Shown in pieces: positions 1-62,586 of a DNA stretch of 62,586 bases (its first letter is position 1; each line of letters opens with the position of its first letter). The notes beneath the pieces were generated by a model that was given only the letters and a program-made list of their open reading frames with translations, searched no databases and was not told where the DNA came from. The translations under genes and the position numbers were made by a program. Source of the DNA: Bacteroidota bacterium (GTDB lineage Bacteria; Bacteroidota; JABWAT01); contig JAKLJL010000014.1 of NCBI GenBank assembly GCA_023151185.1, positions 1 through 62,586 on the forward strand, written 5' to 3'.

Positions 1-150
1 CAGCAGGTGGCAGAAATCGTCAATACCGACCTGACAGCAGGTGTGCATGATTACCGGTTAAATGCCGGAAGCTGGGCTTCGGGCACCTACTTCTACCGGC
101 TTCAGATCGGTGATAAACTGAAATCGGGTAAGATCCAGTTGGTCAAATAA
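1..150 (+). CDS. C-terminal end of a type IX secretion cargo protein (partial)
   Basis: The first 49 codons read in frame 1 to a TAA at 148-150; the start lies left of the window. The residues fit the Por/T9SS type A sorting domain: an aliphatic/polar strand, a GxYFYRLQ-like segment (GTYFYRLQIGDKLKSGK) and a terminal KIQLVK-type strand ending in a basic residue. Proteins with this tail are exported by Sec, cross the outer membrane through the type IX system, and have the tail cut off. The catalytic or binding part is outside the window, so its substrate cannot be told. The family assignment is fairly sure from the tail alone; it is the main evidence for an FCB-group host. Confidence 0.8.
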   Translation, partial: QQVAEIVNTDLTAGVHDYRLNAGSWASGTYFYRLQIGDKLKSGKIQLVK

Positions 151-166
151 GGTTTTCAGTCAGAAT

Positions 167-194
167 CGGGAGGGCTACCTCCCGGTTCCCTTTT
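167..194 (+). terminator. Probable rho-independent terminator of the T9SS cargo gene
   Basis: A perfect 7-bp stem (CGGGAGG / CCTCCCG) with a GCTA loop starts 17 bases after the stop codon. It is followed by a short T-rich stretch (CCCTTTT). The U tract is weak, so termination may be partial. Confidence 0.55.
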
Positions 195-217
195 GGATGA
201 TTTTTTAATTCCCGTTC

Positions 218-248
218 TTGCGCAGAAAAAAAAATAAACCTATCTTTG
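218..248 (+). promoter_or_regulatory. Promoter of rpsU
   Basis: TATCTTTG at 241-248 matches the Bacteroidota -7 consensus TAnnTTTG, and TTG at 218-220 sits 20 bases upstream, the usual -33 distance. The same bases also read as a sigma-70-like pair (TTGCGC, 17 bases, TATCTT). The start site would be near 254, giving a leader of about 34 bases. Confidence 0.55.
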
Positions 249-287
249 GGGCTCTTAACGCTAAAAAGAAAGTGGGTGACTGCCACC

Positions 288-482
288 ATGGTTGGAATCG
301 TTTTACAGGAAGGCGAAAATATTGACCGTGCTTTACGCCGGTTCAAGAAGAAATACGAACGCAGCGGTGTTCTTAAGGAATACAAAAAGCGGACATTCTT
401 CACCAAGCCGTCCGTTGAGCGCCGGACCGAACAGCTCAAAGCTATCCGGAGAGCTCAGAAAATGAATCAGGAAAATTTCTGA
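288..482 (+). CDS. rpsU: 30S ribosomal protein bS21
   Basis: This 64-residue basic protein begins MVGIVLQEGENIDRALRRFK and has the YERSGVLKEYKKRTFFTKPS core typical of bS21, which sits on the platform of the small subunit near the 3' end of 16S rRNA. The ATG at 288 is chosen because family members start with this V-x-V/I-x-x-GE segment; an in-frame TTG at 246 would overlap the promoter. No Shine-Dalgarno sequence precedes the ATG, although many other genes in the window have one. It is a monocistronic unit between two terminators. Confidence 0.95.
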   Translation: MVGIVLQEGENIDRALRRFKKKYERSGVLKEYKKRTFFTKPSVERRTEQLKAIRRAQKMNQENF

Positions 483-496
483 TCCGCATGGACAAC

Positions 497-530
497 AAAA
501 AATCCGGCCTCAAAGCCGGATTTTTTGTTT
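497..530. terminator. Bidirectional terminator between rpsU and the histidine kinase
   Basis: Inverted repeat AATCCGGC (501-508) / GCCGGATT (515-522) with a CTCAAA loop, flanked by an A run on the left and a T run on the right, so it works as an intrinsic terminator on both strands. It serves rpsU on the plus strand and the convergent kinase gene on the minus strand. Confidence 0.9.
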
Positions 531-543
531 ATACCGGTCTGGA

Positions 544-2022
544 TTAATAGAAGACGGAATCTGCCGGGAAACTGACCGAGAAAACAGACCCCATCGGGTT
601 ATTGTTGGTGACTTCAATTTCAAGATTCAGCAGTTCACAGATTTTGCTGACGAGAGAAAGCCCCAGACCGCTGCCGCCGGTGATTTTTGCCCGGCTTTTT
701 TCCACCCGGTAAAATCTCCTGAAAATATTCTTCTTCTCTTCATCCGCAATCCCAAGACCGTAATCCACAACATCGAGGGTGAATTTGCCGCTGGTCGGGT
801 GTACCCGGCTCCGGATCGTCACCTTTTTACCCGGCGGGCTGTATTTGATGGCATTTTCGATCAGGTTGAACAGCAGGGTATGCAGAAGGTTTTCACTGGT
901 CTGGATGAGTGGAAGCGGGTTCTCAAGTTTCTCCTCGAGCACCATCCGTTTCTGACTGGCAAGGAAATTAAGCTGCCTGAACAGGCTATCCACCAGAATT
1001 TTCAGATCAATGTACTCAAGGCCCTGATTTTCTGCTTCAATTTCACTCCGGCTCAGTTTCAGCAGGGTTTGGGTGACGAGAATGAGCTGGTTTGTCTGAA
1101 CCAGGGCATTATTCAGGGAGGTTTTGTAATACTCGGTTTCCCGGTCCCGGGTCAGGGCCAGATCCAGTTCTCCTTTGATGATGGTCAGCGGTGTCAGCAG
1201 TTCATGGCTGGCATCTGCTGTAAACTGGCCCATCTGCTCGAAACTTGCCTCAAGGCGGTCGAAAAGGTGATTCAGGGTTGAAACCAGTTGTCCTACTTCG
1301 TCCTGGTTGCCCGAGGATTGGATCCGGGTGCTCAGGTGCGCAGCAGTAATGGTTTTTGCTGTGTCCACAATTTCGGAAAGCGGTCTCAGGGCAAAGTCAG
1401 AAAGGACCAGGGCAAAGGCGGTTGCAATTATCATGCACAGAATCACCATCCCGATAAGCAGGCGGGTAAGACTCGAAATCAGGTCAGTAACCGGGACCGA
1501 ACTCGACGCCGTGATAACCCACCCCATGACCGGGTAGGCGTGGTTCTCAAAACTGAATACGGTTGTACTGTCGGGTGTAACCAAAATGGGATACGCAACA
1601 CAACGGTGGGAAAACCCAAGGTCATTGATCGAGGTAAACTGCGGTTTATCAGTTAATACCCTGACCGGCAATTTTTTTGTCAGGGAGGTATTGATCTGGT
1701 AAACATTATTCGATACGGCCACGATCTGGGAATCCGTATTGACAATCCAGGTGAAATACCGGCGTGAACTGGATTCGGAATTCAGCAGAAACTGAATATC
1801 CCGTTTCGAACTGAGGCTGTCGAAGGAGGTTTGGTATTTATATAACTTCCGCCAGAGAAGGTCCGAATGGTCCATGATTTCGGTATCGATGGATTGAATC
1901 ATCCAAAGCCGGACCATGAACAGAAGCATTCCGGAAAAAATCACCATAAAGGCTATAATCGAAAGAATAAACCAAATGGTGATTTTCCCGCGGAGAGTCG
2001 TGAAAAATGCAGGGAGCGTCAA
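544..2022 (-). CDS. Sensor histidine kinase of a two-component pair
   Basis: This 492-residue membrane kinase has TM1 at about 13-36, an extracytoplasmic sensor region to about 182, TM2 at about 186-207, HAMP at 208-260, and a HisKA domain with phospho-acceptor His273 in ASHELLTPL. It ends in a HATPase_c domain with an N box (NLIENAIKY), G1 (DYGLGIAD), F box (IFRRFYRV) and G2 (GGSGLGLSLV). The His motif carries L in place of the usual R (HELRTPL). It lies 6 bases downstream of its response regulator and should be co-transcribed. The signal it senses is not evident. Confidence 0.9.
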   Translation of the reverse strand: MTLPAFFTTLRGKITIWFILSIIAFMVIFSGMLLFMVRLWMIQSIDTEIMDHSDLLWRKLYKYQTSFDSLSSKRDIQFLLNSESSSRRYFTWIVNTDSQIVAVSNNVYQINTSLTKKLPVRVLTDKPQFTSINDLGFSHRCVAYPILVTPDSTTVFSFENHAYPVMGWVITASSSVPVTDLISSLTRLLIGMVILCMIIATAFALVLSDFALRPLSEIVDTAKTITAAHLSTRIQSSGNQDEVGQLVSTLNHLFDRLEASFEQMGQFTADASHELLTPLTIIKGELDLALTRDRETEYYKTSLNNALVQTNQLILVTQTLLKLSRSEIEAENQGLEYIDLKILVDSLFRQLNFLASQKRMVLEEKLENPLPLIQTSENLLHTLLFNLIENAIKYSPPGKKVTIRSRVHPTSGKFTLDVVDYGLGIADEEKKNIFRRFYRVEKSRAKITGGSGLGLSLVSKICELLNLEIEVTNNNPMGSVFSVSFPADSVFY

Positions 2023-2028
2023 GGCAGA

Positions 2029-2700
2029 TCAGGCTTCTTCGATCTGGTACCCGATACCTCTGACAGTCTGAATGATTTTAACCGGGAACCCTTCGTCAAT
2101 TTTCTTGCGGAGTGCATTGATGAAAACTTCGACGATATTGCTTTGAGGGTCAAAATCAATGTCCCAGACCGCTTTCAGAATTTCTGCCTTTGAAACAACC
2201 CGGGCCTTGTTCCGAACCAGAATCTCAAGAAGGGCAAATTCTTTGTTGCTGAGGTAAATGGATTTTTCCTCACGGAAGACTTTCTTGGTTATCAGGTCAA
2301 GTTCCAGATTTCCGGCACTGAGTTTAAAGGGCTTCGTTGCATTTTTGAGCCTGGAAAGGGCGGTAATACGGGCCAGAAGTTCCTGAATGCTGAAGGGCTT
2401 CCGGATGTAGTCGTTGGCACCGGCATTGAACCCGCGGATTACAAATTCATCCTGGGTATGGACGGTCAGGAGAATAATCAGGAGGGTTTCCTGTTCAGCT
2501 CTGAGCTTCTGGCAGACCTCAATTCCTTCCATTCCCGGCATCATCCAGTCCAGAATGACCAGATCAAATCCGCCTCTTGAAGCACGGGTATAGCCATCAA
2601 TTCCATCATTTGCAACTTCAACCGAATGCCCTTCTTCCATCAGTCCTTTTTTGAGGAATTCGGCCAATGGTTTTTCATCGTCAACAACAAGAATTTTCAT
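2029..2700 (-). CDS. OmpR-family DNA-binding response regulator
   Basis: This 223-residue protein has an N-terminal receiver domain (acidic pair VVDDE, phospho-acceptor Asp51 in VILDWMMPG, Lys in RKPF) and a C-terminal winged helix ending with the usual VRGIGYQI motif. It is the first gene of a two-gene unit with the histidine kinase 6 bases downstream. It resembles CusR/QseB-type regulators, but the target is unknown. The gene is divergent from the macro-like gene at 2848, so the 147-base gap holds both promoters. Confidence 0.92.
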   Translation of the reverse strand: MKILVVDDEKPLAEFLKKGLMEEGHSVEVANDGIDGYTRASRGGFDLVILDWMMPGMEGIEVCQKLRAEQETLLIILLTVHTQDEFVIRGFNAGANDYIRKPFSIQELLARITALSRLKNATKPFKLSAGNLELDLITKKVFREEKSIYLSNKEFALLEILVRNKARVVSKAEILKAVWDIDFDPQSNIVEVFINALRKKIDEGFPVKIIQTVRGIGYQIEEA

Positions 2701-2847
2701 TTTACACCTGTTTTTTCTGTTTTACATAAAAATTAAACGTTTCCGGCTTTTCTTCTGGTATTTCAGCCAAACTGCCGTAAGTTTGCAGAACTTACGACTT
2801 AATTTTCATTTTGTCATTTTTACAAACATTAAAATTGGAGGAAAAGT

Positions 2848-3348
2848 TTGTTTTCTGTCAATTTTGTTACCGGAATATTACCGGATCACCCCTCAGAGGT
2901 GCTGATTATCCCGTCTGATTCTGATTTTGGTGTGCACTCACCGCGTCTTGAAAAAACCTTTCCGGCTGCTTTCCCGTTGAATCTGGTGTTTCCAGAAAAC
3001 CGGCTTCCGGCTGGTATGGCTGCTGCTACAGCGGCCCCGTTTCCGGGATTTCCGTATCTGGTTCTGGCCGGCGTTATTTCGGATCAGAAGGAAATCCGGC
3101 CGGCCGTTTTCCGGAAAGCGGTGTATTATTCACTTCAGGTTGCAGAGGCAAACCAGTGGGCTACGGTTTTCATTTCGGTTCCCGACTTTCTGGAGGCAGG
3201 TGTTTCTCTGGCGGATTTCGGTGAACATGCCGCAGAAATGATCCGGAAATTCAGGCTGGAATCGGGGATTGTTCGTGAGATTACACTTTGGTCGCCCGAT
3301 GAAAAGGTTCTTGAAGCCCTCCGAAAGGATTTTTCTGCCCGGCTCTGA
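2848..3348 (+). CDS. Small protein with a degenerate macro-like domain
   Basis: The gene encodes 166 residues. The start is a TTG at 2848, supported by a strong GGAGG at 2837-2841 six bases upstream. From about residue 50 the pattern follows the C-terminal half of macro (ADP-ribose-binding) domains: a LPAGMAAAT segment where macro domains have CPTGEA, strand YLVLAGVI, the helix FRKAVYYSLQVAEANQW, strand TVFISVP, a helix (AAEMIRKF), then REITLWSPDEKVLEAL like the VRFVLFDEE end. The N-terminal NAAN loop and the glycine-rich loop are not recognisable, so ADP-ribose hydrolysis is unlikely. It converges on oxyR with a 3-base gap. The fold assignment is inference from pattern only. Confidence 0.55.
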   Translation: MFSVNFVTGILPDHPSEVLIIPSDSDFGVHSPRLEKTFPAAFPLNLVFPENRLPAGMAAATAAPFPGFPYLVLAGVISDQKEIRPAVFRKAVYYSLQVAEANQWATVFISVPDFLEAGVSLADFGEHAAEMIRKFRLESGIVREITLWSPDEKVLEALRKDFSARL

Positions 3349-3351
3349 CCG

Positions 3352-4299
3352 TCAGATCGGTTTAAGAATACTGCCCGATTTTTTAAGCATGGACCGGGGA
3401 ACGGCGTCTTTGATGGTTGTCGTCAGGGCATCCATAATGGACCGTTTCAGGTAAGTCCGGCTGTAAACCAGAGAAATTTCACGGGTCGGGACGGGATCAG
3501 AAAACCGCCGGAGCAGGTGGTGATCCTGTGGCCACCCGTCGAGCATGAGTTCCGGAAGCAGGGTAATTCCAAAACCCTGTTCGGCAAGTTTATACAGCAT
3601 TTCGAGGCTCCCGCTCAGAAATGAGGACTGGTGGCGGCTCTGCATCAGATCATGGGCGCAGATCTGAAGAGCCTGATTTCTGAAACAATGCCCTTCTTCT
3701 AGCAGCAGCAATTCCTCAAGCGGGATGACACCCATCGGCAGTTCTTTCCAGTCAAGCAGAGAATGCCCGGGCGGAAGAAATGCAATAAACGGTTCATAAA
3801 ACAAAGGCAGCTCAAAAATTCCCTGACGGCTTAGCGGAGTCGCCAGAATTCCGGCATCAATCTGATCACGGGCGGCCATATCCAGAATCTGGTCGGTCTG
3901 GAGCTCAGAGATGGATATGGTAACCTTGGGGTAGGTCCTTATAAAGGTTTTTAAAAACCGCGGAACCAGATAGGGTGCAATGGTGGGAAGAATTCCCAGC
4001 TTGAACTCACCGGCAACTTCGGTCTGGTCGCTTTCGGCGATATCCCTGATCAGAAGACTTTCTCTGAGTACCGTCCGGGCCTGCTCAATCAGTTTTTCGC
4101 CAACAGGGGTCGGGACGACCGGGCTCCGGCTCCGGTCAAAAATGATCACCCCGAGGGTTTCTTCAAGTTTTTGGATCTGCATACTCAGCGTTGGCTGGGT
4201 GATCAGACAATGACGGGCAGCCTGATTGAAATTCCGGTAGGTATCCAGAGAAACAATGTATTCAAGCTGGGTCAGGGTCAGATTGGGAAGTGTACTCAC
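3352..4299 (-). CDS. oxyR: OxyR-type LysR-family hydrogen peroxide sensor/regulator
   Basis: This LysR-family regulator has 315 residues from the preferred start. The N-terminal winged helix begins LTLTQLEYIVSLDTYRNF and contains QPTLSMQIQKLEETLG. The effector domain carries LEEGHCFRNQALQIC, in which both redox cysteines of E. coli OxyR (Cys199 and Cys208, nine residues apart) are kept, here Cys205 and Cys214; this separates it from ordinary LysR proteins. The GTG start at 4299 has GGAG six bases upstream and fits family length; an in-frame ATG at 4359 would add 20 residues. It is expected to activate peroxide-defence genes, none of which lie next to it. Confidence 0.88.
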   Translation of the reverse strand: MSTLPNLTLTQLEYIVSLDTYRNFNQAARHCLITQPTLSMQIQKLEETLGVIIFDRSRSPVVPTPVGEKLIEQARTVLRESLLIRDIAESDQTEVAGEFKLGILPTIAPYLVPRFLKTFIRTYPKVTISISELQTDQILDMAARDQIDAGILATPLSRQGIFELPLFYEPFIAFLPPGHSLLDWKELPMGVIPLEELLLLEEGHCFRNQALQICAHDLMQSRHQSSFLSGSLEMLYKLAEQGFGITLLPELMLDGWPQDHHLLRRFSDPVPTREISLVYSRTYLKRSIMDALTTTIKDAVPRSMLKKSGSILKPI

Positions 4300-4380
4300 C
4301 GGAGTCTCCGTTTTTCCAAAAATATAAAGGCGGACCGATAAATAAAATTGATCGGCCAAAAGGAACAGATAGGCTTTGGG

Positions 4381-6072
4381 TTAAAAAAGCCCCGTAATAG
4401 TCCCGTCGTCAGTCAGGTCCATCTGTCTGGAGGCCGGCGATGGCGGTAAACCCGGCATGCGCATCAGGTCACCCGTCAGGACAACTAAAAACCCGGCCCC
4501 GGCAGAAACCACAATGTCCCGGACGGTGAGGGTAAACTCACGTGGTCTTCCGGTTAACTTAGGATTGTCGGAAAGGGAATTCTGGGTTTTTGAGATACAG
4601 ACATCCAGATTCTGATATCCGTTCTGATAAATGGATTTCAGAGCCGATTTGGCTTTTGGCAGATAATCAACCCGGGCTGCACCATAAATCTGACGGGCGA
4701 TCCGGTCAATTTTTTCCTCCGGTCCGGATTCCATATCGTACAACCGGTTTTCTGCCGGCGGGTTCCCTGAAACCAGATTTGCAAGGGTTCTGGCCAGTTC
4801 AAGTCCGCCCCTACCGCCTTCGGCCCAGAAATTGACAGGAATACAGTCGGTTTCCGATTCCCTGCAAACCGAAAGGACAGCTTCTGTTTCTTCAGCCGAG
4901 TCGGTATGGAACCGGTTCAGGGCAACTACTGGCTCAACACCGAATTTCCGGACATTTTCGATATGTTTTTCCAGATTTTCCCTACCCCTGAGAACGGCAT
5001 CAGGATCCGGCACAGACAGATTTTCCTTTGCAGTTCCGCCGTGCATTTTCAAGGCCCGGATGGTGGCGACCAGAACAACGGCAGACGGGTAGAACCCACC
5101 GGACCGGCTCACAATATCAAAGAATTTTTCACCTCCCAGATCGAACCCGAAACCGGCTTCAGTGACCACATAATCGGCAGAAGCTAAAGCGAGGCGGGTG
5201 GCCAGCAGACTGTTGGCCCCCTGGGCGATATTGGCAAATGGCCCGCCGTGAATAAAGACAGGGGCTCCGCCAATCGCCTGCACCAGATTGGGCTGCAGGG
5301 CATCCCGGAGCAGAGCAGCCACTGCACCGGCAATCTTCAGGTCAGCAACGGTTACGGGTGATCCTTCCCGGGTGTATCCAATGACGATTTTGGAAATCCG
5401 GTCTTTCAGATCCCGGTAACCGGAGGCAAGGCATAAAACTGCCATAATTTCTGAGGCGGCTGTAATGTCGAACCCGGTTTGGCGGGGAATTCCGTTTTTG
5501 CTACCGCCAAGTCCCACAATAATCTCCCGCAGCGCCCGGTCATTCATATCCATAACCCGGTTCCAGACTACCTGATTCGGATCGGGCAGAGGCTGGGTGT
5601 TGTAAAACAGGTGGTGATCTACAGAAGCCGAGATCAGATTGTGGGCCGTTGTGACGGCATGAATATCGCCTGTGAAGTGCAGATTGATGCTTTCCATAGG
5701 CAAAACCTGGGCCTTCCCGCCTCCGGCTGCCCCTCCTTTAACGCCAAAGCAGGGGCCAAGTGACGGCTCTCTCAGTGCGGCAGCAACCGGCAGACCGAGT
5801 TCATGAAATGCCTGGGTAAGTCCGACGGAAATGGTAGTTTTTCCTTCACCGGCAGGGGTGGGGGTAATGGCAGAAACCAGGATCAGTTTACCCGCAGCCC
5901 GGGGGTTTTCCAGACGTTTTCTGACCGTTTCCATTTTTAGTTTGGCAATGGCGCTTCCGTAGGGGATCAGGTCACCGGGTCCGAAGCCCAGTTTCAGGGC
6001 AATTTCGGAAATGGGTAAATGGACAGCGTTCCGGGCAATTTCTTCGTCAGAAGGGAAAGGGGTCGTCGGCAT
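4381..6072 (-). CDS. fhs: Formate-tetrahydrofolate ligase
   Basis: This 563-residue protein joins formate to tetrahydrofolate using ATP to give 10-formyl-THF, feeding purine and one-carbon metabolism. The P-loop TPTPAGEGKTT is near residue 72, followed by the REPSLGPCFGVKGGAAGGG region and the ENLEKHIENVRKFG segment. Length matches the family (about 555-560). The ATG has GGAG six bases upstream. oxyR lies just downstream on the same strand. No folD or other C1 gene is adjacent. Confidence 0.96.
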   Translation of the reverse strand: MPTTPFPSDEEIARNAVHLPISEIALKLGFGPGDLIPYGSAIAKLKMETVRKRLENPRAAGKLILVSAITPTPAGEGKTTISVGLTQAFHELGLPVAAALREPSLGPCFGVKGGAAGGGKAQVLPMESINLHFTGDIHAVTTAHNLISASVDHHLFYNTQPLPDPNQVVWNRVMDMNDRALREIIVGLGGSKNGIPRQTGFDITAASEIMAVLCLASGYRDLKDRISKIVIGYTREGSPVTVADLKIAGAVAALLRDALQPNLVQAIGGAPVFIHGGPFANIAQGANSLLATRLALASADYVVTEAGFGFDLGGEKFFDIVSRSGGFYPSAVVLVATIRALKMHGGTAKENLSVPDPDAVLRGRENLEKHIENVRKFGVEPVVALNRFHTDSAEETEAVLSVCRESETDCIPVNFWAEGGRGGLELARTLANLVSGNPPAENRLYDMESGPEEKIDRIARQIYGAARVDYLPKAKSALKSIYQNGYQNLDVCISKTQNSLSDNPKLTGRPREFTLTVRDIVVSAGAGFLVVLTGDLMRMPGLPPSPASRQMDLTDDGTITGLF

Positions 6073-6146
6073 CTGAAGCTCCGTGAATCAAAAGGGATTT
6101 ACGGAGTAAAAGATAAGAAAATATGCGGATCTTAGAAAATCAGGAT

Positions 6147-6177
6147 TTACCCGAGTGATAGATAACCATTCGGGTAA
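6147..6177. repeat. Inverted repeat downstream of the DUF3857 gene, possible terminator
   Basis: TTACCCGA (6147-6154) and TCGGGTAA (6170-6177) form an 8-bp stem with a 15-base loop in the gap between fhs and the DUF3857 gene. No U tract follows on either strand, so it may be a weak terminator or an mRNA end-stabilising hairpin. Confidence 0.4.
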
Positions 6178-6196
6178 GTCCAGGAAAAACGGAAAA

Positions 6197-8173
6197 TCAG
6201 TTTACTTTGGAAAAGACCAGTTCACGGGATACGCCAGTCATCATGGAGTCGAAAAATTTAATCAATGCTCCAAAATCGGTATTGCCAATTGTTTCAGACG
6301 GCATTTTCAACAGCGCCTCAAGCTCAATTACCCCCTGGAACGAGGAATAGGTGATATGTCCGGTGCTCCCGGCCGGTCCAGAAAAGGTGGAGGCTGTGGG
6401 CATTTCTTTCAGGGCATACCCTTCAGGAATCGTGACCGTTGCTTTATACCGGTATTCGAACGGACTTTCGAACCGGATATGACCATACCGAACCGGTGCA
6501 TACAGGTCATTTTTCAGTCCGGAAAGCGCATTCCAGTAGGGCCTGTAAATTAAAAATTCGTTGAGTTCTTCACTTTGACTGTTGAGTCTGCCGGAAATTG
6601 TCCATTCCACCTCCGGAACCAGTTTAAACCGGTTGATGGTGACTGAATCTGTTTCGCTGAAATTTTTTGAATGCGGAAGGGATTTGAATTTACTCTTCAG
6701 TTCAGATTCGGGCACAGTTGCAAAATCACTCCTGATAGATTGGGCTGCACTGCCGGTTAACCGGACGGCCAGCTTTTCTTTTGCTGAACCGTCAGTGCTG
6801 AGAGTAACCAGATGGGTTTCCTTTGTCTCCGTTGCCGGAAATTGATTTTGGGACAAAGTCTCGATCCCTGAAAGCTCTTCCCGGATGTCAAGTGCCTGTG
6901 AATTGACCAGAAACCACGGCAATTCACCTGTCTCTGAAACGGCTGCATCGAAATCATACAATTTGGTCTTGCCATCCAGGTGAACCCGGATAACCGGCCG
7001 TTTAAACCAGGCAAGCGAGGGGGCATTGAGTTCAAGGTTACCCTGGCGCTGGTCCCGGACCAGAAGAAAATCGACAGTATACCCCCACTTCCTCAGTATT
7101 TTATAAAACAGTCCGGAAAAATCACCGGCGTCACCTTTTTTATCCTCGACGATATTGTCCAGATATTCAGTTGGAATTGTCTCCCATCTGGTCCCCCGGT
7201 AGGCAAATTTTTTGATTGCAGCAAACAGCGAATCGGCCAGACTCCAGGATTGATGATTTGTTTTGGTGGCAAAGCCCAGATCTTCAATTGAACCGGAACT
7301 CAGTTTTAAATCATCAATATAGGTGTCGTAGAAAACTGTTCCGATTTCTTCCCAGGTCTCGGTTTTTTTAAGATTTGTTTTTTGCGGAGTAATGATTGTG
7401 ATCAGTGCCTGATCCATAAAAGGAAAACTGTAAGGCTCATACCGGATTGGCACCACATTTTTAACCCCCCAGAAATAAGTTTTCCCGGCCTCGGTTTCAG
7501 TACTGATCTGGGTGACATTCGGTTGCCCGATCTGGGAAATGGGGAAGCTGAAATAATTGAATTTGGACTTATCGGTTTGGGTAATATATAAATTGGAGTA
7601 TAAAACGTAATCGCGGTCAGAAAATGAAAAAATGGCGCTGCTGAGTTTGGACAGTGGGGTCGTACTGGTGTATTCAATCTGAACAACATCATTGACCTCA
7701 ATATCCGGGATTTTGAAAACGACTTTCTTGAAAAACTCATCCCGGTCCCGACCTTCATTTATTCTTTTTACTTCTGTTTCCGGCATGATTTTCACGGTTC
7801 CGTCCGGCTTTCTAACCCGAACAGCAACTGTAAAAAGGCCCGGCCAGTATTCACCCAGATAATCTGTGTATGAATAGGAAAAAGATCCATATCGGGAGAT
7901 TGCCCGTTCATTCAGGATTTTCACAATCAGGATTTTAGACTCAGAAGTGACAAAACCAAAGAAATGGTCTCCCTGAAATACCTTATCATCCCATTCTACT
8001 TTGTAACTGACTTCTTTAAGGATGATGACCGCATCGTGGGCTTTAAAGGTTTGTTCGGTGATGGCATTGATCAGCTTTTCATCCGGCAATTCCCTCACGA
8101 AAGTCTGTGCTGTCCCAATACTGAACCCAAAAAGAAGGGAAATGAATAAAACAAAGCGGGTGCAGTTTTTCAT
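6197..8173 (-). CDS. Secreted DUF3857 protein with an inactive transglutaminase-like domain
   Basis: This 658-residue protein has a Sec signal peptide (residues 1-22, ending GTAQ), a DUF3857 beta-rich region (about 55-230), a transglutaminase-like region (about 280-420) and a C-terminal DUF2569-like beta region. At the position of the catalytic Cys it reads GDAGDFSGL (Ala349), and the later His is replaced in FKRPVIRV, while the Asp segment LYDFDA remains. Its neighbour keeps all three residues, so this looks like a pseudoenzyme partner. The start is supported by GGAGG five bases upstream. It follows the 600-residue paralogue by 17 bases, and the two probably form one transcript. Confidence 0.82.
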   Translation of the reverse strand: MKNCTRFVLFISLLFGFSIGTAQTFVRELPDEKLINAITEQTFKAHDAVIILKEVSYKVEWDDKVFQGDHFFGFVTSESKILIVKILNERAISRYGSFSYSYTDYLGEYWPGLFTVAVRVRKPDGTVKIMPETEVKRINEGRDRDEFFKKVVFKIPDIEVNDVVQIEYTSTTPLSKLSSAIFSFSDRDYVLYSNLYITQTDKSKFNYFSFPISQIGQPNVTQISTETEAGKTYFWGVKNVVPIRYEPYSFPFMDQALITIITPQKTNLKKTETWEEIGTVFYDTYIDDLKLSSGSIEDLGFATKTNHQSWSLADSLFAAIKKFAYRGTRWETIPTEYLDNIVEDKKGDAGDFSGLFYKILRKWGYTVDFLLVRDQRQGNLELNAPSLAWFKRPVIRVHLDGKTKLYDFDAAVSETGELPWFLVNSQALDIREELSGIETLSQNQFPATETKETHLVTLSTDGSAKEKLAVRLTGSAAQSIRSDFATVPESELKSKFKSLPHSKNFSETDSVTINRFKLVPEVEWTISGRLNSQSEELNEFLIYRPYWNALSGLKNDLYAPVRYGHIRFESPFEYRYKATVTIPEGYALKEMPTASTFSGPAGSTGHITYSSFQGVIELEALLKMPSETIGNTDFGALIKFFDSMMTGVSRELVFSKVN

Positions 8174-8190
8174 GATGTCCTCCGTTTAAC

Positions 8191-9993
8191 TTATTTTCCG
8201 GAAGGGATTTTAACTCCCCTGGTAACCGTTTGATAAAACTCAGTCAGGCCATCTGCCAGTTTAACGGCAGATTCTTCAGTGTAAACCGGGCCGGGTTCAA
8301 AGGAAAAATTCAGTGAAATAAGCGGAACCGGAACAGAACCGGGTTCCCCTGTAATTTCAAGAGAAATGGCTCCCCGGTGATATCCGGGGAAACTGAAAGG
8401 GGTCCCGGTTTTTAAATCCTCTTTAGAAAAGGGAAGAAGCCCCGGCAGAATTCTGGACAGCGAAGTGAAATGATCTCCGTTAAGACTGGTGACTGTGTTC
8501 GGAAAACTTCCGGTGAAGGAAATGGTGGTAAGTTCCTTTTTCAATGACCAGGACAGGTTTGTCAGTGTTGCATCGGGTCCCGTCAAGTTTTTTAAAAAGT
8601 GCTGAAGAAACTTTCTGAAGTCCATCTCATTCAGGAACAGCCCCATATAATTCAGGGTCAGCGCAAATTCAGCCGAAAGGGATAAGGTCATCCTTCCTGA
8701 GAGATCTTTTCCGGTTCTCTGCAAAGTCCCGGTCACTGACAACGCATTTTCTCCCGATTCCAGAATAGGTTTCACCTCGGTACCTGAATCTGAAATGACC
8801 AGCGCCATCTGATTGATCAGATCATCACCGGGGAGCCCCGGGACTGAGATTCTGTTGGTACCGTCATACCACCGGGTTTTTCCATCATGGGTCCACTCAA
8901 CAATCATGTGGTTGAACTGACTTACGGGAATTTCTTTCGAAAACCAGTAGTCCCTGTCCCTCATGACCAGAGCCAGGTTGGCAGAAAGGCCTGCATTCTT
9001 TGCAAGCGCCCAGATCATCATGGAATAATCTTTGCAGTCTGCATACTTTCTGCTCAAGATACTGGATACCGGGTTGGGTACAAATTCACCCCTTTCGAGA
9101 TAAACCTGTTCATACCGGAATCTGCTCTGGCAAAAATTGAAAATGGCCGTCATTTTTCCCACTGGGTCGGTAATCCCCGAAGTCAGCGAATCGGCAACCG
9201 GTTTTAACAATGGATAATCTGCCGTCCGGGCACGGATCAGATTCCGGTAAAAAGAGCCAAATTCGTCCCAGGTTTCGGGCAGCAGAGCCGGATTGGCAAG
9301 AATCAGAGTATTCCGGTTCGAGGCCGCCAACGGAGAGCCTTTCCGTTTTTTTACCGACTTCCACTCTGCGACCCGGATTCGTTTACCATTTTCAACACGG
9401 GATCTGAAAGTCGTGGTATCATTCAGAACATGGATTGTAAAGTCGAGGGATTCAGGAGAAATAAAGCAAAACGAAATATTTTCTGTATTTTCCGGAAAGG
9501 ATCCCAGATTTTCCAGAATTCCCAATTCAGGCAGCGATGATTTTTGTTCGGAAATGACCTCAACCCAATCGCCCGGGTTCAGATTGCTGACAAGGGCCGG
9601 GATTTTAAACCGGGATCCGGAAATCTCACGACTGCCAGGTGCAGAAAATTGAAACAGGTCAGCCTTACTGCTGACTTCTTCTTCATGCCCGTTCCTGATA
9701 ATTCTGGCAAAGTAAGATTTGGTTTCTTCAAATGAACTGGTATGAAGGGCAAGTAGACCCTGGATGTCGTCCGGATTTTGACCGGCTACGATCAACAGAT
9801 GGTTTCGCTCGGTGATTTCTTTCCGGGACTCAACGAGATAGGTCCGTTTGGCCATGATGATTTTGGGTTCAGTACCGGGTTCACGGTATTTTTTGAGATC
9901 CTCCTGAGTCAGGAATCCGGGATTAGCACAGCCCGCCAGCAGCGAAAGGACCAGATAAACCGTGATAAGTAAGGAAAAGGTGTGTTTTTTCAT
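8191..9993 (-). CDS. DUF3857/transglutaminase-like lipoprotein
   Basis: This 600-residue lipoprotein has a lipobox LLAGC with Cys22. The DUF3857-like N-terminal half is followed by a transglutaminase core with an intact triad: Cys320 in YADCKDYSMM, His362 in FNHMIVEW and Asp377 in RWYDGTN. Such proteins lie in the periplasm or at the outer membrane of FCB bacteria and are thought to process or crosslink peptides; the substrate is not known. It is the first gene of a pair with the 658-residue paralogue whose catalytic Cys and His are lost. No clear Shine-Dalgarno precedes the ATG. Confidence 0.82.
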   Translation of the reverse strand: MKKHTFSLLITVYLVLSLLAGCANPGFLTQEDLKKYREPGTEPKIIMAKRTYLVESRKEITERNHLLIVAGQNPDDIQGLLALHTSSFEETKSYFARIIRNGHEEEVSSKADLFQFSAPGSREISGSRFKIPALVSNLNPGDWVEVISEQKSSLPELGILENLGSFPENTENISFCFISPESLDFTIHVLNDTTTFRSRVENGKRIRVAEWKSVKKRKGSPLAASNRNTLILANPALLPETWDEFGSFYRNLIRARTADYPLLKPVADSLTSGITDPVGKMTAIFNFCQSRFRYEQVYLERGEFVPNPVSSILSRKYADCKDYSMMIWALAKNAGLSANLALVMRDRDYWFSKEIPVSQFNHMIVEWTHDGKTRWYDGTNRISVPGLPGDDLINQMALVISDSGTEVKPILESGENALSVTGTLQRTGKDLSGRMTLSLSAEFALTLNYMGLFLNEMDFRKFLQHFLKNLTGPDATLTNLSWSLKKELTTISFTGSFPNTVTSLNGDHFTSLSRILPGLLPFSKEDLKTGTPFSFPGYHRGAISLEITGEPGSVPVPLISLNFSFEPGPVYTEESAVKLADGLTEFYQTVTRGVKIPSGK

Positions 9994-10154
9994 GAAACAG
10001 ATCAGTTTTTTTTACAATATACAAAATGATTAAAGACTTGTCATTTAAGGGTGACGGGGTTAATTCGTTTCTAATTTGCCGGATTCTTCACCGGTACCGG
10101 TTTAAAAACGGGAAGTCAATGGAATTTAGTCTTCTGCAAGGCTATTTTTACCGG

Positions 10155-11018
10155 ATGATAAGTCAACAACCCCGGGTCGTTTTTTTTCAGGGTGAACCCG
10201 GCGCCTATAGTGATCTGGCAGCCTCAAGAATGTTGCCGGGAATCCCCCGGCAGGGCTTTCTTCAATTTTCGCAGGCGTTTGAGGCTCTTTTGCAGGAAAC
10301 CGGTCCTGCGGCCGGTGTTTTCCCGATTGAAAACTCGATCTACGGATCTGTTCACCCGGTTTTTGACCTGCTTCAGACTTACGATTTTCATATTACCGGT
10401 GAATTCCGGCTGCGCATTGAGCATTGCCTTCTGGCCAATTCAGGCGCATCGGCAGAAACAGTGAAAACGGTTTATTCCCACCCGCAGGCTCTGGGGCAGT
10501 GTGAGGTTTTTTTCCGGAATCATCCGTCGATGAAACCGGTCCAGTGGTATGATACCGCCGGTTCAGCCCGGTATGTTTCAGAGAATCCGGCTGATCTTTC
10601 CATCGCAGCTATTGCCTCCGAAGAAGCAGCCAGGGTCTACGGTCTGGAGGTTCTGAAGCGTAATATTGAATCCTTTGACCATAATTTTACCCGGTTTATC
10701 CTGATCGGCAAAGAGGCCGGAATACCAGCCGGAAGCAATAAAACCTCCGTCTGGTTCGAAGCCAAAGATGAACCGGGCAGTCTGTATCACTGTATCGGCT
10801 GTTTTGCTTCCCGGAATATTAATCTGCTGAAGATTGAAAGCCGTCCGGTCTGGGGAAAGCCCTGGAAACATTTGTTTTACCTCGACATTCGGGGAACTGT
10901 AACCGATTCCTCAGTTCAGGAGGCTCTGCGTCAGCTTACCGGTTTTACCGAAGTTCAGCGGGTTCTGGGATCCTATCCTGAAGATCAGGTTAAAGAAGGG
11001 CATGGATTTTCACTATGA
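10155..11018 (+). CDS. pheA: Prephenate dehydratase
   Basis: This 287-residue monofunctional enzyme converts prephenate to phenylpyruvate for phenylalanine synthesis. Visible are FQGEPGAYSDLA at the N-terminus, GVFPIENSIYGSV, SHPQALGQCEVFF, and the catalytic Thr in FTRFILIG. A C-terminal ACT domain carries the ESRPVW phenylalanine-binding motif, implying feedback control. The ATG at 10155 matches family length; in-frame ATGs at 10026 and 10119 would add residues without family similarity. The stop overlaps the ftsX start (ATGA). A separate chorismate mutase lies at 58937-59230. Confidence 0.93.
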   Translation: MISQQPRVVFFQGEPGAYSDLAASRMLPGIPRQGFLQFSQAFEALLQETGPAAGVFPIENSIYGSVHPVFDLLQTYDFHITGEFRLRIEHCLLANSGASAETVKTVYSHPQALGQCEVFFRNHPSMKPVQWYDTAGSARYVSENPADLSIAAIASEEAARVYGLEVLKRNIESFDHNFTRFILIGKEAGIPAGSNKTSVWFEAKDEPGSLYHCIGCFASRNINLLKIESRPVWGKPWKHLFYLDIRGTVTDSSVQEALRQLTGFTEVQRVLGSYPEDQVKEGHGFSL

Positions 11019-11890
11019 GCATGAAATATATCCTGAAGGAGAGTATTTCCGGATTCCGGCGGGCCCGGCTTTCCAGTTTTGTGAGTGTTTCGACCATCAT
11101 GCTCAGTCTGGTGCTGCTCGGGACATTTCTGCTGCTGTCCTTAAATGCCCAGCGGCTGGTGACCGAACTCAGATCCCGCCTTGAAATTGATGTTTTTCTG
11201 GACAAAACTGCAACTGATGCTGAACTGGAAGGAATCAAAACCTTTTTTTCCAGAATCCGGGGAGTGAGCCAGGTCCGCCTGATTTCAAGAGAAGAAGCTG
11301 CCTCAATTTTCCAGAAAGAATTCGGGGAAAATATTTTTGAAATTCTGGAATCGAATCCGTTTCCGCCCAGCTTTAAACTCAATGTGTTTCCCGAATACGG
11401 CAGTCTGGATTCACTGGACCGGATTCTGCCTGAACTGAAAAAAATCCAGGCAGTGACCGATGTCGAGTATAACCGGCAATACATCACTGCCATTGATAAA
11501 AATGCAAAAATTCTCTGGATGATTTCTTCAGGAGTCGGATTCATTGTGGCGCTGGCCTCCATTTTTCTGGTCAGTAATACCATCCGGCTGACGATTTATG
11601 CCAAACGGTTTCTGATCCAGACGATGAAGCTGGTCGGGGCAACAACGAATTTCATCCGGACTCCCTTTCTGATTGAAGGATTTTTGCAGGGGCTTCTGGG
11701 GGGCGTACTTGCCGATCTGGCTTTGATCGGTCTGTTTACCCTGATTGATGCCAACCTGTTTCCCATCAGCCGGTATCTTCAGATCAACCCCGGATTTTAT
11801 TTGGCCCTTCCTGGTTTTGGCAGTCTGCTGGGGTTAGTCGGTTCCATTATTTCGGTCAGGAAGTTTATTTCCATGAGAATCAGCGAATAA
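11015..11890 (+). CDS. ftsX: Cell-division permease FtsX
   Basis: This 291-residue protein has the FtsX layout: cytoplasmic N-terminus with an RRARLSSF-type basic stretch, TM1 at about 24-45, a large extracytoplasmic loop (to about 165) and three more TM segments in a FtsX/MacB-like C-terminal half (IRLTIYAKRFLIQTMKLVGAT). FtsEX regulates peptidoglycan hydrolases during division. The start overlaps the pheA stop by 4 bases and the next gene begins directly after the stop, so it is translationally coupled. ftsE, its ATPase partner, is not in the window. Confidence 0.92.
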   Translation: MSMKYILKESISGFRRARLSSFVSVSTIMLSLVLLGTFLLLSLNAQRLVTELRSRLEIDVFLDKTATDAELEGIKTFFSRIRGVSQVRLISREEAASIFQKEFGENIFEILESNPFPPSFKLNVFPEYGSLDSLDRILPELKKIQAVTDVEYNRQYITAIDKNAKILWMISSGVGFIVALASIFLVSNTIRLTIYAKRFLIQTMKLVGATTNFIRTPFLIEGFLQGLLGGVLADLALIGLFTLIDANLFPISRYLQINPGFYLALPGFGSLLGLVGSIISVRKFISMRISE

Positions 11891-12991
11891 ATGGAGTTCC
11901 GGTTTTCTGATGCCCACAATGATCTGCTTCAGCGGGCAATTGCCGGTGACGACATTGCCTCGCGGCTTCCGGACGGGCATTCCGATTTTATCCGCATGCA
12001 GGAAGCCGGAATTGCAGTCCAGATTCTTTCAGTATGGGTTCCTGTACGGTATGCCGAACAAAATCTATCCTGGAACCAGGCTCAAAACCTGATTTCTGCA
12101 TTTTATACTGCTGCAGAAAAAGCCGGATCTCTGGTCAGAACTGTCCGGTCTGCCCGGGAAATCAGGGAAAATCTGGCCGGGAACCGCCTGTCCCTTCTGA
12201 TGGGCATGGAAGGCGGGCATCCCATCGAAAATTCACTGGAAAAACTGGAACAGCTTGGCCGGCAGGGAATCCGGTATCTGTCACCAACCTGGAACAACAG
12301 CACGACCTGGGCCTCAAGCGCCCGTGATGAACAGTCACCGGTCTGGCAGGGACGGAAAGGTCTTTCAGATTTTGGCAGGGAAGTGATCCGGAAAATGAAT
12401 GAAACCGGAATTATTCCGGATGTCAGCCACGTCGGTGAACAAACTTTTCAGGACATGATTTCAGAAAGCCGGAAACCGGTGATTGCATCTCACTCTGCGG
12501 TCTGGGAACTGTGCCGCCACCCGAGAAATTTAAAAGATAACCAGATGAAGGCCATTGCAGATACCGGCGGAGTTGTCTTTATCAATTTTTTTTCCGGGTT
12601 TATTGATCCGGACTATTTCCCGGAACGGAACCGGATTTTATCTGCGGTGAAATCGGCAGAGTTCTTCCCCGATGAAAGCCAGTTCAGAAATTACGAGGAC
12701 TATTTTACGCATGAAGACCGGCAGATCGGGCAGTGGGTTGCAGGAGCAAGGCCAGAATTTGACCGCCTGATTGACCATATTTTGTATGCCGTCCGGCTGA
12801 TCGGAGCCGATCATGTTGGTCTGGGTTCCGATTTCGACGGAATAGAAACTGCTCCGGCCGGACTTGATTCAGTTCTTGACTTAAAAAAAATCCCCGGGGC
12901 TCTTCACCGCCGGGGACTTTCTGATTCTGAAATTGAGAAAATCTGTCTGACCAATCTGATCCGGGTTCTGGAAGATACCGAACAGCCTTAG
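11891..12991 (+). CDS. Membrane dipeptidase (peptidase family M19)
   Basis: This 366-residue zinc hydrolase related to renal dipeptidase has the N-terminal His-x-Asp pair in SDAHNDLL, a Glu in MGMEGGHPI, SHVGEQTF, the SHSAVWELCRHPRNL motif, and a C-terminal GLGSDFDGI motif. It cleaves dipeptides, often with D-residues, and may serve cell-wall peptide recycling. It starts immediately after the ftsX stop codon (TAA then ATG). It converges on the methyltransferase gene with a 7-base gap containing a small GCCTT/AAGGC hairpin and a T run. Confidence 0.92.
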   Translation: MEFRFSDAHNDLLQRAIAGDDIASRLPDGHSDFIRMQEAGIAVQILSVWVPVRYAEQNLSWNQAQNLISAFYTAAEKAGSLVRTVRSAREIRENLAGNRLSLLMGMEGGHPIENSLEKLEQLGRQGIRYLSPTWNNSTTWASSARDEQSPVWQGRKGLSDFGREVIRKMNETGIIPDVSHVGEQTFQDMISESRKPVIASHSAVWELCRHPRNLKDNQMKAIADTGGVVFINFFSGFIDPDYFPERNRILSAVKSAEFFPDESQFRNYEDYFTHEDRQIGQWVAGARPEFDRLIDHILYAVRLIGADHVGLGSDFDGIETAPAGLDSVLDLKKIPGALHRRGLSDSEIEKICLTNLIRVLEDTEQP

Positions 12992-12998
12992 AAGGCGC

Positions 12999-13739
12999 CT
13001 ATTTTTGGTAAGGTGTTTCCTCTACAATAAAGGCCGTTTGGTAATAGTTATTTACAGCCCCAATCATTTTTAATTTTATGTAATAGGATCCCGTAAAATC
13101 GAGAAATGCTCTGAATTCATGCATCGGGACATTGAATTCATCAAAAATTATGATGTCATTTTTCCGTAACCGGGTTCCAAATTGGGTTAGAGCAAACAAG
13201 GTTGCAGAGTAAATATCTGCATCCATATGAAGGACTTTTTGGTTCTCATTTTTGAATGTTTCAAGAAACCCGGGAAGAGTTTCCTGAAATACACCTTTGT
13301 AAAAACTCACACGGGAATCACCGCCAACATCAGGAAAGCTGCCGTCCGCAGACATATCACCTGCTTTAAACACATTCCACGCTTCCGGTAAGCCGGTAAA
13401 GGTATCAAACCCATAAAACCTGCATCCTGGGTCTTTAACCCTGTTAACCCACCATTTAAATGAAACTCCTGCAGCAACGCCAAATTCCAGATAATCAAAC
13501 CGATCATTCAGGTGATTGGAAATAATTGTTTCGTAGAGGGAATACCGGCGGTCATACACACGGTCAGGAACATAAAAATCATCAAAAGATGGCTTTTGTG
13601 TTTTTTCAAGCCAGCTTGAGAGCTTGGAGAGGTAGCCGACAGCAGGCAGAAAACCTGCTATCGGGTTGAAAATTTTATGAAGCTTGAATTTTAAAAAATA
13701 TCCCTTGGCTTTTCTTGCAAGCTTGATGGCAAGTTTCAT
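12999..13739 (-). CDS. TylF/MycF-type class I methyltransferase
   Basis: This 246-residue protein begins with about 55 lysine-rich residues, then a SAM-binding fold: YLEFGVAAGVSFKWW as motif I, FYGFDTFTGLPEAW, VLHMDADIYSATLFAL and DIIIFDEFNV. This pattern is that of macrocin-O-methyltransferase-like enzymes, which methylate sugar hydroxyls in antibiotics or polysaccharides. The acceptor is unknown. The gene is AT-richer than its neighbours and lies 18 bases after a LamG lipoprotein gene; acquisition by transfer is possible but not shown. Confidence 0.78.
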   Translation of the reverse strand: MKLAIKLARKAKGYFLKFKLHKIFNPIAGFLPAVGYLSKLSSWLEKTQKPSFDDFYVPDRVYDRRYSLYETIISNHLNDRFDYLEFGVAAGVSFKWWVNRVKDPGCRFYGFDTFTGLPEAWNVFKAGDMSADGSFPDVGGDSRVSFYKGVFQETLPGFLETFKNENQKVLHMDADIYSATLFALTQFGTRLRKNDIIIFDEFNVPMHEFRAFLDFTGSYYIKLKMIGAVNNYYQTAFIVEETPYQK

Positions 13740-13757
13740 TCAGCAAAAAATTCCTTT

Positions 13758-14852
13758 TTAAAAGGCAGTTCCGGTAACAAGTTTGATATTCCCCTTTATA
13801 ACTCCATTAAGTTTATGCGGAGATTTGTCCAAAATTACACCATTTGCTACCGAATTAAAATTGTAATACGCCGAAAGTCCTGCTTCATTTCCTGAAAGTT
13901 CCTTTTTGTAGTTCGCCTTAATTTCGTCAGAAGTTCTGATAACAGACCAGATCCTGACTTCATCTAGCATACCGCTGAAATATTCCGGATATTCTTCATA
14001 TACTCTTGCGCCTATCCTTAAGGGTCCGGTTCCGGCTTCAATAGTCTTTGAAGCTGTTGTTGTATACAATAAATCGCCGTTGTAATAGACTTTTACCTGT
14101 CCTGTCTGGACTTCATAGGTAAATGCAACATGATGCCATTGGTTTGGCTGGGTTGTTTTTGTCATGACCAGCCGGTCATAATACCTGTAGGCGTTTTCAT
14201 AGTTAAAATCCATATTCAAAAAGAAAAATGAAGGGTTATAAGAAGAATATCCCATTGCCTGGAAAAAGAAGTTGCTGGGACCTTTTGAAAAAATAGTGTT
14301 GTAATAATTTTTGGGGGTAACGTTATACCAAGCTTCGAATGTAAGTGCTGTAGTAATAGAGTCAAGGTGGCCTGACTGCGGAAACTCAATATAGTCTCCA
14401 TCCCCATCCAGAAAAATGGCTTTTCCGGAATTGAATCCCCAATTGACCTTGATCGAAATTCCGCCGCTGACCGGAATCATGGTAACTTCAGCAGCCGTTA
14501 CCTCTCCGCCGTAAACGGTTATCTGAACAGATCCGGTATAGGTTCTCAGGTATTGTGAATCCAGTCCATCCAGTTTAAACGTCCAGATGCCGGATGGAAT
14601 ATTCCCGATTTCAATGGTTTGTGGAGCCCCGTTACTCACATCCAGCGTATCCGACAGCGTATCGAAATTGGGGCGGGTCAGATACCAGGCCAGATAAGTG
14701 ACGTTGGTAATCGATTCTGGCTTCTGAAACTCAAAGGTGAGTTTTCCGGGAGTTGTTTTGTCTTTATCAGTTTCGTCCTGAATCAGAGACTCGCAGGAAC
14801 TGAACAGGAAAAGAGCGGATATAACAGTCAGGGACAGGAGTAGTTTTTTCAT
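13758..14852 (-). CDS. LamG-domain lipoprotein
   Basis: This 364-residue protein has a lipoprotein signal (MKKLLLSLTVISALFLFSSC). An N-terminal beta domain resembling DUF4493/fimbrillin-like repeats runs to about residue 130, then a LamG/concanavalin-like jellyroll (AIFLDGDGDYIEFP, LTFEAWYNVT, WHHVAFTYE, VKVYYNGDLL, MLDEVRIWSVIRT). Such domains bind glycans or mediate adhesion at the cell surface. The ATG at 14852 has GAGG six bases upstream and leads directly into the signal peptide; an ATG at 14864 is less likely. Its TylF-type neighbour follows on the same strand. Confidence 0.82.
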   Translation of the reverse strand: MKKLLLSLTVISALFLFSSCESLIQDETDKDKTTPGKLTFEFQKPESITNVTYLAWYLTRPNFDTLSDTLDVSNGAPQTIEIGNIPSGIWTFKLDGLDSQYLRTYTGSVQITVYGGEVTAAEVTMIPVSGGISIKVNWGFNSGKAIFLDGDGDYIEFPQSGHLDSITTALTFEAWYNVTPKNYYNTIFSKGPSNFFFQAMGYSSYNPSFFFLNMDFNYENAYRYYDRLVMTKTTQPNQWHHVAFTYEVQTGQVKVYYNGDLLYTTTASKTIEAGTGPLRIGARVYEEYPEYFSGMLDEVRIWSVIRTSDEIKANYKKELSGNEAGLSAYYNFNSVANGVILDKSPHKLNGVIKGNIKLVTGTAF

Positions 14853-15044
14853 GATGGACCTCATTTACCGGGTTTATGAATCTAAGTTAAGGCCGTTGCC
14901 GGAAAAAAGAAAGAAAAATTTATCTGTTGTTAAAAATTGTGATTTTTATTTGCCCTTTGTCACCCAATGAAGCCTGACCGGTTCTGCGGTTTTTTGATTT
15001 TAAGGAAAGATTCCGGACTTTTGGATATTTTACCAGGCAGGACC

Positions 15045-16442
15045 ATGAAAAAATACCGGTTTACACTTTCCAGAATCCTCAAATTTCTGCAGCATGATGT
15101 GTGGCGGATTCCTGTTTCAAACATTTCAGGCACACGCCAGTTTCTGCTGAAACAACTCAGGATTGTGATTATCTCGGTCAGAGGGTTCCGTGAAGATAAC
15201 CTGCAGCTCCGGGCGGCATCCCTGACGTTTTATACCCTGCTTTCGGTTGTTCCGGTGGCGGCGATGGTGTTTGGAATTGCTAAGGGATTTGGGTTTGATA
15301 AAACCCTCGAAAATGAAATCCGGGCAAACCTGACCGGGCAACAGGATATTATTGAAAAAGTTATTGGGTTTGCCAACACCCTGCTTGAATCCACCAAAGG
15401 TGAACTGATGGCCGGAATCGGAATGGCCATGCTCCTCTGGACGATTCTGAGCATTTTCAGCAACATAGAAGATTCGTTCAATGATATTTATGATGTTAAA
15501 AAGGGAAGAAGCTGGCTCAGAAAGTTCAGTGATTATTTTTCACTGATGCTCATCGCACCGGTTTTTCTGGTTCTCGCTTCAAGCCTGAGTGTATATGTCA
15601 CCACCGTTCTGACCACGGTTCAGGAACAATATGCGGCTTTGGGGACGCTTGCGCCGCTGTTTAATTTCATTATTAACCTGCTGCCCTTTTTCCTGATCTG
15701 GAGTTTATTCACCCTGATTTATCTGATCATGCCGAACACAAAAGTTCAGTTCAAGTCGGCCATGATCGCAGGTGTCATTGCCGGATCTGCCTTTACCCTG
15801 ATCCAGTGGGGATATATCTACTTCCAGGTAGGGGTGTCGAGATACAATGCCATTTACGGGTCTTTTGCAGCCCTTCCGTTATTCATGATCTGGCTGCAGC
15901 TTTCCTGGCTGGTGGTTCTGATCGGGGCAGAAATTGCCTATGCCAACCAGAACGTCGAAAACTTTGAGTATGAACAGGATATTTCACTCATCAGCCATGA
16001 GCATAAGCGGTTTCTGGCACTGCTGATCGTTCATGCCATTGTCAAAAACTTTGAAGCCGGCCGTCAGCCGCTGACGACTAAAAAACTGTCTAACCGGCTG
16101 GGACTACCTTTCAGACTGATCCGGAAAATTGTGAGTGACCTCATGTTGTGCGGACTGGTCGTTGAACTGAGACCGGAAGAAAAGTCTGAACGATCCTTTC
16201 ATCCGGCGCTGGATATTAACCGGATGACGGTCATTTTTGTTCTTGACCGGTTGGATACCATTGGGTCTGCACACATCCGGCCAAGAGACAGCATGGCCTC
16301 GCACCAGATCAGTATGACGTTGCTCGGGTTTAAAAGCCTGATAGAAGCCGCCGACGGAAATCTGCTTTTAAAGGATCTGGATGAAGACGGACCGCCTGTT
16401 CCGGAAGAGGATCTGCCAGAAGCAGAAGACTCAGAAGTCTGA
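15045..16442 (+). CDS. YihY/BrkB-family inner-membrane protein
   Basis: From the preferred ATG at 15045 this is a 465-residue protein with the UPF0761/YihY core: LRAASLTFYTLLSVVPVAAM, six TM segments between residues 50 and 300, and IYGSFAALPLFMIWLQLSW near TM5-6. A C-terminal cytoplasmic extension after about residue 330 contains a winged-helix-like stretch (NRLGLPFRLIRKIVSDL) and an acidic tail. The family's molecular role is unsettled. An upstream in-frame ATG at 14967 would add 26 residues. It converges on and overlaps the tag gene by 12 bases. Confidence 0.85.
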   Translation: MKKYRFTLSRILKFLQHDVWRIPVSNISGTRQFLLKQLRIVIISVRGFREDNLQLRAASLTFYTLLSVVPVAAMVFGIAKGFGFDKTLENEIRANLTGQQDIIEKVIGFANTLLESTKGELMAGIGMAMLLWTILSIFSNIEDSFNDIYDVKKGRSWLRKFSDYFSLMLIAPVFLVLASSLSVYVTTVLTTVQEQYAALGTLAPLFNFIINLLPFFLIWSLFTLIYLIMPNTKVQFKSAMIAGVIAGSAFTLIQWGYIYFQVGVSRYNAIYGSFAALPLFMIWLQLSWLVVLIGAEIAYANQNVENFEYEQDISLISHEHKRFLALLIVHAIVKNFEAGRQPLTTKKLSNRLGLPFRLIRKIVSDLMLCGLVVELRPEEKSERSFHPALDINRMTVIFVLDRLDTIGSAHIRPRDSMASHQISMTLLGFKSLIEAADGNLLLKDLDEDGPPVPEEDLPEAEDSEV

Positions 16443-17009
16443 GCCTTCCAGTTCCTGTTTCCTGAAGCAGGAGCCGAGATGATCGTTGACCACCCCGCCG
16501 GCCTGAAGGAAGGCATAGACAATGGTGGATCCGACAAACGTAAATCCCCGTTTCTTCAACTCCTTGCTGATCCGGTCAGAAAGATCTGTTCTGGCCGGAA
16601 TTTCCTGAAGCGTGTTAAACCGGTTAATCACGGGTTTCCCGCCTGTAAAGGACCAGATCCAGGCATTAAAGGAACCGAATTCCTGCCGGATCTGAAGAAA
16701 GGCCCGTGCATTTTTAACTGCCGAGGCAATTTTCAGCCGGTTTCTGACAATTCCCGGGTCGAGCATCAGGTCGGCCAGGCGGCCCTCATCAAACCGGGCG
16801 ACTTTTTCGGGATCAAATCCTTCAAAAGCCCGCCGGTAGCCTTCCCGTTTATGGAGAATTGTTTTCCAGCTCAGTCCGGCCTGTGCGCCGTCCAGAATTA
16901 TTTTTTCGAACCATTTCCGGTCATCGTGAATGGGAACGCCCCATTCTTCATCGTGATAAATGATCATCAGATCATCTTCACCGGGCCAACTGCAGCGGGT
17001 TTGTGTCAT
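16431..17009 (-). CDS. tag: DNA-3-methyladenine glycosylase I
   Basis: This 192-residue enzyme excises 3-methyladenine from alkylated DNA. It starts MTQTRCSWPG and keeps the zinc ligands Cys near the N-terminus, His in YHDEEWG, and the His and Cys in NDHLGSCFR, plus the LDGAQAGLSWKTIL helix and FVGSTIVYAFLQAGGVVNDH. The ATG at 17009 overlaps the stop of the upstream DinB-like gene (ATGA), fixing the start. It is the last gene of the WYL-regulator group and overlaps the convergent yihY-like gene. Confidence 0.95.
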   Translation of the reverse strand: MTQTRCSWPGEDDLMIIYHDEEWGVPIHDDRKWFEKIILDGAQAGLSWKTILHKREGYRRAFEGFDPEKVARFDEGRLADLMLDPGIVRNRLKIASAVKNARAFLQIRQEFGSFNAWIWSFTGGKPVINRFNTLQEIPARTDLSDRISKELKKRGFTFVGSTIVYAFLQAGGVVNDHLGSCFRKQELEGSDF

Positions 17010-17536
17010 TTTTTTCCTAAAAAACGGTTCAGGCGTTTTCTTTGTGAAAGGTGATGATCGAAATGCATACTGATGAGGTGGTACCACTCGGCTGCATTGA
17101 GAAAGCCGAATGCCGGGTGTTCAGCCTTCATCTCTGGGTCAGAGGCTGAAACAGCCTCGCTGATCCGCTGAAGCGAATCGGCGAGCCGGATCAGAGCTTC
17201 CTCCATCTGGGCCAGGTCAGGCTGTTTGGGAGTGTACCGTTCTGACGGCGGTACGGAAATCCGGATAGGCGGAAACCGTCCGAAAAACAAACTGATCCGT
17301 CCTTTTCCGGTTTTCTTTCCGCCCCGTTCTGCCTGATTCCGGTTGATGCATTTCTGGATCTGATGGAGATGAAAATTTTCGGTTCCCCGTGTAAGATGGA
17401 AGTAAAGCTGCCCGGCGGACCATTCGGCAGGTCCGGGCTTCCGGGCAAATTCTTCTTCGGTGTATCCGGCAAGTTTTTCACGCCATTCGGCGGTTTGGCG
17501 GGCCAGTTTCCCGGCAATTTTTCTGGTTGTTGGCAT
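17006..17536 (-). CDS. DinB-superfamily protein
   Basis: This 176-residue protein has the four-helix DinB/YfiT layout: an N-terminal helix with EWSAGQLYFHLTRG (first metal-binding His) and a C-terminal helix with MHFDHHLSQRKR (two more His). These would form a three-His metal site. The biochemical activity of most family members is unknown; several use mycothiol or bacillithiol as co-substrate. It lies between a small monooxygenase-like gene and tag, with a 4-base overlap to tag, in a group that a WYL regulator may control. Confidence 0.75.
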   Translation of the reverse strand: MPTTRKIAGKLARQTAEWREKLAGYTEEEFARKPGPAEWSAGQLYFHLTRGTENFHLHQIQKCINRNQAERGGKKTGKGRISLFFGRFPPIRISVPPSERYTPKQPDLAQMEEALIRLADSLQRISEAVSASDPEMKAEHPAFGFLNAAEWYHLISMHFDHHLSQRKRLNRFLGKK

Positions 17537-17548
17537 TCCGGAGTCCTG

Positions 17549-17848
17549 CTACTTTGAGTCAGAATGAAAATGACCAAAATAAACACTTTCTGCCATAACT
17601 GAAAGAAATCCGGCCAGTTCCGGATCTGATCCTGCCCGTTCCATGGCTTTTCCGAAATCTTCTTCTGACTGCCAGATCAGAATGTCGGTGAACAGAACCG
17701 GGTCAGCCGGCGAGGAAAGAAAACTTTCAGAGATAAAACCAGGCCAGGTCCTGAGGTGATCCATGGCTCTGCTCCTCAGGCCGGCAAAAGTTTCGGATGC
17801 TTCGGGTTTGATTTTGTAGACGGCGATTTCAGTGACGGGCCTTGACAT
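17549..17848 (-). CDS. Small antibiotic-biosynthesis-monooxygenase-like (ABM) protein
   Basis: This 99-residue single-domain protein of the dimeric alpha/beta barrel superfamily has strand TEIAVYKIKP, helix ETFAGLRSRAMDHLRTWPGF, strands LFTDILIWQSEEDFGKAM, and terminal strand SVYFGHFH. It may be an ABM-type monooxygenase or a non-catalytic ligand binder. The ATG at 17848 has AGGAG five bases upstream. The intergenic dyad at 17881-17910 lies in its promoter region, between it and the WYL regulator gene. Confidence 0.7.
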   Translation of the reverse strand: MSRPVTEIAVYKIKPEASETFAGLRSRAMDHLRTWPGFISESFLSSPADPVLFTDILIWQSEEDFGKAMERAGSDPELAGFLSVMAESVYFGHFHSDSK

Positions 17849-17875
17849 AGTTTCTCCTGTTTGTTTAGTGAAGAA

Positions 17876-17910
17876 CAAAGGTCACACCCGGTTGTGACAA
17901 CGGGCTGTCA
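17876..17910 (-). promoter_or_regulatory. Promoter with nested dyad, possible WYL-regulator operator
   Basis: On the reverse strand GACCTTTG (17883-17876) is one base off the TAnnTTTG -7 element and lies about 28 bases before the ABM start. Just upstream are GTCACA-N6-TGTGAC (17881-17898) and TGACA-N6-TGTCA (17895-17910), which overlap within a larger imperfect dyad (CCCG-g-TTGT / ACAACGGG). The position suggests an operator for the WYL protein or another regulator. The dyad could instead act as a weak terminator for the WYL gene. Confidence 0.4.
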
Positions 17911-17927
17911 GGAGAAAAATTAAATTT

Positions 17928-18869
17928 TCAGGAAATTCCGTAGTGAGAAGCCAGCAGCCGGATGTGATCCCTCAGCAGATCCTTCAGGGAATCGGGGTAG
18001 AGGATGTGAATCCGGTTTCCGAACCCGAGCAGCCAGCCCGGCAGATAGGCGGGGTCAGAAACAACATAGTCCAGGGTGACAATTCCGTCGGGAGTTTCCT
18101 CGTCCGAAATCATGCCGAATGCATATTTTTCTCTGAATACCCGTGCGGTTTGCCGGTCAGTCCTGATCCGGAAGTCAAAAGCGGAAGTAATTTCCATCCG
18201 GGTCTCCATAAAGCTCCTGAGGTTGAACTTCCGGTCTTCGGCCCAGGTTTCGCCGGTGAGGTGAAATCCGGTAATCCGGTCCAGCCTGAAATCCCTGAAA
18301 TCGGCCCGGAGACGGCACCAGGCTATTAAATGCCAGTGAGACTGGTAGTAAATCAGGCCCCGGGGTTCGGTCACCCGGTCTGCGGGATGACGGGCATTGG
18401 CTGACTGGTAGGTCAGGCGGATGCAGGTTCTGTTCAGAACAGCCTGCTGGAAAGCAAACAGCTTCCGGTCATCTGATCGGTCAGGTCCGACAACCGCAAT
18501 GGTCTGGTCCAGAGTATCAAGTACCTGTTTCTGTTCCGGATGAAGGACCGAGTAAATTTTTTGCCGTGCGGTCAGAATAGGTCCGGCAAGGGAGGAATCA
18601 GTCAGACTTTCTGCAAACTGGCTGCCGAGATACAAAGCGGATGCTTCTTCAGTGGTCAGCATGACCGGTGGAAGGTGATATCCGGGAGCCAGCCGGAATC
18701 CGTCGCCGGCTTCGGCAGCAATCGGGACACCCGCTTCTTCAAGCGCCCGCATATCCCGGTAAACCGTCCGGATGCTGAGTCCGAAATGCTGCGCCAGTTC
18801 ACGGGCCCTGACAACCTTCCTGGATTGAAGAAACAGCAGAATGGCAGTAAGGCGGTTCAGTTTGGTCAT
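17928..18869 (-). CDS. HTH/WYL-domain transcriptional regulator (YafY family)
   Basis: This 313-residue protein has an N-terminal winged helix (MTKLNRLTAILLFLQSRK, LSIRTVYRDMRALEEAGVPI) and a central WYL domain (GLIYYQSHWHLIAWCRLRADFRDF, where the WYL triplet reads WHL). A WCX-type C-terminal domain follows, ending LLRDHIRLLASHYG. WYL proteins bind small ligands or nucleic acids and often control DNA-damage or defence genes. The ATG at 18869 is the family start; the frame stays open upstream but that part has no family similarity. It is divergent from recJ and precedes the ABM-DinB-tag genes. Confidence 0.88.
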   Translation of the reverse strand: MTKLNRLTAILLFLQSRKVVRARELAQHFGLSIRTVYRDMRALEEAGVPIAAEAGDGFRLAPGYHLPPVMLTTEEASALYLGSQFAESLTDSSLAGPILTARQKIYSVLHPEQKQVLDTLDQTIAVVGPDRSDDRKLFAFQQAVLNRTCIRLTYQSANARHPADRVTEPRGLIYYQSHWHLIAWCRLRADFRDFRLDRITGFHLTGETWAEDRKFNLRSFMETRMEITSAFDFRIRTDRQTARVFREKYAFGMISDEETPDGIVTLDYVVSDPAYLPGWLLGFGNRIHILYPDSLKDLLRDHIRLLASHYGIS

Positions 18870-18975
18870 CCGGCAAGATACACCGGCAGAACCGGAAATT
18901 GCCAGACACAAGCCGGCGGTAAAAAAATAAAATGAAGCAGAATCTGTTTTCTCCTGATTCCCTCCGGTAAATTCT

Positions 18976-19003
18976 TTGAACAATTCGGGAAAATCCGTAT
19001 TTT
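18976..19003 (+). promoter_or_regulatory. Candidate sigma-70-like promoter of recJ
   Basis: TTGAAC (18976-18981) and TATTTT (18998-19003) are 16 bases apart. Transcription would start near 19010, only a few bases before the recJ ATG at 19014, implying a nearly leaderless mRNA. No Shine-Dalgarno is seen before recJ, which fits. Confidence 0.4.
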
Positions 19004-19013
19004 GACGGCAATT

Positions 19014-20738
19014 ATGAATGAACATACAGTAAGTAACTCTAAATATAAATGGACCTTTCTTAACCACATCGCCGAACCTGATCTTAAATCTCTGGCCCAC
19101 CAGCTGAATGTGCCCGATACTTTGGCACGGATTCTGATGAACCGGGGAATTACCACCTTTGATCAGGCCCGTGATTTTTTCAGGCCGTCGGTCGGTCAAT
19201 TGTATGATCCCTTTCTGATGAAGGACATGGATTCTGCGGTTGAACGGTTGGTTTACGCCTGCCAGAACCACGAAAAAATCATGGTTTATGGCGATTATGA
19301 TGTGGATGGGACCACCGGAACCGCTCTTCTGTATTCCTTTTTCAGGGATATCAAAGCCAACGTTTCCTATTACATCAATGACCGGATCAAAGAAGGATAC
19401 GGCATTGCCCGGTCAGGAATTGACCATGCCCATTCCCAGAATGTTAAAGTTATTATTTCTGTGGATTGCGGAATTACGGCTGTTTCACAGGCCGAGTATT
19501 GCCGCGAAAAGGGGATTGATCTGATCATTTGTGACCACCATACCGTTGGCGATCAGGTTCCGAATGCCCTGGCAATTCTGAATCCGAAACAGCCGGATTG
19601 CCGGTATCCGTTCAAAGAACTCTGCGGGTGCGGTGTTGGGTTTAAGCTGACTCAGGGCCTGAGCCTGAAACTTGGCGTTGATGACGGTGTTGCCCGGCGG
19701 TATCTGGATCTGGTGGGAGTTGCCGTTGCGGCTGACATTGTGCCCCTGATCGATGAAAACCGGACCATGACCCGCCTCGGACTTGAAATTATCCAGAATT
19801 CGCCCCGGCCCTGCTGGAAAGCTATGGAGCAAAAAACCGGACTTGCCCTTGACCGGGTAAACTCATCGCAGATTGTTTTCAGCATCGGACCCAGAATCAA
19901 CGCCGTCGGCCGCCTGGGTGATGCCAAACGGGCTGTTCAGATGATGGTCTCGGAAACCGTGGCAGAGGCGGCAGATTATGCTTCGGTTCTGGAATCTGAA
20001 AATACCAACCGGAAATCCATTGATGAAGGAAACTATCTGGATGCCTCGGTTGTGGCAGAAAAATACCTGAAAGAAAACTCGGGTCTGTCGATTGTGCTTC
20101 ACAACGAAAAATGGCATCCGGGAGTGATTGGCATCGTTGCCAGCCGTCTGGTTGAAAAATATTACCGGCCGTCTATCATGATGACAACCATCGAAGGGGT
20201 GGCCAAAGGGTCTGCCAGGTCAATTCCCGGCTTTGATGTGTACGAGGCCATCAAGGCCTGCGAAGATTCGGTTATTCAGTTCGGCGGACATAAATATGCA
20301 GCCGGGCTTTCGGTCAGTCTTGATAAAGTCAGGGAATTTCAGTCCCGCTTTGACGAAGTGGTCAGGCAGACTCTGATTCCCGACCTGCTGACGCCTGAAA
20401 TCCAGATTGATGCAACCATGGATTTTGGAGAAATTACCGATAAATTCTGGAAAATCCTCCGGCAGTTTCAGCCGCACGGTCCGGATAACCTCCGCCCGGT
20501 TTTCTATACGGATGAAGTGGAACTGGTTGGCTGTGCCAGTGTCGTCGGAAAAGGTCATCTCAAGTTTAAAGCCAGGCAGAAAGGATCCCCGGTGTTCGAA
20601 GTCATCGGATACAATATGGAATCCTACTATCCGGTGGTGACCACAGGCCGGAAAAATCTGGAACTTGTCTACTCGATCAATGAAAATATCTGGAATGGCC
20701 AGACTCAGCTTCAGCTTCAGCTGAAAGACCTGAAATAA
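19014..20738 (+). CDS. recJ: Single-stranded-DNA-specific exonuclease RecJ
   Basis: This 574-residue DHH-family 5'-3' exonuclease acts in recombination and mismatch or base-excision repair. Conserved motifs are MVYGDYDVDGTTG (motif I), ISVDCGIT (II), ICDHHTVG (III, the DHH signature) and LCGCGVGFKL (IV), followed by the DHHA1 domain with FGGHKYAAGLSV and a C-terminal OB domain. The ATG at 19014 is preferred over an in-frame TTG at 19002 because the latter overlaps the predicted promoter. ruvC follows after 43 bases. Confidence 0.95.
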   Translation: MNEHTVSNSKYKWTFLNHIAEPDLKSLAHQLNVPDTLARILMNRGITTFDQARDFFRPSVGQLYDPFLMKDMDSAVERLVYACQNHEKIMVYGDYDVDGTTGTALLYSFFRDIKANVSYYINDRIKEGYGIARSGIDHAHSQNVKVIISVDCGITAVSQAEYCREKGIDLIICDHHTVGDQVPNALAILNPKQPDCRYPFKELCGCGVGFKLTQGLSLKLGVDDGVARRYLDLVGVAVAADIVPLIDENRTMTRLGLEIIQNSPRPCWKAMEQKTGLALDRVNSSQIVFSIGPRINAVGRLGDAKRAVQMMVSETVAEAADYASVLESENTNRKSIDEGNYLDASVVAEKYLKENSGLSIVLHNEKWHPGVIGIVASRLVEKYYRPSIMMTTIEGVAKGSARSIPGFDVYEAIKACEDSVIQFGGHKYAAGLSVSLDKVREFQSRFDEVVRQTLIPDLLTPEIQIDATMDFGEITDKFWKILRQFQPHGPDNLRPVFYTDEVELVGCASVVGKGHLKFKARQKGSPVFEVIGYNMESYYPVVTTGRKNLELVYSINENIWNGQTQLQLQLKDLK

Positions 20739-20781
20739 CCACCTGGCAGCCGGTTCACCCCTATCGGGAAGAAAACACTGA

Positions 20782-21354
20782 ATGGTTATCCTTGGCATTG
20801 ACCCCGGCACCCGGATTACGGGTTACGGCATCATCAGGTTCGAGAAAAATCAGTATTCGGTGATAGATTCCGGTCTGATCCGCCTCGATCCGAAAGAGGA
20901 TCTAAGCCGGCGCCTGGTAACGCTGTACTCCCGTCTGGCGTCGCTGATCGAGGCCTGGAAGCCGGTCTGTATGGGAATAGAAACGGCTTTCTTCAACAAA
21001 AATATCTCCTCCACCATGAAGCTGGGACACGCACGGGGGGTTATCCTTCTGGCCGCTGCCCAGCAGGACCTCCAGATTGTGGAACTTTCACCCAGAGAAG
21101 TCAAACGCCATGTGACAGGAAACGGAAACGCCAGCAAGCAGCAGGTTGAGGCTATGATTTCCCGGCTTCTGAACATCGAATCCAGAACTCAGGATTACGA
21201 TATGTCGGATGCTCTGGCCATTGCCCTTTCAGCCGGATTTTCAGTCGGCCCCGGCAGTTCAGCTTTTAAAACGGTCACCCAGACAGTTTCACGGGGCAAA
21301 CGGAATGCCTGGGCTTCATTCGTGAATCAGAATTCTGACAGGATAATCCGATGA
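20782..21354 (+). CDS. ruvC: Holliday junction resolvase RuvC
   Basis: This 190-residue endonuclease cuts Holliday junctions. The catalytic acidic residues are visible: Asp7 in LGIDPGTRITGYG, Glu in GIETAFFNKN, and the paired Asp in DYDMSDALAIAL. KLGHARGVILLAA is the usual helix. The extra C-terminal tail (about 25 residues) is slightly longer than in E. coli. Its stop overlaps the ruvA start (ATGA), so the two are translationally coupled. ruvB is not in the window. Confidence 0.96.
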   Translation: MVILGIDPGTRITGYGIIRFEKNQYSVIDSGLIRLDPKEDLSRRLVTLYSRLASLIEAWKPVCMGIETAFFNKNISSTMKLGHARGVILLAAAQQDLQIVELSPREVKRHVTGNGNASKQQVEAMISRLLNIESRTQDYDMSDALAIALSAGFSVGPGSSAFKTVTQTVSRGKRNAWASFVNQNSDRIIR

Positions 21355-21950
21355 TTGCATTTCTGAGAGGGCAGCTTGCCGTAAAATCACCTACCGAAGT
21401 CGTTCTGGATGTTAACGGAGTCGGGTACCGGGTGTTTATCTCGCTTCAAACCTATGACTTTCTGCCCCAGACCGGTGAAACATGCCAGCTTGAAACCCAT
21501 TATATCGTCCGGGAAGACGGTCACTATCTCTACGGATTTCATCACCGGACGGAGCTCGATCTGTTCAAAAATCTGATTTCAGTAAGCGGTGTAGGCCCCA
21601 AAATCGCCATTTCGGTTCTTTCTGCCCTGAAGCCGGAAGATCTGGTTCAGCATCTTGCCACGGCCAACGTCAGAATCCTGAAGACCATTCCGGGAGTCGG
21701 GCAGAAAATGGCTGAACGCCTGATAGTTGAATTAAAGGATAAAGTTTCTAAACTTGCAGGAACTCATACTACCAACTGGCTGGCTGGGGGGACAGATCAG
21801 GCCAGGGAAGATGCGGTTGCCGCCCTTGTGGCACTCGGATTTACCCGGCAGGTGGCTGAAAAATCGATTGCTGCTGTAACCGGCAGTCAAGCGGAACCAC
21901 TGAAAACTGAGGATATGATCCGTTTAGCATTAAGGCAGACCGTCAAATGA
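21351..21950 (+). CDS. ruvA: Holliday junction branch-migration protein RuvA
   Basis: This 199-residue protein has domain I (MIAFLRGQLAVKSPTEVVLDVNGVGYRV), domain II with two helix-hairpin-helix motifs (ISVSGVGPKIAISVLSAL and LKTIPGVGQKMAERLIVELKDK), and domain III (AREDAVAALVALGFT) that contacts RuvB. It forms a tetramer that holds four-way junctions. ATGA overlaps at both ends couple it to ruvC upstream and to the response regulator downstream. Confidence 0.96.
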   Translation: MIAFLRGQLAVKSPTEVVLDVNGVGYRVFISLQTYDFLPQTGETCQLETHYIVREDGHYLYGFHHRTELDLFKNLISVSGVGPKIAISVLSALKPEDLVQHLATANVRILKTIPGVGQKMAERLIVELKDKVSKLAGTHTTNWLAGGTDQAREDAVAALVALGFTRQVAEKSIAAVTGSQAEPLKTEDMIRLALRQTVK

Positions 21951-22636
21951 AATCTGGTGAAAAAACGATCCTGATCGTTGACGACGAACAGGACATCCGT
22001 GACCTCCTGGTTTATAACCTGAAAAAAGAGGGCTTTTCCACGATTGCCGCCCGGAACGGCAAGGAAGGCCTGGTACTTCTTGAATCCGAAAAAATAGATG
22101 CCATTGTACTGGATCTGATGATGCCGGTCATGGATGGACTCGAAATGTGCAAACTCGTCAGGGCCAATCAGAAATTCAATGAAATTCCCATCCTGTTTCT
22201 GACAGCCAAAGACAGTGAAATTGATGAAGTTCTGGCGCTTGAACTGGGCAGTGACAGTTACCTGAAAAAACCCATTTCACCCCGGGTGCTCATTAGTCAC
22301 ATTAAAGCGCTTCTCCGCAGAAGTATACCGGCTGCAGCCTCGACCCCGCAGGATGTCATCAAAACCTCCAAACTGGAAATTGACCCGGCAACCTACACGG
22401 TCACGTTTAAGGGAAAAGCCGAGCAGCTTCCCCGGAAGGAATTTGAACTGCTGTATTTCCTGGCCAAAAACAAAAACCGCATCTTTACCCGGGAACAGAT
22501 TCTGAATTCAGTCTGGGGGCAGGATGTGATTGTCGGTGACCGGACGGTTGACGTTCACGTCCGGAAACTGCGGGATAAACTGTATCAGGATGTCATTGTC
22601 ACTGCACGCGGAGTCGGATACAAACTGAATACCTGA
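21947..22636 (+). CDS. PhoB-like OmpR-family response regulator
   Basis: This 229-residue regulator has a receiver domain (IVDDEQDIRDLL, phospho-acceptor Asp56 in IVLDLMMPVMDG, Lys in LKKPISPR) and a C-terminal winged helix ending in VTARGVGYKL. The sequence resembles PhoB/PhoP-type regulators, and the downstream kinase is PhoR-like, so a phosphate-starvation role is plausible but not proven; no pst genes are nearby. Its ATG overlaps the ruvA stop, an unusual coupling of a regulator to DNA-repair genes. Confidence 0.9.
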   Translation: MKSGEKTILIVDDEQDIRDLLVYNLKKEGFSTIAARNGKEGLVLLESEKIDAIVLDLMMPVMDGLEMCKLVRANQKFNEIPILFLTAKDSEIDEVLALELGSDSYLKKPISPRVLISHIKALLRRSIPAAASTPQDVIKTSKLEIDPATYTVTFKGKAEQLPRKEFELLYFLAKNKNRIFTREQILNSVWGQDVIVGDRTVDVHVRKLRDKLYQDVIVTARGVGYKLNT

Positions 22637-22721
22637 CCCTGATCTGTGTTAACTGCTGATGGTAAATGAGGGGACATCATTTGCAATTCACAGTCATTAA
22701 CATACCAAGACAGGAAATTTT

Positions 22722-24224
22722 ATGCCGTTAAAATGGTATCAGCGACTGCCGGTTAAACTGGCTGTTCTTTTCTACTTTATTTTTGCTTTTACAGTTGTTG
22801 CCTTTGCCCTGATTTCTGTCTGGGCAATCCGTGAAAACACCCACCGGTCCGTTCGGGAAAACCTGACAGCCAACGCCAACTTCTGGGAAGCCTGCCTGCA
22901 GCGGGAAGCCGCACTGGGAACTCCGCTGAATGAGGAACGGGAAACCCTTGATTCCTACGCCCGGCATTTTAAAATCCGGCTCTCCCTCATCGACTCATCC
23001 GGTCTGGTTGTCTTCGACTCATCTGTTCCTGCAGACCATCTTAAAAACCTCGAAAATCACCTTCACCGGCCCGAAATCGTGCAGGCACTGGCCGGCAATT
23101 ACGGTGAAGATATCCGGAAATCGAAGTCGGTGGATATATCCCAGTTTTATGTAGCCAAACATCTCGGATCCGGAATACAGCTAAAGGAGATCGGGCGGGT
23201 GGCCTACATCCGGGTTTCTTACCCGCTGGCCAGTCTGGATGAGTATTACTTTACCTATATGCTGGTCATTTTACTTGTCAGCATCGGGTTGCTTATCGGC
23301 GGGATTATCATTTACAAAGTTCTGGCCGACCGGTTTGCCCAGCCGGTTTTGCAGATGGTTCAGGTGGCCCGGCAGATCACCCGCGGTGAACTGCAGGAAC
23401 GGATTCCGGTTACAACATCCGATGAACTGGGATTTCTGGCGAAATCCATCAACACCATGGCAGAGAAACTGGTTGATGACATCCGTAAACTGAAAAAACT
23501 GGAACGCGTGCGGTCAGAATTTCTGGCCAATACATCCCATGAGCTCAAAACCCCGATTTTTACCATTCAGGGCTTTGTTGAAACCCTTCTGGACGGGGCT
23601 CTGGATGATCAGGAAGTCAACCGGAGCTTCCTGATGAAAATCCATAAAAACTCGGTTCACCTGAATAACCTGGTCAGTGATCTTATCGAGATTTCAAAAA
23701 TTGAGACCGGCGAACTGAAAATGAATTTTGAACAGACCGATCTGAATGAACTGATTACAGATGTTTTTGAGTCTCTTGAGGAAAAGGCTGCGGAACGGGA
23801 CATCAGGCTCGTCCGGGATTTCAGGGCCTTCCCGGCTGTCGTCTGGGCGGATCCGGTCAGGATGAAGCAGGTCTTCACCAATCTGGTGGATAATGCCATC
23901 AAATATTCTGATCATGGCGAAATAACCGTTTCCACAGAAAAAATCCGGGAAAATGAAATCCGGTTCTGGGTGAAGGATACGGGAGTTGGGATTCCGGCAG
24001 AGCATCTGAGCCGGATTTTCGAACGGTTTTACCGGGTGGATAAACACCGGTCCAAGGATGCAGGCGGAACCGGCCTCGGACTGGCCATCGTAAAACACAT
24101 TCTGGAAGCCCACAACAGTACGATCCGGGTGACCTCCCAGGTTGGTGTCGGGACCATGTTCAGTTTTGATCTGATCTGCCGGCCAGCCCAAACGCCTGAA
24201 CTGGAAATGGAAGACGGTATCTAA
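22722..24224 (+). CDS. PhoR-like sensor histidine kinase
   Basis: This 500-residue kinase has TM1 at about 12-32, an extracytoplasmic sensor region, TM2 at about 175-197, HAMP at 198-255, and HisKA with His273 in ANTSHELKTPIFTIQGF. The HATPase_c domain has NLVDNAIKYS, KDTGVGIP, IFERFYRVDKHRS and GGTGLGLAIV. The FxTIxGFxETLLDGA segment is characteristic of PhoR. An 85-base gap separates it from the response regulator. It converges on the deaminase gene with a 6-base gap. Confidence 0.9.
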   Translation: MPLKWYQRLPVKLAVLFYFIFAFTVVAFALISVWAIRENTHRSVRENLTANANFWEACLQREAALGTPLNEERETLDSYARHFKIRLSLIDSSGLVVFDSSVPADHLKNLENHLHRPEIVQALAGNYGEDIRKSKSVDISQFYVAKHLGSGIQLKEIGRVAYIRVSYPLASLDEYYFTYMLVILLVSIGLLIGGIIIYKVLADRFAQPVLQMVQVARQITRGELQERIPVTTSDELGFLAKSINTMAEKLVDDIRKLKKLERVRSEFLANTSHELKTPIFTIQGFVETLLDGALDDQEVNRSFLMKIHKNSVHLNNLVSDLIEISKIETGELKMNFEQTDLNELITDVFESLEEKAAERDIRLVRDFRAFPAVVWADPVRMKQVFTNLVDNAIKYSDHGEITVSTEKIRENEIRFWVKDTGVGIPAEHLSRIFERFYRVDKHRSKDAGGTGLGLAIVKHILEAHNSTIRVTSQVGVGTMFSFDLICRPAQTPELEMEDGI

Positions 24225-24230
24225 CCCTGC

Positions 24231-25262
24231 TTAAAACCCCGAAACGACCGGCTCATTCAGAACATTGTTCCACCGCCGGTGAAATTCAGCCAGGATCTCC
24301 TTTCTTTTGCCGTCCGGGACGAACAGGTTCCGGATGGCCGTTTCCTGGGTCAGTTTAATTTCCTTCAGGCCCCAGCCGAAAGTTCCGGCAAGAAGTTCAT
24401 ATTCCCCGGATAGATCAGACGGTGTGGTCGTATAGGCGTCGGTATTGATCGTGATGGCGACCCCGGCTTTCAGATACCGGTCGGCAGGATGGGTTTCAAT
24501 GGTGGCGGTCGCATTTGTCTGCACATTGCTGGTTGGGCATAATTCCAGCGGAATCTGCTGATCAATAACCCGCTGCATCAGATCAGAATCCTCTTCCAGC
24601 CGGATTCCGTGTCCGATCCGCCGGGCATGAAGCAGATCCAGGGCTTCAGCAAGCCGTTCAGGCCCCCAGGCTTCGGCAGCGTGAATGGTGATGGGAATTC
24701 CGGCCGAGTGAACTTTATCAAAATGTGCTTTCTGACCGGCTCCCGATTGGTTCTCATCGCCGGCCAGATCGAAGCCGACAATCTTTCCTGTATTCCTGAC
24801 AGCGAGTTCTGTAACCAGAGTATTGTATTCTGGTGTGAAATGCCGCAGAGCACAGAGGATCACACCAACTTCAACCCCGAAATCCTTTCGTCCCTGCTCA
24901 AATCCGCGGAGCGAAGCGTCCAGAATGTCCTGTACAGAGTGGCCGTTCCGGTTGTTCAGATGCGGGGCATACCGGACTTCTGCATAAATATGATGATTTT
25001 CAGCCAGGCGCCGGCTCAGGAAATAAGCAGCTTCCTCAATGGATTCCGGAGATTGAAGGGCATCAAGAGCTACGTCGATTTTGTGAAGGTAATCGAGCAG
25101 ATTTTCACATTTTGCCGGCGCAATACAAAACTCAGCAAGCGGTTCCGGGACGGGTTTCCCTTCCCGGATCAGATATTTTCGGATGAGATCAAGGTGGACG
25201 GAGGTATCCAGATGAAGATGCAGCTCCACCTTGGGTAATTTTCTGATAAGTGTTGAATCCAT
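24231..25262 (-). CDS. add: Adenosine deaminase-family protein
   Basis: This 343-residue metal-dependent amidohydrolase has the zinc motif HLHLDTSV, GFDLAGDE, IHAAEAWGP, RIGHGIRL, LCPTSNVQTN and VAITINTDAYTTT. Adenosine deaminases usually have NTDDP at the last site, where the first Asp binds zinc and the second contacts the purine N7; here the second Asp is Ala, similar to the divergent TDN-type enzymes of actinobacteria. Deamination of adenosine or a related nucleoside is likely, but substrate choice may differ. The ATG at 25262 is chosen because the upstream in-frame part runs through the glgP terminator. Confidence 0.85.
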   Translation of the reverse strand: MDSTLIRKLPKVELHLHLDTSVHLDLIRKYLIREGKPVPEPLAEFCIAPAKCENLLDYLHKIDVALDALQSPESIEEAAYFLSRRLAENHHIYAEVRYAPHLNNRNGHSVQDILDASLRGFEQGRKDFGVEVGVILCALRHFTPEYNTLVTELAVRNTGKIVGFDLAGDENQSGAGQKAHFDKVHSAGIPITIHAAEAWGPERLAEALDLLHARRIGHGIRLEEDSDLMQRVIDQQIPLELCPTSNVQTNATATIETHPADRYLKAGVAITINTDAYTTTPSDLSGEYELLAGTFGWGLKEIKLTQETAIRNLFVPDGKRKEILAEFHRRWNNVLNEPVVSGF

Positions 25263-25321
25263 GGTTTTACTTTTGGTCAAAAGGTCGGTGAAGGTAAGGA
25301 ATTGACCCGACGGATTCAAAC

Positions 25322-25353
25322 AAAAAAGGACGGTTTTAAACCGCCCTTTTTTT
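25322..25353 (-). terminator. Rho-independent terminator of glgP
   Basis: A-rich and T-rich arms (AAAAAAGGACGGTTT / AAACCGCCCTTTTTT) form a near-perfect 15-bp stem with one mismatch, placed about 25 bases after the glgP stop. The symmetric A/T flanks allow it to work in both directions. It lies upstream of the deaminase start, separating the two genes. Confidence 0.85.
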
Positions 25354-25376
25354 AAAGAGAACATGCAGAATCGAGA

Positions 25377-27914
25377 TTATTTCAGGACAACCCGGGTTGG
25401 TTTAACCTGCCAGATATCCTCGGCATATTCCCGGATTGTCCGGTCTGAGGAAAATTTCCCGACCTGAGCCACATTCCGGATGGACATTTCAGCCCATTTT
25501 TTCCGGTTGGTGTAGGTTTTGGAAACCTCATCCTGGCACCGGATGTAATCCTCGTAGTCGGCCATGACAAAGAACCGGTCGCCTTCATACAGGAGGGCAG
25601 AAACAACCGGCATAAACTGATCGGGCTGGCTGGGCGAGAACGTGCCGTGGGCAATCGAGTCTATCACCGCCCTCAGTTCAGAGTTGGACTGGTAATAAGA
25701 CATGGGGTTGTAGCCGGTTTTCTTGATTTCAGCAATTTCTGCATCGGTGTGCCCGAAGATGAAAATATTGCTTTTCCCGACCTCTTCCATAATTTCAACA
25801 TTGGCGCCATCCAGCGTTCCGATGGTCAGGGCACCGTTCAAGGCAAATTTCATGTTTCCGGTTCCAGATGCCTCCATCCCGGCAGTTGAAATCTGCTCGG
25901 AAAGCTCAGATGCAGGCAACAGTTTTTCCATCAGGGAAACACTGTAATTCGGCAGATAGAATACTTTCAGGCGGCCGGCAACATCCGGATCCTTATTGAC
26001 GACTTCCGAAATTGAATTGATCAGCTTGATGATCAGTTTTGCCATGAAATAGCCCGGGGCAGCTTTTCCGCCAAAGAACACTGTTCTCGGAACAAAATTT
26101 CCTTTCGGATTTTTCTTGATCCGGTTATAAAAGGTAATCACATGCAGGGCGTTCAGCAGTTGCCGTTTGTACTCATGAAGCCGTTTAACCTGAAAATCGA
26201 ACAGAGAATCGGGATCGGCATCAAACCCGAATTTTTCTTTGATATACCCGGCAAACTTTGCTTTCGCTTCATACTTTGTTTTGAGCCATTCCTTCTGAAA
26301 TTTTTCGTCTTTGGCGGCCTTTCCCAACGCTGCCAGTTTAGCCAGATCGAATTCCCAGTCAGTTCCGATGGTCCGGTTGATGAGGCCGGTAAGATCCGGG
26401 TTGGCATGAATCAGGAACCGGCGGTAAGTGATTCCGTTGGTTTTATTATTGAACTTTTCGGGCCAGAGCTCATAAAAATCACGGAATACTTCATTTTTCA
26501 GGATCCGGGTGTGCAGGGCTGCTACCCCGTTGACCTTACGGCTCCCGACGATGGACAGGTTACTCATCCGGACCATTTTCTCCTGGCCTTCTTCAATAAT
26601 AGACATCCGGCGGAGGCGGTACACGTCGTTCGGATAGTTGGCCTTGATAAATTCCAGGAACCGGCGGTTGATCTCGTAAATAATCATCATGTGCCGCGGA
26701 AGGACATGTTCCAGTAAAGATACCGGCCATTTTTCGAGGGCTTCGGGCAGGACGGTGTGGTTGGTATAGGCAAAGGATCCAACAGTAATGTCCCAGGCTT
26801 CTTCCCAGGCCAGATGGTAATCATCCATCAGTACCCGCATCAGCTCGGCAATGGCGATGGACGGATGGGTATCGTTCAGCTGAAAGGCAACTTTCTGGGT
26901 GAAGGTCTTGAAATTATCTTTCTGATGATCATGCAGATACCTTCTGATGGCATCCTGAATGGTAGCACAGACAAAAAAGTATTGCTGTTTAAGTCTGAGT
27001 TCTTTTCCTGTGTACCTTGTATCGTTCGGATACAAAACTTTCGAGATAACCTCTGAGTTGTTTTTATGGGCTACAGCTTTTTCGTAGTCGCCGGCGTTGA
27101 ATTCATCAAAGAGGAAATCACGGGAAGATTTGGCGGACCACAGCCTAAGGTTGTTTACCGTGTTGTTTTTATACCCGGGGACGAGCATGTCATAGGCCAT
27201 GGCGACCACCTCTTCGGTATCAACCCACTTGTATTTAGTGGCGCCGTTTTCGATGGTTTCGACAGATCCGTAAAAATGAACCGGGTATAGATCTTCCGGA
27301 TGTTCAAATTCCCACGGATTCCCGTTCCGGAGCCAGTTGTCGGGCATTTCGACCTGCTGACCATCGAGAATTTTCTGATAAAAAATGCCGTATTCATACC
27401 GGATTCCGTATCCGTAGGCCGGTAATTCCAGAGTGGCCATGGAATCGAGGAAACAAGCAGCAAGACGGCCAAGCCCTCCGTTTCCGAGCCCGGCATCGAC
27501 TTCAACTTCCTCAAGCTCAGCCAGACTGAGCCCCAGATCCTTGCAAACCTGATTAACCTCTTCATGAATTCCGAGGTTCAGCAGGGCATTGCCCAAAGTC
27601 CGGCCGATCAGGAATTCAAGCGAAAGGTAATAAACCCGTTTTACGTCTTTCTGATGATAAGTCCGCTGGGTGGCCAGCCACCGTTCGATCATCCGGTCAC
27701 GGGTAGCCCGGGCAACGGCTTTGAGCTTATCAAGTTTGGTTGCAGAGAATTCATCTTTTCCGAGGCTGAACTCCAGGTGATTCACGACCGACGCCTTCAG
27801 GCTTTGGAGATCATTTCCCAGAAGTTCATTGGTCTGGGTCGTCAGTTTCCTGGGTTTTGAAGCTGCTGACGGTTTTTTCTCTGCCGGTTTTTGGGTCTTG
27901 GATTGAGTAGCCAT
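25377..27914 (-). CDS. glgP: Glycogen/starch phosphorylase
   Basis: This 845-residue GT35 enzyme releases glucose-1-phosphate from alpha-1,4-glucans. Visible are EEVEVDAGLGNGGLGRLAACF, the KRLHEYKRQLLN active-site segment, and EASGTGNMKFALNGALTIG, which carries the PLP lysine. An extra N-terminal stretch of about 25 residues is Lys/Pro/Ser rich. The ATG has AAGGAG four bases upstream. A CG-centred palindrome at 28066-28077 in its promoter region suggests control by a LacI-family regulator. No other glycogen genes are nearby. Confidence 0.96.
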   Translation of the reverse strand: MATQSKTQKPAEKKPSAASKPRKLTTQTNELLGNDLQSLKASVVNHLEFSLGKDEFSATKLDKLKAVARATRDRMIERWLATQRTYHQKDVKRVYYLSLEFLIGRTLGNALLNLGIHEEVNQVCKDLGLSLAELEEVEVDAGLGNGGLGRLAACFLDSMATLELPAYGYGIRYEYGIFYQKILDGQQVEMPDNWLRNGNPWEFEHPEDLYPVHFYGSVETIENGATKYKWVDTEEVVAMAYDMLVPGYKNNTVNNLRLWSAKSSRDFLFDEFNAGDYEKAVAHKNNSEVISKVLYPNDTRYTGKELRLKQQYFFVCATIQDAIRRYLHDHQKDNFKTFTQKVAFQLNDTHPSIAIAELMRVLMDDYHLAWEEAWDITVGSFAYTNHTVLPEALEKWPVSLLEHVLPRHMMIIYEINRRFLEFIKANYPNDVYRLRRMSIIEEGQEKMVRMSNLSIVGSRKVNGVAALHTRILKNEVFRDFYELWPEKFNNKTNGITYRRFLIHANPDLTGLINRTIGTDWEFDLAKLAALGKAAKDEKFQKEWLKTKYEAKAKFAGYIKEKFGFDADPDSLFDFQVKRLHEYKRQLLNALHVITFYNRIKKNPKGNFVPRTVFFGGKAAPGYFMAKLIIKLINSISEVVNKDPDVAGRLKVFYLPNYSVSLMEKLLPASELSEQISTAGMEASGTGNMKFALNGALTIGTLDGANVEIMEEVGKSNIFIFGHTDAEIAEIKKTGYNPMSYYQSNSELRAVIDSIAHGTFSPSQPDQFMPVVSALLYEGDRFFVMADYEDYIRCQDEVSKTYTNRKKWAEMSIRNVAQVGKFSSDRTIREYAEDIWQVKPTRVVLK

Positions 27915-28065
27915 AATACTCCTTAATGCTGATTTTGATCCGGATTCACCGGGAAAGCCCGGTTGGGCTGTATAAAAGCTGAAAACTGCCGGACGACAGC
28001 GAACGGGGATAATTTAGTGGAAATGTGATGAAAAATGAAGGGAATCGCAGGTGACGTCTCCATGT

Positions 28066-28086
28066 AAAAGCGCTTTTCCAAAATTA
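28066..28086 (-). promoter_or_regulatory. glgP promoter with LacI-type operator-like palindrome
   Basis: AAAAGCGCTTTT (28066-28077) is a perfect 12-bp palindrome with a central CG, the hallmark of LacI/GalR-family operators. Directly next to it, on the reverse strand, TAATTTTG (28086-28079) fits the TAnnTTTG -7 element, so the palindrome would cover the transcription start. glgP starts 150 bases further on. The 215-base gap 27915-28129 holds nothing else that I recognise. Confidence 0.5.
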
Positions 28087-28129
28087 AATAAAAAAAGACG
28101 GGAATGAAACCGGCCGGCTGTTATTTTCT

Positions 28130-29260
28130 TTATTTCACTTTTCCGGACCACCCCGGGCCAACCTGACTTTGGACGAAGGTTCTGGCCCTTTTCAGTTTGG
28201 GCTTGATCTGCAGAGGAACAGAAAGGGTGTCACCGGCACCTGCAGGGTAAATCCGGTACCGGCTTTCCGTTTGGCTCATGTCCTGCTCGACCCAGGTTGG
28301 AGTGAGTTCAAAATCGGTTATCCGGGTTTTGCGGGTTAAAAGATCCTTTTGAAGTTTAAGTGACAGTACAGTCCCGACTGCCCGTGGCCAGGTCCGCTGT
28401 GCAGAAATAAAATTGCCGAGGGAATAAAAAACAAGGTGGGCAGTGGTATCCCGTCCGCTTGTTCTGAGCAGGGAATCTGCCGGCTGGATGACATGCGGGT
28501 GAGATCCGGCTACAAGATCAATCCCGTGGTTCACCAGCCATCGGGCAAAAGTTTTCTGCTTTTCTGAGGGTTTCAGGGCATATTCCTCTCCCCAATGCAA
28601 ACTGGCAATCAAAAAATCAGGTTTCAGTGAATCGGGAAGACGGTCAAGTTCCGTCAGAATATTCTGGTAAAAAATGGTGTCATTCAGGTTCAACCGCCAG
28701 TTTTCACGAAGGGGTAGAGTGCCATTGATTCCGTAAGACGAGGCAATTAACCCCAGGCGGATACCGTTGACCGGGAAAAAAATCATCCGGGGGGCCAGAG
28801 AATCCCGCCGGGTTCCGGTTGCCGGGATTCCGGCGGAGTCAAGGGCAGCGAGAGTCCGGTCGATGCCAGCCGGTCCGGCGTCAAAGGAATGGTTATTGGC
28901 AGTTGTCAGCAGGTCGAATCCGGCGGAGTTCAGAGCGGTAAGGAAAGAGGCTGGGGTTTTAAACTGAGGATATCCTGAATACCCGGTTTTGGCGGACCCG
29001 ATCACCGTTTCAAGGTTCCCGAACGTCAGGTCAGCGTTTGAAAGAGCTGGCAGGATCAAACCGAATGAAGAATCAAACCGGTAACTTTTATCCGTCAGAC
29101 GGGCAGCCGAAAGCTGTTCCTGGTGAACCATCAGATCGCCGGTGATGCAGATGACGGCAGTCCGAACGGCTGGTGGTTCGGGCTGAATCTGACTGACCGG
29201 GGTTGCAAATCCCAGAAGCAACAGGGAAAAAAGGAAACCGGCCGGGGCAGATTTTCTCAT
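28130..29260 (-). CDS. CapA-family (PGA_cap) metallophosphatase-like secreted protein
   Basis: This 376-residue protein has a signal peptide (about residues 1-22) and the CapA fold: GDLMVHQEQL, NADLTFGNLETVIG, ANNHSFDAG, ASLHWGEEY and VAGSHPHVIQP, matching the metal-binding motifs of calcineurin-like PGA_cap proteins. Family members act in poly-gamma-glutamate export, but many stand alone, as here, with unknown substrate. Its start overlaps the stop of the acetyltransferase gene (ATGA). Confidence 0.87.
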   Translation of the reverse strand: MRKSAPAGFLFSLLLLGFATPVSQIQPEPPAVRTAVICITGDLMVHQEQLSAARLTDKSYRFDSSFGLILPALSNADLTFGNLETVIGSAKTGYSGYPQFKTPASFLTALNSAGFDLLTTANNHSFDAGPAGIDRTLAALDSAGIPATGTRRDSLAPRMIFFPVNGIRLGLIASSYGINGTLPLRENWRLNLNDTIFYQNILTELDRLPDSLKPDFLIASLHWGEEYALKPSEKQKTFARWLVNHGIDLVAGSHPHVIQPADSLLRTSGRDTTAHLVFYSLGNFISAQRTWPRAVGTVLSLKLQKDLLTRKTRITDFELTPTWVEQDMSQTESRYRIYPAGAGDTLSVPLQIKPKLKRARTFVQSQVGPGWSGKVK

Positions 29261-29715
29261 ACCTGACCGGGACCGGGGTGAACCAGTTTCTGGGAAAAGT
29301 GCCAGGAAATCAGTGACATTCCGTGTTTCTGATAAAATTCATGTGATTCCTTCCGCTGAATGCCCGAGTCGAGATCAATCTGTGAACAGCCGGCATCCCG
29401 GGCCTTCTGGATCATCCAGGCCATCATTTTCAGACCATGACCATGAGCCCGGTACGGTTCATCGGTAACCAGGTCGTCAATATACATAAACCGGCCTCTT
29501 GAGAGCATGGTGGCAAACCGGTATCCGCCAACGGCCCTGATTTCGCCGTTTTCCTCAAGAAATACCAGATGGTATCCTTCCTGCTTCTGAATCTGAACCC
29601 GGCTGACGAATTCGGATTCGGTCAGGTGCGGTCTGAGCTGAAAAATGACCGGGTAACATTTCCGGATTTGTTCCTTTGTTACGGCAAGCCGGATTTTGAT
29701 TGTTTTGTCTGTCAT
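29257..29715 (-). CDS. GNAT-family N-acetyltransferase
   Basis: This 152-residue GNAT protein has beta strands around GEIRAVGGYRFAT, MYIDDLVTDEPYRAHGHGLKMMAWM (acetyl-CoA-binding RxxGxG/A-type loop, here RAHGHG) and the C-terminal SQIDLDSGIQRKESHEFYQKHGM. The acceptor substrate is unknown. The ATG at 29715 is preferred over the ATG at 29739, which lies within the predicted promoter. It is translationally coupled to the CapA-like gene. Confidence 0.85.
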   Translation of the reverse strand: MTDKTIKIRLAVTKEQIRKCYPVIFQLRPHLTESEFVSRVQIQKQEGYHLVFLEENGEIRAVGGYRFATMLSRGRFMYIDDLVTDEPYRAHGHGLKMMAWMIQKARDAGCSQIDLDSGIQRKESHEFYQKHGMSLISWHFSQKLVHPGPGQV

Positions 29716-29736
29716 GGAATTGTTCCTGTTGGGTTG

Positions 29737-29744
29737 CAAAGGTA
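29737..29744 (-). promoter_or_regulatory. -7 element upstream of the GNAT-CapA pair
   Basis: The reverse strand reads TACCTTTG, an exact match to TAnnTTTG, 22 bases before the GNAT ATG at 29715. No good TTG is seen at -33, so support rests on the -7 element and its consistent distance to the start. Confidence 0.4.
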
Positions 29745-29876
29745 GGAAAATGGGCTAAAAGAGGAAATAAAGAGTCCGGATTTTGGGTGATTCCTGTCAA
29801 TTGCAGACAAACAGGTGTTTTGATTTTTCCTCACTGAACCGGATATTCGTAGTGAAATGAGAATCCGGAGTGTCCA

Positions 29877-30665
29877 GTGAAATTTGTAAATCCAGTATTA
29901 TTTGCAGGAGTCCTTCTTACTTTCGGCCTTCTTTCCTGCGAGGAGGAAAAGGATGAGGAGTTTAAATTCACCCCTCCCGGTGAAAAAACCGGTGTTGCCT
30001 GGGGGAACCGGTACAGAATGACCCTATACCGGGAATTATCTGAATTAAGTGTGGGCTACACTGTTTTCTATCTTAGAGTCGAAGATACGGTTTCCAATAC
30101 TGATGAACTGAATCTGAATCTGGTCATGAAACCCATGGATCCTGACGGACTGGGTTCTGCTTCTGCACCTCATGAACAGGTTCAGGTCTCTACCGACCGG
30201 AAGTTTTATTTCTGCGGGATGATTCTGGAAAGCCCTACCAGCAGCAGTGTAAAAAGAGTTTTAAATGTTGGCTATTACAAACCGGGTGATCCGGTAAAAT
30301 ACCAGGTTAATTTTCCTTTGGAAATAAAGAACTCAAACCGGGTCACCTTTCAGCCGGATTATATTTCTTCACTTGTGGGACCGACGGGGTATCCTGTTGG
30401 GGGCCGGACAATTGAAACTGCCGTATTTTTCAGAAGGGGAGTTTACCCGGATTATGCCTTAAAAAATGTAACCCCGGTTTTCAAATTAACCAATCCGGAT
30501 GATAAAGTTGTGGCAGATACCCTTGCAGGGTCGGTATTGAAAGCTCCAGGACACTATTCCGGATATTTTAATTTCAATAAAGTCGGATACTGGACAGTAA
30601 ATGTGGCGTTTAAAAGCGGTGGAAAAGTCATCACGACCGGTGAATATTATATTGAAATCAAATAA
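29877..30665 (+). CDS. Hypothetical lipoprotein
   Basis: This 262-residue protein starts with a GTG that has GGAG six bases upstream. The signal peptide ends in the lipobox GLLSC (Cys21), followed by an acidic EEEKDEE stretch, which is a typical lipoprotein export context in FCB bacteria. The rest looks beta-rich, with a C-terminal segment (GHYSGYFNFNKVGYWTVNVAFK) like Ig or YtkA-type folds. I do not recognise the family. DUF4920 follows after 12 bases, probably in the same operon. Confidence 0.7.
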   Translation: MKFVNPVLFAGVLLTFGLLSCEEEKDEEFKFTPPGEKTGVAWGNRYRMTLYRELSELSVGYTVFYLRVEDTVSNTDELNLNLVMKPMDPDGLGSASAPHEQVQVSTDRKFYFCGMILESPTSSSVKRVLNVGYYKPGDPVKYQVNFPLEIKNSNRVTFQPDYISSLVGPTGYPVGGRTIETAVFFRRGVYPDYALKNVTPVFKLTNPDDKVVADTLAGSVLKAPGHYSGYFNFNKVGYWTVNVAFKSGGKVITTGEYYIEIK

Positions 30666-30677
30666 ACAGGATGTGTT

Positions 30678-31136
30678 ATGAAAAAGATAGTGGCAATTAG
30701 TCTGGTTTTTCTCCTGCCTTTTTCAATTTCGGCCCTTTCAGGAAAGAAATACGGAAAAGACATCACTCTCAAAACGAAAACGGCCATCAGCGCCATTCTC
30801 GAAAAACCCGCAGACTACATCGGGAAAAAAGTGCTTGTTGAAGGGTTGGTCGTTGGCGTTTGTGAAAACAGAGGCTGCTGGATGCAGCTTGCCGGAGACA
30901 AGCCCTATACCAAAATCAAAATCAAGGTAAAAGATGGCGAAATCGTTTTCCCGATGACTGAAAAGGGGAAAAAGGCCCTTGTCGAAGGCGAAGTGTACCA
31001 GATTACCTGGACAAAGGAAGAAAGGATTGAACAGCTTAAGGCTGAAGCGAAGGAACACGGTTCCCAACCGGATCTTTCGAATGTGAAGGATACCTCCTGG
31101 GTCCAGATCCGGGGAATAGGAGCAGTTATTCAATGA
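30678..31136 (+). CDS. DUF4920-domain periplasmic protein
   Basis: This 152-residue protein has a signal peptide (residues 1-19) and an OB-fold-like DUF4920 domain: ISAILEKPADYIGKKVLVEG, GVCENRGCWMQL with two cysteines, YTKIKIKVKDGEIVFP, KKALVEGEVY. The Cys pair (VCENRGCWM) is conserved in the family and could bind metal or be redox active. Its stop overlaps the start of the PepSY-TM gene, so the two are coupled. Function is not established. Confidence 0.8.
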   Translation: MKKIVAISLVFLLPFSISALSGKKYGKDITLKTKTAISAILEKPADYIGKKVLVEGLVVGVCENRGCWMQLAGDKPYTKIKIKVKDGEIVFPMTEKGKKALVEGEVYQITWTKEERIEQLKAEAKEHGSQPDLSNVKDTSWVQIRGIGAVIQ

Positions 31137-31708
31137 CCGGTTTGTTTTCTTCCTGGCGAAAATGGAACCGGCTGGTCCATCGGGATCTTGGTTATATTGC
31201 CTTCGGGCTGACCGTGATTTATGCCGTTTCAGGAGTGGCTGTTAATCACATCGCCGACTGGAATCCCAATTTCGATATTGAAACCATCGATTCGGTTATT
31301 CCTCCTGCTAAACTGGATCCTGCCGCAACCGATTCGGTGCTGGCCGCTGTAATTCTGAAAGAAACGGGCGAAATAGAACCGTTGATGAGTACTTTTCGGC
31401 CATCGCCGGATGAGTTTCAGGTTTTTGTAGAAGGAAATACCCTTTCTGTTGATTTGTCTACCGGTGAGACCAGCCAGAAGAAGGTTAAGGAAAGATGGTT
31501 TCTTCATGCCTTCAATTTTCTTCACCTGAATCATGCCAAAGAAATGTGGACCTGGGTTGCGGATATTTATGCAATTGCCCTGGTTCTTCTGGCGATAACC
31601 GGCCTGTTTATGATCAAAGGCCCGAAAGGGATTCTGGGCCGTGGGTTGTGGCTGACGGGACTCGGTATTCTGCTGCCGCTTGTTTTTCTCTGGTTGTACT
31701 ATTTCTGA
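31133..31708 (+). CDS. PepSY-associated transmembrane protein
   Basis: This 191-residue protein has an N-terminal WRKWNRLVHRDLGYIAFGLTVIYAVSGVAVNH segment typical of PepSY_TM proteins, then a periplasmic PepSY-like loop (about 40-120) and two further TM segments (about 142-162 and 170-190). Conserved His residues in the helices (LVHRDLG, NHIADW, HAFNFLHLNHAKEMW) suggest heme or metal contact, as in iron-reductase-like relatives. It overlaps DUF4920 by 4 bases. A role in redox or metal handling is inference. Confidence 0.78.
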   Translation: MTGLFSSWRKWNRLVHRDLGYIAFGLTVIYAVSGVAVNHIADWNPNFDIETIDSVIPPAKLDPAATDSVLAAVILKETGEIEPLMSTFRPSPDEFQVFVEGNTLSVDLSTGETSQKKVKERWFLHAFNFLHLNHAKEMWTWVADIYAIALVLLAITGLFMIKGPKGILGRGLWLTGLGILLPLVFLWLYYF

Positions 31709-32516
31709 TCTGTCTTCCGTTAAACTAAGGAGGGTCAGCCGGCTGGGCAGACCCCTTCATGCAGGAAGTTCCTGGCCGGTCCAGGCCTGGCTTGAGGATT
31801 CAGACTGCATATTTCTAAAACTAAGAGGAAGCGGTGATGGTTTTGCCGGCCTCTGGGCAGAGTGGCTGGGATCGCGGATTGCAGAAAGAGCCGGATTCCC
31901 CGTGATTTCTCCTTTTTGGGTCTGGCTTCCGCAGGAAGCTGTGCCAGATTATCCCGATCCGGAATTTCTCTTTTTAAAAAACAACAGCACGGGGCTCAAC
32001 CTCGGCTTTCCCTGGAAGCAGGTTCAGCCGGGAAACTTCACAGATCTGGGACCAGGCTGGGCTGAACGGATTTTTCTTCTCGATCTTTTATTGGCCAATC
32101 CTGACCGTTCCCCGTCCAATCCGAATTTGCTGATCGAGGAGGGAAATATCCGGATTTCAGATTTCGGATCTGCGGCACTTTTGCGTGCAGGCCTTACCGG
32201 ACAGAGTCTGCCGGGCACCTTACAGGTATGGCGCTGGAAACTCCATCCCGGCTTTACCGGCTCCGGGCTTATGGACTATTTTCCTGAATTCCGCCGGTCA
32301 ATCACCAAAGCCCTCCCGTTTCGGCGTTCGCCGTCAAAGGAACAGGTCTCCGTGCTTTCCGGGAGAATTCTGACTGAAACTCTGGATCATCTTTCCAAAC
32401 GGTTAAACAGCCTTCCGGATCTGATTTCCGAAATCACCAGCACAGAAATCCCGGATTTACCCGAAAGCCGTACCGTCCGTGATCAATTTTTAAGGGAAAT
32501 CGGATATTATTCCTGA
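31680..32516 (+). CDS. HipA-like kinase domain protein
   Basis: This protein of up to 278 residues has a HipA-like kinase pattern: VQAWLEDSDCIFLKLRG (ATP-binding strand with Lys), a helix EWLGSRIAERAGFPV, then the catalytic segment RIFLLDLLLANPDRSPSNPNLLIEEGN and the metal-binding ISDFGSA. The start is uncertain. The only in-frame standard codon is TTG at 31680, overlapping the previous gene by 29 bases; a strong AGGAGG at 31727-31732 is followed by no ATG/GTG/TTG in frame, only a CTG nine bases later. No HipB-type antitoxin is adjacent. Confidence 0.68.
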   Translation: MFFSGCTISDLSSVKLRRVSRLGRPLHAGSSWPVQAWLEDSDCIFLKLRGSGDGFAGLWAEWLGSRIAERAGFPVISPFWVWLPQEAVPDYPDPEFLFLKNNSTGLNLGFPWKQVQPGNFTDLGPGWAERIFLLDLLLANPDRSPSNPNLLIEEGNIRISDFGSAALLRAGLTGQSLPGTLQVWRWKLHPGFTGSGLMDYFPEFRRSITKALPFRRSPSKEQVSVLSGRILTETLDHLSKRLNSLPDLISEITSTEIPDLPESRTVRDQFLREIGYYS

Positions 32517-32627
32517 ATGTGAATTCATATTCAGTTACAAAATCCCTGGATTTGCCCGAAATCGGCATGGATACCGGTAATTTGTCCGGAATGCAGGGTT
32601 CTGAACCGGAATCCGTTCAGTTAAGGA

Positions 32628-32656
32628 TTGACTTTTGCTGAAATTCGGGTTAAAAT
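32628..32656 (+). promoter_or_regulatory. Sigma-70-type promoter of the FadL-like porin gene
   Basis: TTGACT (32628-32633) and TAAAAT (32651-32656) are separated by exactly 17 bases, close to the E. coli consensus. The leader that follows is rich in CAA/ACA and has almost no G, so it should be unstructured, and it ends in GGAGG at 32710-32714. The rest of the 203-base gap contains a CTGAAT/ATTCAG inverted repeat at 32513-32534 over the end of the kinase gene. Confidence 0.6.
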
Positions 32657-32719
32657 CGCACGTCGCAATCAACAACAATCAGTCAACGACAACAACCAAC
32701 ACACAATTTGGAGGTTTCT

Positions 32720-33928
32720 GTGAAAAAAACTGCATCAGTGCTTTTGGCATGTCTGCTGTCTATCGGAGCGATGGCCGGCGGGTTCAGTATCCCTGAACAG
32801 GGTTCAAAAGCAGCAGGTCTTGCCGGTGCTTTTACCGGTCTTGCAAATGATCCGTCAGCAATTTATTTCAATCCGGCCGGTATTTCCTTTATCAAGGGAA
32901 TGAACCTGACGGTGGGTTCCACTTTCGTGGTACCCGAGGCTCAGTACCAGGATTTGAAATACGGCAACCAGATCTCTAAACAAAAGGATCTATTTTTTGC
33001 GGTCCCCCAGGTGTTCTTTACTTATCAGTGGGAGTATGATCTCACCTTTGGTGGTGGCATTTATGCGCCGTTTGGGCTTGGAACCGAATGGGAGAAAGAT
33101 TGGTCCGGAGATCACCTTTCCCGTAAAATTGACCTCAAGAATGTTCATTTTGGCGGTGTTGTCTCTTATAAAGTAATGGACAATTTATCGGTTGCTGGTA
33201 CCTTTGCCTGGTCCTATGCAATTGCTGCTCTTGAAAAACAAGGGGACCAGATTGGTCATGCCGGAGATGTAGGACTTGAAGGAACGGGCTCTGGGATTCA
33301 TTGGGGAGTAAGTGCACTTTATAAACCTCTTGAAATGCTTAGTATTGGAATGAGTTATAGAGCTGCAACTGAACTTGAAATCACAGGCGATATTGAATTT
33401 ACGGGTGACAGAACAGCTGCATCAACAGATTTAAAGGAAGGGAAGGGTAAAGTAGTTCTTCCTATTCCTTCTACACTAAATGTTGGGGTTGCTGTTGCAG
33501 TTTTACCAGAATTAATGGTTACTGCAGACTATAACTGGTCTGAATGGTCCAAATATGAAAAACTGGAAATTGAAAATACTGATAAAAATATTGTCCTTTC
33601 CAGTTCCCCCAGAAATTGGTCGAACACCTCAACTTATCGTGTTGGCGCTGAATATACCGGAATTCACAACCTTGCACTCCGGGTCGGATTCTTAAGGGAC
33701 TCAGACCCAGTTGAAACGAAATACTCTGAGCCTTCCCTTCCGGACGCTGCCCGTACCGGGTATACAGTGGGTGCTGGCTACAGAATCCTAGATAATCTTT
33801 CAGTGGATGCCTACTTACTTCTGCTTTACTGGGACGAGAAGAAAGTATCTGATAACGAATTTACATTCAATGGTTACTACAATACCTATGCAACCTTATC
33901 AGGTGTTCACTTTACGTACAACTTTTAA
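32720..33928 (+). CDS. OmpP1/FadL-family outer-membrane porin
   Basis: This 402-residue protein has a signal peptide (KKTASVLLACLLSIGAMAG) and the FadL hatch motif SIPEQGSKAAGLAGAFTGLANDPSAIYFNPAG, then a beta barrel ending in VHFTYNF. FadL-type porins import long-chain fatty acids or aromatic hydrocarbons. GTG at 32720 is the start, five bases after GGAGG; the in-frame TTG at 32708 would overlap that ribosome site. CCGG, frequent elsewhere, is absent from about 33300 to 33650, which may reflect high-expression codon choice. An SGNH lipoprotein follows after 18 bases. Confidence 0.9.
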   Translation: MKKTASVLLACLLSIGAMAGGFSIPEQGSKAAGLAGAFTGLANDPSAIYFNPAGISFIKGMNLTVGSTFVVPEAQYQDLKYGNQISKQKDLFFAVPQVFFTYQWEYDLTFGGGIYAPFGLGTEWEKDWSGDHLSRKIDLKNVHFGGVVSYKVMDNLSVAGTFAWSYAIAALEKQGDQIGHAGDVGLEGTGSGIHWGVSALYKPLEMLSIGMSYRAATELEITGDIEFTGDRTAASTDLKEGKGKVVLPIPSTLNVGVAVAVLPELMVTADYNWSEWSKYEKLEIENTDKNIVLSSSPRNWSNTSTYRVGAEYTGIHNLALRVGFLRDSDPVETKYSEPSLPDAARTGYTVGAGYRILDNLSVDAYLLLLYWDEKKVSDNEFTFNGYYNTYATLSGVHFTYNF

Positions 33929-33946
33929 ATCTGAGGAAATTATACG

Positions 33947-35518
33947 ATGAAAATGATAAAAGCATTAAAACTGGTCTCCGGTCTCGGACTCCTGATGTTT
34001 TCAGCTTGTTCCGATTTTGAGGACCATAAGGAAAAGGTTAGCTGGGGTTCGGCTAACTTATCAAAATTTTTCGCAGTAGGGAATTCTATTACTGCAGGGT
34101 ACCAGTCTGGCTCCTTGTTTGCTGATGGCCAAAGCCACTCCTTTGCAAAACAACTGGCAGATGCTGCTGGGACAAGTTTTCAGGCAAACCTGATTAGTGG
34201 TAATGGATATGGTGAACGCCTTATTTACAATGGAGTTGTTGCCAATGGGTCACCGGTATTTACTATCGGGTCTTCTGCAGGAGCTGCTCCCACAAATATG
34301 GGATATTACACCTCTACTGATAACTTCAATAACTTAGGCGTCCCTGGGGCAGCGCTGGTTATACCGGCGGCAATTGCACCTGGCGATGCAACTGATTTTT
34401 TTGATGTTAACGTTAACTCTACAGGCACAGATGGTCTGATCACCACCAATGGCAAATCCAGAAAAAACCCATACTTTAATGTTGTTCTGGCAAATGGTGC
34501 AAGAGGGTCAAATATTTTTGCAGCACTAAAAGCATCGAAGCCCACATTTGTTTCTCTCTGGCTTGGGAATAATGATGTTTTGGGTTATGCAACATCAGGG
34601 GGCACAAGCCCATCGGCACCCACTGACCCTGCCGTTTTCAGCGCAAAATACCAGGCAGTTCTCGATTCAATCCTTTCCCTGTCTACCGCTCCCAAAGTTG
34701 TTGTTGCCACCATTCCCAATGTTGTCACAATCCCATTTTTTACAACAGTTAACCCGGGTGTAGTTGCCTCTCTTAGCAAAAACAGCATTTCGGGAATTGT
34801 TTTTCAGAAAAACACAGAGTCCCTGTCTCAGGGAACTGGGTCAGCAAGTCTGGCAGACCTGTCTTCGTATAAGCACATGATTACCCTTTTGGGTAGTTCC
34901 TATGCTGCGAATATCGGAAAACAAAACGGTGCCTGGGTGCGTTATCTGGCAAAATCTCAGGGAATTCCGGTTGATAACCTGTATTTGGGTGTTCTGGCCC
35001 CGGCAGGGATCGATACTCTTCAACCATTCGGTCTTTCTCCAAAAAACCCGTGGCCTAACTTCCTGATTCTGGATCAGGATGAAGTTGTTGTCGCCGTAAC
35101 CGCTTTGACCCAGTTTAATGGGGCAATTAAAGCAATTGCCGGTGATGCCTCACGGTCTGCCCGTGTTGCAGTTGTGGATGTAAATGCAGAATTTGGAACA
35201 ATAGCAACTGCTACCGCATTGGGAAAATCAGTGTCCTTTCAGGGAATTGCTATAACGACCAAGTTTTTTACAGGAGGACTTTTCTCATATGACGGAGTTC
35301 ACCCCTCTGACCTGGGACATGGTATCCTGGCCAATTACTTTATCGGGGCAATAAACTCCAAGTTTGGTGCCACCATTCCTGAAGTTGATCTCAATAGGCT
35401 GAACGGCGCCCGTTATGGTAAAAGGGTGTCAGACTCAGGAATAGACAATGTTGTTGTACCTGTAGAGCCCCTGATGAATGCAATTAAGATGCTTGGTGGC
35501 TTTTCTAAGGAAGAATAG
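33947..35518 (+). CDS. SGNH/GDSL-family lipoprotein hydrolase
   Basis: This 523-residue protein has a lipobox MFSAC (Cys21). SGNH blocks are visible: block I FFAVGNSITAGYQSG (catalytic Ser), block III LWLGNNDVLGY (GND with Asn), and block V YDGVHPSDLGHGI (Asp and His). A Gly block lies in between. It is probably an esterase or lipase at the outer membrane and would form a unit with the FadL porin, suggesting lipid or ester release and uptake; that link is inference. Codon use is AT-richer than the surroundings. Confidence 0.87.
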   Translation: MKMIKALKLVSGLGLLMFSACSDFEDHKEKVSWGSANLSKFFAVGNSITAGYQSGSLFADGQSHSFAKQLADAAGTSFQANLISGNGYGERLIYNGVVANGSPVFTIGSSAGAAPTNMGYYTSTDNFNNLGVPGAALVIPAAIAPGDATDFFDVNVNSTGTDGLITTNGKSRKNPYFNVVLANGARGSNIFAALKASKPTFVSLWLGNNDVLGYATSGGTSPSAPTDPAVFSAKYQAVLDSILSLSTAPKVVVATIPNVVTIPFFTTVNPGVVASLSKNSISGIVFQKNTESLSQGTGSASLADLSSYKHMITLLGSSYAANIGKQNGAWVRYLAKSQGIPVDNLYLGVLAPAGIDTLQPFGLSPKNPWPNFLILDQDEVVVAVTALTQFNGAIKAIAGDASRSARVAVVDVNAEFGTIATATALGKSVSFQGIAITTKFFTGGLFSYDGVHPSDLGHGILANYFIGAINSKFGATIPEVDLNRLNGARYGKRVSDSGIDNVVVPVEPLMNAIKMLGGFSKEE

Positions 35519-35550
35519 TCATCGGAGTCTTTCTTTCAACTGTTCAAAAC

Positions 35551-35579
35551 AAAAAACCCGGCTTCTGGCCGGGTTTTTT
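35551..35579. terminator. Bidirectional rho-independent terminator
   Basis: A perfect 12-bp stem (AAAAAACCCGGC / GCCGGGTTTTTT) with a 5-base loop lies between the convergent SGNH and ATPase genes. A run on one side and T run on the other allow termination in both directions. Confidence 0.93.
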
Positions 35580-35599
35580 TTATCCTGAAAGCAGAGTTT

Positions 35600-37087
35600 T
35601 TACTCCTCGCCGAGTTTCAGATTTTTGACCATCGACCCGATCATGTCATGAAAACTGGCTGATTCTTCCAGCCAGTCACGGCCAAGCAGGGAATGCATGG
35701 CAAGTCCTTCCAGAACCAGTTCGGCAAGCAGAGAGTCAGGTGCATCCCCAGCCAGTGCCTTTTTGACGGCAACAAGGGCTTTGAGTCCCTCCGGTAAAAA
35801 CACCTTTTCCTTAAATGTTTTGTCAGGCTCATCAAATTCAAGATCCAGGTTTCGTCCCTTCGAGAACCAGTCCAGAACCTGCCGGTAGGGATTGTTTTCA
35901 GTTCCCGTACGGAAGGCAGCCGGATCAGGAAACAGGGTCAGAAACTGCCGTTTGACGGCTCTGCTGATCAATGTCAGTGCAACTTTCTGCATTCCCTCCT
36001 GTTCCCCTTCATAAACCAGTTCAATTTTGCCGGTCACAGAAGGAACGATCCGGTAAAGGTCGGTCAGGCGAAGGGTGGTTTCTGTTTCACCGTTCAGAAC
36101 GGCCCGGCGTTCGGCCTGGCTGACCAGGTTTTCCAGAGCAGAAATAGCCAGCCGGGCAGAGACTCCCGATTTGTGGTCAATAAATTCACTATCCCGGGCT
36201 TCGAAGGAAATCTGTTCAACCAGGGTCCTGAGCATATCCGGAATGTGAACTGTAACAGCCCGTCCCTCCTGACTGAAAGATTCCTGGCCGGTGATTTTTC
36301 TTGCCACTTCCAGAGTTTTCGGATAGTGGGTAATAATCTGAGAATCAATCCGGTCTTTTAACGGGGTGATGATGGCGCCCCTGTTGGTATAATCTTCAGG
36401 ATTTGCTGTAAAGATCAGCAGAATATCCATTGGAATCCGGGTTTTAAAACCACGGATCTGAATATCCTGTTCCTGCAGAATATTGAAAAGGGAAACCTGA
36501 ATCCGGGGCTGAAGATCGGGAAGTTCATTGATGACGAAAATTCCCCGGTTGGTTCTGGGAATGATGCCGTAATGGAGAATCCGTTCATCCGAATAAGCCA
36601 GTTTTTGAGTTGCCGCCTTGATCGGATCAATGTCACCCACCAGATCGGCAACGGTCACATCGGGGGTCGCCAGTTTTTCGCCGTACCGTTCTGACCGGTG
36701 AATCCACCTCACAGGAGCCTGATCTCCACGTTCTCTGATCAGGTCTTTACCGAAGGGTGAAATGGGATTCAGAGGATGATCATTAACTTCACTGCCGTCC
36801 AGAACCGGAACGTATTCATCAAGCAGCCGGACTAAAAGCCGGGCAATCCGGGTTTTGGCCTGACCCCGCAACCCGAGAAGAATAATGTTGTGGCGGCTCA
36901 GAATGGCATTTTCAAGCTCAGGGATCACTGTTTTCTCATAACCGTGGATTCCGTCGAAAAACCGGTCTTTACTCCGAAGCCTGTCCAGTAAATTCCGTCT
37001 GATTTCATCTTTTACGGATTCCTGCCGGTAGCCTGACTGCTTTAAGCCGCCGAGAGTTTTGATTTCGAGAAATTCCTGACGAAACAT
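35600..37087 (-). CDS. ChlI/MoxR-type AAA+ ATPase
   Basis: This 495-residue AAA+ protein resembles magnesium-chelatase subunit I. It has Walker A GLRGQAKT, Walker B region GIFVINELPDL with pre-sensor text RIQVSLFNILQEQDIQIRGF, sensor 1 IFTANPEDYTNRG, and arginine finger region TPLKDRIDSQI. A lid and C-terminal helical part follow. The NE in Walker B seems usual for this subfamily. Relatives work with VWA-domain partners as metal-insertion or complex-assembly chaperones, but none is adjacent. The start has AAGGA five bases upstream. Confidence 0.85.
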   Translation of the reverse strand: MFRQEFLEIKTLGGLKQSGYRQESVKDEIRRNLLDRLRSKDRFFDGIHGYEKTVIPELENAILSRHNIILLGLRGQAKTRIARLLVRLLDEYVPVLDGSEVNDHPLNPISPFGKDLIRERGDQAPVRWIHRSERYGEKLATPDVTVADLVGDIDPIKAATQKLAYSDERILHYGIIPRTNRGIFVINELPDLQPRIQVSLFNILQEQDIQIRGFKTRIPMDILLIFTANPEDYTNRGAIITPLKDRIDSQIITHYPKTLEVARKITGQESFSQEGRAVTVHIPDMLRTLVEQISFEARDSEFIDHKSGVSARLAISALENLVSQAERRAVLNGETETTLRLTDLYRIVPSVTGKIELVYEGEQEGMQKVALTLISRAVKRQFLTLFPDPAAFRTGTENNPYRQVLDWFSKGRNLDLEFDEPDKTFKEKVFLPEGLKALVAVKKALAGDAPDSLLAELVLEGLAMHSLLGRDWLEESASFHDMIGSMVKNLKLGEE

Positions 37088-37109
37088 GGATTTCCTTGCC
37101 GGTTGATAA

Positions 37110-37142
37110 AGGGGAAATAAAAACCGGAGGAATTACCTCCGG
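37110..37142 (-). terminator. Rho-independent terminator of the TonB receptor gene
   Basis: CCGGAGG (37124-37130) and CCTCCGG (37136-37142) form a 7-bp stem with a 5-base loop. On the reverse strand a T-rich tract (TTTTTATTT) follows, 40 bases after the receptor stop codon. Confidence 0.85.
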
Positions 37143-37181
37143 CTGAAGGGGTATAACGAAAACCCGGAGTAATAAATTCCG

Positions 37182-39452
37182 TCAGAATTCGGCCGTGACT
37201 CCGATCGAGGGAAGGACCCCGATCGAACTTTCTTCTCTGACTTTTTGCTTTTCAACATCCCACTGGACGCCAAACTGATTGTTTTTTCCATACACATTCT
37301 GAACGTCTATGTAGGTAACCAGATTCCAGGCGGTAAAGCTCCATCGTTTATCCAGCCGAAGGTCGAGTTGGTGGGTAACATCCAGCGTTTTCTGATTGTA
37401 TTCAGAAACATTCCGGGTGCCATCCGGATTGTACGGGGTGTAAGGAAGTCCTGATGCCAGTCTGAATTTTAGGCCCAGTTCATACCCGGTGGCAAATTGA
37501 TACCCACCGGACAGGTTGAAAATGACCGGTTGGGAATAGCTTCCCCGGTACTTCTTTGAATTCAGCGGAGTGAAGACGACCTGATTCAGACTCAGGGAGG
37601 CAAGTCCATAGCATTTAACCTCACTCAGTTTCTTCTGGATCTGAAATTCGATCCCCTGCGAGTACCCCGTTCCTTTGCTGACCAGACGGTCAAAACCAAA
37701 GCTGGCAAAACCGTCCTGAAGTCCACCGAAGCCAGCCCCGGTATTGGCAAGAACCAGATAGGTCCGGTCCAGACTCGCCGGATAGTTCCGGTAGGATTTA
37801 TAGTAAACTTCGGCCCGGAACCGGGTGTCAGCCCGGAGAAGGTATTCATATCCTGCCACAGTCTGAAAAGACTGCAGGTGATTCAGGTTTTCGTTTGACG
37901 GATTATTTGCCAGCCAGGTATAGGAAGGAGACTGATGGTAGAGTCCGGCAGACAGGGTGATCCGGTTCAGTTCATTCAGGTTGTAGCCGGCGGCCACACG
38001 GGGTGAAAAAGCCCACGGCGCAGTCAGGGCAGAAAAATAGTCGGCACGCAGTCCGACCGTGTAATCAAATCCGTGATTCCAGTCATGGGCTGCCTGAAGG
38101 TAAACTGATCCTTTGTGAGCCGTCAGGGAATTATCGTCATCCACAGAAAAAACGGACTGAAGGGGATCGGTTGCATTGACAAACAGCTTTGACCGGGCCT
38201 GAACCAGTTTATACTGCGATCCGGCAGTCAGTTCAACTCTTGGAGTCAGCCGGGTGATCCACTCTGCCCGCAGGGAGTTTTCAGCTTCATCGGCCTCGTT
38301 GGCAAACAGGGTTACAAGATTGGTATCAGCCTGTTTGGTGCTGAAACCGACATAATTTCTACCGGCGGTAAGGGAAAAAATCCCTATAGAAGAGACATTC
38401 TGCCAGGTAAGTCCGGCCACGTACTGATTCTGGTTGCTGCCCAGAACCTGTGAATTCGACAGCCGGTTTTCCCGTTTGTCATTATCAAAGGTTACTTCAT
38501 CAATGGCACCGATCCCGAAAAATTCAAGTTTGTTCTTTTCGTCGATCCGCTGAACGAATTTACCCTGAAAATCCCAGTATTGCGGGATGAAACCGAACCC
38601 GGCAGCTTTAAAAATAAAATCGAGATAAGACCGTCTGGCAGAAAACAGGAAATTTCCCTTTTCCCCAACCGGGCCTTCGATATTGGAACCGAATCCGGTA
38701 GCGCTTAAAGTCGTTTTGCTTCCCCACCGGTCCTGACGGCCTTCCCTGAGTGTGATGTTCATGACCGAGGACAAACGGTCACCGTACCGGACCCCGAACC
38801 CGCCGGTAGAAAAATCGGTGTTTTCCACAAAATCAACATTCACCAGCGTTAACGGGCCGCCGGTAGCTCCCTGGGTTCCGAAATGGTTGATGTTCGGGAC
38901 TTCTAGTCCGTCGATAAGAAACAGGTTTTCTGACGGACCGCCGCCTCTGACAATCAGATCATTTCTGCCGGCAGCCTGAGTGGCAACCCCGGGAACAACC
39001 GAAATTGCCCGGACGATATCTTCCTGCCCGCCGGGTGAACGCCTGATTTCCTCATAGGAAAAGGCATTCAGACTGTTGATATTGTCGGTGCTTTTCTGAT
39101 AATAGGAACTGGTTACTTCAATAGTTTCCAATTCGAGATCCGACGGTTCTATTTCAAAGTTCAGACGGGTAAAACTAACGTTACTGACCACCACATCGGT
39201 GCGGGTAACCGAGTTGTATCCCAGATAGGATACCCGGACGGAATAAACTCCGGGTGAAAGTCCGGAAATTTTATACTCGCCGGTTAAATTGGTTGCATCT
39301 CCCCGTCCGGTTTCAATGATGAGGACGTTGGCGCCGATAACCGGCTGCCGGGTTCCTTTGTCGAGAACGGTTCCGGTAAGAATACCGCCCTGCTGGGCAA
39401 TCCCGGCAGAAACCGAAAAAAGAAGGGGAAGAAAGAAAAAAGCTGATTTCAT
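37182..39452 (-). CDS. TonB-dependent outer-membrane receptor with carboxypeptidase-regulatory-like domain
   Basis: This 756-residue receptor has a signal peptide (1-20), a CarboxypepD_reg-like domain (about 25-105: GTVLDKGTRQPVIGANVLI, GVYSVRVSYLGYNS), a plug (about 125-235, VPGVATQAAGRNDLIVRGGGPSENLFLIDG) and a 22-strand barrel ending in GVTAEF. No SusD partner is nearby, so it is a stand-alone TBDT, perhaps for a metal complex, vitamin or peptide. The ATG at 39452 follows AAGGAG and leads into the signal peptide. The ribosome site is part of an 8-bp hairpin, see 39453-39480. Confidence 0.92.
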   Translation of the reverse strand: MKSAFFFLPLLFSVSAGIAQQGGILTGTVLDKGTRQPVIGANVLIIETGRGDATNLTGEYKISGLSPGVYSVRVSYLGYNSVTRTDVVVSNVSFTRLNFEIEPSDLELETIEVTSSYYQKSTDNINSLNAFSYEEIRRSPGGQEDIVRAISVVPGVATQAAGRNDLIVRGGGPSENLFLIDGLEVPNINHFGTQGATGGPLTLVNVDFVENTDFSTGGFGVRYGDRLSSVMNITLREGRQDRWGSKTTLSATGFGSNIEGPVGEKGNFLFSARRSYLDFIFKAAGFGFIPQYWDFQGKFVQRIDEKNKLEFFGIGAIDEVTFDNDKRENRLSNSQVLGSNQNQYVAGLTWQNVSSIGIFSLTAGRNYVGFSTKQADTNLVTLFANEADEAENSLRAEWITRLTPRVELTAGSQYKLVQARSKLFVNATDPLQSVFSVDDDNSLTAHKGSVYLQAAHDWNHGFDYTVGLRADYFSALTAPWAFSPRVAAGYNLNELNRITLSAGLYHQSPSYTWLANNPSNENLNHLQSFQTVAGYEYLLRADTRFRAEVYYKSYRNYPASLDRTYLVLANTGAGFGGLQDGFASFGFDRLVSKGTGYSQGIEFQIQKKLSEVKCYGLASLSLNQVVFTPLNSKKYRGSYSQPVIFNLSGGYQFATGYELGLKFRLASGLPYTPYNPDGTRNVSEYNQKTLDVTHQLDLRLDKRWSFTAWNLVTYIDVQNVYGKNNQFGVQWDVEKQKVREESSIGVLPSIGVTAEF

Positions 39453-39480
39453 GTTTTGTCTCCTTACTGGCAGACAAAAC
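39453..39480 (-). promoter_or_regulatory. Stem-loop enclosing the ribosome-binding site of the TonB receptor
   Basis: GTTTTGTC (39453-39460 on the plus strand) and GACAAAAC (39473-39480) are perfectly complementary with a 12-base loop. On the mRNA the AAGGAG Shine-Dalgarno sits in the loop and the downstream arm directly touches the ATG, so folding could restrict translation. The rest of the gap to hemN (39481-39699) shows no further element I can name. Confidence 0.5.
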
Positions 39481-39699
39481 ACCAGATCACGAGGGAAATG
39501 TTCCAAAAATCGGGCAAAACGGGCTAACGCCAGACTGACCGGTCTTTCCGTTTCCGGCGGAAGTTGAACTTGATCCACTGAAACAGGAAAAATTCGATGA
39601 GGAGATATTTCAATTTTCTGAACATAATCCGGCAGTTAAGAACAGGTTTTAAGTTGGGTTACCTTTAAAGATACAGGAAATCCGGCAGGATTCCGGAAA

Positions 39700-41088
39700 T
39701 TAAACGGTACTGGAAAACCGGTTTTCGGTTGGTTTATTTTTCAGGAATCTGTCGAACCGCATGGCGATTGTTCTCAGAAAAAGTTCTCCCTTTTCGGTTA
39801 CCACAAACCGGTCGGGAAACAGCCTGACGAGGCCGTCATCCAGCAAATCCTGCATATCCTTCAGTTCGGCGGCAAAATAAGTCAGAAATTCCACTGCTGT
39901 CTTCCGTTTGAAATCGTCAAAAAAGACAGCAAAGGAAATCATGATGTCCATGATGGCCGTTTTACGGATAAAGTCATCCCGGGTCATTTTATAACCCGTT
40001 TCAACCGGAATAAATCCGGAATCCAGGCGGTCTTCATAGCCCTTCAGAGTCCGGTCATTCTGGATGTAGGAACCCAGAACATACCCGATCGCCGAGTTGC
40101 CGAAGGCGAGAATATTTTCGGTATCCAGCTCGGTGTAGCCCATAAAGTTCCGTTTCAGGGTACCGTTGTTCAGCGCCTCATAAAGTTCGTCTTCGGGCTT
40201 GGCAAAGTGATCGAGGCCAATCAGGAAATACCCGTTTGCCTCGAAGAATTCCCGTGCGGTGACCAGCAGTTCCATTTTAGCTTCAGCATCCGGTCTGGGA
40301 TGTTTTTCGAGAACTGTCTGATGTTTGTGCATCCAGGGAACATGGGCATACGAAAACATAGCCACGCGGTCAGGATTTAAAACAAGGACTTTCCGGAGGG
40401 ATTCGAGGAAAGAATCTTTGGTTTGATAGGGAAGTCCGTAAATCAGATCAATATTGATGGACTGGGCTCCGGCGAAACGGGCTTCCTGAACCAGGCGGGC
40501 AGTATCTTCAAACGTCTGGATCCGCCGGACGGTTTCCTGAACTTTCGGATCAAAATCCTGAACGCCGAATGAAAACCGGTTGAACCCTTCCTCTGAAAGA
40601 GCCTGAATGTGGGCAGCAGTGGTAACAACCGGATCAATTTCGACCGACAGTTCACCCGAAAGATAGTTGATGTCGAACCGGGTATTCAGAATAGCCATCA
40701 ACCGGCGGATCTGGTCGGGATTCAGGTAAGTTGGCGTTCCGCCGCCCCAGTGAAGCTGCTGAACTTTGGGTTTAAATCCGAGTGAATCCGAAACCAGACT
40801 GATTTCCTTTTCCAGATGGGCCAGATACCGGTTGGCAACTGAATGGTCACTTCTGACAGTCACATTACAGGCGCAGAACAGGCATCTTTCTTCACAAAAC
40901 GGGATATGCAGGTACAGGCTTATCGGTTCCTCTTCATAGCCTTTCAGCCGGGACAGCAGTTTCCGGTAATCAGTTTCCTGATAGCCCGGTTTCCATTCAG
41001 GAGCAGTCGGGTAACTGGTATAACGGGGACCTGCCTGATGGTATTTCTGCATCAGGGATACGATTTCGGTAAATTGTTCGGCTTCCAA
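39700..41088 (-). CDS. hemN: Oxygen-independent coproporphyrinogen III oxidase
   Basis: This radical-SAM enzyme (462 residues from the preferred start) converts coproporphyrinogen III to protoporphyrinogen IX without oxygen. Visible are QKYHQAGPRYTSYPTAPEW, the cluster motif CEERCLFCAC (CxxxCxxCxC, diagnostic of true HemN rather than HemW), QLHWGGGTPTYLNP and FSFGVQDFDPKVQ. TTG at 41088 gives the same N-terminal spacing as E. coli HemN; an ATG at 41052 would cut 12 residues. The frame is open further up to 41292 but runs through hemE. It is the last gene of the hemL-HK-RR-hemE-hemN operon. Confidence 0.93.
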   Translation of the reverse strand: MEAEQFTEIVSLMQKYHQAGPRYTSYPTAPEWKPGYQETDYRKLLSRLKGYEEEPISLYLHIPFCEERCLFCACNVTVRSDHSVANRYLAHLEKEISLVSDSLGFKPKVQQLHWGGGTPTYLNPDQIRRLMAILNTRFDINYLSGELSVEIDPVVTTAAHIQALSEEGFNRFSFGVQDFDPKVQETVRRIQTFEDTARLVQEARFAGAQSINIDLIYGLPYQTKDSFLESLRKVLVLNPDRVAMFSYAHVPWMHKHQTVLEKHPRPDAEAKMELLVTAREFFEANGYFLIGLDHFAKPEDELYEALNNGTLKRNFMGYTELDTENILAFGNSAIGYVLGSYIQNDRTLKGYEDRLDSGFIPVETGYKMTRDDFIRKTAIMDIMISFAVFFDDFKRKTAVEFLTYFAAELKDMQDLLDDGLVRLFPDRFVVTEKGELFLRTIAMRFDRFLKNKPTENRFSSTV

Positions 41089-41107
41089 CGGAGTCGTGCT
41101 TTCTGAG

Positions 41108-42151
41108 TTAAGGTCTAACGGACTGTTTTTTGACTGCCTGAACAAGTGCCCGGGCATGTTCGGGAGGAACGTCGGGGAGAATGCCGTGTCCCAGATTGAA
41201 AATATGGCCGGTACCCGGTCCCCATTGATCCAGAAGCCGTTTGACTTCCGTTTCGATGGCACCCGGCGATGCATACAGAAATGACGGGTCAAAATTTCCC
41301 TGCAGGGAAACCCGTCCGCCGGTCAATTCCCGGGCATGATCAAGAGAGACCGTCCAGTCGAGGCCCAGAACCTGGGCTCCGCACCGGCTCAGGCGGTCAA
41401 GCGATCCGGTTGCCCCTTTGGCAAATACAATAACGGGTACATCCAGAATTTTCAGGGAATCTACAATAAATTCAATGTACTGCAATCCGAATTCTTCATA
41501 ATGAACGGGGTCAAGTGCCGAGGCCCAGGTATCAAAAATCTGGATCAGGTCAGCACCGGCTTCGACCTGGGCAATCAGATAATCTGAAATGGCAAACGAA
41601 AGCTGTTTCAGAAGGGTGTGGGCTGTTTCTGGGTGATCCTGAATCAGGGATTTTGAATACCGGAAGGTTTTGGATGAAGCCCCCTCAACCATATAGGTCA
41701 GCAAAGTCCAGGGTGCTCCAGAAAACCCGATCAGCGGAACACGGCCATCAAGCGCCTGTTTGGTCATTTTAAGTGCATCCATCACATACGACAGATCCGA
41801 AACCGCATCAATTACTTTCAGATTCGCAACATCCGAAGCAGTTCTGACCGGATTGTGAATCACCGGGCCTTTCGATTCGATCAGTTCCAGATCAGAGCCC
41901 ATGGCTTCAGGTATGACCAGAATATCCGAAAAAATGATGGCAGCATCCACACCGATCAGATCAACCGGCTGAAGGGTGACTTCTGTGGCCAGTTCGGGGG
42001 TTTTGCACATTTCGAGAAAGGACCTGCCTTCTCTGACCGCCCGGTATTCGGGCAGGTAACGCCCGGCCTGGCGCATCATCCAAACAGGTGTCCGTTCAAT
42101 GGGCTGCCGTCGTGCGGCACGCAAAATCAGGTCATTCTGAAGCGGTTTCAT
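41108..42151 (-). CDS. hemE: Uroporphyrinogen decarboxylase
   Basis: This 347-residue enzyme removes four carboxyl groups from uroporphyrinogen III to give coproporphyrinogen III. Signature motifs are RTPVWMMRQAGRYLPEYR (substrate-binding Arg), GFSGAPWTLLTYM and the C-terminal FNLGHGILPDVPPEH. Its start overlaps the stop of the response regulator by one base (TGATG), so expression should be translationally coupled to the two-component genes. hemN follows after about 20 bases. Confidence 0.97.
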   Translation of the reverse strand: MKPLQNDLILRAARRQPIERTPVWMMRQAGRYLPEYRAVREGRSFLEMCKTPELATEVTLQPVDLIGVDAAIIFSDILVIPEAMGSDLELIESKGPVIHNPVRTASDVANLKVIDAVSDLSYVMDALKMTKQALDGRVPLIGFSGAPWTLLTYMVEGASSKTFRYSKSLIQDHPETAHTLLKQLSFAISDYLIAQVEAGADLIQIFDTWASALDPVHYEEFGLQYIEFIVDSLKILDVPVIVFAKGATGSLDRLSRCGAQVLGLDWTVSLDHARELTGGRVSLQGNFDPSFLYASPGAIETEVKRLLDQWGPGTGHIFNLGHGILPDVPPEHARALVQAVKKQSVRP

Positions 42152-42852
42152 CAGGCTCCGGTAAACTTATATCCGGTTCCCCGGATGGAATGAATGAACC
42201 GGGGATTTCCCGGATCTGTTTCAAAATATTTTCTCAGCCGGGCAATAAAATTATCAATTGTCCGGGTTGTCGGGTAAATATCGTATCCCCAAACCCGGCT
42301 CAGAATAGTTTCCCTCGAAACAACCTGACCTTCATTCTGGATGAGGAGTTTCATGATCTCGGTTTCTTTGGAAGTCAGTTCAACCCGCCCGGCAGCGGTA
42401 TCTGCTTCCTGCCGTGAAAAATAGATCACATTTGGCCCGAATTGATGCTGGTCGACCAACAGTTTGGATGAAGTATGCTGAACCAGTGACGACCGTTTCA
42501 CCAATCTGCCAATTCTGAGAAGCAGTTCCTCCAGGTTAAAGGGTTTGGTCATGTAGTCATCTGCACCGGTTTTCAATCCTTTGATTTTATCCTGATCCTG
42601 ATACCGGGCCGAAAGGATCAGAACCGGGGTGGTTTCGTCCTTGATCCGGATGGATTCCAGAACATCAAAACCGGATGCACCGGGCAGCATCAGATCCAGA
42701 ATGACCAGGTCAAACCGTTCATTTTCGAACGTTTCAATGGCCCGGATGCCGTTTGGAATCAGGGTAACCGAGTACCCTTCCTGTTCCAGATTGAATTTCA
42801 GGGCTTCTGCAATATTCAGTTCATCTTCGACCAGCAAAATTCTCTGATCCAT
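42151..42852 (-). CDS. OmpR/PhoB-family response regulator inside the heme operon
   Basis: This 233-residue protein has a receiver domain (LLVEDELNIAEAL, phospho-acceptor Asp53 in VILDLMLPGASG, Lys in MTKPFNLEEL) and a winged helix ending SIRGTGYKFTGA. The ATG at 42852 has GAGGG five bases upstream and lies one base after the kinase stop; an ATG at 42864 would overlap the kinase by 11 bases. It is translationally coupled to hemE downstream. By position it should regulate heme synthesis, or be regulated with it; TGTCA repeats upstream of hemL could be its site. Confidence 0.9.
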   Translation of the reverse strand: MDQRILLVEDELNIAEALKFNLEQEGYSVTLIPNGIRAIETFENERFDLVILDLMLPGASGFDVLESIRIKDETTPVLILSARYQDQDKIKGLKTGADDYMTKPFNLEELLLRIGRLVKRSSLVQHTSSKLLVDQHQFGPNVIYFSRQEADTAAGRVELTSKETEIMKLLIQNEGQVVSRETILSRVWGYDIYPTTRTIDNFIARLRKYFETDPGNPRFIHSIRGTGYKFTGA

Positions 42853-42853
42853 T

Positions 42854-44179
42854 TCATCCCTCATGCAAAACCGGCAGTGTGACAGAAAATTCGGACCCTT
42901 TTCCCGGTTCAGATTCCACAGAAAGGGTTCCCTTGTGCAATTTCACACATTCGGCAGCAATAAACAATCCAAGTCCGGCGCCCTTTGTATTCCGGGTCAG
43001 TTCATCATCAACCCTGAAAAATTTATCAAAAATAAACGGCTGTGCTTCCCGGGGGATTCCCTGTCCGGTATCTTTAACCCGGATGGTAACAGTTTTTTCC
43101 TGACGGGCAGAGGAAATGAGGACCTGACCTTCTGAATACTTCAGGGCATTATCTGCCAGATTAAAAAAGACCGACTGCAGCTTTTTTTCATCACCCTGAA
43201 TCCAGAGATCCTGCCGGAAGGTCTCATCCAGAAAAACCCGTCCGGATTGGGCATATTTACCTGTCGAAAACCAGGATTCCATCAGCTCAAACAGATTGAC
43301 TTCGGTGAAGGTAATTTTTTCGGTCTGACTTTCAAGCCGGGAGGCAGACAGGATATTTTCGATATGGTCATCAAGGCGGGCTGTTTCCTCGACGGCATTC
43401 TGAAGAAATTCGGTTCTTTTTTCCTTCGGCGGATCATGTCTGAGCAGGGTTTCGAGATAAAGCCGGACGGAAGCAACCGGTGATTTAAGTTCGTGGGTAA
43501 CGGTCAGCATAAAATTATGGACCTGATGGCTGTGGATCCGTTCAGCCCGGATGTTGGTGTACAGCAGGGCAACGGCGATGAGCATCAGTAAAATAAAGAA
43601 TGACCCTTCCCAGACGAACATTCTCAGCAGTTTTTCCGTTTCGTCATTTACCTGACGGATGTAACTGTCAGAAACCCGCAAATCTTCGGGCTGGATAAAC
43701 CACTGACGGCCGGGGGTTGCAATGTCGTAAATCCGGACTTCCGGATAGTGGGTTTCGAGCCAGTCCCGCAACTTCAGGGCATTGAGATGCTCATATAAAA
43801 TCTGGCCGTTCTGAACCTGACGGGCCATCCAGAGAGAGGAAAAATGAACCCGGTTATCACCGGGAACAAGTCTTTGCCGGGCTGCCGAAAATCCGGTTGA
43901 ATCGCCGGACGAAATGAGACTGAGTCCATCCTGAATCAGTACGGTACCGGCAATAAACGTGGCTCTTTCTGGCAACTCAGGTTCAGTCAGCAGGTGATGA
44001 AGGTGCCAGGCAGCGACGTACCGGGTTTTTTCGGCGAGTTTCAGTGAAACCCCCGAGGTGATCCGGGAATGATTGATCTGAAAAAGAATCCACCAGATAA
44101 TCTGGACAAAAATCACGGCAACGATGAAGAGAAAGGTCGTCAGCAAAATCCGGTTCTTTTTTTCCAGACGGTGATTCAT
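42854..44179 (-). CDS. Sensor histidine kinase inside the heme operon
   Basis: This 441-residue kinase has TM1 at about 11-33, an extracytoplasmic domain (about 34-188) with several His and Trp residues, and TM2 at about 190-208. There is little or no HAMP; HisKA follows directly with His229 in LTVTHELKSPVASVRLYL, then HATPase_c (NLADNALKYS, KDTGQGIP, FDKFFRVDDEL, GAGLGLFIA). Its start overlaps the hemL stop (ATGA) and its stop is next to the response regulator start. The signal could be heme, oxygen or an envelope cue; the sequence does not settle this. Confidence 0.9.
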   Translation of the reverse strand: MNHRLEKKNRILLTTFLFIVAVIFVQIIWWILFQINHSRITSGVSLKLAEKTRYVAAWHLHHLLTEPELPERATFIAGTVLIQDGLSLISSGDSTGFSAARQRLVPGDNRVHFSSLWMARQVQNGQILYEHLNALKLRDWLETHYPEVRIYDIATPGRQWFIQPEDLRVSDSYIRQVNDETEKLLRMFVWEGSFFILLMLIAVALLYTNIRAERIHSHQVHNFMLTVTHELKSPVASVRLYLETLLRHDPPKEKRTEFLQNAVEETARLDDHIENILSASRLESQTEKITFTEVNLFELMESWFSTGKYAQSGRVFLDETFRQDLWIQGDEKKLQSVFFNLADNALKYSEGQVLISSARQEKTVTIRVKDTGQGIPREAQPFIFDKFFRVDDELTRNTKGAGLGLFIAAECVKLHKGTLSVESEPGKGSEFSVTLPVLHEG

Positions 44180-45483
44180 CTGTTCATCCCGAATGCGGCT
44201 TTCAGTGCCTTTTCTGCAACTGCCAGCGTAATGTCAATATCCTGACGGGTATGGGCAGAAGAAAGGAATCCGACTTCATATCCGCTGGGGGCAATGTAAA
44301 TTCCGTTTTCAAGACAGGTCCGGAAGTAAATCCGGTAAAAGTCCATGGTTTTCGGATCGATATGATGGGCTGCCCGCATGGTTTCCGGCTGGCCGAAATA
44401 AAGCCAGAAAACAGATCCAACCCGGAATGGCGTAACCGGAAGGTTCAGTTTGGAAATCAGGTTCCGGATCCCTGTTTCCAGATAAAGACCGAGCTGCTCC
44501 AGCTCCTCATAAAATCCCGGAGTAAACAGCAGGGAAAGCTGGGCAATTCCTGCAGCCATGGCAACCGGATTTCCGGAAAGAGTTCCGGCCTGGTACACTT
44601 TTCCCACGGGTGCAATACAGCTCATGATCTCCCGTTTTCCGGCATAAGCCCCAACCGGAAACCCGCCGCCGATGATTTTGCCGTACGTGACCAGATCCGG
44701 CCGGATTCCGTAAAGATCCGAAGCGCCGCCGGCAGCAACCCGGAATCCCGAAATCACCTCATCAAAAATGAGGACGGCACCGAACCGGGAAGTCAAATCC
44801 CGCAATTTCTGCAGGAATTCCTTCCGTTGAAGCAAAAGTCCGTTATTGGCAGGAATTGGTTCAATGATCACAGCCGCAATCGAATCGGGAAACCGGCTGA
44901 ACAGGTCTTCGACCAGATCTTCCCGGTCAAGCGGAACGACCAGGGTTTCTGCAGCCAGTTTTTCGGGAACGCCGGGAGTTGATGAAATACCGAAGGTTGC
45001 CAGGCCAGATCCCGCATTGACCAGCAGGCTATCAACAGCCCCGTGGTAACAACCGTCAAATTTGATAATTTTATCCCGGCCGGTAAACCCTCTTGCAGCC
45101 CGGATAGCCGACATGACGGCTTCTGTTCCCGAATTGACAAACCGGATCATTTCGGCGTGGGAAATGCGGGAAGTGATCAGTTCGGCAATTTCAAGTTCAT
45201 ACGGATTCGGCGTCCCGAAACTGGTTCCGTTTCCGGCGGCTTCGATGACCTTTTCCAGAATGGACGGATGGGCATGCCCCGAAATCAGCGGGCCCCAGCT
45301 GCAGCAATAATCAAGATAGGTGTTTCCGTCGGTATCGGTAATCCTGCTGCCTTTTCCCGATTTCATAAAAATGGGGGTTCCGCCAACTGATTTAAAGGCC
45401 CGTACCGGTGAATTCACGCCGCCGGGAATTACCCTGCAGGCAGCTTCATAAAGGGCTTTCGATCTGGTTTCTGTAAAACTCAT
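44176..45483 (-). CDS. hemL: Glutamate-1-semialdehyde 2,1-aminomutase
   Basis: This 435-residue PLP enzyme makes 5-aminolevulinate in the C5 route of tetrapyrrole synthesis. Features include VIPGGVNSPVRAFKSVGG at the N-terminus, FVNSGTEAVMSAIRAARG, FDGCYHGA, LIFDEVISGFR and the PLP lysine in VTYGKIIGGGFPVGAYAG. It is the first gene of the operon and overlaps the kinase start by 4 bases. The promoter region 45484-45557 holds a CATCTTTG -7-like element and three TGTCA repeats. hemA, hemB, hemC and hemD are not in the window. Confidence 0.97.
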   Translation of the reverse strand: MSFTETRSKALYEAACRVIPGGVNSPVRAFKSVGGTPIFMKSGKGSRITDTDGNTYLDYCCSWGPLISGHAHPSILEKVIEAAGNGTSFGTPNPYELEIAELITSRISHAEMIRFVNSGTEAVMSAIRAARGFTGRDKIIKFDGCYHGAVDSLLVNAGSGLATFGISSTPGVPEKLAAETLVVPLDREDLVEDLFSRFPDSIAAVIIEPIPANNGLLLQRKEFLQKLRDLTSRFGAVLIFDEVISGFRVAAGGASDLYGIRPDLVTYGKIIGGGFPVGAYAGKREIMSCIAPVGKVYQAGTLSGNPVAMAAGIAQLSLLFTPGFYEELEQLGLYLETGIRNLISKLNLPVTPFRVGSVFWLYFGQPETMRAAHHIDPKTMDFYRIYFRTCLENGIYIAPSGYEVGFLSSAHTRQDIDITLAVAEKALKAAFGMNR

Positions 45484-45509
45484 TTTATTCTCACGGCTTA
45501 AAAGAATGG

Positions 45510-45553
45510 CAAAGATGGCGGATCATGTCAGGAAAAGTGTCAGCCGGGTGTCA
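45510..45553 (-). promoter_or_regulatory. hemL promoter with three TGTCA direct repeats (candidate OmpR/PhoB-type site)
   Basis: Plus-strand TGTCA occurs at 45526-45530, 45538-45542 and 45549-45553, that is TGTCA-N7-TGTCA-N6-TGTCA, a period of 11-12 bases. Reading toward hemL, the repeats (as TGACA) end 8 bases before CATCTTTG (45517-45510), one mismatch from the TAnnTTTG -7 element and about 27 bases before the ATG. Tandem TGTCA at an 11-base period is the classic PhoB-box pattern, although here the repeats face away from the gene. Binding by the operon's own regulator or by the PhoB-like protein is inference. Confidence 0.5.
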
Positions 45554-45557
45554 TTTC

Positions 45558-45950
45558 TCACCGGAAAAACGGAAAGGCAATCAGGTACCGGTGTTCCTCT
45601 CCCTGCCCGGCCCGCATTCCTGCCTGAATCATCATGGCAAAGAGAGTCAGCCCAATGGAGGCCAAGGCAGCCAGAATACCGTAATGCCAGGACTGAGGGA
45701 TTACTTCCAGTTTCAGCGGATAGTACAGCATTCCGAAAATCAGGGCGAGAATAAGAGTAACTGTCAGCTGGAAGTTTAAGGAAGATTTGGCGTGCCGGAT
45801 GATAAACGGATCATCATCCCGTTTGAAATACCAGATTGCCGCCGGGGCCAGAAGATTGGCAAACGGAAGGTTTAAAAGAACAACCAGCGGCAGGAAGTGG
45901 CAGAGTCCGGCCCATAACCGGATGTCTTTCAGATGTTTTTCTTCAGTCAT
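45558..45950 (-). CDS. DUF4870-domain membrane protein
   Basis: This 130-residue protein has four hydrophobic segments and the DUF4870 pattern: WAGLCHFLPLVVLL, LLAPAAIWYFKRDDDPFIIRHAKSSLNFQLT. The function of this small membrane family is unknown. It lies 74 bases upstream of hemL on the same strand with the regulatory repeats in between, so it could be co-regulated or simply adjacent. It has its own TATCTTTG element upstream. Confidence 0.85.
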   Translation of the reverse strand: MTEEKHLKDIRLWAGLCHFLPLVVLLNLPFANLLAPAAIWYFKRDDDPFIIRHAKSSLNFQLTVTLILALIFGMLYYPLKLEVIPQSWHYGILAALASIGLTLFAMMIQAGMRAGQGEEHRYLIAFPFFR

Positions 45951-45973
45951 AGTCAGTTTCAGTCATGTTCCTG

Positions 45974-45981
45974 CAAAGATA
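45974..45981 (-). promoter_or_regulatory. -7 element of the DUF4870 gene
   Basis: The reverse strand reads TATCTTTG, identical to the rpsU element and an exact TAnnTTTG match, 24 bases before the ATG at 45950. The -33 position reads TTCG, one base from TTTG. Confidence 0.5.
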
Positions 45982-46126
45982 CCGTTCCGGCATGAAATTC
46001 ACGAATTGGCAGAATTCCCGCCTGGCAGACCAATTTTTCAGGAGGATTTTGTCTTGTTTACTCCGGGGCGGGTGTAAAAAACCGGAATCTGTTGTATTTT
46101 AGAAAGTTTTTAAATACCGGAGTTTT

Positions 46127-48223
46127 ATGTCACTGAAAACACGGGTCTTTCTGGGTGCAGCCGGCATGCTCCTGCTGGTTCTGGCCGGATTCTGGTTCGG
46201 TATCCGGCCGATGGTTACTCAGTCGATGGTCGAGGAACGGATGACCATTGTGAGCCAGATGCACGCCAATTTCCTGGACAGGAATGACCGGTTTTTCGAT
46301 GAATCTGTCCGGACGGCAGGTCAGCTTAAAAACTGGCTTTCGGCCGGTCCTGAACCGTACAACAACGCCTTCAGTTTCAGTGTAAGCCTGAATCCACTGC
46401 TCATCACCCAGGAAATTTATGTTCCCGGGCTTCCGGTTCCGGTTTCTGCCAGGAATCTGGCCTATCAGGGGGTAATTCCCGATATGCCCGGCCTTGAATT
46501 TACCGGGGTAGATTCGGTTCTTTCTTATTCCTGGGCCCGGCCAGAAAAGGATCTGGAACTTTTTATTCTCAGGCAAACGGGTACCGCCAATGACACCCGG
46601 GTAACCGTTTATACCTGTTTTGATGCTTCCGATATCATTTCACAGCTTAGAACTTATAACCTGGGTGCAGATTATGCCCTGGTTCTGCTGAATGAGGTCT
46701 CGGTCATTTATTCAACCCACCATCCGGCAGTGCTGCCGGCAGAGTCAGGAACCGGTGAAGGCGAAACCATCCGGCCGGTCGAAACAGATACAGGCCGGGT
46801 TTATCAGGTAACCGGAAAATTCAGAACCCTGCCGCTGACTTTGTCCATTTCACTTCCTGAGTCGGGAATTACCGGACCCGTTGACCGCCTGTTTCTGATC
46901 GTCATCGGAATTCTTACGGGACTTTCTGCTGTTTTTTTTGCCGGGTTTCAGTTTTACTATCTGGCTGTTACCAGACCGGTCAGAGAACTGGTTGCCGGAA
47001 TCCGGCCTCTGCAGAATCTCCGGTTTTCAGAACCGGTCCCCATGGTTAATATCCCGGAACTTAAACCGGTTTCTGAAGCACTTGAAACCATGCGGTCTAT
47101 TCTGGATGAATATGACCGGATGAGAACCCGGAAGCTGCTGCTTGCTGAAAGCCGGAATCAGTTCATGATCAATTACATCGAAGATTTTCTTGCAATTGCA
47201 AATGAAACCGGTGAATTCCACTTCCTCAATCAGAAAATGGAAGATCTGCTCAATCATCATAATCTGCTGAATCCAACCTATTCCATGACCGAAATGGTCG
47301 GACTTTTAACCGGGAATCATATCAAAAAACCGGTCAATGTGGAGCATGAAGATGAAGAATACAATATTTCAGTTTTGCAGGGTGAAAGTAAAATTGCAAC
47401 CGGAAATGAGAATGAAAGCCTGATCTGCAAATACCAGTTTGTCCAGATCCGTGAAAAAATCAGCGATAAAATGCTGGGATCTCTGCTGATTCTTCACGAT
47501 ATGACCGAAGACAGAGTTTTGGAAGATCTCAAAAAGGATATGATGAACATCATGGTCCATGAGCTCAGGAACCCCATAACCTCGATTATCGGATTTTCGG
47601 ATATATTGCTTGATGATGGCGGGCTGAATGAAGAAAACACCAAATTTGTTTCCATTATCCGATCAAGCGGAGATAAACTGAGCCGCCTGATTAACCGGTT
47701 TCTGGATGTTCAACGGCTTGAATCCGGAAAAATGGAGATCAACTTCAGCCAGGTTAACATCAAGACAGTTGTCGAAGATCTGGTCATGACCTTCCTGCCC
47801 CAGCTCGAAGACAAGGAACTGAAGGTTAATTTTTCTGCTGCCAATCAGATTCCTGAAATTGAAGCGTCGAATGAACTCATTTCTGAAGCCATCCAGAATC
47901 TGCTGTCAAATGCAATCAAATACGGCGATCCCGGCCGGACGATCGAAATCAAACTGCTCAGCCAACCCGGATTTGTAACATTCAGCATTACCGATTATGG
48001 GTACGGGATTCCGGCTTCGGAACAAAGCCGGTTGTTTACCAAGTTCTTCAGGATGAAATCCAACGAAAAGGCTTACAAGCAGGTTGGAACAGGACTAGGG
48101 CTGGCTTATGTAAAAGAAATAATATCACGGCATCAGGGAAACATCACGCTTGAATCGGCCAAAGAGTACGGGTGCCGGTTTACCGTTACCCTGCCGGTTA
48201 AACAAGGAGTTTCGGGTGACTGA
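46127..48223 (+). CDS. Orphan PAS-containing sensor histidine kinase
   Basis: This 698-residue membrane kinase has TM1 at about 7-26, a large extracytoplasmic sensor (27-252, Cache-like in pattern), TM2 at about 254-280, and a HAMP-like linker. A PAS-like region (about 345-460) is followed by HisKA with His478 in MNIMVHELRNPITSIIGF and a HATPase_c domain (NLLSNAIKYG, TDYGYGIP, LFTKFFRMKS, GTGLGLAYV). There is no response regulator next to it. Its 3' end overlaps the next gene by 8 bases, so it is coupled to a FecR-domain secreted protein and a giant PKD protein. GGAG lies four bases before the ATG. Confidence 0.9.
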   Translation: MSLKTRVFLGAAGMLLLVLAGFWFGIRPMVTQSMVEERMTIVSQMHANFLDRNDRFFDESVRTAGQLKNWLSAGPEPYNNAFSFSVSLNPLLITQEIYVPGLPVPVSARNLAYQGVIPDMPGLEFTGVDSVLSYSWARPEKDLELFILRQTGTANDTRVTVYTCFDASDIISQLRTYNLGADYALVLLNEVSVIYSTHHPAVLPAESGTGEGETIRPVETDTGRVYQVTGKFRTLPLTLSISLPESGITGPVDRLFLIVIGILTGLSAVFFAGFQFYYLAVTRPVRELVAGIRPLQNLRFSEPVPMVNIPELKPVSEALETMRSILDEYDRMRTRKLLLAESRNQFMINYIEDFLAIANETGEFHFLNQKMEDLLNHHNLLNPTYSMTEMVGLLTGNHIKKPVNVEHEDEEYNISVLQGESKIATGNENESLICKYQFVQIREKISDKMLGSLLILHDMTEDRVLEDLKKDMMNIMVHELRNPITSIIGFSDILLDDGGLNEENTKFVSIIRSSGDKLSRLINRFLDVQRLESGKMEINFSQVNIKTVVEDLVMTFLPQLEDKELKVNFSAANQIPEIEASNELISEAIQNLLSNAIKYGDPGRTIEIKLLSQPGFVTFSITDYGYGIPASEQSRLFTKFFRMKSNEKAYKQVGTGLGLAYVKEIISRHQGNITLESAKEYGCRFTVTLPVKQGVSGD

Positions 48224-49979
48224 GTTCTTTCGCCGGCTGGTAGCCTTTGTTTTTCTGTTTTGGACAACACTTGCCGCTGCCCAGGATATGACTTTTCCCT
48301 CCGGCGACCTGAACCGGAAAACCGAGTCCCTGATCGGGGATTCTGCTGCCTGGCCGGTTGTTTATCAACTGGCTGAATTTAATGCACTTTCCAATACTCT
48401 GACGTTGAAACCGGGGCAGATTGCCCGCCTGAGACAATTCCGGGATCTGCATCAGAAAGTCAGAAAGGCGAAAGATTCCCGGGCAGGTCTCATAAAAAAC
48501 GGCGCCGGTTTGTTTGCAGAACCGGAGCTTGCAGAGTTGAATGAAACGGTTCAATCCTACGATCAGGCTGTAGTTTCCGGCAATCTGGATGCAGCCACTG
48601 CTCTGGCGGGATCCGTAGAAAAAGGACTCGAGAAAACCCGGATAGCTCTCGAAAAAAACCGGGTTCAGTCGGTTTCTGCACGCCTGGAAGAAAAAATCGG
48701 ATCGGTTTTTCAGCGGCATGGCTTGCTCGGAACCTGGGATGAAGCAGCACGGGGTTCATTTTTTGAAGAAAATGACGGTATCAAAACGCTCAAAGCCAGT
48801 CAGGCAAATTTACTGTTCAAAGACGGCTCTGAAGTTGTGGTCGAAGAGCAAACCATTGCAACCGTACGGTCTGCCCGGATTGACCGCCTGAACCAGCAGG
48901 TAAAAACAGAAGTCATGCTGGTAAACGGAAGTCTGCTGGCGAAACTTTCAGAAAATGCCAAACAGAACAAAGGGTTCAACCTGAATATGGGAACGGCCAC
49001 TTCCGATCTGAGAACGTCTAAATTCTGGGCAAATAAAGGCTCCGATAAGAAAATTCAGATGTCTAACTACGACGGAGAGGCAACCCTGACCAGTTCTAAT
49101 GTTTCGGTTACTCTTAAGAAAAATCAGGGAACCGTGGTTGTCGAGGGGAAAGCCCCCGACCTGCCGGTTGATCTTTTACCCAGTCCGAAAATGTTCTGGC
49201 CCCGGCAGGATTCAATTATTTTCAGCAAATCGATGATTTTCCGGTGGACACCGGTCAAAGGTTCAAAAGCCTACCAGGTCGAACTGGCCAGAGATCAGGA
49301 TTTTAAAATGATCATCAGCCGTCAGCGGGTGACAACAACAACTCTAAGTGCTGACCTGCCGCTGGATGAAGCTGTTTTTGTCCGGATTCAGGCGTTCGAC
49401 TCACGGGATCTGCGTGGCGGCGACAGTCCGGTTTACCGGGTAATCCGGAATGATGATAAAATTCCACCGGCTGTTTTTCTGGACGGGATTGCAGGCGAGC
49501 AGCTTTTTATTCCTGATGCTGACTATTCAGTGTCAGGCCGGACCGAAGCCTTTGCCCAGCTTACCGCCAATGATCAGCCGGTTCAGGTCCGCCAGGATGG
49601 ATCTTTCAGCCTCACGGGAAGCCTCCAGGGTATGAATTACTATTTTCGTCTGAAGGTGACCGACCGGGCGGGGAACAGCCGTGAACGGAAACTGACCGTA
49701 TCCAGAATGGATACGACCCGGCTGGCAAAAGTCTCCTGGAATGTTCCGGAATCAGACAGAATTCTGACCACCGGCTCTACAACCGTCAGTGTTTCGGGAA
49801 AAGCCTATCCCGGAATGAAAATATCTTTGGTGCAGGGCAGCAGCCAGAGTTATGCTGAAACAAGCCCGGATGGAGACTGGGCACTTCGTTTTCAGCCGGA
49901 AGGGAAGTCGCCGGTTTCCCTCAAATTTTTGACTGCAACCGGCCGCCTGGTTCACGAACTCCGGTATCAGGTTAAATAA
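48216..49979 (+). CDS. Secreted FecR-domain protein
   Basis: This 587-residue protein starts with GTG at 48216, with AAGGAG six bases upstream, overlapping the kinase gene. It has a signal peptide (to about residue 26), a helical or coiled-coil region (about 60-160), and a FecR-like beta domain (LLFKDGSEVVVEEQTIATV, TEVMLVNGSLLAKLSE). An Ig-like module with FxWTPVKGSKAYQVELARD follows, then two more Ig-like modules near the C-terminus (VFLDGIAGEQLF, SRMDTTRLAKVSW). There is no N-terminal anti-sigma TM layout as in FecR itself, so it is probably an extracytoplasmic structural or binding protein partnering the kinase or the PKD protein. Confidence 0.78.
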   Translation: MTEFFRRLVAFVFLFWTTLAAAQDMTFPSGDLNRKTESLIGDSAAWPVVYQLAEFNALSNTLTLKPGQIARLRQFRDLHQKVRKAKDSRAGLIKNGAGLFAEPELAELNETVQSYDQAVVSGNLDAATALAGSVEKGLEKTRIALEKNRVQSVSARLEEKIGSVFQRHGLLGTWDEAARGSFFEENDGIKTLKASQANLLFKDGSEVVVEEQTIATVRSARIDRLNQQVKTEVMLVNGSLLAKLSENAKQNKGFNLNMGTATSDLRTSKFWANKGSDKKIQMSNYDGEATLTSSNVSVTLKKNQGTVVVEGKAPDLPVDLLPSPKMFWPRQDSIIFSKSMIFRWTPVKGSKAYQVELARDQDFKMIISRQRVTTTTLSADLPLDEAVFVRIQAFDSRDLRGGDSPVYRVIRNDDKIPPAVFLDGIAGEQLFIPDADYSVSGRTEAFAQLTANDQPVQVRQDGSFSLTGSLQGMNYYFRLKVTDRAGNSRERKLTVSRMDTTRLAKVSWNVPESDRILTTGSTTVSVSGKAYPGMKISLVQGSSQSYAETSPDGDWALRFQPEGKSPVSLKFLTATGRLVHELRYQVK

Positions 49980-50032
49980 TCCGGTTCTGCATCCGGATCC
50001 TACACAATCAACTTACAGGAAACCATAGTCAC

Positions 50033-53000
50033 ATGATCCGCAAAAAGAGTGCTTTTCTTCTGATTTTGCTGGGGCTGTTCCCGGCCGGAATTCAGGCTCA
50101 GCAATCCGTTTTCTACGTTTCGAAGGGGCTTTCAGGTCCAGATCTTGCCGGTGAATCATTGACATATACCGATTTTTGGTTCAGACCGGAATCCGGGCAG
50201 GTTTCCCAGGCAGGAATCGAAATTTTTGATGGATCGCTGGGGGGGCAGATGGATATTCTGACCGGTGCAGCCGATACCAAAACCCGGTTTGAACTCATCC
50301 CGTTCCAGCAGGTTTATCAGGTGACGGCTGACGGTCTCATTCCGGTTACAGGACCGGTTTCTCCTTCTGCCGCCATGGATTTTCTGACGGAGCCTGCATT
50401 TATCAACCGGTGGACCCGGTTTCCCGGCACTTTATCCCCATCAGAAAACGGGTGGATTCTGAGAGTGAAAAGCGGCGAGGGGAATGACGTCAATTCCTTC
50501 AACATCCGGATTGCCGGAAATACAGCCGGGTGGCAACTGCTCGGCCTTGATCTGAACCTTGGAATTTCCGGAATCCGGGATAATCAGGAAGTTCAGCTTT
50601 TACCCGAACTCAGATTCAGTCCGGCTCCGGTTTCACTGAAAACGGCTGGTGAAGAAGATTCACGGGTGTTTATCCGGGATGGCGCCGGGAAAATACTGCC
50701 GCCGGCTGCACCGGAATCTGCCTGGGAAACTGAGTTGAACGGCCGTCCCAATCTATGGGGACTGACCATCAGTTCAAGTCGTCTGAAAGTGAATAACATG
50801 ACCATCCGGGGCGAAGACCACCCCGTGGTTTTTTCCCTTCCGGCATCGGTTGTCACCGTTCAGACAGCCCCGGCCTATTCCATCAAAGCAGATTACATCG
50901 GCGATTGCACCCGGTTTCGCCTGACCCTTCTCGACCGGGGGAAACCGGTAAAACTGCAGGACAAAATTTTCTGGAAATCGGGAGAGTTTGAAGCATCCGG
51001 CAATCCGGTTGAAGTTGAATTCGGCAGGCCGGGGAAAAAGCCGGTCTCCGTTTCTGTTGCAACCGACGGGATTTTGCTTCCGGCTTTCTGGGTGACGAAA
51101 ACTGAAATTTCCGTCAATGCGCCTCCGAAAGCTGTTCTCGAGGTTCCTGCCAGAAGGCTGGGAACAGGGGAAGTCCTGCTTCTTTCTGCCGGACAGTCTT
51201 CAGATCCGGATGGTGATCCTCTGAATTTTAAATGGCAGATCAACGGGGCCTCGGCCGGATCGGGATCACCCTTTCCATTTTCTGCCAGTTTTCCCGGGAC
51301 TTATACCGTCGGGCTGACTGTAACTGACCAGTCTGACCGGTTGGGATGTGGGTCTGACTACAGAGAAATTCAGATTACTGTCAACTCCCAGCCGTTTACC
51401 GAGGTCAGCTTCCCGGCCGTAATTGCAACCGGAACGCAGGTTCGGTTTTCCACAGTTAAAACTGCTGATGCTGATCAGGACCCCTTATCCTGGAAATGGT
51501 CTGGGCCTGGTGTATCAGGTACCGCTGATCAGCCCGAAGTTAAAGTCCTGCACCAGCAGCCCGGAGTGTACTCACTCACACTTGCTGTCGATGACGGACA
51601 AAAAACCCCGAATTCGGTCTATACCACTACAATTTCCTACCGGTCAAATGCCAAACCCGAACCCCGGTTTACGTTGCCGGTTCAGTCGGCACCCGGCATC
51701 CCGGTACAGTTAAATTCCGGCTCATCCACCGATTCAGATTCCCGGAATCTGGACTTTCTCTGGAGTGTATCTGACGGACGAAAGCTTTCGGGGCCCCTTC
51801 ACTCCATTTCTTTTGACCGCCCGGGTGATTATACTGTTACGCTTCAGGTTGATGACGGTGAGAAGGTCGAAAATTCAGTTCAGACCCTAACCCGGTCCAT
51901 CCACATCAATTTTCCGCCGGTTCCGGTTATTTCCGCTGAAAAAGTGTCACCCGAGTCCTACCAGGAATTTTCTGCAGGAAAAAGTTCGGATGCCGACCAG
52001 GGTATTATCCGGTTTTCCTGGGATTTCGGCGACGGAGTTAAAGCAGAGGGGAAAGACGTCAGCCACACTTATTCAAAAACCGGTAAGTACCAGGTTACCC
52101 TTCGAGCTGATGATGGTCAGAATCAGCCAAACAGCAGCCAGGCGGTTAGTCAGGAACTGATCATTGTCCGGTTCCCGGTTGCACGGTTTTCGGTTCCTGA
52201 CCGCACGGCACCTGGCGTTCAGGTTGTTCTTGATGGGTCTCAAAGTTCGGACCCGGATGGTGAAATCAGCGGCTATGAATGGCGGATAAACGGAGCTGCA
52301 ACCAGTTCAGATTCAAAAACATCCTGGGTTCCCGATCAGCCCGGAAGGTATTCTATTTCTCTGACTGTGCGGGATAATTCCGGCTTTGATGTCTCCGAGA
52401 ATACTCTTTCTGCCATTGTATCGGTCAACTATCCGCCGGTTCCGGCTGCCAGAATTTCCCCAATGGCGGCTTCACCCGGTCAGCCGGTATCGTTCGATGC
52501 TTCCGCAAGTCAGGATCCGGATGGGCAGATTAAGTCGGTTCAGTGGCTGTTTTCTGACGGACAGGTTTTGACCGGAAATAAAGTAAGCCGGCAATTTTCC
52601 TCTTCCGGGGAGCAATCTGTCATCCTGACTGTTTCGGATGGGGCCGGATTCCCGAATTCAGCAGTTAGCGATACGCTTGTGTTTCTGATTAACCATCCGC
52701 CGATCATAGTCACCCAGAAAAGTATCCGGCTGAACTCAAGATCAGTTTCTTTGGATGCATCAGGTTCTTATGACCCCGATGGCGATCCGGTCGCCTTTGA
52801 GTGGATCCTGCCGGGTGGCGAAAGACGGACTGAATCTGCATTTACCTGGCTTGCTCCCGGTGGCGGACTTCATCTGGTCAGTCTCGTAATCCGGGATAGT
52901 CACGCCTTACAAAACAGTTCAACGGCTCAAAAAATAGAAATCCGGGTGAACCGTCCCCCTATTGCAAAAGTGGATACTTTGATTACCGCCTGCAGCGGGC

Positions 53001-54739
53001 AGACTATTCTGTTTAACGGGTCGTCCTCTTACGATCCGGACGGAGATGGAATTTCAACGGCGTGGGATTTTGGGGATGGCTCCAGAAGCAGTGAAACGAA
53101 TCCGGCAAAAGTATATTTCCAGCCGGGATTTTATCAGGTCCGGCTGAGCCTGTCTGACGGATTTGCACCCGAGCCGGTTGTGGCGACAATTCCGGTTGTG
53201 ATCAAAGGATCTCCCGTTGCAAGGATTCCGTTCTCGGATACAACCATCTGTGTCGGAACACTGTTGTCACTGGATGGCGGGCTGTCAACCGACCCGAACG
53301 GCCCGATTGGTGCATATACCTGGGATTATGGCAATGGTGACCGGGAACTCGGGCAGACGGTGAATTATATTTATAAGGAAAAAGGCGAGTTTAACCTGAG
53401 CCTGACGGTGGTTGGAACGCCAACCGGTAACTGCAGCAACATCAGTCAGACTACAGCAAAGGTAACCGTAATTGAAGGACCCCGGGCTGATTTTTCATTC
53501 AAACCCTGGGTTGCAGCCGGCGAAGAAGTAGTATTCGATGCCTCCGGGTCATCACCGGAATCCAGCCTTGATCAGGCTGCCTGGGAAGTTGAAACACCGG
53601 CCGGGATAGTGAAAGAGACCGGAAAAACCATCCGGTATGCATTTACCGGTCCGGGAGTATATAAAATCAGACTGGTGATCCGAACAGATAGCAAAACGGA
53701 TTGTAACGTAGCCTCTATCGAAAAGAAAATCCGGGTTAATGCACCACCGGAAATTGCCTGGTCCATTCCGGATTCTGCTGCTTTTGGTTCTTATCTGTTG
53801 CTGGATGCCGAAAAATCATCAGATCCTGACGGAATAATCACCGAATTAAACTGGCTGGTGGATGGGATTCCGGCAGGTTCAGAACCGAAGCTGGCGCTTC
53901 CTGTTACCCAAACCGGAAAACTGACAATCACGCTGTCTGTCCGGGATGACTCTCCAACACGGACAAACCGGGTTTCCCGGACAAAGACCATTCTGGTTAA
54001 TCAAAGTCCGGAGCCTGAATTTTCAGTACCGCCGGTTGTTTATGCCGGTGAACAGATTTCACTGTCACCCTCCAGACAAACTGATGCAGACGGCGACCTG
54101 CTTCAATCGGTCTGGACGGTTGAAAACTCACCGGTTTCTTTTCCGCTGACTGTAAAAGAGGGCACGGGGCTTATAACCCTTACCCAGAATGACGGGCGGG
54201 GATTCAGTAACTCAACAGCATCCCGGTCAGTCAAAATAACGGGAATTCCGGCTCCGGTTTTTCCAAATCCATTTCCGTCAAAGGTCATAACCGGAACGGT
54301 GCTTTCACAAAGTTCAGCCGTTGTCCCTCCTGCGGTGTTTTTGCTGGCCGGGAAAACTCCGGTTCAATCCGTGACTTTGACTACTTCCGGGAAGACCACG
54401 GTTCAGATGGGATGGAAGCCCAAACTGGAAGTTTTAAAAATTTGGTCGTTTGATGTGCTGGTTCTTGACCCCATTCGGTTTACCCAAAAGCCTGCAGTTC
54501 TCACCAAAATATGGAATCCGGGAAACCCCTCGGTTACCTTAAAGGCTCCGCAGTTAAACCGGACTGAACTGAACACAGTCGAGATCCGGTGGTATGCCGG
54601 TTCGGCAGAAATCGGCCGTGGAACCGAATTGACCGTTCCGCTGAAAAAAGGAGAGAATAAATTTATCCTGAAAGCCAGAGATTTGGATATTCCCGGCAGT
54701 CCCGGCGCCGAAACAGAGTGGGTGGTCATCTGTAAATAA
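50033..54739 (+). CDS. Giant secreted protein with twelve PKD-like modules
   Basis: This 1568-residue protein has a signal peptide (1-23, GIQAQ) and an N-terminal region of about 340 residues of unknown fold. From about residue 363 to 1400 come twelve tandem PKD-like modules, each with an SSDPDG-type turn, a W-x-F/I-x-G core and a Y-x-V-T/S-L-x-V-x-D strand. A C-terminal beta region of about 160 residues ends the protein. PKD arrays act as surface spacers or adhesins. No T9SS tail is visible, so the export end route is unclear. It follows the FecR-domain gene by 53 bases and is the last gene of the kinase operon. Confidence 0.88.
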   Translation: MIRKKSAFLLILLGLFPAGIQAQQSVFYVSKGLSGPDLAGESLTYTDFWFRPESGQVSQAGIEIFDGSLGGQMDILTGAADTKTRFELIPFQQVYQVTADGLIPVTGPVSPSAAMDFLTEPAFINRWTRFPGTLSPSENGWILRVKSGEGNDVNSFNIRIAGNTAGWQLLGLDLNLGISGIRDNQEVQLLPELRFSPAPVSLKTAGEEDSRVFIRDGAGKILPPAAPESAWETELNGRPNLWGLTISSSRLKVNNMTIRGEDHPVVFSLPASVVTVQTAPAYSIKADYIGDCTRFRLTLLDRGKPVKLQDKIFWKSGEFEASGNPVEVEFGRPGKKPVSVSVATDGILLPAFWVTKTEISVNAPPKAVLEVPARRLGTGEVLLLSAGQSSDPDGDPLNFKWQINGASAGSGSPFPFSASFPGTYTVGLTVTDQSDRLGCGSDYREIQITVNSQPFTEVSFPAVIATGTQVRFSTVKTADADQDPLSWKWSGPGVSGTADQPEVKVLHQQPGVYSLTLAVDDGQKTPNSVYTTTISYRSNAKPEPRFTLPVQSAPGIPVQLNSGSSTDSDSRNLDFLWSVSDGRKLSGPLHSISFDRPGDYTVTLQVDDGEKVENSVQTLTRSIHINFPPVPVISAEKVSPESYQEFSAGKSSDADQGIIRFSWDFGDGVKAEGKDVSHTYSKTGKYQVTLRADDGQNQPNSSQAVSQELIIVRFPVARFSVPDRTAPGVQVVLDGSQSSDPDGEISGYEWRINGAATSSDSKTSWVPDQPGRYSISLTVRDNSGFDVSENTLSAIVSVNYPPVPAARISPMAASPGQPVSFDASASQDPDGQIKSVQWLFSDGQVLTGNKVSRQFSSSGEQSVILTVSDGAGFPNSAVSDTLVFLINHPPIIVTQKSIRLNSRSVSLDASGSYDPDGDPVAFEWILPGGERRTESAFTWLAPGGGLHLVSLVIRDSHALQNSSTAQKIEIRVNRPPIAKVDTLITACSGQTILFNGSSSYDPDGDGISTAWDFGDGSRSSETNPAKVYFQPGFYQVRLSLSDGFAPEPVVATIPVVIKGSPVARIPFSDTTICVGTLLSLDGGLSTDPNGPIGAYTWDYGNGDRELGQTVNYIYKEKGEFNLSLTVVGTPTGNCSNISQTTAKVTVIEGPRADFSFKPWVAAGEEVVFDASGSSPESSLDQAAWEVETPAGIVKETGKTIRYAFTGPGVYKIRLVIRTDSKTDCNVASIEKKIRVNAPPEIAWSIPDSAAFGSYLLLDAEKSSDPDGIITELNWLVDGIPAGSEPKLALPVTQTGKLTITLSVRDDSPTRTNRVSRTKTILVNQSPEPEFSVPPVVYAGEQISLSPSRQTDADGDLLQSVWTVENSPVSFPLTVKEGTGLITLTQNDGRGFSNSTASRSVKITGIPAPVFPNPFPSKVITGTVLSQSSAVVPPAVFLLAGKTPVQSVTLTTSGKTTVQMGWKPKLEVLKIWSFDVLVLDPIRFTQKPAVLTKIWNPGNPSVTLKAPQLNRTELNTVEIRWYAGSAEIGRGTELTVPLKKGENKFILKARDLDIPGSPGAETEWVVICK

Positions 54740-54772
54740 AGAAAATTGCGGGATCAGGTTTTTAGAAATAAG

Positions 54773-54816
54773 AAAAGGGATATCCCTACCGCAGAAACGG
54801 GAAGAATATCCCTTTT
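54773..54816 (+). terminator. Inverted repeat after the PKD gene, probable terminator
   Basis: AAAAGGGATAT (54773-54783) and ATATCCCTTTT (54806-54816) are perfectly complementary with a 22-base loop, 34 bases after the PKD stop. The T run is short. The rest of the 154-base gap to the FKBP gene has a small AAAAACC/GGTTTTT repeat with only two bases in the loop, unlikely to be stable. Confidence 0.55.
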
Positions 54817-54893
54817 AAAAGAGGCTGTTCCGGGGGGAGACCGCCTGCTGGACAGTTATCCCCTAAGCTGCGGCTATCAAAAACCCCGGTTTT

Positions 54894-55625
54894 TTATTTT
54901 ACCTGAAGCAGTTCAACTTCAAAAATCAGGATGGCATTCGGCGGGATGACGCCTCCGGCACCACGTGGCCCATAACCCAGCTCAGAGGGAATGAAAAACT
55001 GGAATTTATCGCCCTCTTTCATCAGTTGAACACCTTCGGTCCAACCCGGGATTACACCGTTCAGCGGGAATTCAATCGGCTCGCCCCGGTCATAGGAACT
55101 ATCGAAAACAGTTCCGTTAACCAGAGATCCTTTGTAATGAACTTTTACCGTATCGGTTGCAGACGGTGATTTACCGGTTCCGGAACCCTGAGTCAGGACT
55201 TTATACTGCAATCCGGAAGGTGTGGTGGTGATTCCCTCTTTTTTTGCATTTTCATCGAAAAACTTTTTGTTTTCTGCACTTGCCATTTCACTCTCCTTTT
55301 TCATTTTAGAATCATGGGCTGTCTGGAGTTCTGTCTGGAACTCCTGAATGATTTTCATTTTTTCTTCTTCGGATAAAAGGCTGACGGAGCCGTCCAATGC
55401 ATCCTTGATTCCTTTCAGAAGCACGTCCGGATTGACATCAATCCCCTGTGTTTTGAAATTTTTGCCGATATCCTGCCCGATCGTGTAACTGACCTTGTCT
55501 TTTTTGTCTTTCAGGACCATAGTTGTTTTTTGTTCCTTTGCCGGTTTGGTTTCTTTTTTCTTTTGAGCATATCCGGCAGAAACAGTAAAAGCCAATGCCA
55601 GAGTGATCAGATAGGTTACTTTCAT
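54894..55625 (-). CDS. FKBP-type peptidyl-prolyl cis-trans isomerase (FklB/Mip-like)
   Basis: This 243-residue periplasmic protein has a signal peptide (1-20), a lysine-rich linker, and an N-terminal dimerisation domain (VSYTIGQDIGKNFKTQGIDV) with a long helix. The C-terminal FKBP domain (about 130-243) has VKVHYKGSLVNGTVFDSSYDRGEPIEF, VIPGWTEGVQLMKEGDKFQFFIPSELGYG and IPPNAILIFEVELL. It assists folding of exported proteins. It lies at the downstream end of the tsaD operon, 21 bases after the Ig-like lipoprotein gene. Confidence 0.95.
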   Translation of the reverse strand: MKVTYLITLALAFTVSAGYAQKKKETKPAKEQKTTMVLKDKKDKVSYTIGQDIGKNFKTQGIDVNPDVLLKGIKDALDGSVSLLSEEEKMKIIQEFQTELQTAHDSKMKKESEMASAENKKFFDENAKKEGITTTPSGLQYKVLTQGSGTGKSPSATDTVKVHYKGSLVNGTVFDSSYDRGEPIEFPLNGVIPGWTEGVQLMKEGDKFQFFIPSELGYGPRGAGGVIPPNAILIFEVELLQVK

Positions 55626-55646
55626 TTTTTTCCTTTGTTTGGTTAA

Positions 55647-57278
55647 TTACCACTTTTTGATGAGAATATCTTCAAGTGACCACCGGGCCCGCACCCGCAG
55701 GGTATCCGGTGCTGAATACCGCGGTTCGGCCGGAGACCAGGGGAGTGCAGTCCCACCATCCCATTTCCGGTTCCCGTTTTGATCCTGAAATCCGTTGATC
55801 AGGTACCGGCCTGAAGCCAGATTGCTGATTTTGAAAAGAGTCCCGCGGGTTTCAACCTCCGTCACTTTCAGGTTTCCTGCTGCCTTGTAAAGACTTAAAT
55901 AGACGGGGAATTGATCTTTAAGTGTCTCAAGTGTTCCTGAAAGGGTTCCGGTTTCATCCGGGTCGAAAGTAAAAAACTGAAATGAAACGGTATCCTGACC
56001 AGAGAAAGCAAGGCCCCTGACCACCGATTTTTCGGGCCATTTTCCTGCAGGATGCAGGGTCTGAACGTACCCCGGATTCTGACTCCCGGAAACGGAAATT
56101 CTTCGTCCTTTTGCAACCTGGCTTTTTACCGGTTTGATATAAAAACGGACTGAGTCTGTCCTGACCGGACTGGCAAAAATCATCATCAGGGAATCGGTTC
56201 CCGATACAATGGCAGATGAATCTGAAGGAGACTGAAGCCGGAGTTGTTTTTTTCTTGAAACCGCCTCTGAAATAGAAAATCTAAACGTATCCTGGTGGGA
56301 TTTATTCAGCCTGGTGTCAGAAAACCCGGAACTGATCAGGGTAAAATCGCCGGTGCCAAGCGAATCTGTTGGTAGGAATACCTGATTATCAGCCTGAAAT
56401 GAAGGAATCAGGCGGGAAACCGGAATGTGGATGTCATTTTTCAGAAGGGTGAATTCTGCAGATGATTCACCCAAAACAACAGGCTCATCAAAAGTGATTT
56501 TTAAAAGGTGCTGGCTTTCCTGAACGGCCCCCTGAACAACCGGTGCTGCAGAGTCGGGCTTATCGAGAAACCAGACCGGTGGTTCAGTCTCTTCGTAGCC
56601 TGCCAGTACCGATCCCAATTCGCCAATACCGATGGGTTCCTGATTTTTATCCCAGAGATCATTTTTAACCTGGTCATCAATGACAAAAATGCGGTAATGG
56701 CCTTCCCGTAAATACGTCAGGGAAAACCGGCCGTCCTGCCCGACCTGCGTGCGGTAATCAGGGTCCTGGCGTGAGGGATCGGGCCGGGTTGTGTCAGAAA
56801 GGAAATAGGCCATAACCAAGGCGCCCTTCGCCGGTCTGAAATCTGAGGCATAGAAGGCTTTTCCCGAAATTTTCGCCGAATCAAGCTGGTCACCTGTTGA
56901 AAATGCAAGCTGAAAACTCGATTTCATCGGGTTCCCTGCCCGGTGATCCTGGGCTCCCGTTCCGATGGTGATCACGTAGGTCATATCCGGTTTTAGCTCT
57001 TTTAAAAACCGGATGGTAAACTCCTTCCCGGACCACTCAGTTTTAATCTGGTTACCAACCGACGGTGAAATGAATACTGCTCCTGCCACAGAGGGTTTAT
57101 TCATATACTCATCAAAGGAAAAGGTAATTTCATCTCCTTTAAAATGAAGGGTTCCCGGCAGAATTGAGGTCCCGGTAATTTCTGGCGGGGTCGAGTCAAC
57201 CGGTCCGCCTGAAGGGTACTGCGGGTTTGCGCAGGAAATCAAAACGAAAAAAAATAGCAGAAGGGAGTAGACTTTCAT
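55647..57278 (-). CDS. Ig-like-domain lipoprotein
   Basis: This 543-residue protein has a lipobox VLISC and the ANPQYPSGGPVDSTPPEI entry common to Bacteroidota Ig-like (Big_5/SbsA-type) lipoproteins. An Ig domain follows (EITFSFDEYMNKPSVAGAVF, KELKPDMTYVITIG), then a CarboxypepD-like segment (DSAKISGKAFYASDF, GHYRIFVIDD), a second Ig domain and a C-terminal carboxypeptidase-like strand set. The ATG at 57278 starts the signal peptide; an ATG at 57302 would overlap ubiX. Function is unknown, probably cell-surface structural. Confidence 0.82.
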   Translation of the reverse strand: MKVYSLLLFFFVLISCANPQYPSGGPVDSTPPEITGTSILPGTLHFKGDEITFSFDEYMNKPSVAGAVFISPSVGNQIKTEWSGKEFTIRFLKELKPDMTYVITIGTGAQDHRAGNPMKSSFQLAFSTGDQLDSAKISGKAFYASDFRPAKGALVMAYFLSDTTRPDPSRQDPDYRTQVGQDGRFSLTYLREGHYRIFVIDDQVKNDLWDKNQEPIGIGELGSVLAGYEETEPPVWFLDKPDSAAPVVQGAVQESQHLLKITFDEPVVLGESSAEFTLLKNDIHIPVSRLIPSFQADNQVFLPTDSLGTGDFTLISSGFSDTRLNKSHQDTFRFSISEAVSRKKQLRLQSPSDSSAIVSGTDSLMMIFASPVRTDSVRFYIKPVKSQVAKGRRISVSGSQNPGYVQTLHPAGKWPEKSVVRGLAFSGQDTVSFQFFTFDPDETGTLSGTLETLKDQFPVYLSLYKAAGNLKVTEVETRGTLFKISNLASGRYLINGFQDQNGNRKWDGGTALPWSPAEPRYSAPDTLRVRARWSLEDILIKKW

Positions 57279-57289
57279 AAGTGAACCGG

Positions 57290-57901
57290 TTAACCTTTCC
57301 ATTGCTGAAAAAGGGAATGGGAATATCCGAAAAGTGACAGGAGTCTTCCGGCAATAAAATCACCCAGATCATCAAAAGTAGCCGGCTTCTGATAAAATGC
57401 CGGCATTGCGGGCAATATTATTCCACCGGATTCTGTAACTGCGGTCATGTTTCTCAAATGGACCAGACTGAGAGGTGTTTCCCGGGCAACCAGAACAAGC
57501 GTACGGCGTTCTTTCATCTGAACGTCTGCTGCCCTTTCGATCAGGTTACCTGAATATCCATGTGCGATACCGGCCAGAGTTTTCATTGAACAGGGAACCA
57601 CCACCATTCCTTTTACCGGAAATGAACCGCTGGCAATTGCAGCAGCCTGGTTTTTTAAAGGATATTCGGTCATGTCGCCCAACGTATCAGGGAGGGTGTA
57701 AAGTGATCTGATCTGGGGCAGGACCGGTGCTCTGAAATCGAGCCCGGTGTCCAGTTCCTCATTGATGACAACACGGGCATAATCAGACAGAATCAGGTGG
57801 ATGTGGATGTCGGTCAGCAGCAGGGCCCGAATAGTTCTGAGGGCATAAATTGACCCGGATGCCCCCGTCACTGCAACAATGACATGATCACGGTTTTGCA
57901 T
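57290..57901 (-). CDS. ubiX: Flavin prenyltransferase UbiX
   Basis: This 203-residue enzyme makes prenylated FMN, the cofactor of UbiD decarboxylases. The N-terminal AVTGASGSIYALRTIRALL flavin-binding motif, the CSMKTLAGIAHGYSGNLIERAADV segment and the RRTLVLVARETPLSLVHLRNM motif are all clear. A UbiD partner is not in the window. It overlaps mltG by 14 bases at its start, placing it firmly in the tsaD-trpA-aroQ-mltG operon. Confidence 0.95.
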   Translation of the reverse strand: MQNRDHVIVAVTGASGSIYALRTIRALLLTDIHIHLILSDYARVVINEELDTGLDFRAPVLPQIRSLYTLPDTLGDMTEYPLKNQAAAIASGSFPVKGMVVVPCSMKTLAGIAHGYSGNLIERAADVQMKERRTLVLVARETPLSLVHLRNMTAVTESGGIILPAMPAFYQKPATFDDLGDFIAGRLLSLFGYSHSLFQQWKG

Positions 57902-58940
57902 TGGGATTCCTGTTCATTTTCTGTTCTTTTCTGCGGACCTGCATCAGTTGGTTATACCGGGCAACAGCAACATTATGTTCGGCTAGTGTTTTGGAGAAAG
58001 TATGGCCGCCGCTGCCATCTGCAACCATATAAAGAAACCCGTGGCTGGCAGGGAAAAGTGCGGCTTCGATGGATTTTGCTCCGGGATTTCCGATAGGCCC
58101 CGGAGGCAATCCGGCATGTAAATAGGTGTTATAGGGTGAGTCCAGTTCCAGATCCCTGTAAAGCAGCCGGCGTGGCCCGCCGGGCAGCAAAAACTGAATG
58201 GTCGGATCGGCCTGAAGGTGCATCCCGATTCTGACCCGGTTCCAGTATAATCCGGCAATGATGGGGCGTTCTGCATCCAGCCGGGCTTCACCTTCAACAA
58301 TTGAAGCCATTGTCAGAACTGTATGAATCGAAAGATTCCGTTCTTTCAATTGACTGATCCAGGACGGTGTTTCCCAGAGTTTTCCCGCAGATTCTGCCAG
58401 TTTCAGAAAAACTTCACGGGCGGTGACACCATATTCAAATTCATAGGTCTCGGGTAAAAGGTATCCTTCAAAAGTCGAAGTTTTCAGACCGAAAGACTTC
58501 AAAAGAGCTGAATCCCGGCAGGCGTCCATGAATGAGGAGGAATCGATACCCAGCTTACCGGAAAGAAGTCCGGCAATACGCCGGGTTGTTAACCCTTCCG
58601 GAATGGTAACCTGAATGGCAATATAGGACCCTTTGGCAAATCCGGAAACCAGTTCCTCAAGTGTTTCATCCCCATTAATTTCATAAAATCCGGCTTTGAT
58701 TTTGCGGTCAAGTCCGGTCAATTTTGCTGCAGCAGTAAAAAGAAGCCGGGACCTGATGAACCCATTCTCACTAAGATCATTCCCAATCTGCCTTACCGAA
58801 CTGCCTTTTGCAACTTTAAAGTAATGAGGAGCTTCGGTTGATTTGCCGGTCATTATCCAGGACGAAAAGAAAAAATAGCTGGCGGTAATGACCAGAACTG
58901 CACAAACGGAAAAGATGAAAAGGCTCAGTTTTTTGATCAA
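57888..58940 (-). CDS. mltG: Endolytic murein transglycosylase MltG
   Basis: This 350-residue inner-membrane protein has one N-terminal TM (about 7-28), a LysM-like region (KVAKGSSVRQIGNDLSENGFI), and a YceG catalytic domain with TFEGYLLPETYEF and the catalytic Glu in TMASIVEGEARLDAERPIIAG. LQADPTIQF and GPIGNPGAKSIEAAL follow. It cuts nascent glycan strands, setting their length. The start overlaps the aroQ stop (ATGA) and the end overlaps ubiX. Confidence 0.95.
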   Translation of the reverse strand: MIKKLSLFIFSVCAVLVITASYFFFSSWIMTGKSTEAPHYFKVAKGSSVRQIGNDLSENGFIRSRLLFTAAAKLTGLDRKIKAGFYEINGDETLEELVSGFAKGSYIAIQVTIPEGLTTRRIAGLLSGKLGIDSSSFMDACRDSALLKSFGLKTSTFEGYLLPETYEFEYGVTAREVFLKLAESAGKLWETPSWISQLKERNLSIHTVLTMASIVEGEARLDAERPIIAGLYWNRVRIGMHLQADPTIQFLLPGGPRRLLYRDLELDSPYNTYLHAGLPPGPIGNPGAKSIEAALFPASHGFLYMVADGSGGHTFSKTLAEHNVAVARYNQLMQVRRKEQKMNRNPNAKP

Positions 58941-59230
58941 GGAAGGTCTCCCGGTTTTTCCATGTGTTCCCGTTCCAAACGCCGGGTTTCATCAATAATC
59001 CGTTCAAACAATCTTTTGATGGCTTCTGGTTTCAGAGGACCCTGATTATGCCGGGTCACGTTCTCCATAACTTCAGTTTCACGTTTCGGATTGTAAACTG
59101 GAAGATCAAGCTGCTTTTTAATCTCACCGATTTTATTGGCAAGCTTTGCACGGTCATTCAGCATTCTGACAAGTTCACGGTCCAGATCGTCAATTTGCTG
59201 ACGAAGCTGATCCATCTGTTCAGAACTCAT
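58937..59230 (-). CDS. aroQ: Chorismate mutase (AroQ class)
   Basis: This 97-residue all-helical monofunctional enzyme converts chorismate to prephenate. Active-site residues fit the AroQ pattern: Arg in LRQQIDDLDRELVRMLNDR, Lys in IGEIKK, and RETEVMENV, with a C-terminal FERIIDETRRLE helix. It supplies the prephenate dehydratase encoded separately at 10155-11018. It overlaps trpA by 11 bases and mltG by 4, so translation is coupled. Confidence 0.92.
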   Translation of the reverse strand: MSSEQMDQLRQQIDDLDRELVRMLNDRAKLANKIGEIKKQLDLPVYNPKRETEVMENVTRHNQGPLKPEAIKRLFERIIDETRRLEREHMEKPGDLP

Positions 59231-60008
59231 TCAGAACTCCGGTGAGCGGTTTCAGAAAATCGATTCCTGCTGCAGCGGCTTTCCCGGCATCGTCAAAGGG
59301 TGCCATTGCCCGGATCAGGGCGCTTCCGACAACAGCACCTTTGGACAAAGAAAGCACTGTCCGGATGTCCTGTGGTGTAGAAAGTCCAAATCCGACGACA
59401 TAGGGTTTCGGATGGTTCTGGTCAACAGAGGCTAATGTCCTTTTCAGAAATTCCGGATTTAAGGTTTGGTTTCCGGTGATTCCGTTCATGGAAACACAGT
59501 AGGATAACAAGGTTGAGTTTTGGTTAATCTGCCGGATTCTTTCCGGCCGGGTAGTGGGCGCAACGAGGAAGATCATGGCAATACCGTATTTTTTCCCCAG
59601 GTGAACAAACGGCTCTGCCTCATCCTGCGGAATATCCGGAATAATCAGCCCCTGAACCCCTTTTTCTGAGGCCTCTGTAAAAAAACGCTCGGTTCCATAT
59701 TGAAGAACCGGATTCACGTATCCCATTAAAATGACTGCAAGCGATGTTTCGGCTGAAATCCAGCTGGCAAGATCCAGAACCCGTGAAAGTGTGCATCCAT
59801 TTTCGATGGCTTTGAGTGAGCTTTGCTGAATGGTTGGTCCATCAGCAAGCGGGTCTGAAAAGGGGATCCCGAGTTCAATTGCCCGGATTCCCAGTTTATC
59901 TAACTCTTTTACCAGAATCTCAGTTGTTCCGCGTTTCGGAAAATCAGGTGTAATGTACGGAATCAGAAGTTTTTTCTCTGAGTGAATCAGTGGTTCAAGT
60001 TTTTTCAT
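59220..60008 (-). CDS. trpA: Tryptophan synthase alpha subunit
   Basis: This 262-residue TIM-barrel enzyme cleaves indole-3-glycerol phosphate to indole. Catalytic Glu and Asp lie in AIELGIPFSDPLADGPTIQQSS; LIIPDIPQDEA and VVGSALIRAM are typical. The region after the phosphate loop (SYCVSMNGITGNQT) has N where VTG is common. trpB and other trp genes are absent nearby, which is unusual since the alpha and beta subunits work as a complex. It lies 9 bases after tsaD. Confidence 0.95.
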   Translation of the reverse strand: MKKLEPLIHSEKKLLIPYITPDFPKRGTTEILVKELDKLGIRAIELGIPFSDPLADGPTIQQSSLKAIENGCTLSRVLDLASWISAETSLAVILMGYVNPVLQYGTERFFTEASEKGVQGLIIPDIPQDEAEPFVHLGKKYGIAMIFLVAPTTRPERIRQINQNSTLLSYCVSMNGITGNQTLNPEFLKRTLASVDQNHPKPYVVGFGLSTPQDIRTVLSLSKGAVVGSALIRAMAPFDDAGKAAAAGIDFLKPLTGVLNEF

Positions 60009-60017
60009 GGTATTCCT

Positions 60018-61013
60018 TTAAATCGCCAGATTGGGGACCGGGCTTAATTCAGTGTGGGGAAGCAGCGGCAGCACCTTTGATTTCAGATTTGCAAGCAAAC
60101 CGACCATGGCAGCGTTATCGGTCGATAGAACCGGAGGCGGTAAAAACACCCGGTATTTTCCGGTCTTTTCCAGTTCACAAAAAGCTTTCCTTAAGGCAGA
60201 GTTGGCAGAAACTCCGCCGGCAATAACAATATCTTGTGTTTGATTTTTCCGGGCTGCCTGAAGGGTTTTAGCAACCAGGACATCCACAATTGCAGCCTGA
60301 ACAGACGCACAAACATCCGGTAATCGGGCCGAGGCAAGTTCCCGGTTTTCTTTCAGAAAAATTTTAACCGCGGTTTTTAAGCCTGAAAATGAAAAATCGT
60401 AGTCACCTGAATGAATCATGGGTCTGGGAAATTCAAAAGCAGTTAGATGTCCTGATTTGGCAAGTTGATCAATTTTGGGTCCACCAGGATAGCCAAGCCC
60501 CAGCATTTTAGCAATCTTGTCGAAGGCCTCGCCTGCAGCATCATCCCGGGTTTGGCCCAGTATCTGATATGAAAAAGAAGGGTCAACCCGAACAAGGAGC
60601 GTGTGCCCACCCGAGACAATCAAGCCGGTAAATGGCAATTCCGGTTGCTTTCCGTCCAAGAAATTAGCATACAGATGGCTCTCAATATGGTTTACAGGGA
60701 TTACCGGCAGGTTCAGACTGAAGGCAAAAGATTTGGCAAAATTGACACCAACCAGAAGCGGACCCATTAAACCCGGACCATAGGTCACAGCCACTGCCTC
60801 CAGATCAGATTTTTTCAGGTTACTTTGTTGAATTGCCGCGTCGGTGATTTCGGTAATCCACCTCAGGTGAGCACGGGCAGAAAGCTCAGGCACAACTCCG
60901 CCAAATTGCTGATGCATCCATTGGGAGGATATGATGTTACTGAGGATTTTCCCGTCCCGGATAACGGCAGCACTGGTTTCGTCGCAGGATGATTCAATGG
61001 ATAATATAGTCAT
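60018..61013 (-). CDS. tsaD: tRNA N6-threonylcarbamoyladenosine transferase subunit TsaD
   Basis: This 331-residue ASKHA-fold protein transfers threonylcarbamoyl to A37 of ANN-decoding tRNAs together with TsaB, TsaE and TsaC. Signatures are SIESSCDETSAAVI, the metal-binding HIESHLYANFL, GLIVSGGHTLLV, GEAFDKIAKMLGLGYPGG, IAGGVSANSALR and STDNAAMVGLL. It is the first gene of the reverse-strand operon running through to the FKBP gene; its promoter should be in 61014-61104, where I see no clear element. Confidence 0.97.
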   Translation of the reverse strand: MTILSIESSCDETSAAVIRDGKILSNIISSQWMHQQFGGVVPELSARAHLRWITEITDAAIQQSNLKKSDLEAVAVTYGPGLMGPLLVGVNFAKSFAFSLNLPVIPVNHIESHLYANFLDGKQPELPFTGLIVSGGHTLLVRVDPSFSYQILGQTRDDAAGEAFDKIAKMLGLGYPGGPKIDQLAKSGHLTAFEFPRPMIHSGDYDFSFSGLKTAVKIFLKENRELASARLPDVCASVQAAIVDVLVAKTLQAARKNQTQDIVIAGGVSANSALRKAFCELEKTGKYRVFLPPPVLSTDNAAMVGLLANLKSKVLPLLPHTELSPVPNLAI

Positions 61014-61104
61014 AAACTTTAAAAATACGCCGGAATCCGGGCAGATTCAAAAGATGGACCATTCGTGGTTCACCCTTTGAAATTAATTGGGGAGACTATC
61101 GGTA

Positions 61105-62061
61105 TCAGATAGTATCCAGCGGGCTCCTGACCATTTTCCCGGATGTTTGAATTATATGCGTGTAAATCATGGTGGTTCTGACATCCTGATGCCCCAGAAC
61201 ATCCTGTACGGTTCGGATGTCGTAACCCATTTCGAGCAGGTGGGTTGCAAAACTGTGCCTGAGTGTGTGTGGTGAGGCTCTTTTGGTGATACCGGCATTC
61301 AGTACCGCGTTGAGGAAAAGCCGTTGAAAAGTGGATGGGAGCAGATGATGTCTTTGTATCAGCCCTGTTACCGGGTCCTGTGATAAATCGGATTGCGGAA
61401 ACAGATACTGCCACCGGAAATCGTGATTCCCATTTGGGAACCGTCTGGCAAGTGCATCCGGGATAAAAACCGTCCCGTAGCCATTTTGTTTATCCGTCTC
61501 GTGAATGATTTTGACCCGGTTCAGTTGTTCTTTTAACGGATGGATAAGAGAGTCGGGAAGTGGTACGCGTCTGTCCTTAAACCCTTTGCCCTGGTGAATC
61601 AGGATGGAATGGTTTTCAAAATCAAGGTCCATAATCCGAAGCCTGAGCCCTTCAAGCAACCTAAGTCCGCACCCATACATTAACCGGGCTAAAAGTGAAT
61701 TTTCACCGGAAAGGAAGGCCAAAACCCGTTTCACTTCATCTCTGGAGAGAACAGCAGGTATTTTTGGGGGCCGTTTGACATAATTCAGCCCTTGAATTTG
61801 CCCCAGATCCCGCCCAAGAACATGCCTGTAGAGAAAGACAAGTGCTGAAAGTGCCTGATTCTGGGTTGAAGCTGAAACAGCCTGTTGGTCGGCTAGGAAA
61901 TTGATATAATTTCGTATTTCGGCACTTCCCATCTCGTTTGGGTGTCTCAGATCATTGAACCGGATATAGTTTCCGATCCATTTCAGGTAGGATTTTTCAG
62001 TTCTGCGACTCAATTGCTGAACACGAATAGTTTGCCTGACGGTGTCTAAAAAGCCTGACAT
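61105..62061 (-). CDS. intI: Integron integrase-like tyrosine recombinase
   Basis: This 318-residue tyrosine recombinase resembles IntI1 along its whole length: SRRTEKSYLKWIGNYIRFNDLRHP (IntI1 has [23 protein letters not shown]) and the catalytic Arg in YGCGLRLLEGLRLRIMDLDF. The IntI-specific insert around DALARRFPNGNHDFRWQYLFPQ and DPVTGLIQRHH lies between the Lys and His-Arg boxes, then come PHTLRHSFATHLLEMGYDIRTVQDVLGH and Tyr300 in MIYTH. The ordinary XerC/XerD proteins lack that insert. ATG at 62061 gives the IntI N-terminus; the frame is open to an ATG at 62130. A small hairpin (ACTATC/GATAGT) spans the stop codon. Confidence 0.9.
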   Translation of the reverse strand: MSGFLDTVRQTIRVQQLSRRTEKSYLKWIGNYIRFNDLRHPNEMGSAEIRNYINFLADQQAVSASTQNQALSALVFLYRHVLGRDLGQIQGLNYVKRPPKIPAVLSRDEVKRVLAFLSGENSLLARLMYGCGLRLLEGLRLRIMDLDFENHSILIHQGKGFKDRRVPLPDSLIHPLKEQLNRVKIIHETDKQNGYGTVFIPDALARRFPNGNHDFRWQYLFPQSDLSQDPVTGLIQRHHLLPSTFQRLFLNAVLNAGITKRASPHTLRHSFATHLLEMGYDIRTVQDVLGHQDVRTTMIYTHIIQTSGKMVRSPLDTI

Positions 62062-62197
62062 TTTAACCCCGGGAAGGATGTTGCTGTTAATATGTACAGT
62101 GAATATCTGGGAGATTTCATAGAAAGTCAATCTCTTTAGGCCAGTTTTGTGAAAAAAGGATTAAAAATATCGTTTTAGGAAGTTATAATATAAGAAT

Positions 62198-62218
62198 ATT
62201 GTTATCTTACATAACAAT
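62198..62218. repeat. Inverted repeat upstream of intI
   Basis: ATTGTTAT (62198-62205) and ATAACAAT (62211-62218) are perfect 8-bp arms with a 5-base spacer, 137 bases before the intI ATG. The form suits a dimeric repressor site or part of a recombination site. Confidence 0.6.
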
Positions 62219-62280
62219 GTGGGTTTGAGTAAAAGTAAACTCAACTTTTAAACTGGATATTACGGTTTAGCGGGGATTAT

Positions 62281-62442
62281 TCATTCAATTTGATAGTCTA
62301 TAACCCAAATATTGGATTTTCCCTGGAAACTCAAAGAATAATTCTTTGAGTTGGGATCAACAAACCGTTTTTGCGGTATAATTGGATAGTTATACAGATT
62401 CTTGGTCGAAAAAATATTGCTTTCTTCTAAGTTCTTTAACAT
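62281..62442 (-). CDS. Hypothetical small protein (doubtful)
   Basis: A 53-residue frame begins with ATG at 62442 (complement) and ends with TGA at 62283-62281. It is preceded by an in-frame stop and no Shine-Dalgarno. It is rich in Asn, Ser, Tyr and Lys (MLKNLEESNIFSTKN at the N-terminus, IWVIDYQIE at the C-terminus) and I recognise no family. It runs through the 25-bp palindrome. It may be a cassette remnant or chance. Confidence 0.25.
   Translation of the reverse strand: MLKNLEESNIFSTKNLYNYPIIPQKRFVDPNSKNYSLSFQGKSNIWVIDYQIE
62328..62352. repeat. 25-bp perfect palindrome
   Basis: Arms AACTCAAAGAAT and ATTCTTTGAGTT (12 bp each) flank a single A. The same AAACTCAA octamer occurs at 62237-62244 and again at 62327-62334. 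No T run follows on either strand, so it is not a normal terminator. The right arm leads into GTTGGGA at 62350-62356, close to the integron core GTTRRRY. Confidence 0.75.
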
Positions 62443-62586
62443 TAGTTTTTACCAGGCTATTCTGCAAGATCTCGTTGGTAAGTTCAGCTTTGTTTCTGAG
62501 TTTCTTGCAAAAGAGTTATCTCGGGCGTTTTCCTTGAGAAATAGTTTTTTTGTTTTTGGTTTTCAGGTTTCAAGTTTCGGTCAACG

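Follow-up and report, generated by a model that had tools for sequence, protein, structure and literature searches.

A putative HemR-type operator in front of hemL and hemA points to a HemKR-like heme circuit in Bacteroidota

The window analysed here, a 62,586-nucleotide stretch of a Bacteroidota genome, contains a heme biosynthesis operon headed by hemL, with tandem repeats directly in front of it. These repeats very probably form a hem-box that would be bound by the operon's own HemR-like response regulator, working with a HemK-like sensor kinase, to activate both the hemL operon and the hemA operon. Judged from sequence, the system would be one already known in kind from Leptospira and newly seen in Bacteroidota as far as the open-access literature shows; we found no report of HemKR outside Leptospira in that literature, although Morero et al. 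may discuss its distribution.

On the + strand, TGTCA occurs three times, at 45526-45530, 45538-45542 and 45549-45553, with gaps of 7 and 6 bases. Read on the hemL strand, the arrangement is TGACA-N6-TGACA-N20-CATCTTTG, with the third TGACA (N7) lying within the N20 spacer, 8 bases from CATCTTTG. The first-pass annotation had these coordinates, spacings and box distance right. The full hemL-strand intergenic sequence is GAAATGACACCCGGCTGACACTTTTCCTGACATGATCCGCCATCTTTGCC; the upstream DUF4870 gene ends in a stop codon 4 bases before the first repeat, and hemL, on the - strand, has its start codon at 45483. Features are listed in Table 1. The true start of hemN is probably internal to the open reading frame given there. 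An unrelated type of site, the palindromic inverted repeat TGACAACGGGCTGTCA, is found in an intergenic region at 17895-17910 of the window.

Table 1. Features of the hemL operon and its upstream region (window coordinates)
Feature	Position	Strand	Basis
DUF4870 membrane protein gene, upstream of hemL	45558..45950	-	PF09685; own TATCTTTG box at 45974-45981
hem-box TGACA-CCCGGC-TGACA, putative HemR-like operator	45538..45553	-	exact match to published TGACA[N6]TGACA; half-sites conserved in G001 and G002
Third TGACA, hemL-proximal, 12 bases from second copy	45526..45530	-	inside spacer; not conserved in G001/G002
-7-like promoter box CATCTTTG	45510..45517	-	20 bases after hem-box; CATTTTTG in congeners and at hemA
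hemL, glutamate-1-semialdehyde aminomutase	44176..45483	-	TIGR00713 above cut-off
HemK-like sensor histidine kinase	42854..44179	-	HisKA + HATPase_c; position as Leptospira kinase
HemR-like response regulator, OmpR/PhoB family	42151..42864	-	Pfam; recognition region PTTRTIDNFIARLRKYF; tree grouping
hemE, uroporphyrinogen decarboxylase	41108..42151	-	TIGR01464 above cut-off
hemN, oxygen-independent coproporphyrinogen oxidase	39700..41292	-	TIGR00538 above cut-off, match from residue 79

TGACA[N6]TGACA has been described in Leptospira biflexa as the hem-box bound by phosphorylated HemR (Imelio 2024, PMC11426443), and phosphorylated HemR is proposed there to activate hem genes (the hemA operon) and to repress hmuO; the first characterisation of HemR binding, by Morero et al., is cited in that paper. 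The kinase and regulator genes of L. interrogans sit between hemE and hemL, and this arrangement of hem genes with two-component genes was called novel and taken as evidence of hem reorganization in Leptospira (Louvel 2008, PMC2266917). In the L. interrogans record we found the order hemA-hemCD-hemB-hemL-HK-RR-hemE-hemN, with the box TGACACTTCTTTGACA just before the first gene; the record annotates that gene only as hypothetical, and we name it hemA after the published operon. The window order hemL-HK-RR-hemE-hemN is that of L. interrogans. The two systems thus share the operator TGACA-N6-TGACA, a box at hemA, an OmpR/PhoB-type regulator with the recognition region PT.RTIDN.I.RLR..F, and a kinase-regulator gene pair flanked by hemL and hemE. 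They differ in the Bacteroidota host with its TAnnTTTG-type promoter, in the split into two operons (hemL and hemA), each with its own box, and in the regulator itself, that of the window being 33% identical to HemR.

The hemL upstream region was compared between the window genome (G000), two congeners (G001 and G002, whose hemL genes are 74-75% identical) and a further member of the family (G003). Both congeners align gap-free with the window from the DUF4870 stop codon to the -7-like box. Across these three genomes, 25 of the 26 letters agree in the blocks GAAATGACA, GCTGACAC and CATYTTTGC; the stretches between them agree in 0/4 and 7/19 letters, and four-fold degenerate sites in the genes on either side give a baseline of 36% identity. 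The N20 spacing is kept in both congeners, where the box is CATTTTTG. Alignment of the relatives, proposed in the first-pass annotation as a check on TGTCA spacing, therefore showed the first two repeats and their spacing to be kept, while the three-copy pattern held only for the hemL-distal pair: the third TGACA is absent at the equivalent position in both G001 and G002. The DUF4870 gene adjoins hemL in all four family members; a genome-contig search with DUF4870 returned just the same two congeners and one unrelated match. DUF4870 and hemL overlap in G003, which has no such promoter, and no box was found for its hemL operon. In G001, hemL and its box (G001:C49) lie apart from the kinase, regulator, hemE and hemN genes (G001:C58), which follow a glycosidase gene; the relocated kinase-regulator genes have no box of their own within 2 mismatches. 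Nor was a box within 2 mismatches found before DUF1211 in G003, DUF4870 in G002, hemL in G036 or hemCD in G098.

A sister copy of the site lies in front of hemA. The hemA promoter of the window genome reads TTACACTTGAATGACA-N20-CATTTTTG, its box being TTACA-N6-TGACA, with one mismatch to the hem-box, while the hemL box is exact. In the G002 hemA promoter both blocks are identical to those of the window genome (TTTTACACTTGAATGACA, TCTGCCATTTTTGTA) and the N20 spacing is likewise the same; G003 has a two-mismatch version, TTACC-N6-TGACA-N21-GATTTTTG. Searching the three genus genomes with the composite TKACA-N6-TGACA-N20-CATYTTTG, we found exactly two perfect matches in each: at hemL in all three, at hemA in G000 and G002, and in G001 at a site near a contig end that is identical to the G002 hemA promoter. 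The composite was built from these promoters, and the match count is a measure of uniqueness and not an independent discovery; what is independent is the appearance at hemA of a motif derived from hemL, and its later recurrence in other families. No further composite matches at 0-1 mismatch were present in the window genome. A wider regulon there was considered and rejected, the other exact TGACA-N6-TGACA sites (C25:564 and C27:80949) lying before unrelated genes without a -7 box at N20. At C27:80949 the full pattern is TGACT-N6-TGACA-N6-TGACA, with an 11-bp period, approximately 50 bases before a gene for a secreted fibronectin-type protein.

In order to follow box and regulator across the phylum, 394 Bacteroidota genomes were surveyed for homologues of the window regulator (E<=1e-60), which were found in 42. 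The hem-box was then sought within 260 bases upstream of hemA in 28 regulator-positive and 28 regulator-negative genomes. An exact TGACA-N6-TGACA was present in 19 of the 28 regulator-positive genomes, and a box with at most one mismatch in 22/28 regulator-positive versus 1/28 regulator-negative genomes (Fisher p 5e-7 for exact boxes and 7e-9 for <=1 mismatch, in related genomes and uncorrected for phylogeny). Three regulator-positive genomes of families f7 and f32 without trace of a box have distant regulators (47-49% identity). Several genomes of family f2 carry the entire cluster hemA-hemCD-hemB-hemL-HK-RR-X-hemE, whose hem, kinase and regulator genes are ordered as in L. interrogans; among the f2 cluster stretches, the box before hemA is exact in G121, G378, G213 and G362 and has two mismatches in G137 and G079. 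In the stretches around the regulator from 20 genomes (L281-L300, about 350 kb), the exact box occurs only before hemA. Between the box and TAnnTTTG there are mostly 20-21 or 30-32 bases, two spacings that differ by one turn of the helix. What the sequences themselves show is the site and its conservation, its occurrence in front of both heme operons, the order of the genes, and the joint occurrence of box and regulator. Compared with f2, most f6 genomes have the hemA box an extra helical turn away from the -7 box, and some f6 hemA promoters (L224, L230, L245) contain three to four TGAC(A) repeats with an 11-bp period. The G040 hemA promoter (L279) has a perfect hem-box and N20, yet the regulator was not found there at E<=1e-60; this genome likely has a divergent regulator.

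Which regulator binds the box was addressed by sequence and tree comparisons. The recognition region of the window regulator is closer to that of Leptospira HemR (PTNRTIDNSIVRLRQAF) than to that of the protein encoded at 21947 (RTVDVHVRKLRDKL). One tree separated the genome's paralogues from a group made up of the window regulator, Leptospira HemR and the hem-linked regulators of Bacteroidota (98/96). In a second tree the paralogues formed a group (98/97), and a single clade joining the window regulator with HemR, which sits on a long branch, was not rejected (p-AU 0.26); row C21_128923 of this tree is a wrong open reading frame and is disregarded. By BLAST, Leptospira HemR scored 140 bits against the paralogue C21:33350 and 136 bits against the window regulator. 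Since C21:33350 scores marginally higher, the case for a link to Leptospira HemR is carried by gene order and box more than by sequence similarity. The slightly better alignment of C21:33350, together with the retention of the box at hemL in G001 though the kinase-regulator genes have moved away, would suit a genuine box that governs heme genes yet serves as the site of a different OmpR-family regulator of the genome, such as C21:33350. We consider this unlikely, because in f2 the regulator clustered with hem genes is homologous to that of the window, with the box heading the cluster, C21:33350 falls among the other paralogues (98/97), and the presence of the box tracks the hem-type regulator.

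The first-pass annotation had weighed autoregulation against phosphate control, the latter through the PhoB-like regulator encoded at 21947-22636. The E. coli Pho box, bound by PhoB, likewise consists of tandem 11-bp direct repeats recognised by a protein of the OmpR-family fold, with the site at the -35/-33 position, and the 11-bp period of the TGTCA repeats and the 21947 protein's best score against PhoB models fit such a reading. Control of hemL by phosphate is nevertheless very improbable and was set aside: neither pstB (E<=1e-60) nor phoU gave a match in G000 (or in G001), the sister copy stands before a heme gene, hemA, and the trees place the 21947 regulator outside the HemR-like group. 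A site at pst genes, which phosphate control would predict, was not borne out in G002, which has Pst, as its pstS promoter holds nothing better than 2 mismatches. The orientation is also opposite to that of a Pho box, as had been noticed; this is accounted for by a TGACA-N6-TGACA hem-box on the hemL strand. Autoregulation was thus the better of the two proposals, and the wider expectation of a tandem 11-bp site of OmpR/PhoB-family type before an operon encoding such a regulator agrees with our results. The phosphate transport system looks patchy within this one family, pstB having been found in two of the four genomes (G002 and G003) and phoU in G002 alone.

The exact triple occurs once in the 3.74-Mb genome (0 mismatches). 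Exact TGACA-N6-TGACA has three matches genome-wide against two for the reversed control, so function cannot be argued from raw motif counts alone; within the window there are two cases of some 5-mer repeated three times at this spacing. That the repeats arose by chance between two genes, with no regulatory role, is nonetheless scarcely credible given the 25/26 conservation across three blocks, the same geometry at hemA and the phylum-wide recurrence there. By conservation and recurrence in the sequences compared, the two hemL-distal copies are not chance; the third TGACA is probably chance or an accessory half-site, chance being still likely for that copy.

We return to the preferred reading, a hem-box served by the operon's own regulator. 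TAnnTTTG is enriched upstream of genes in the window genome, with a weak T preference (TT) 22-23 bases before it. At the hemL promoter the second TGACA occupies those 22-23 positions and the -7 box is off consensus; with the -33 position so taken, this fits an activator-dependent class II promoter. Our inferences on binding, on activation as opposed to repression and on the signal are as follows. The HemR-like regulator would pair with the adjacent HemK-like kinase, and a phosphorylated regulator dimer would bind TGACA-N6-TGACA, its promoter-proximal half-site covering the -33 element position 20 bases before the weak CATYTTTG box. The bound regulator would take the place of the -33 element and activate transcription of two target operons, hemA-hemCD and hemL-kinase-regulator-hemE-hemN. 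Because the hemL operon includes the kinase and regulator genes, positive autoregulation is proposed together with control of hemA. In Leptospira, 5-aminolevulinic acid shuts HemKR down, as published for L. biflexa only (PMC11426443), and by analogy a porphyrin-pathway metabolite may switch the present system off.

Since site, regulator and gene order are found again in several Bacteroidota families, a circuit thought peculiar to one spirochete group appears to be much more widespread. The chances are about even that transfer between phyla has given several Bacteroidota families and Leptospira a common module (hem gene order, HemK-HemR and hem-box) and that this module is what chiefly controls heme synthesis at the level of transcription in these Bacteroidota, the operons having split and each new head operon having gained its own box. 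In practical terms, TGACA-N6-TGACA at hemA may serve as an annotation rule that predicts a HemR-like regulator, and the Bacteroidota offer non-pathogenic organisms for the study of HemKR. How Leptospira and Bacteroidota came to have the module in common is a question that follows from the finding, and box, regulator and gene order, taken together across the Bacteroidota, define a testable heme regulon for the phylum.
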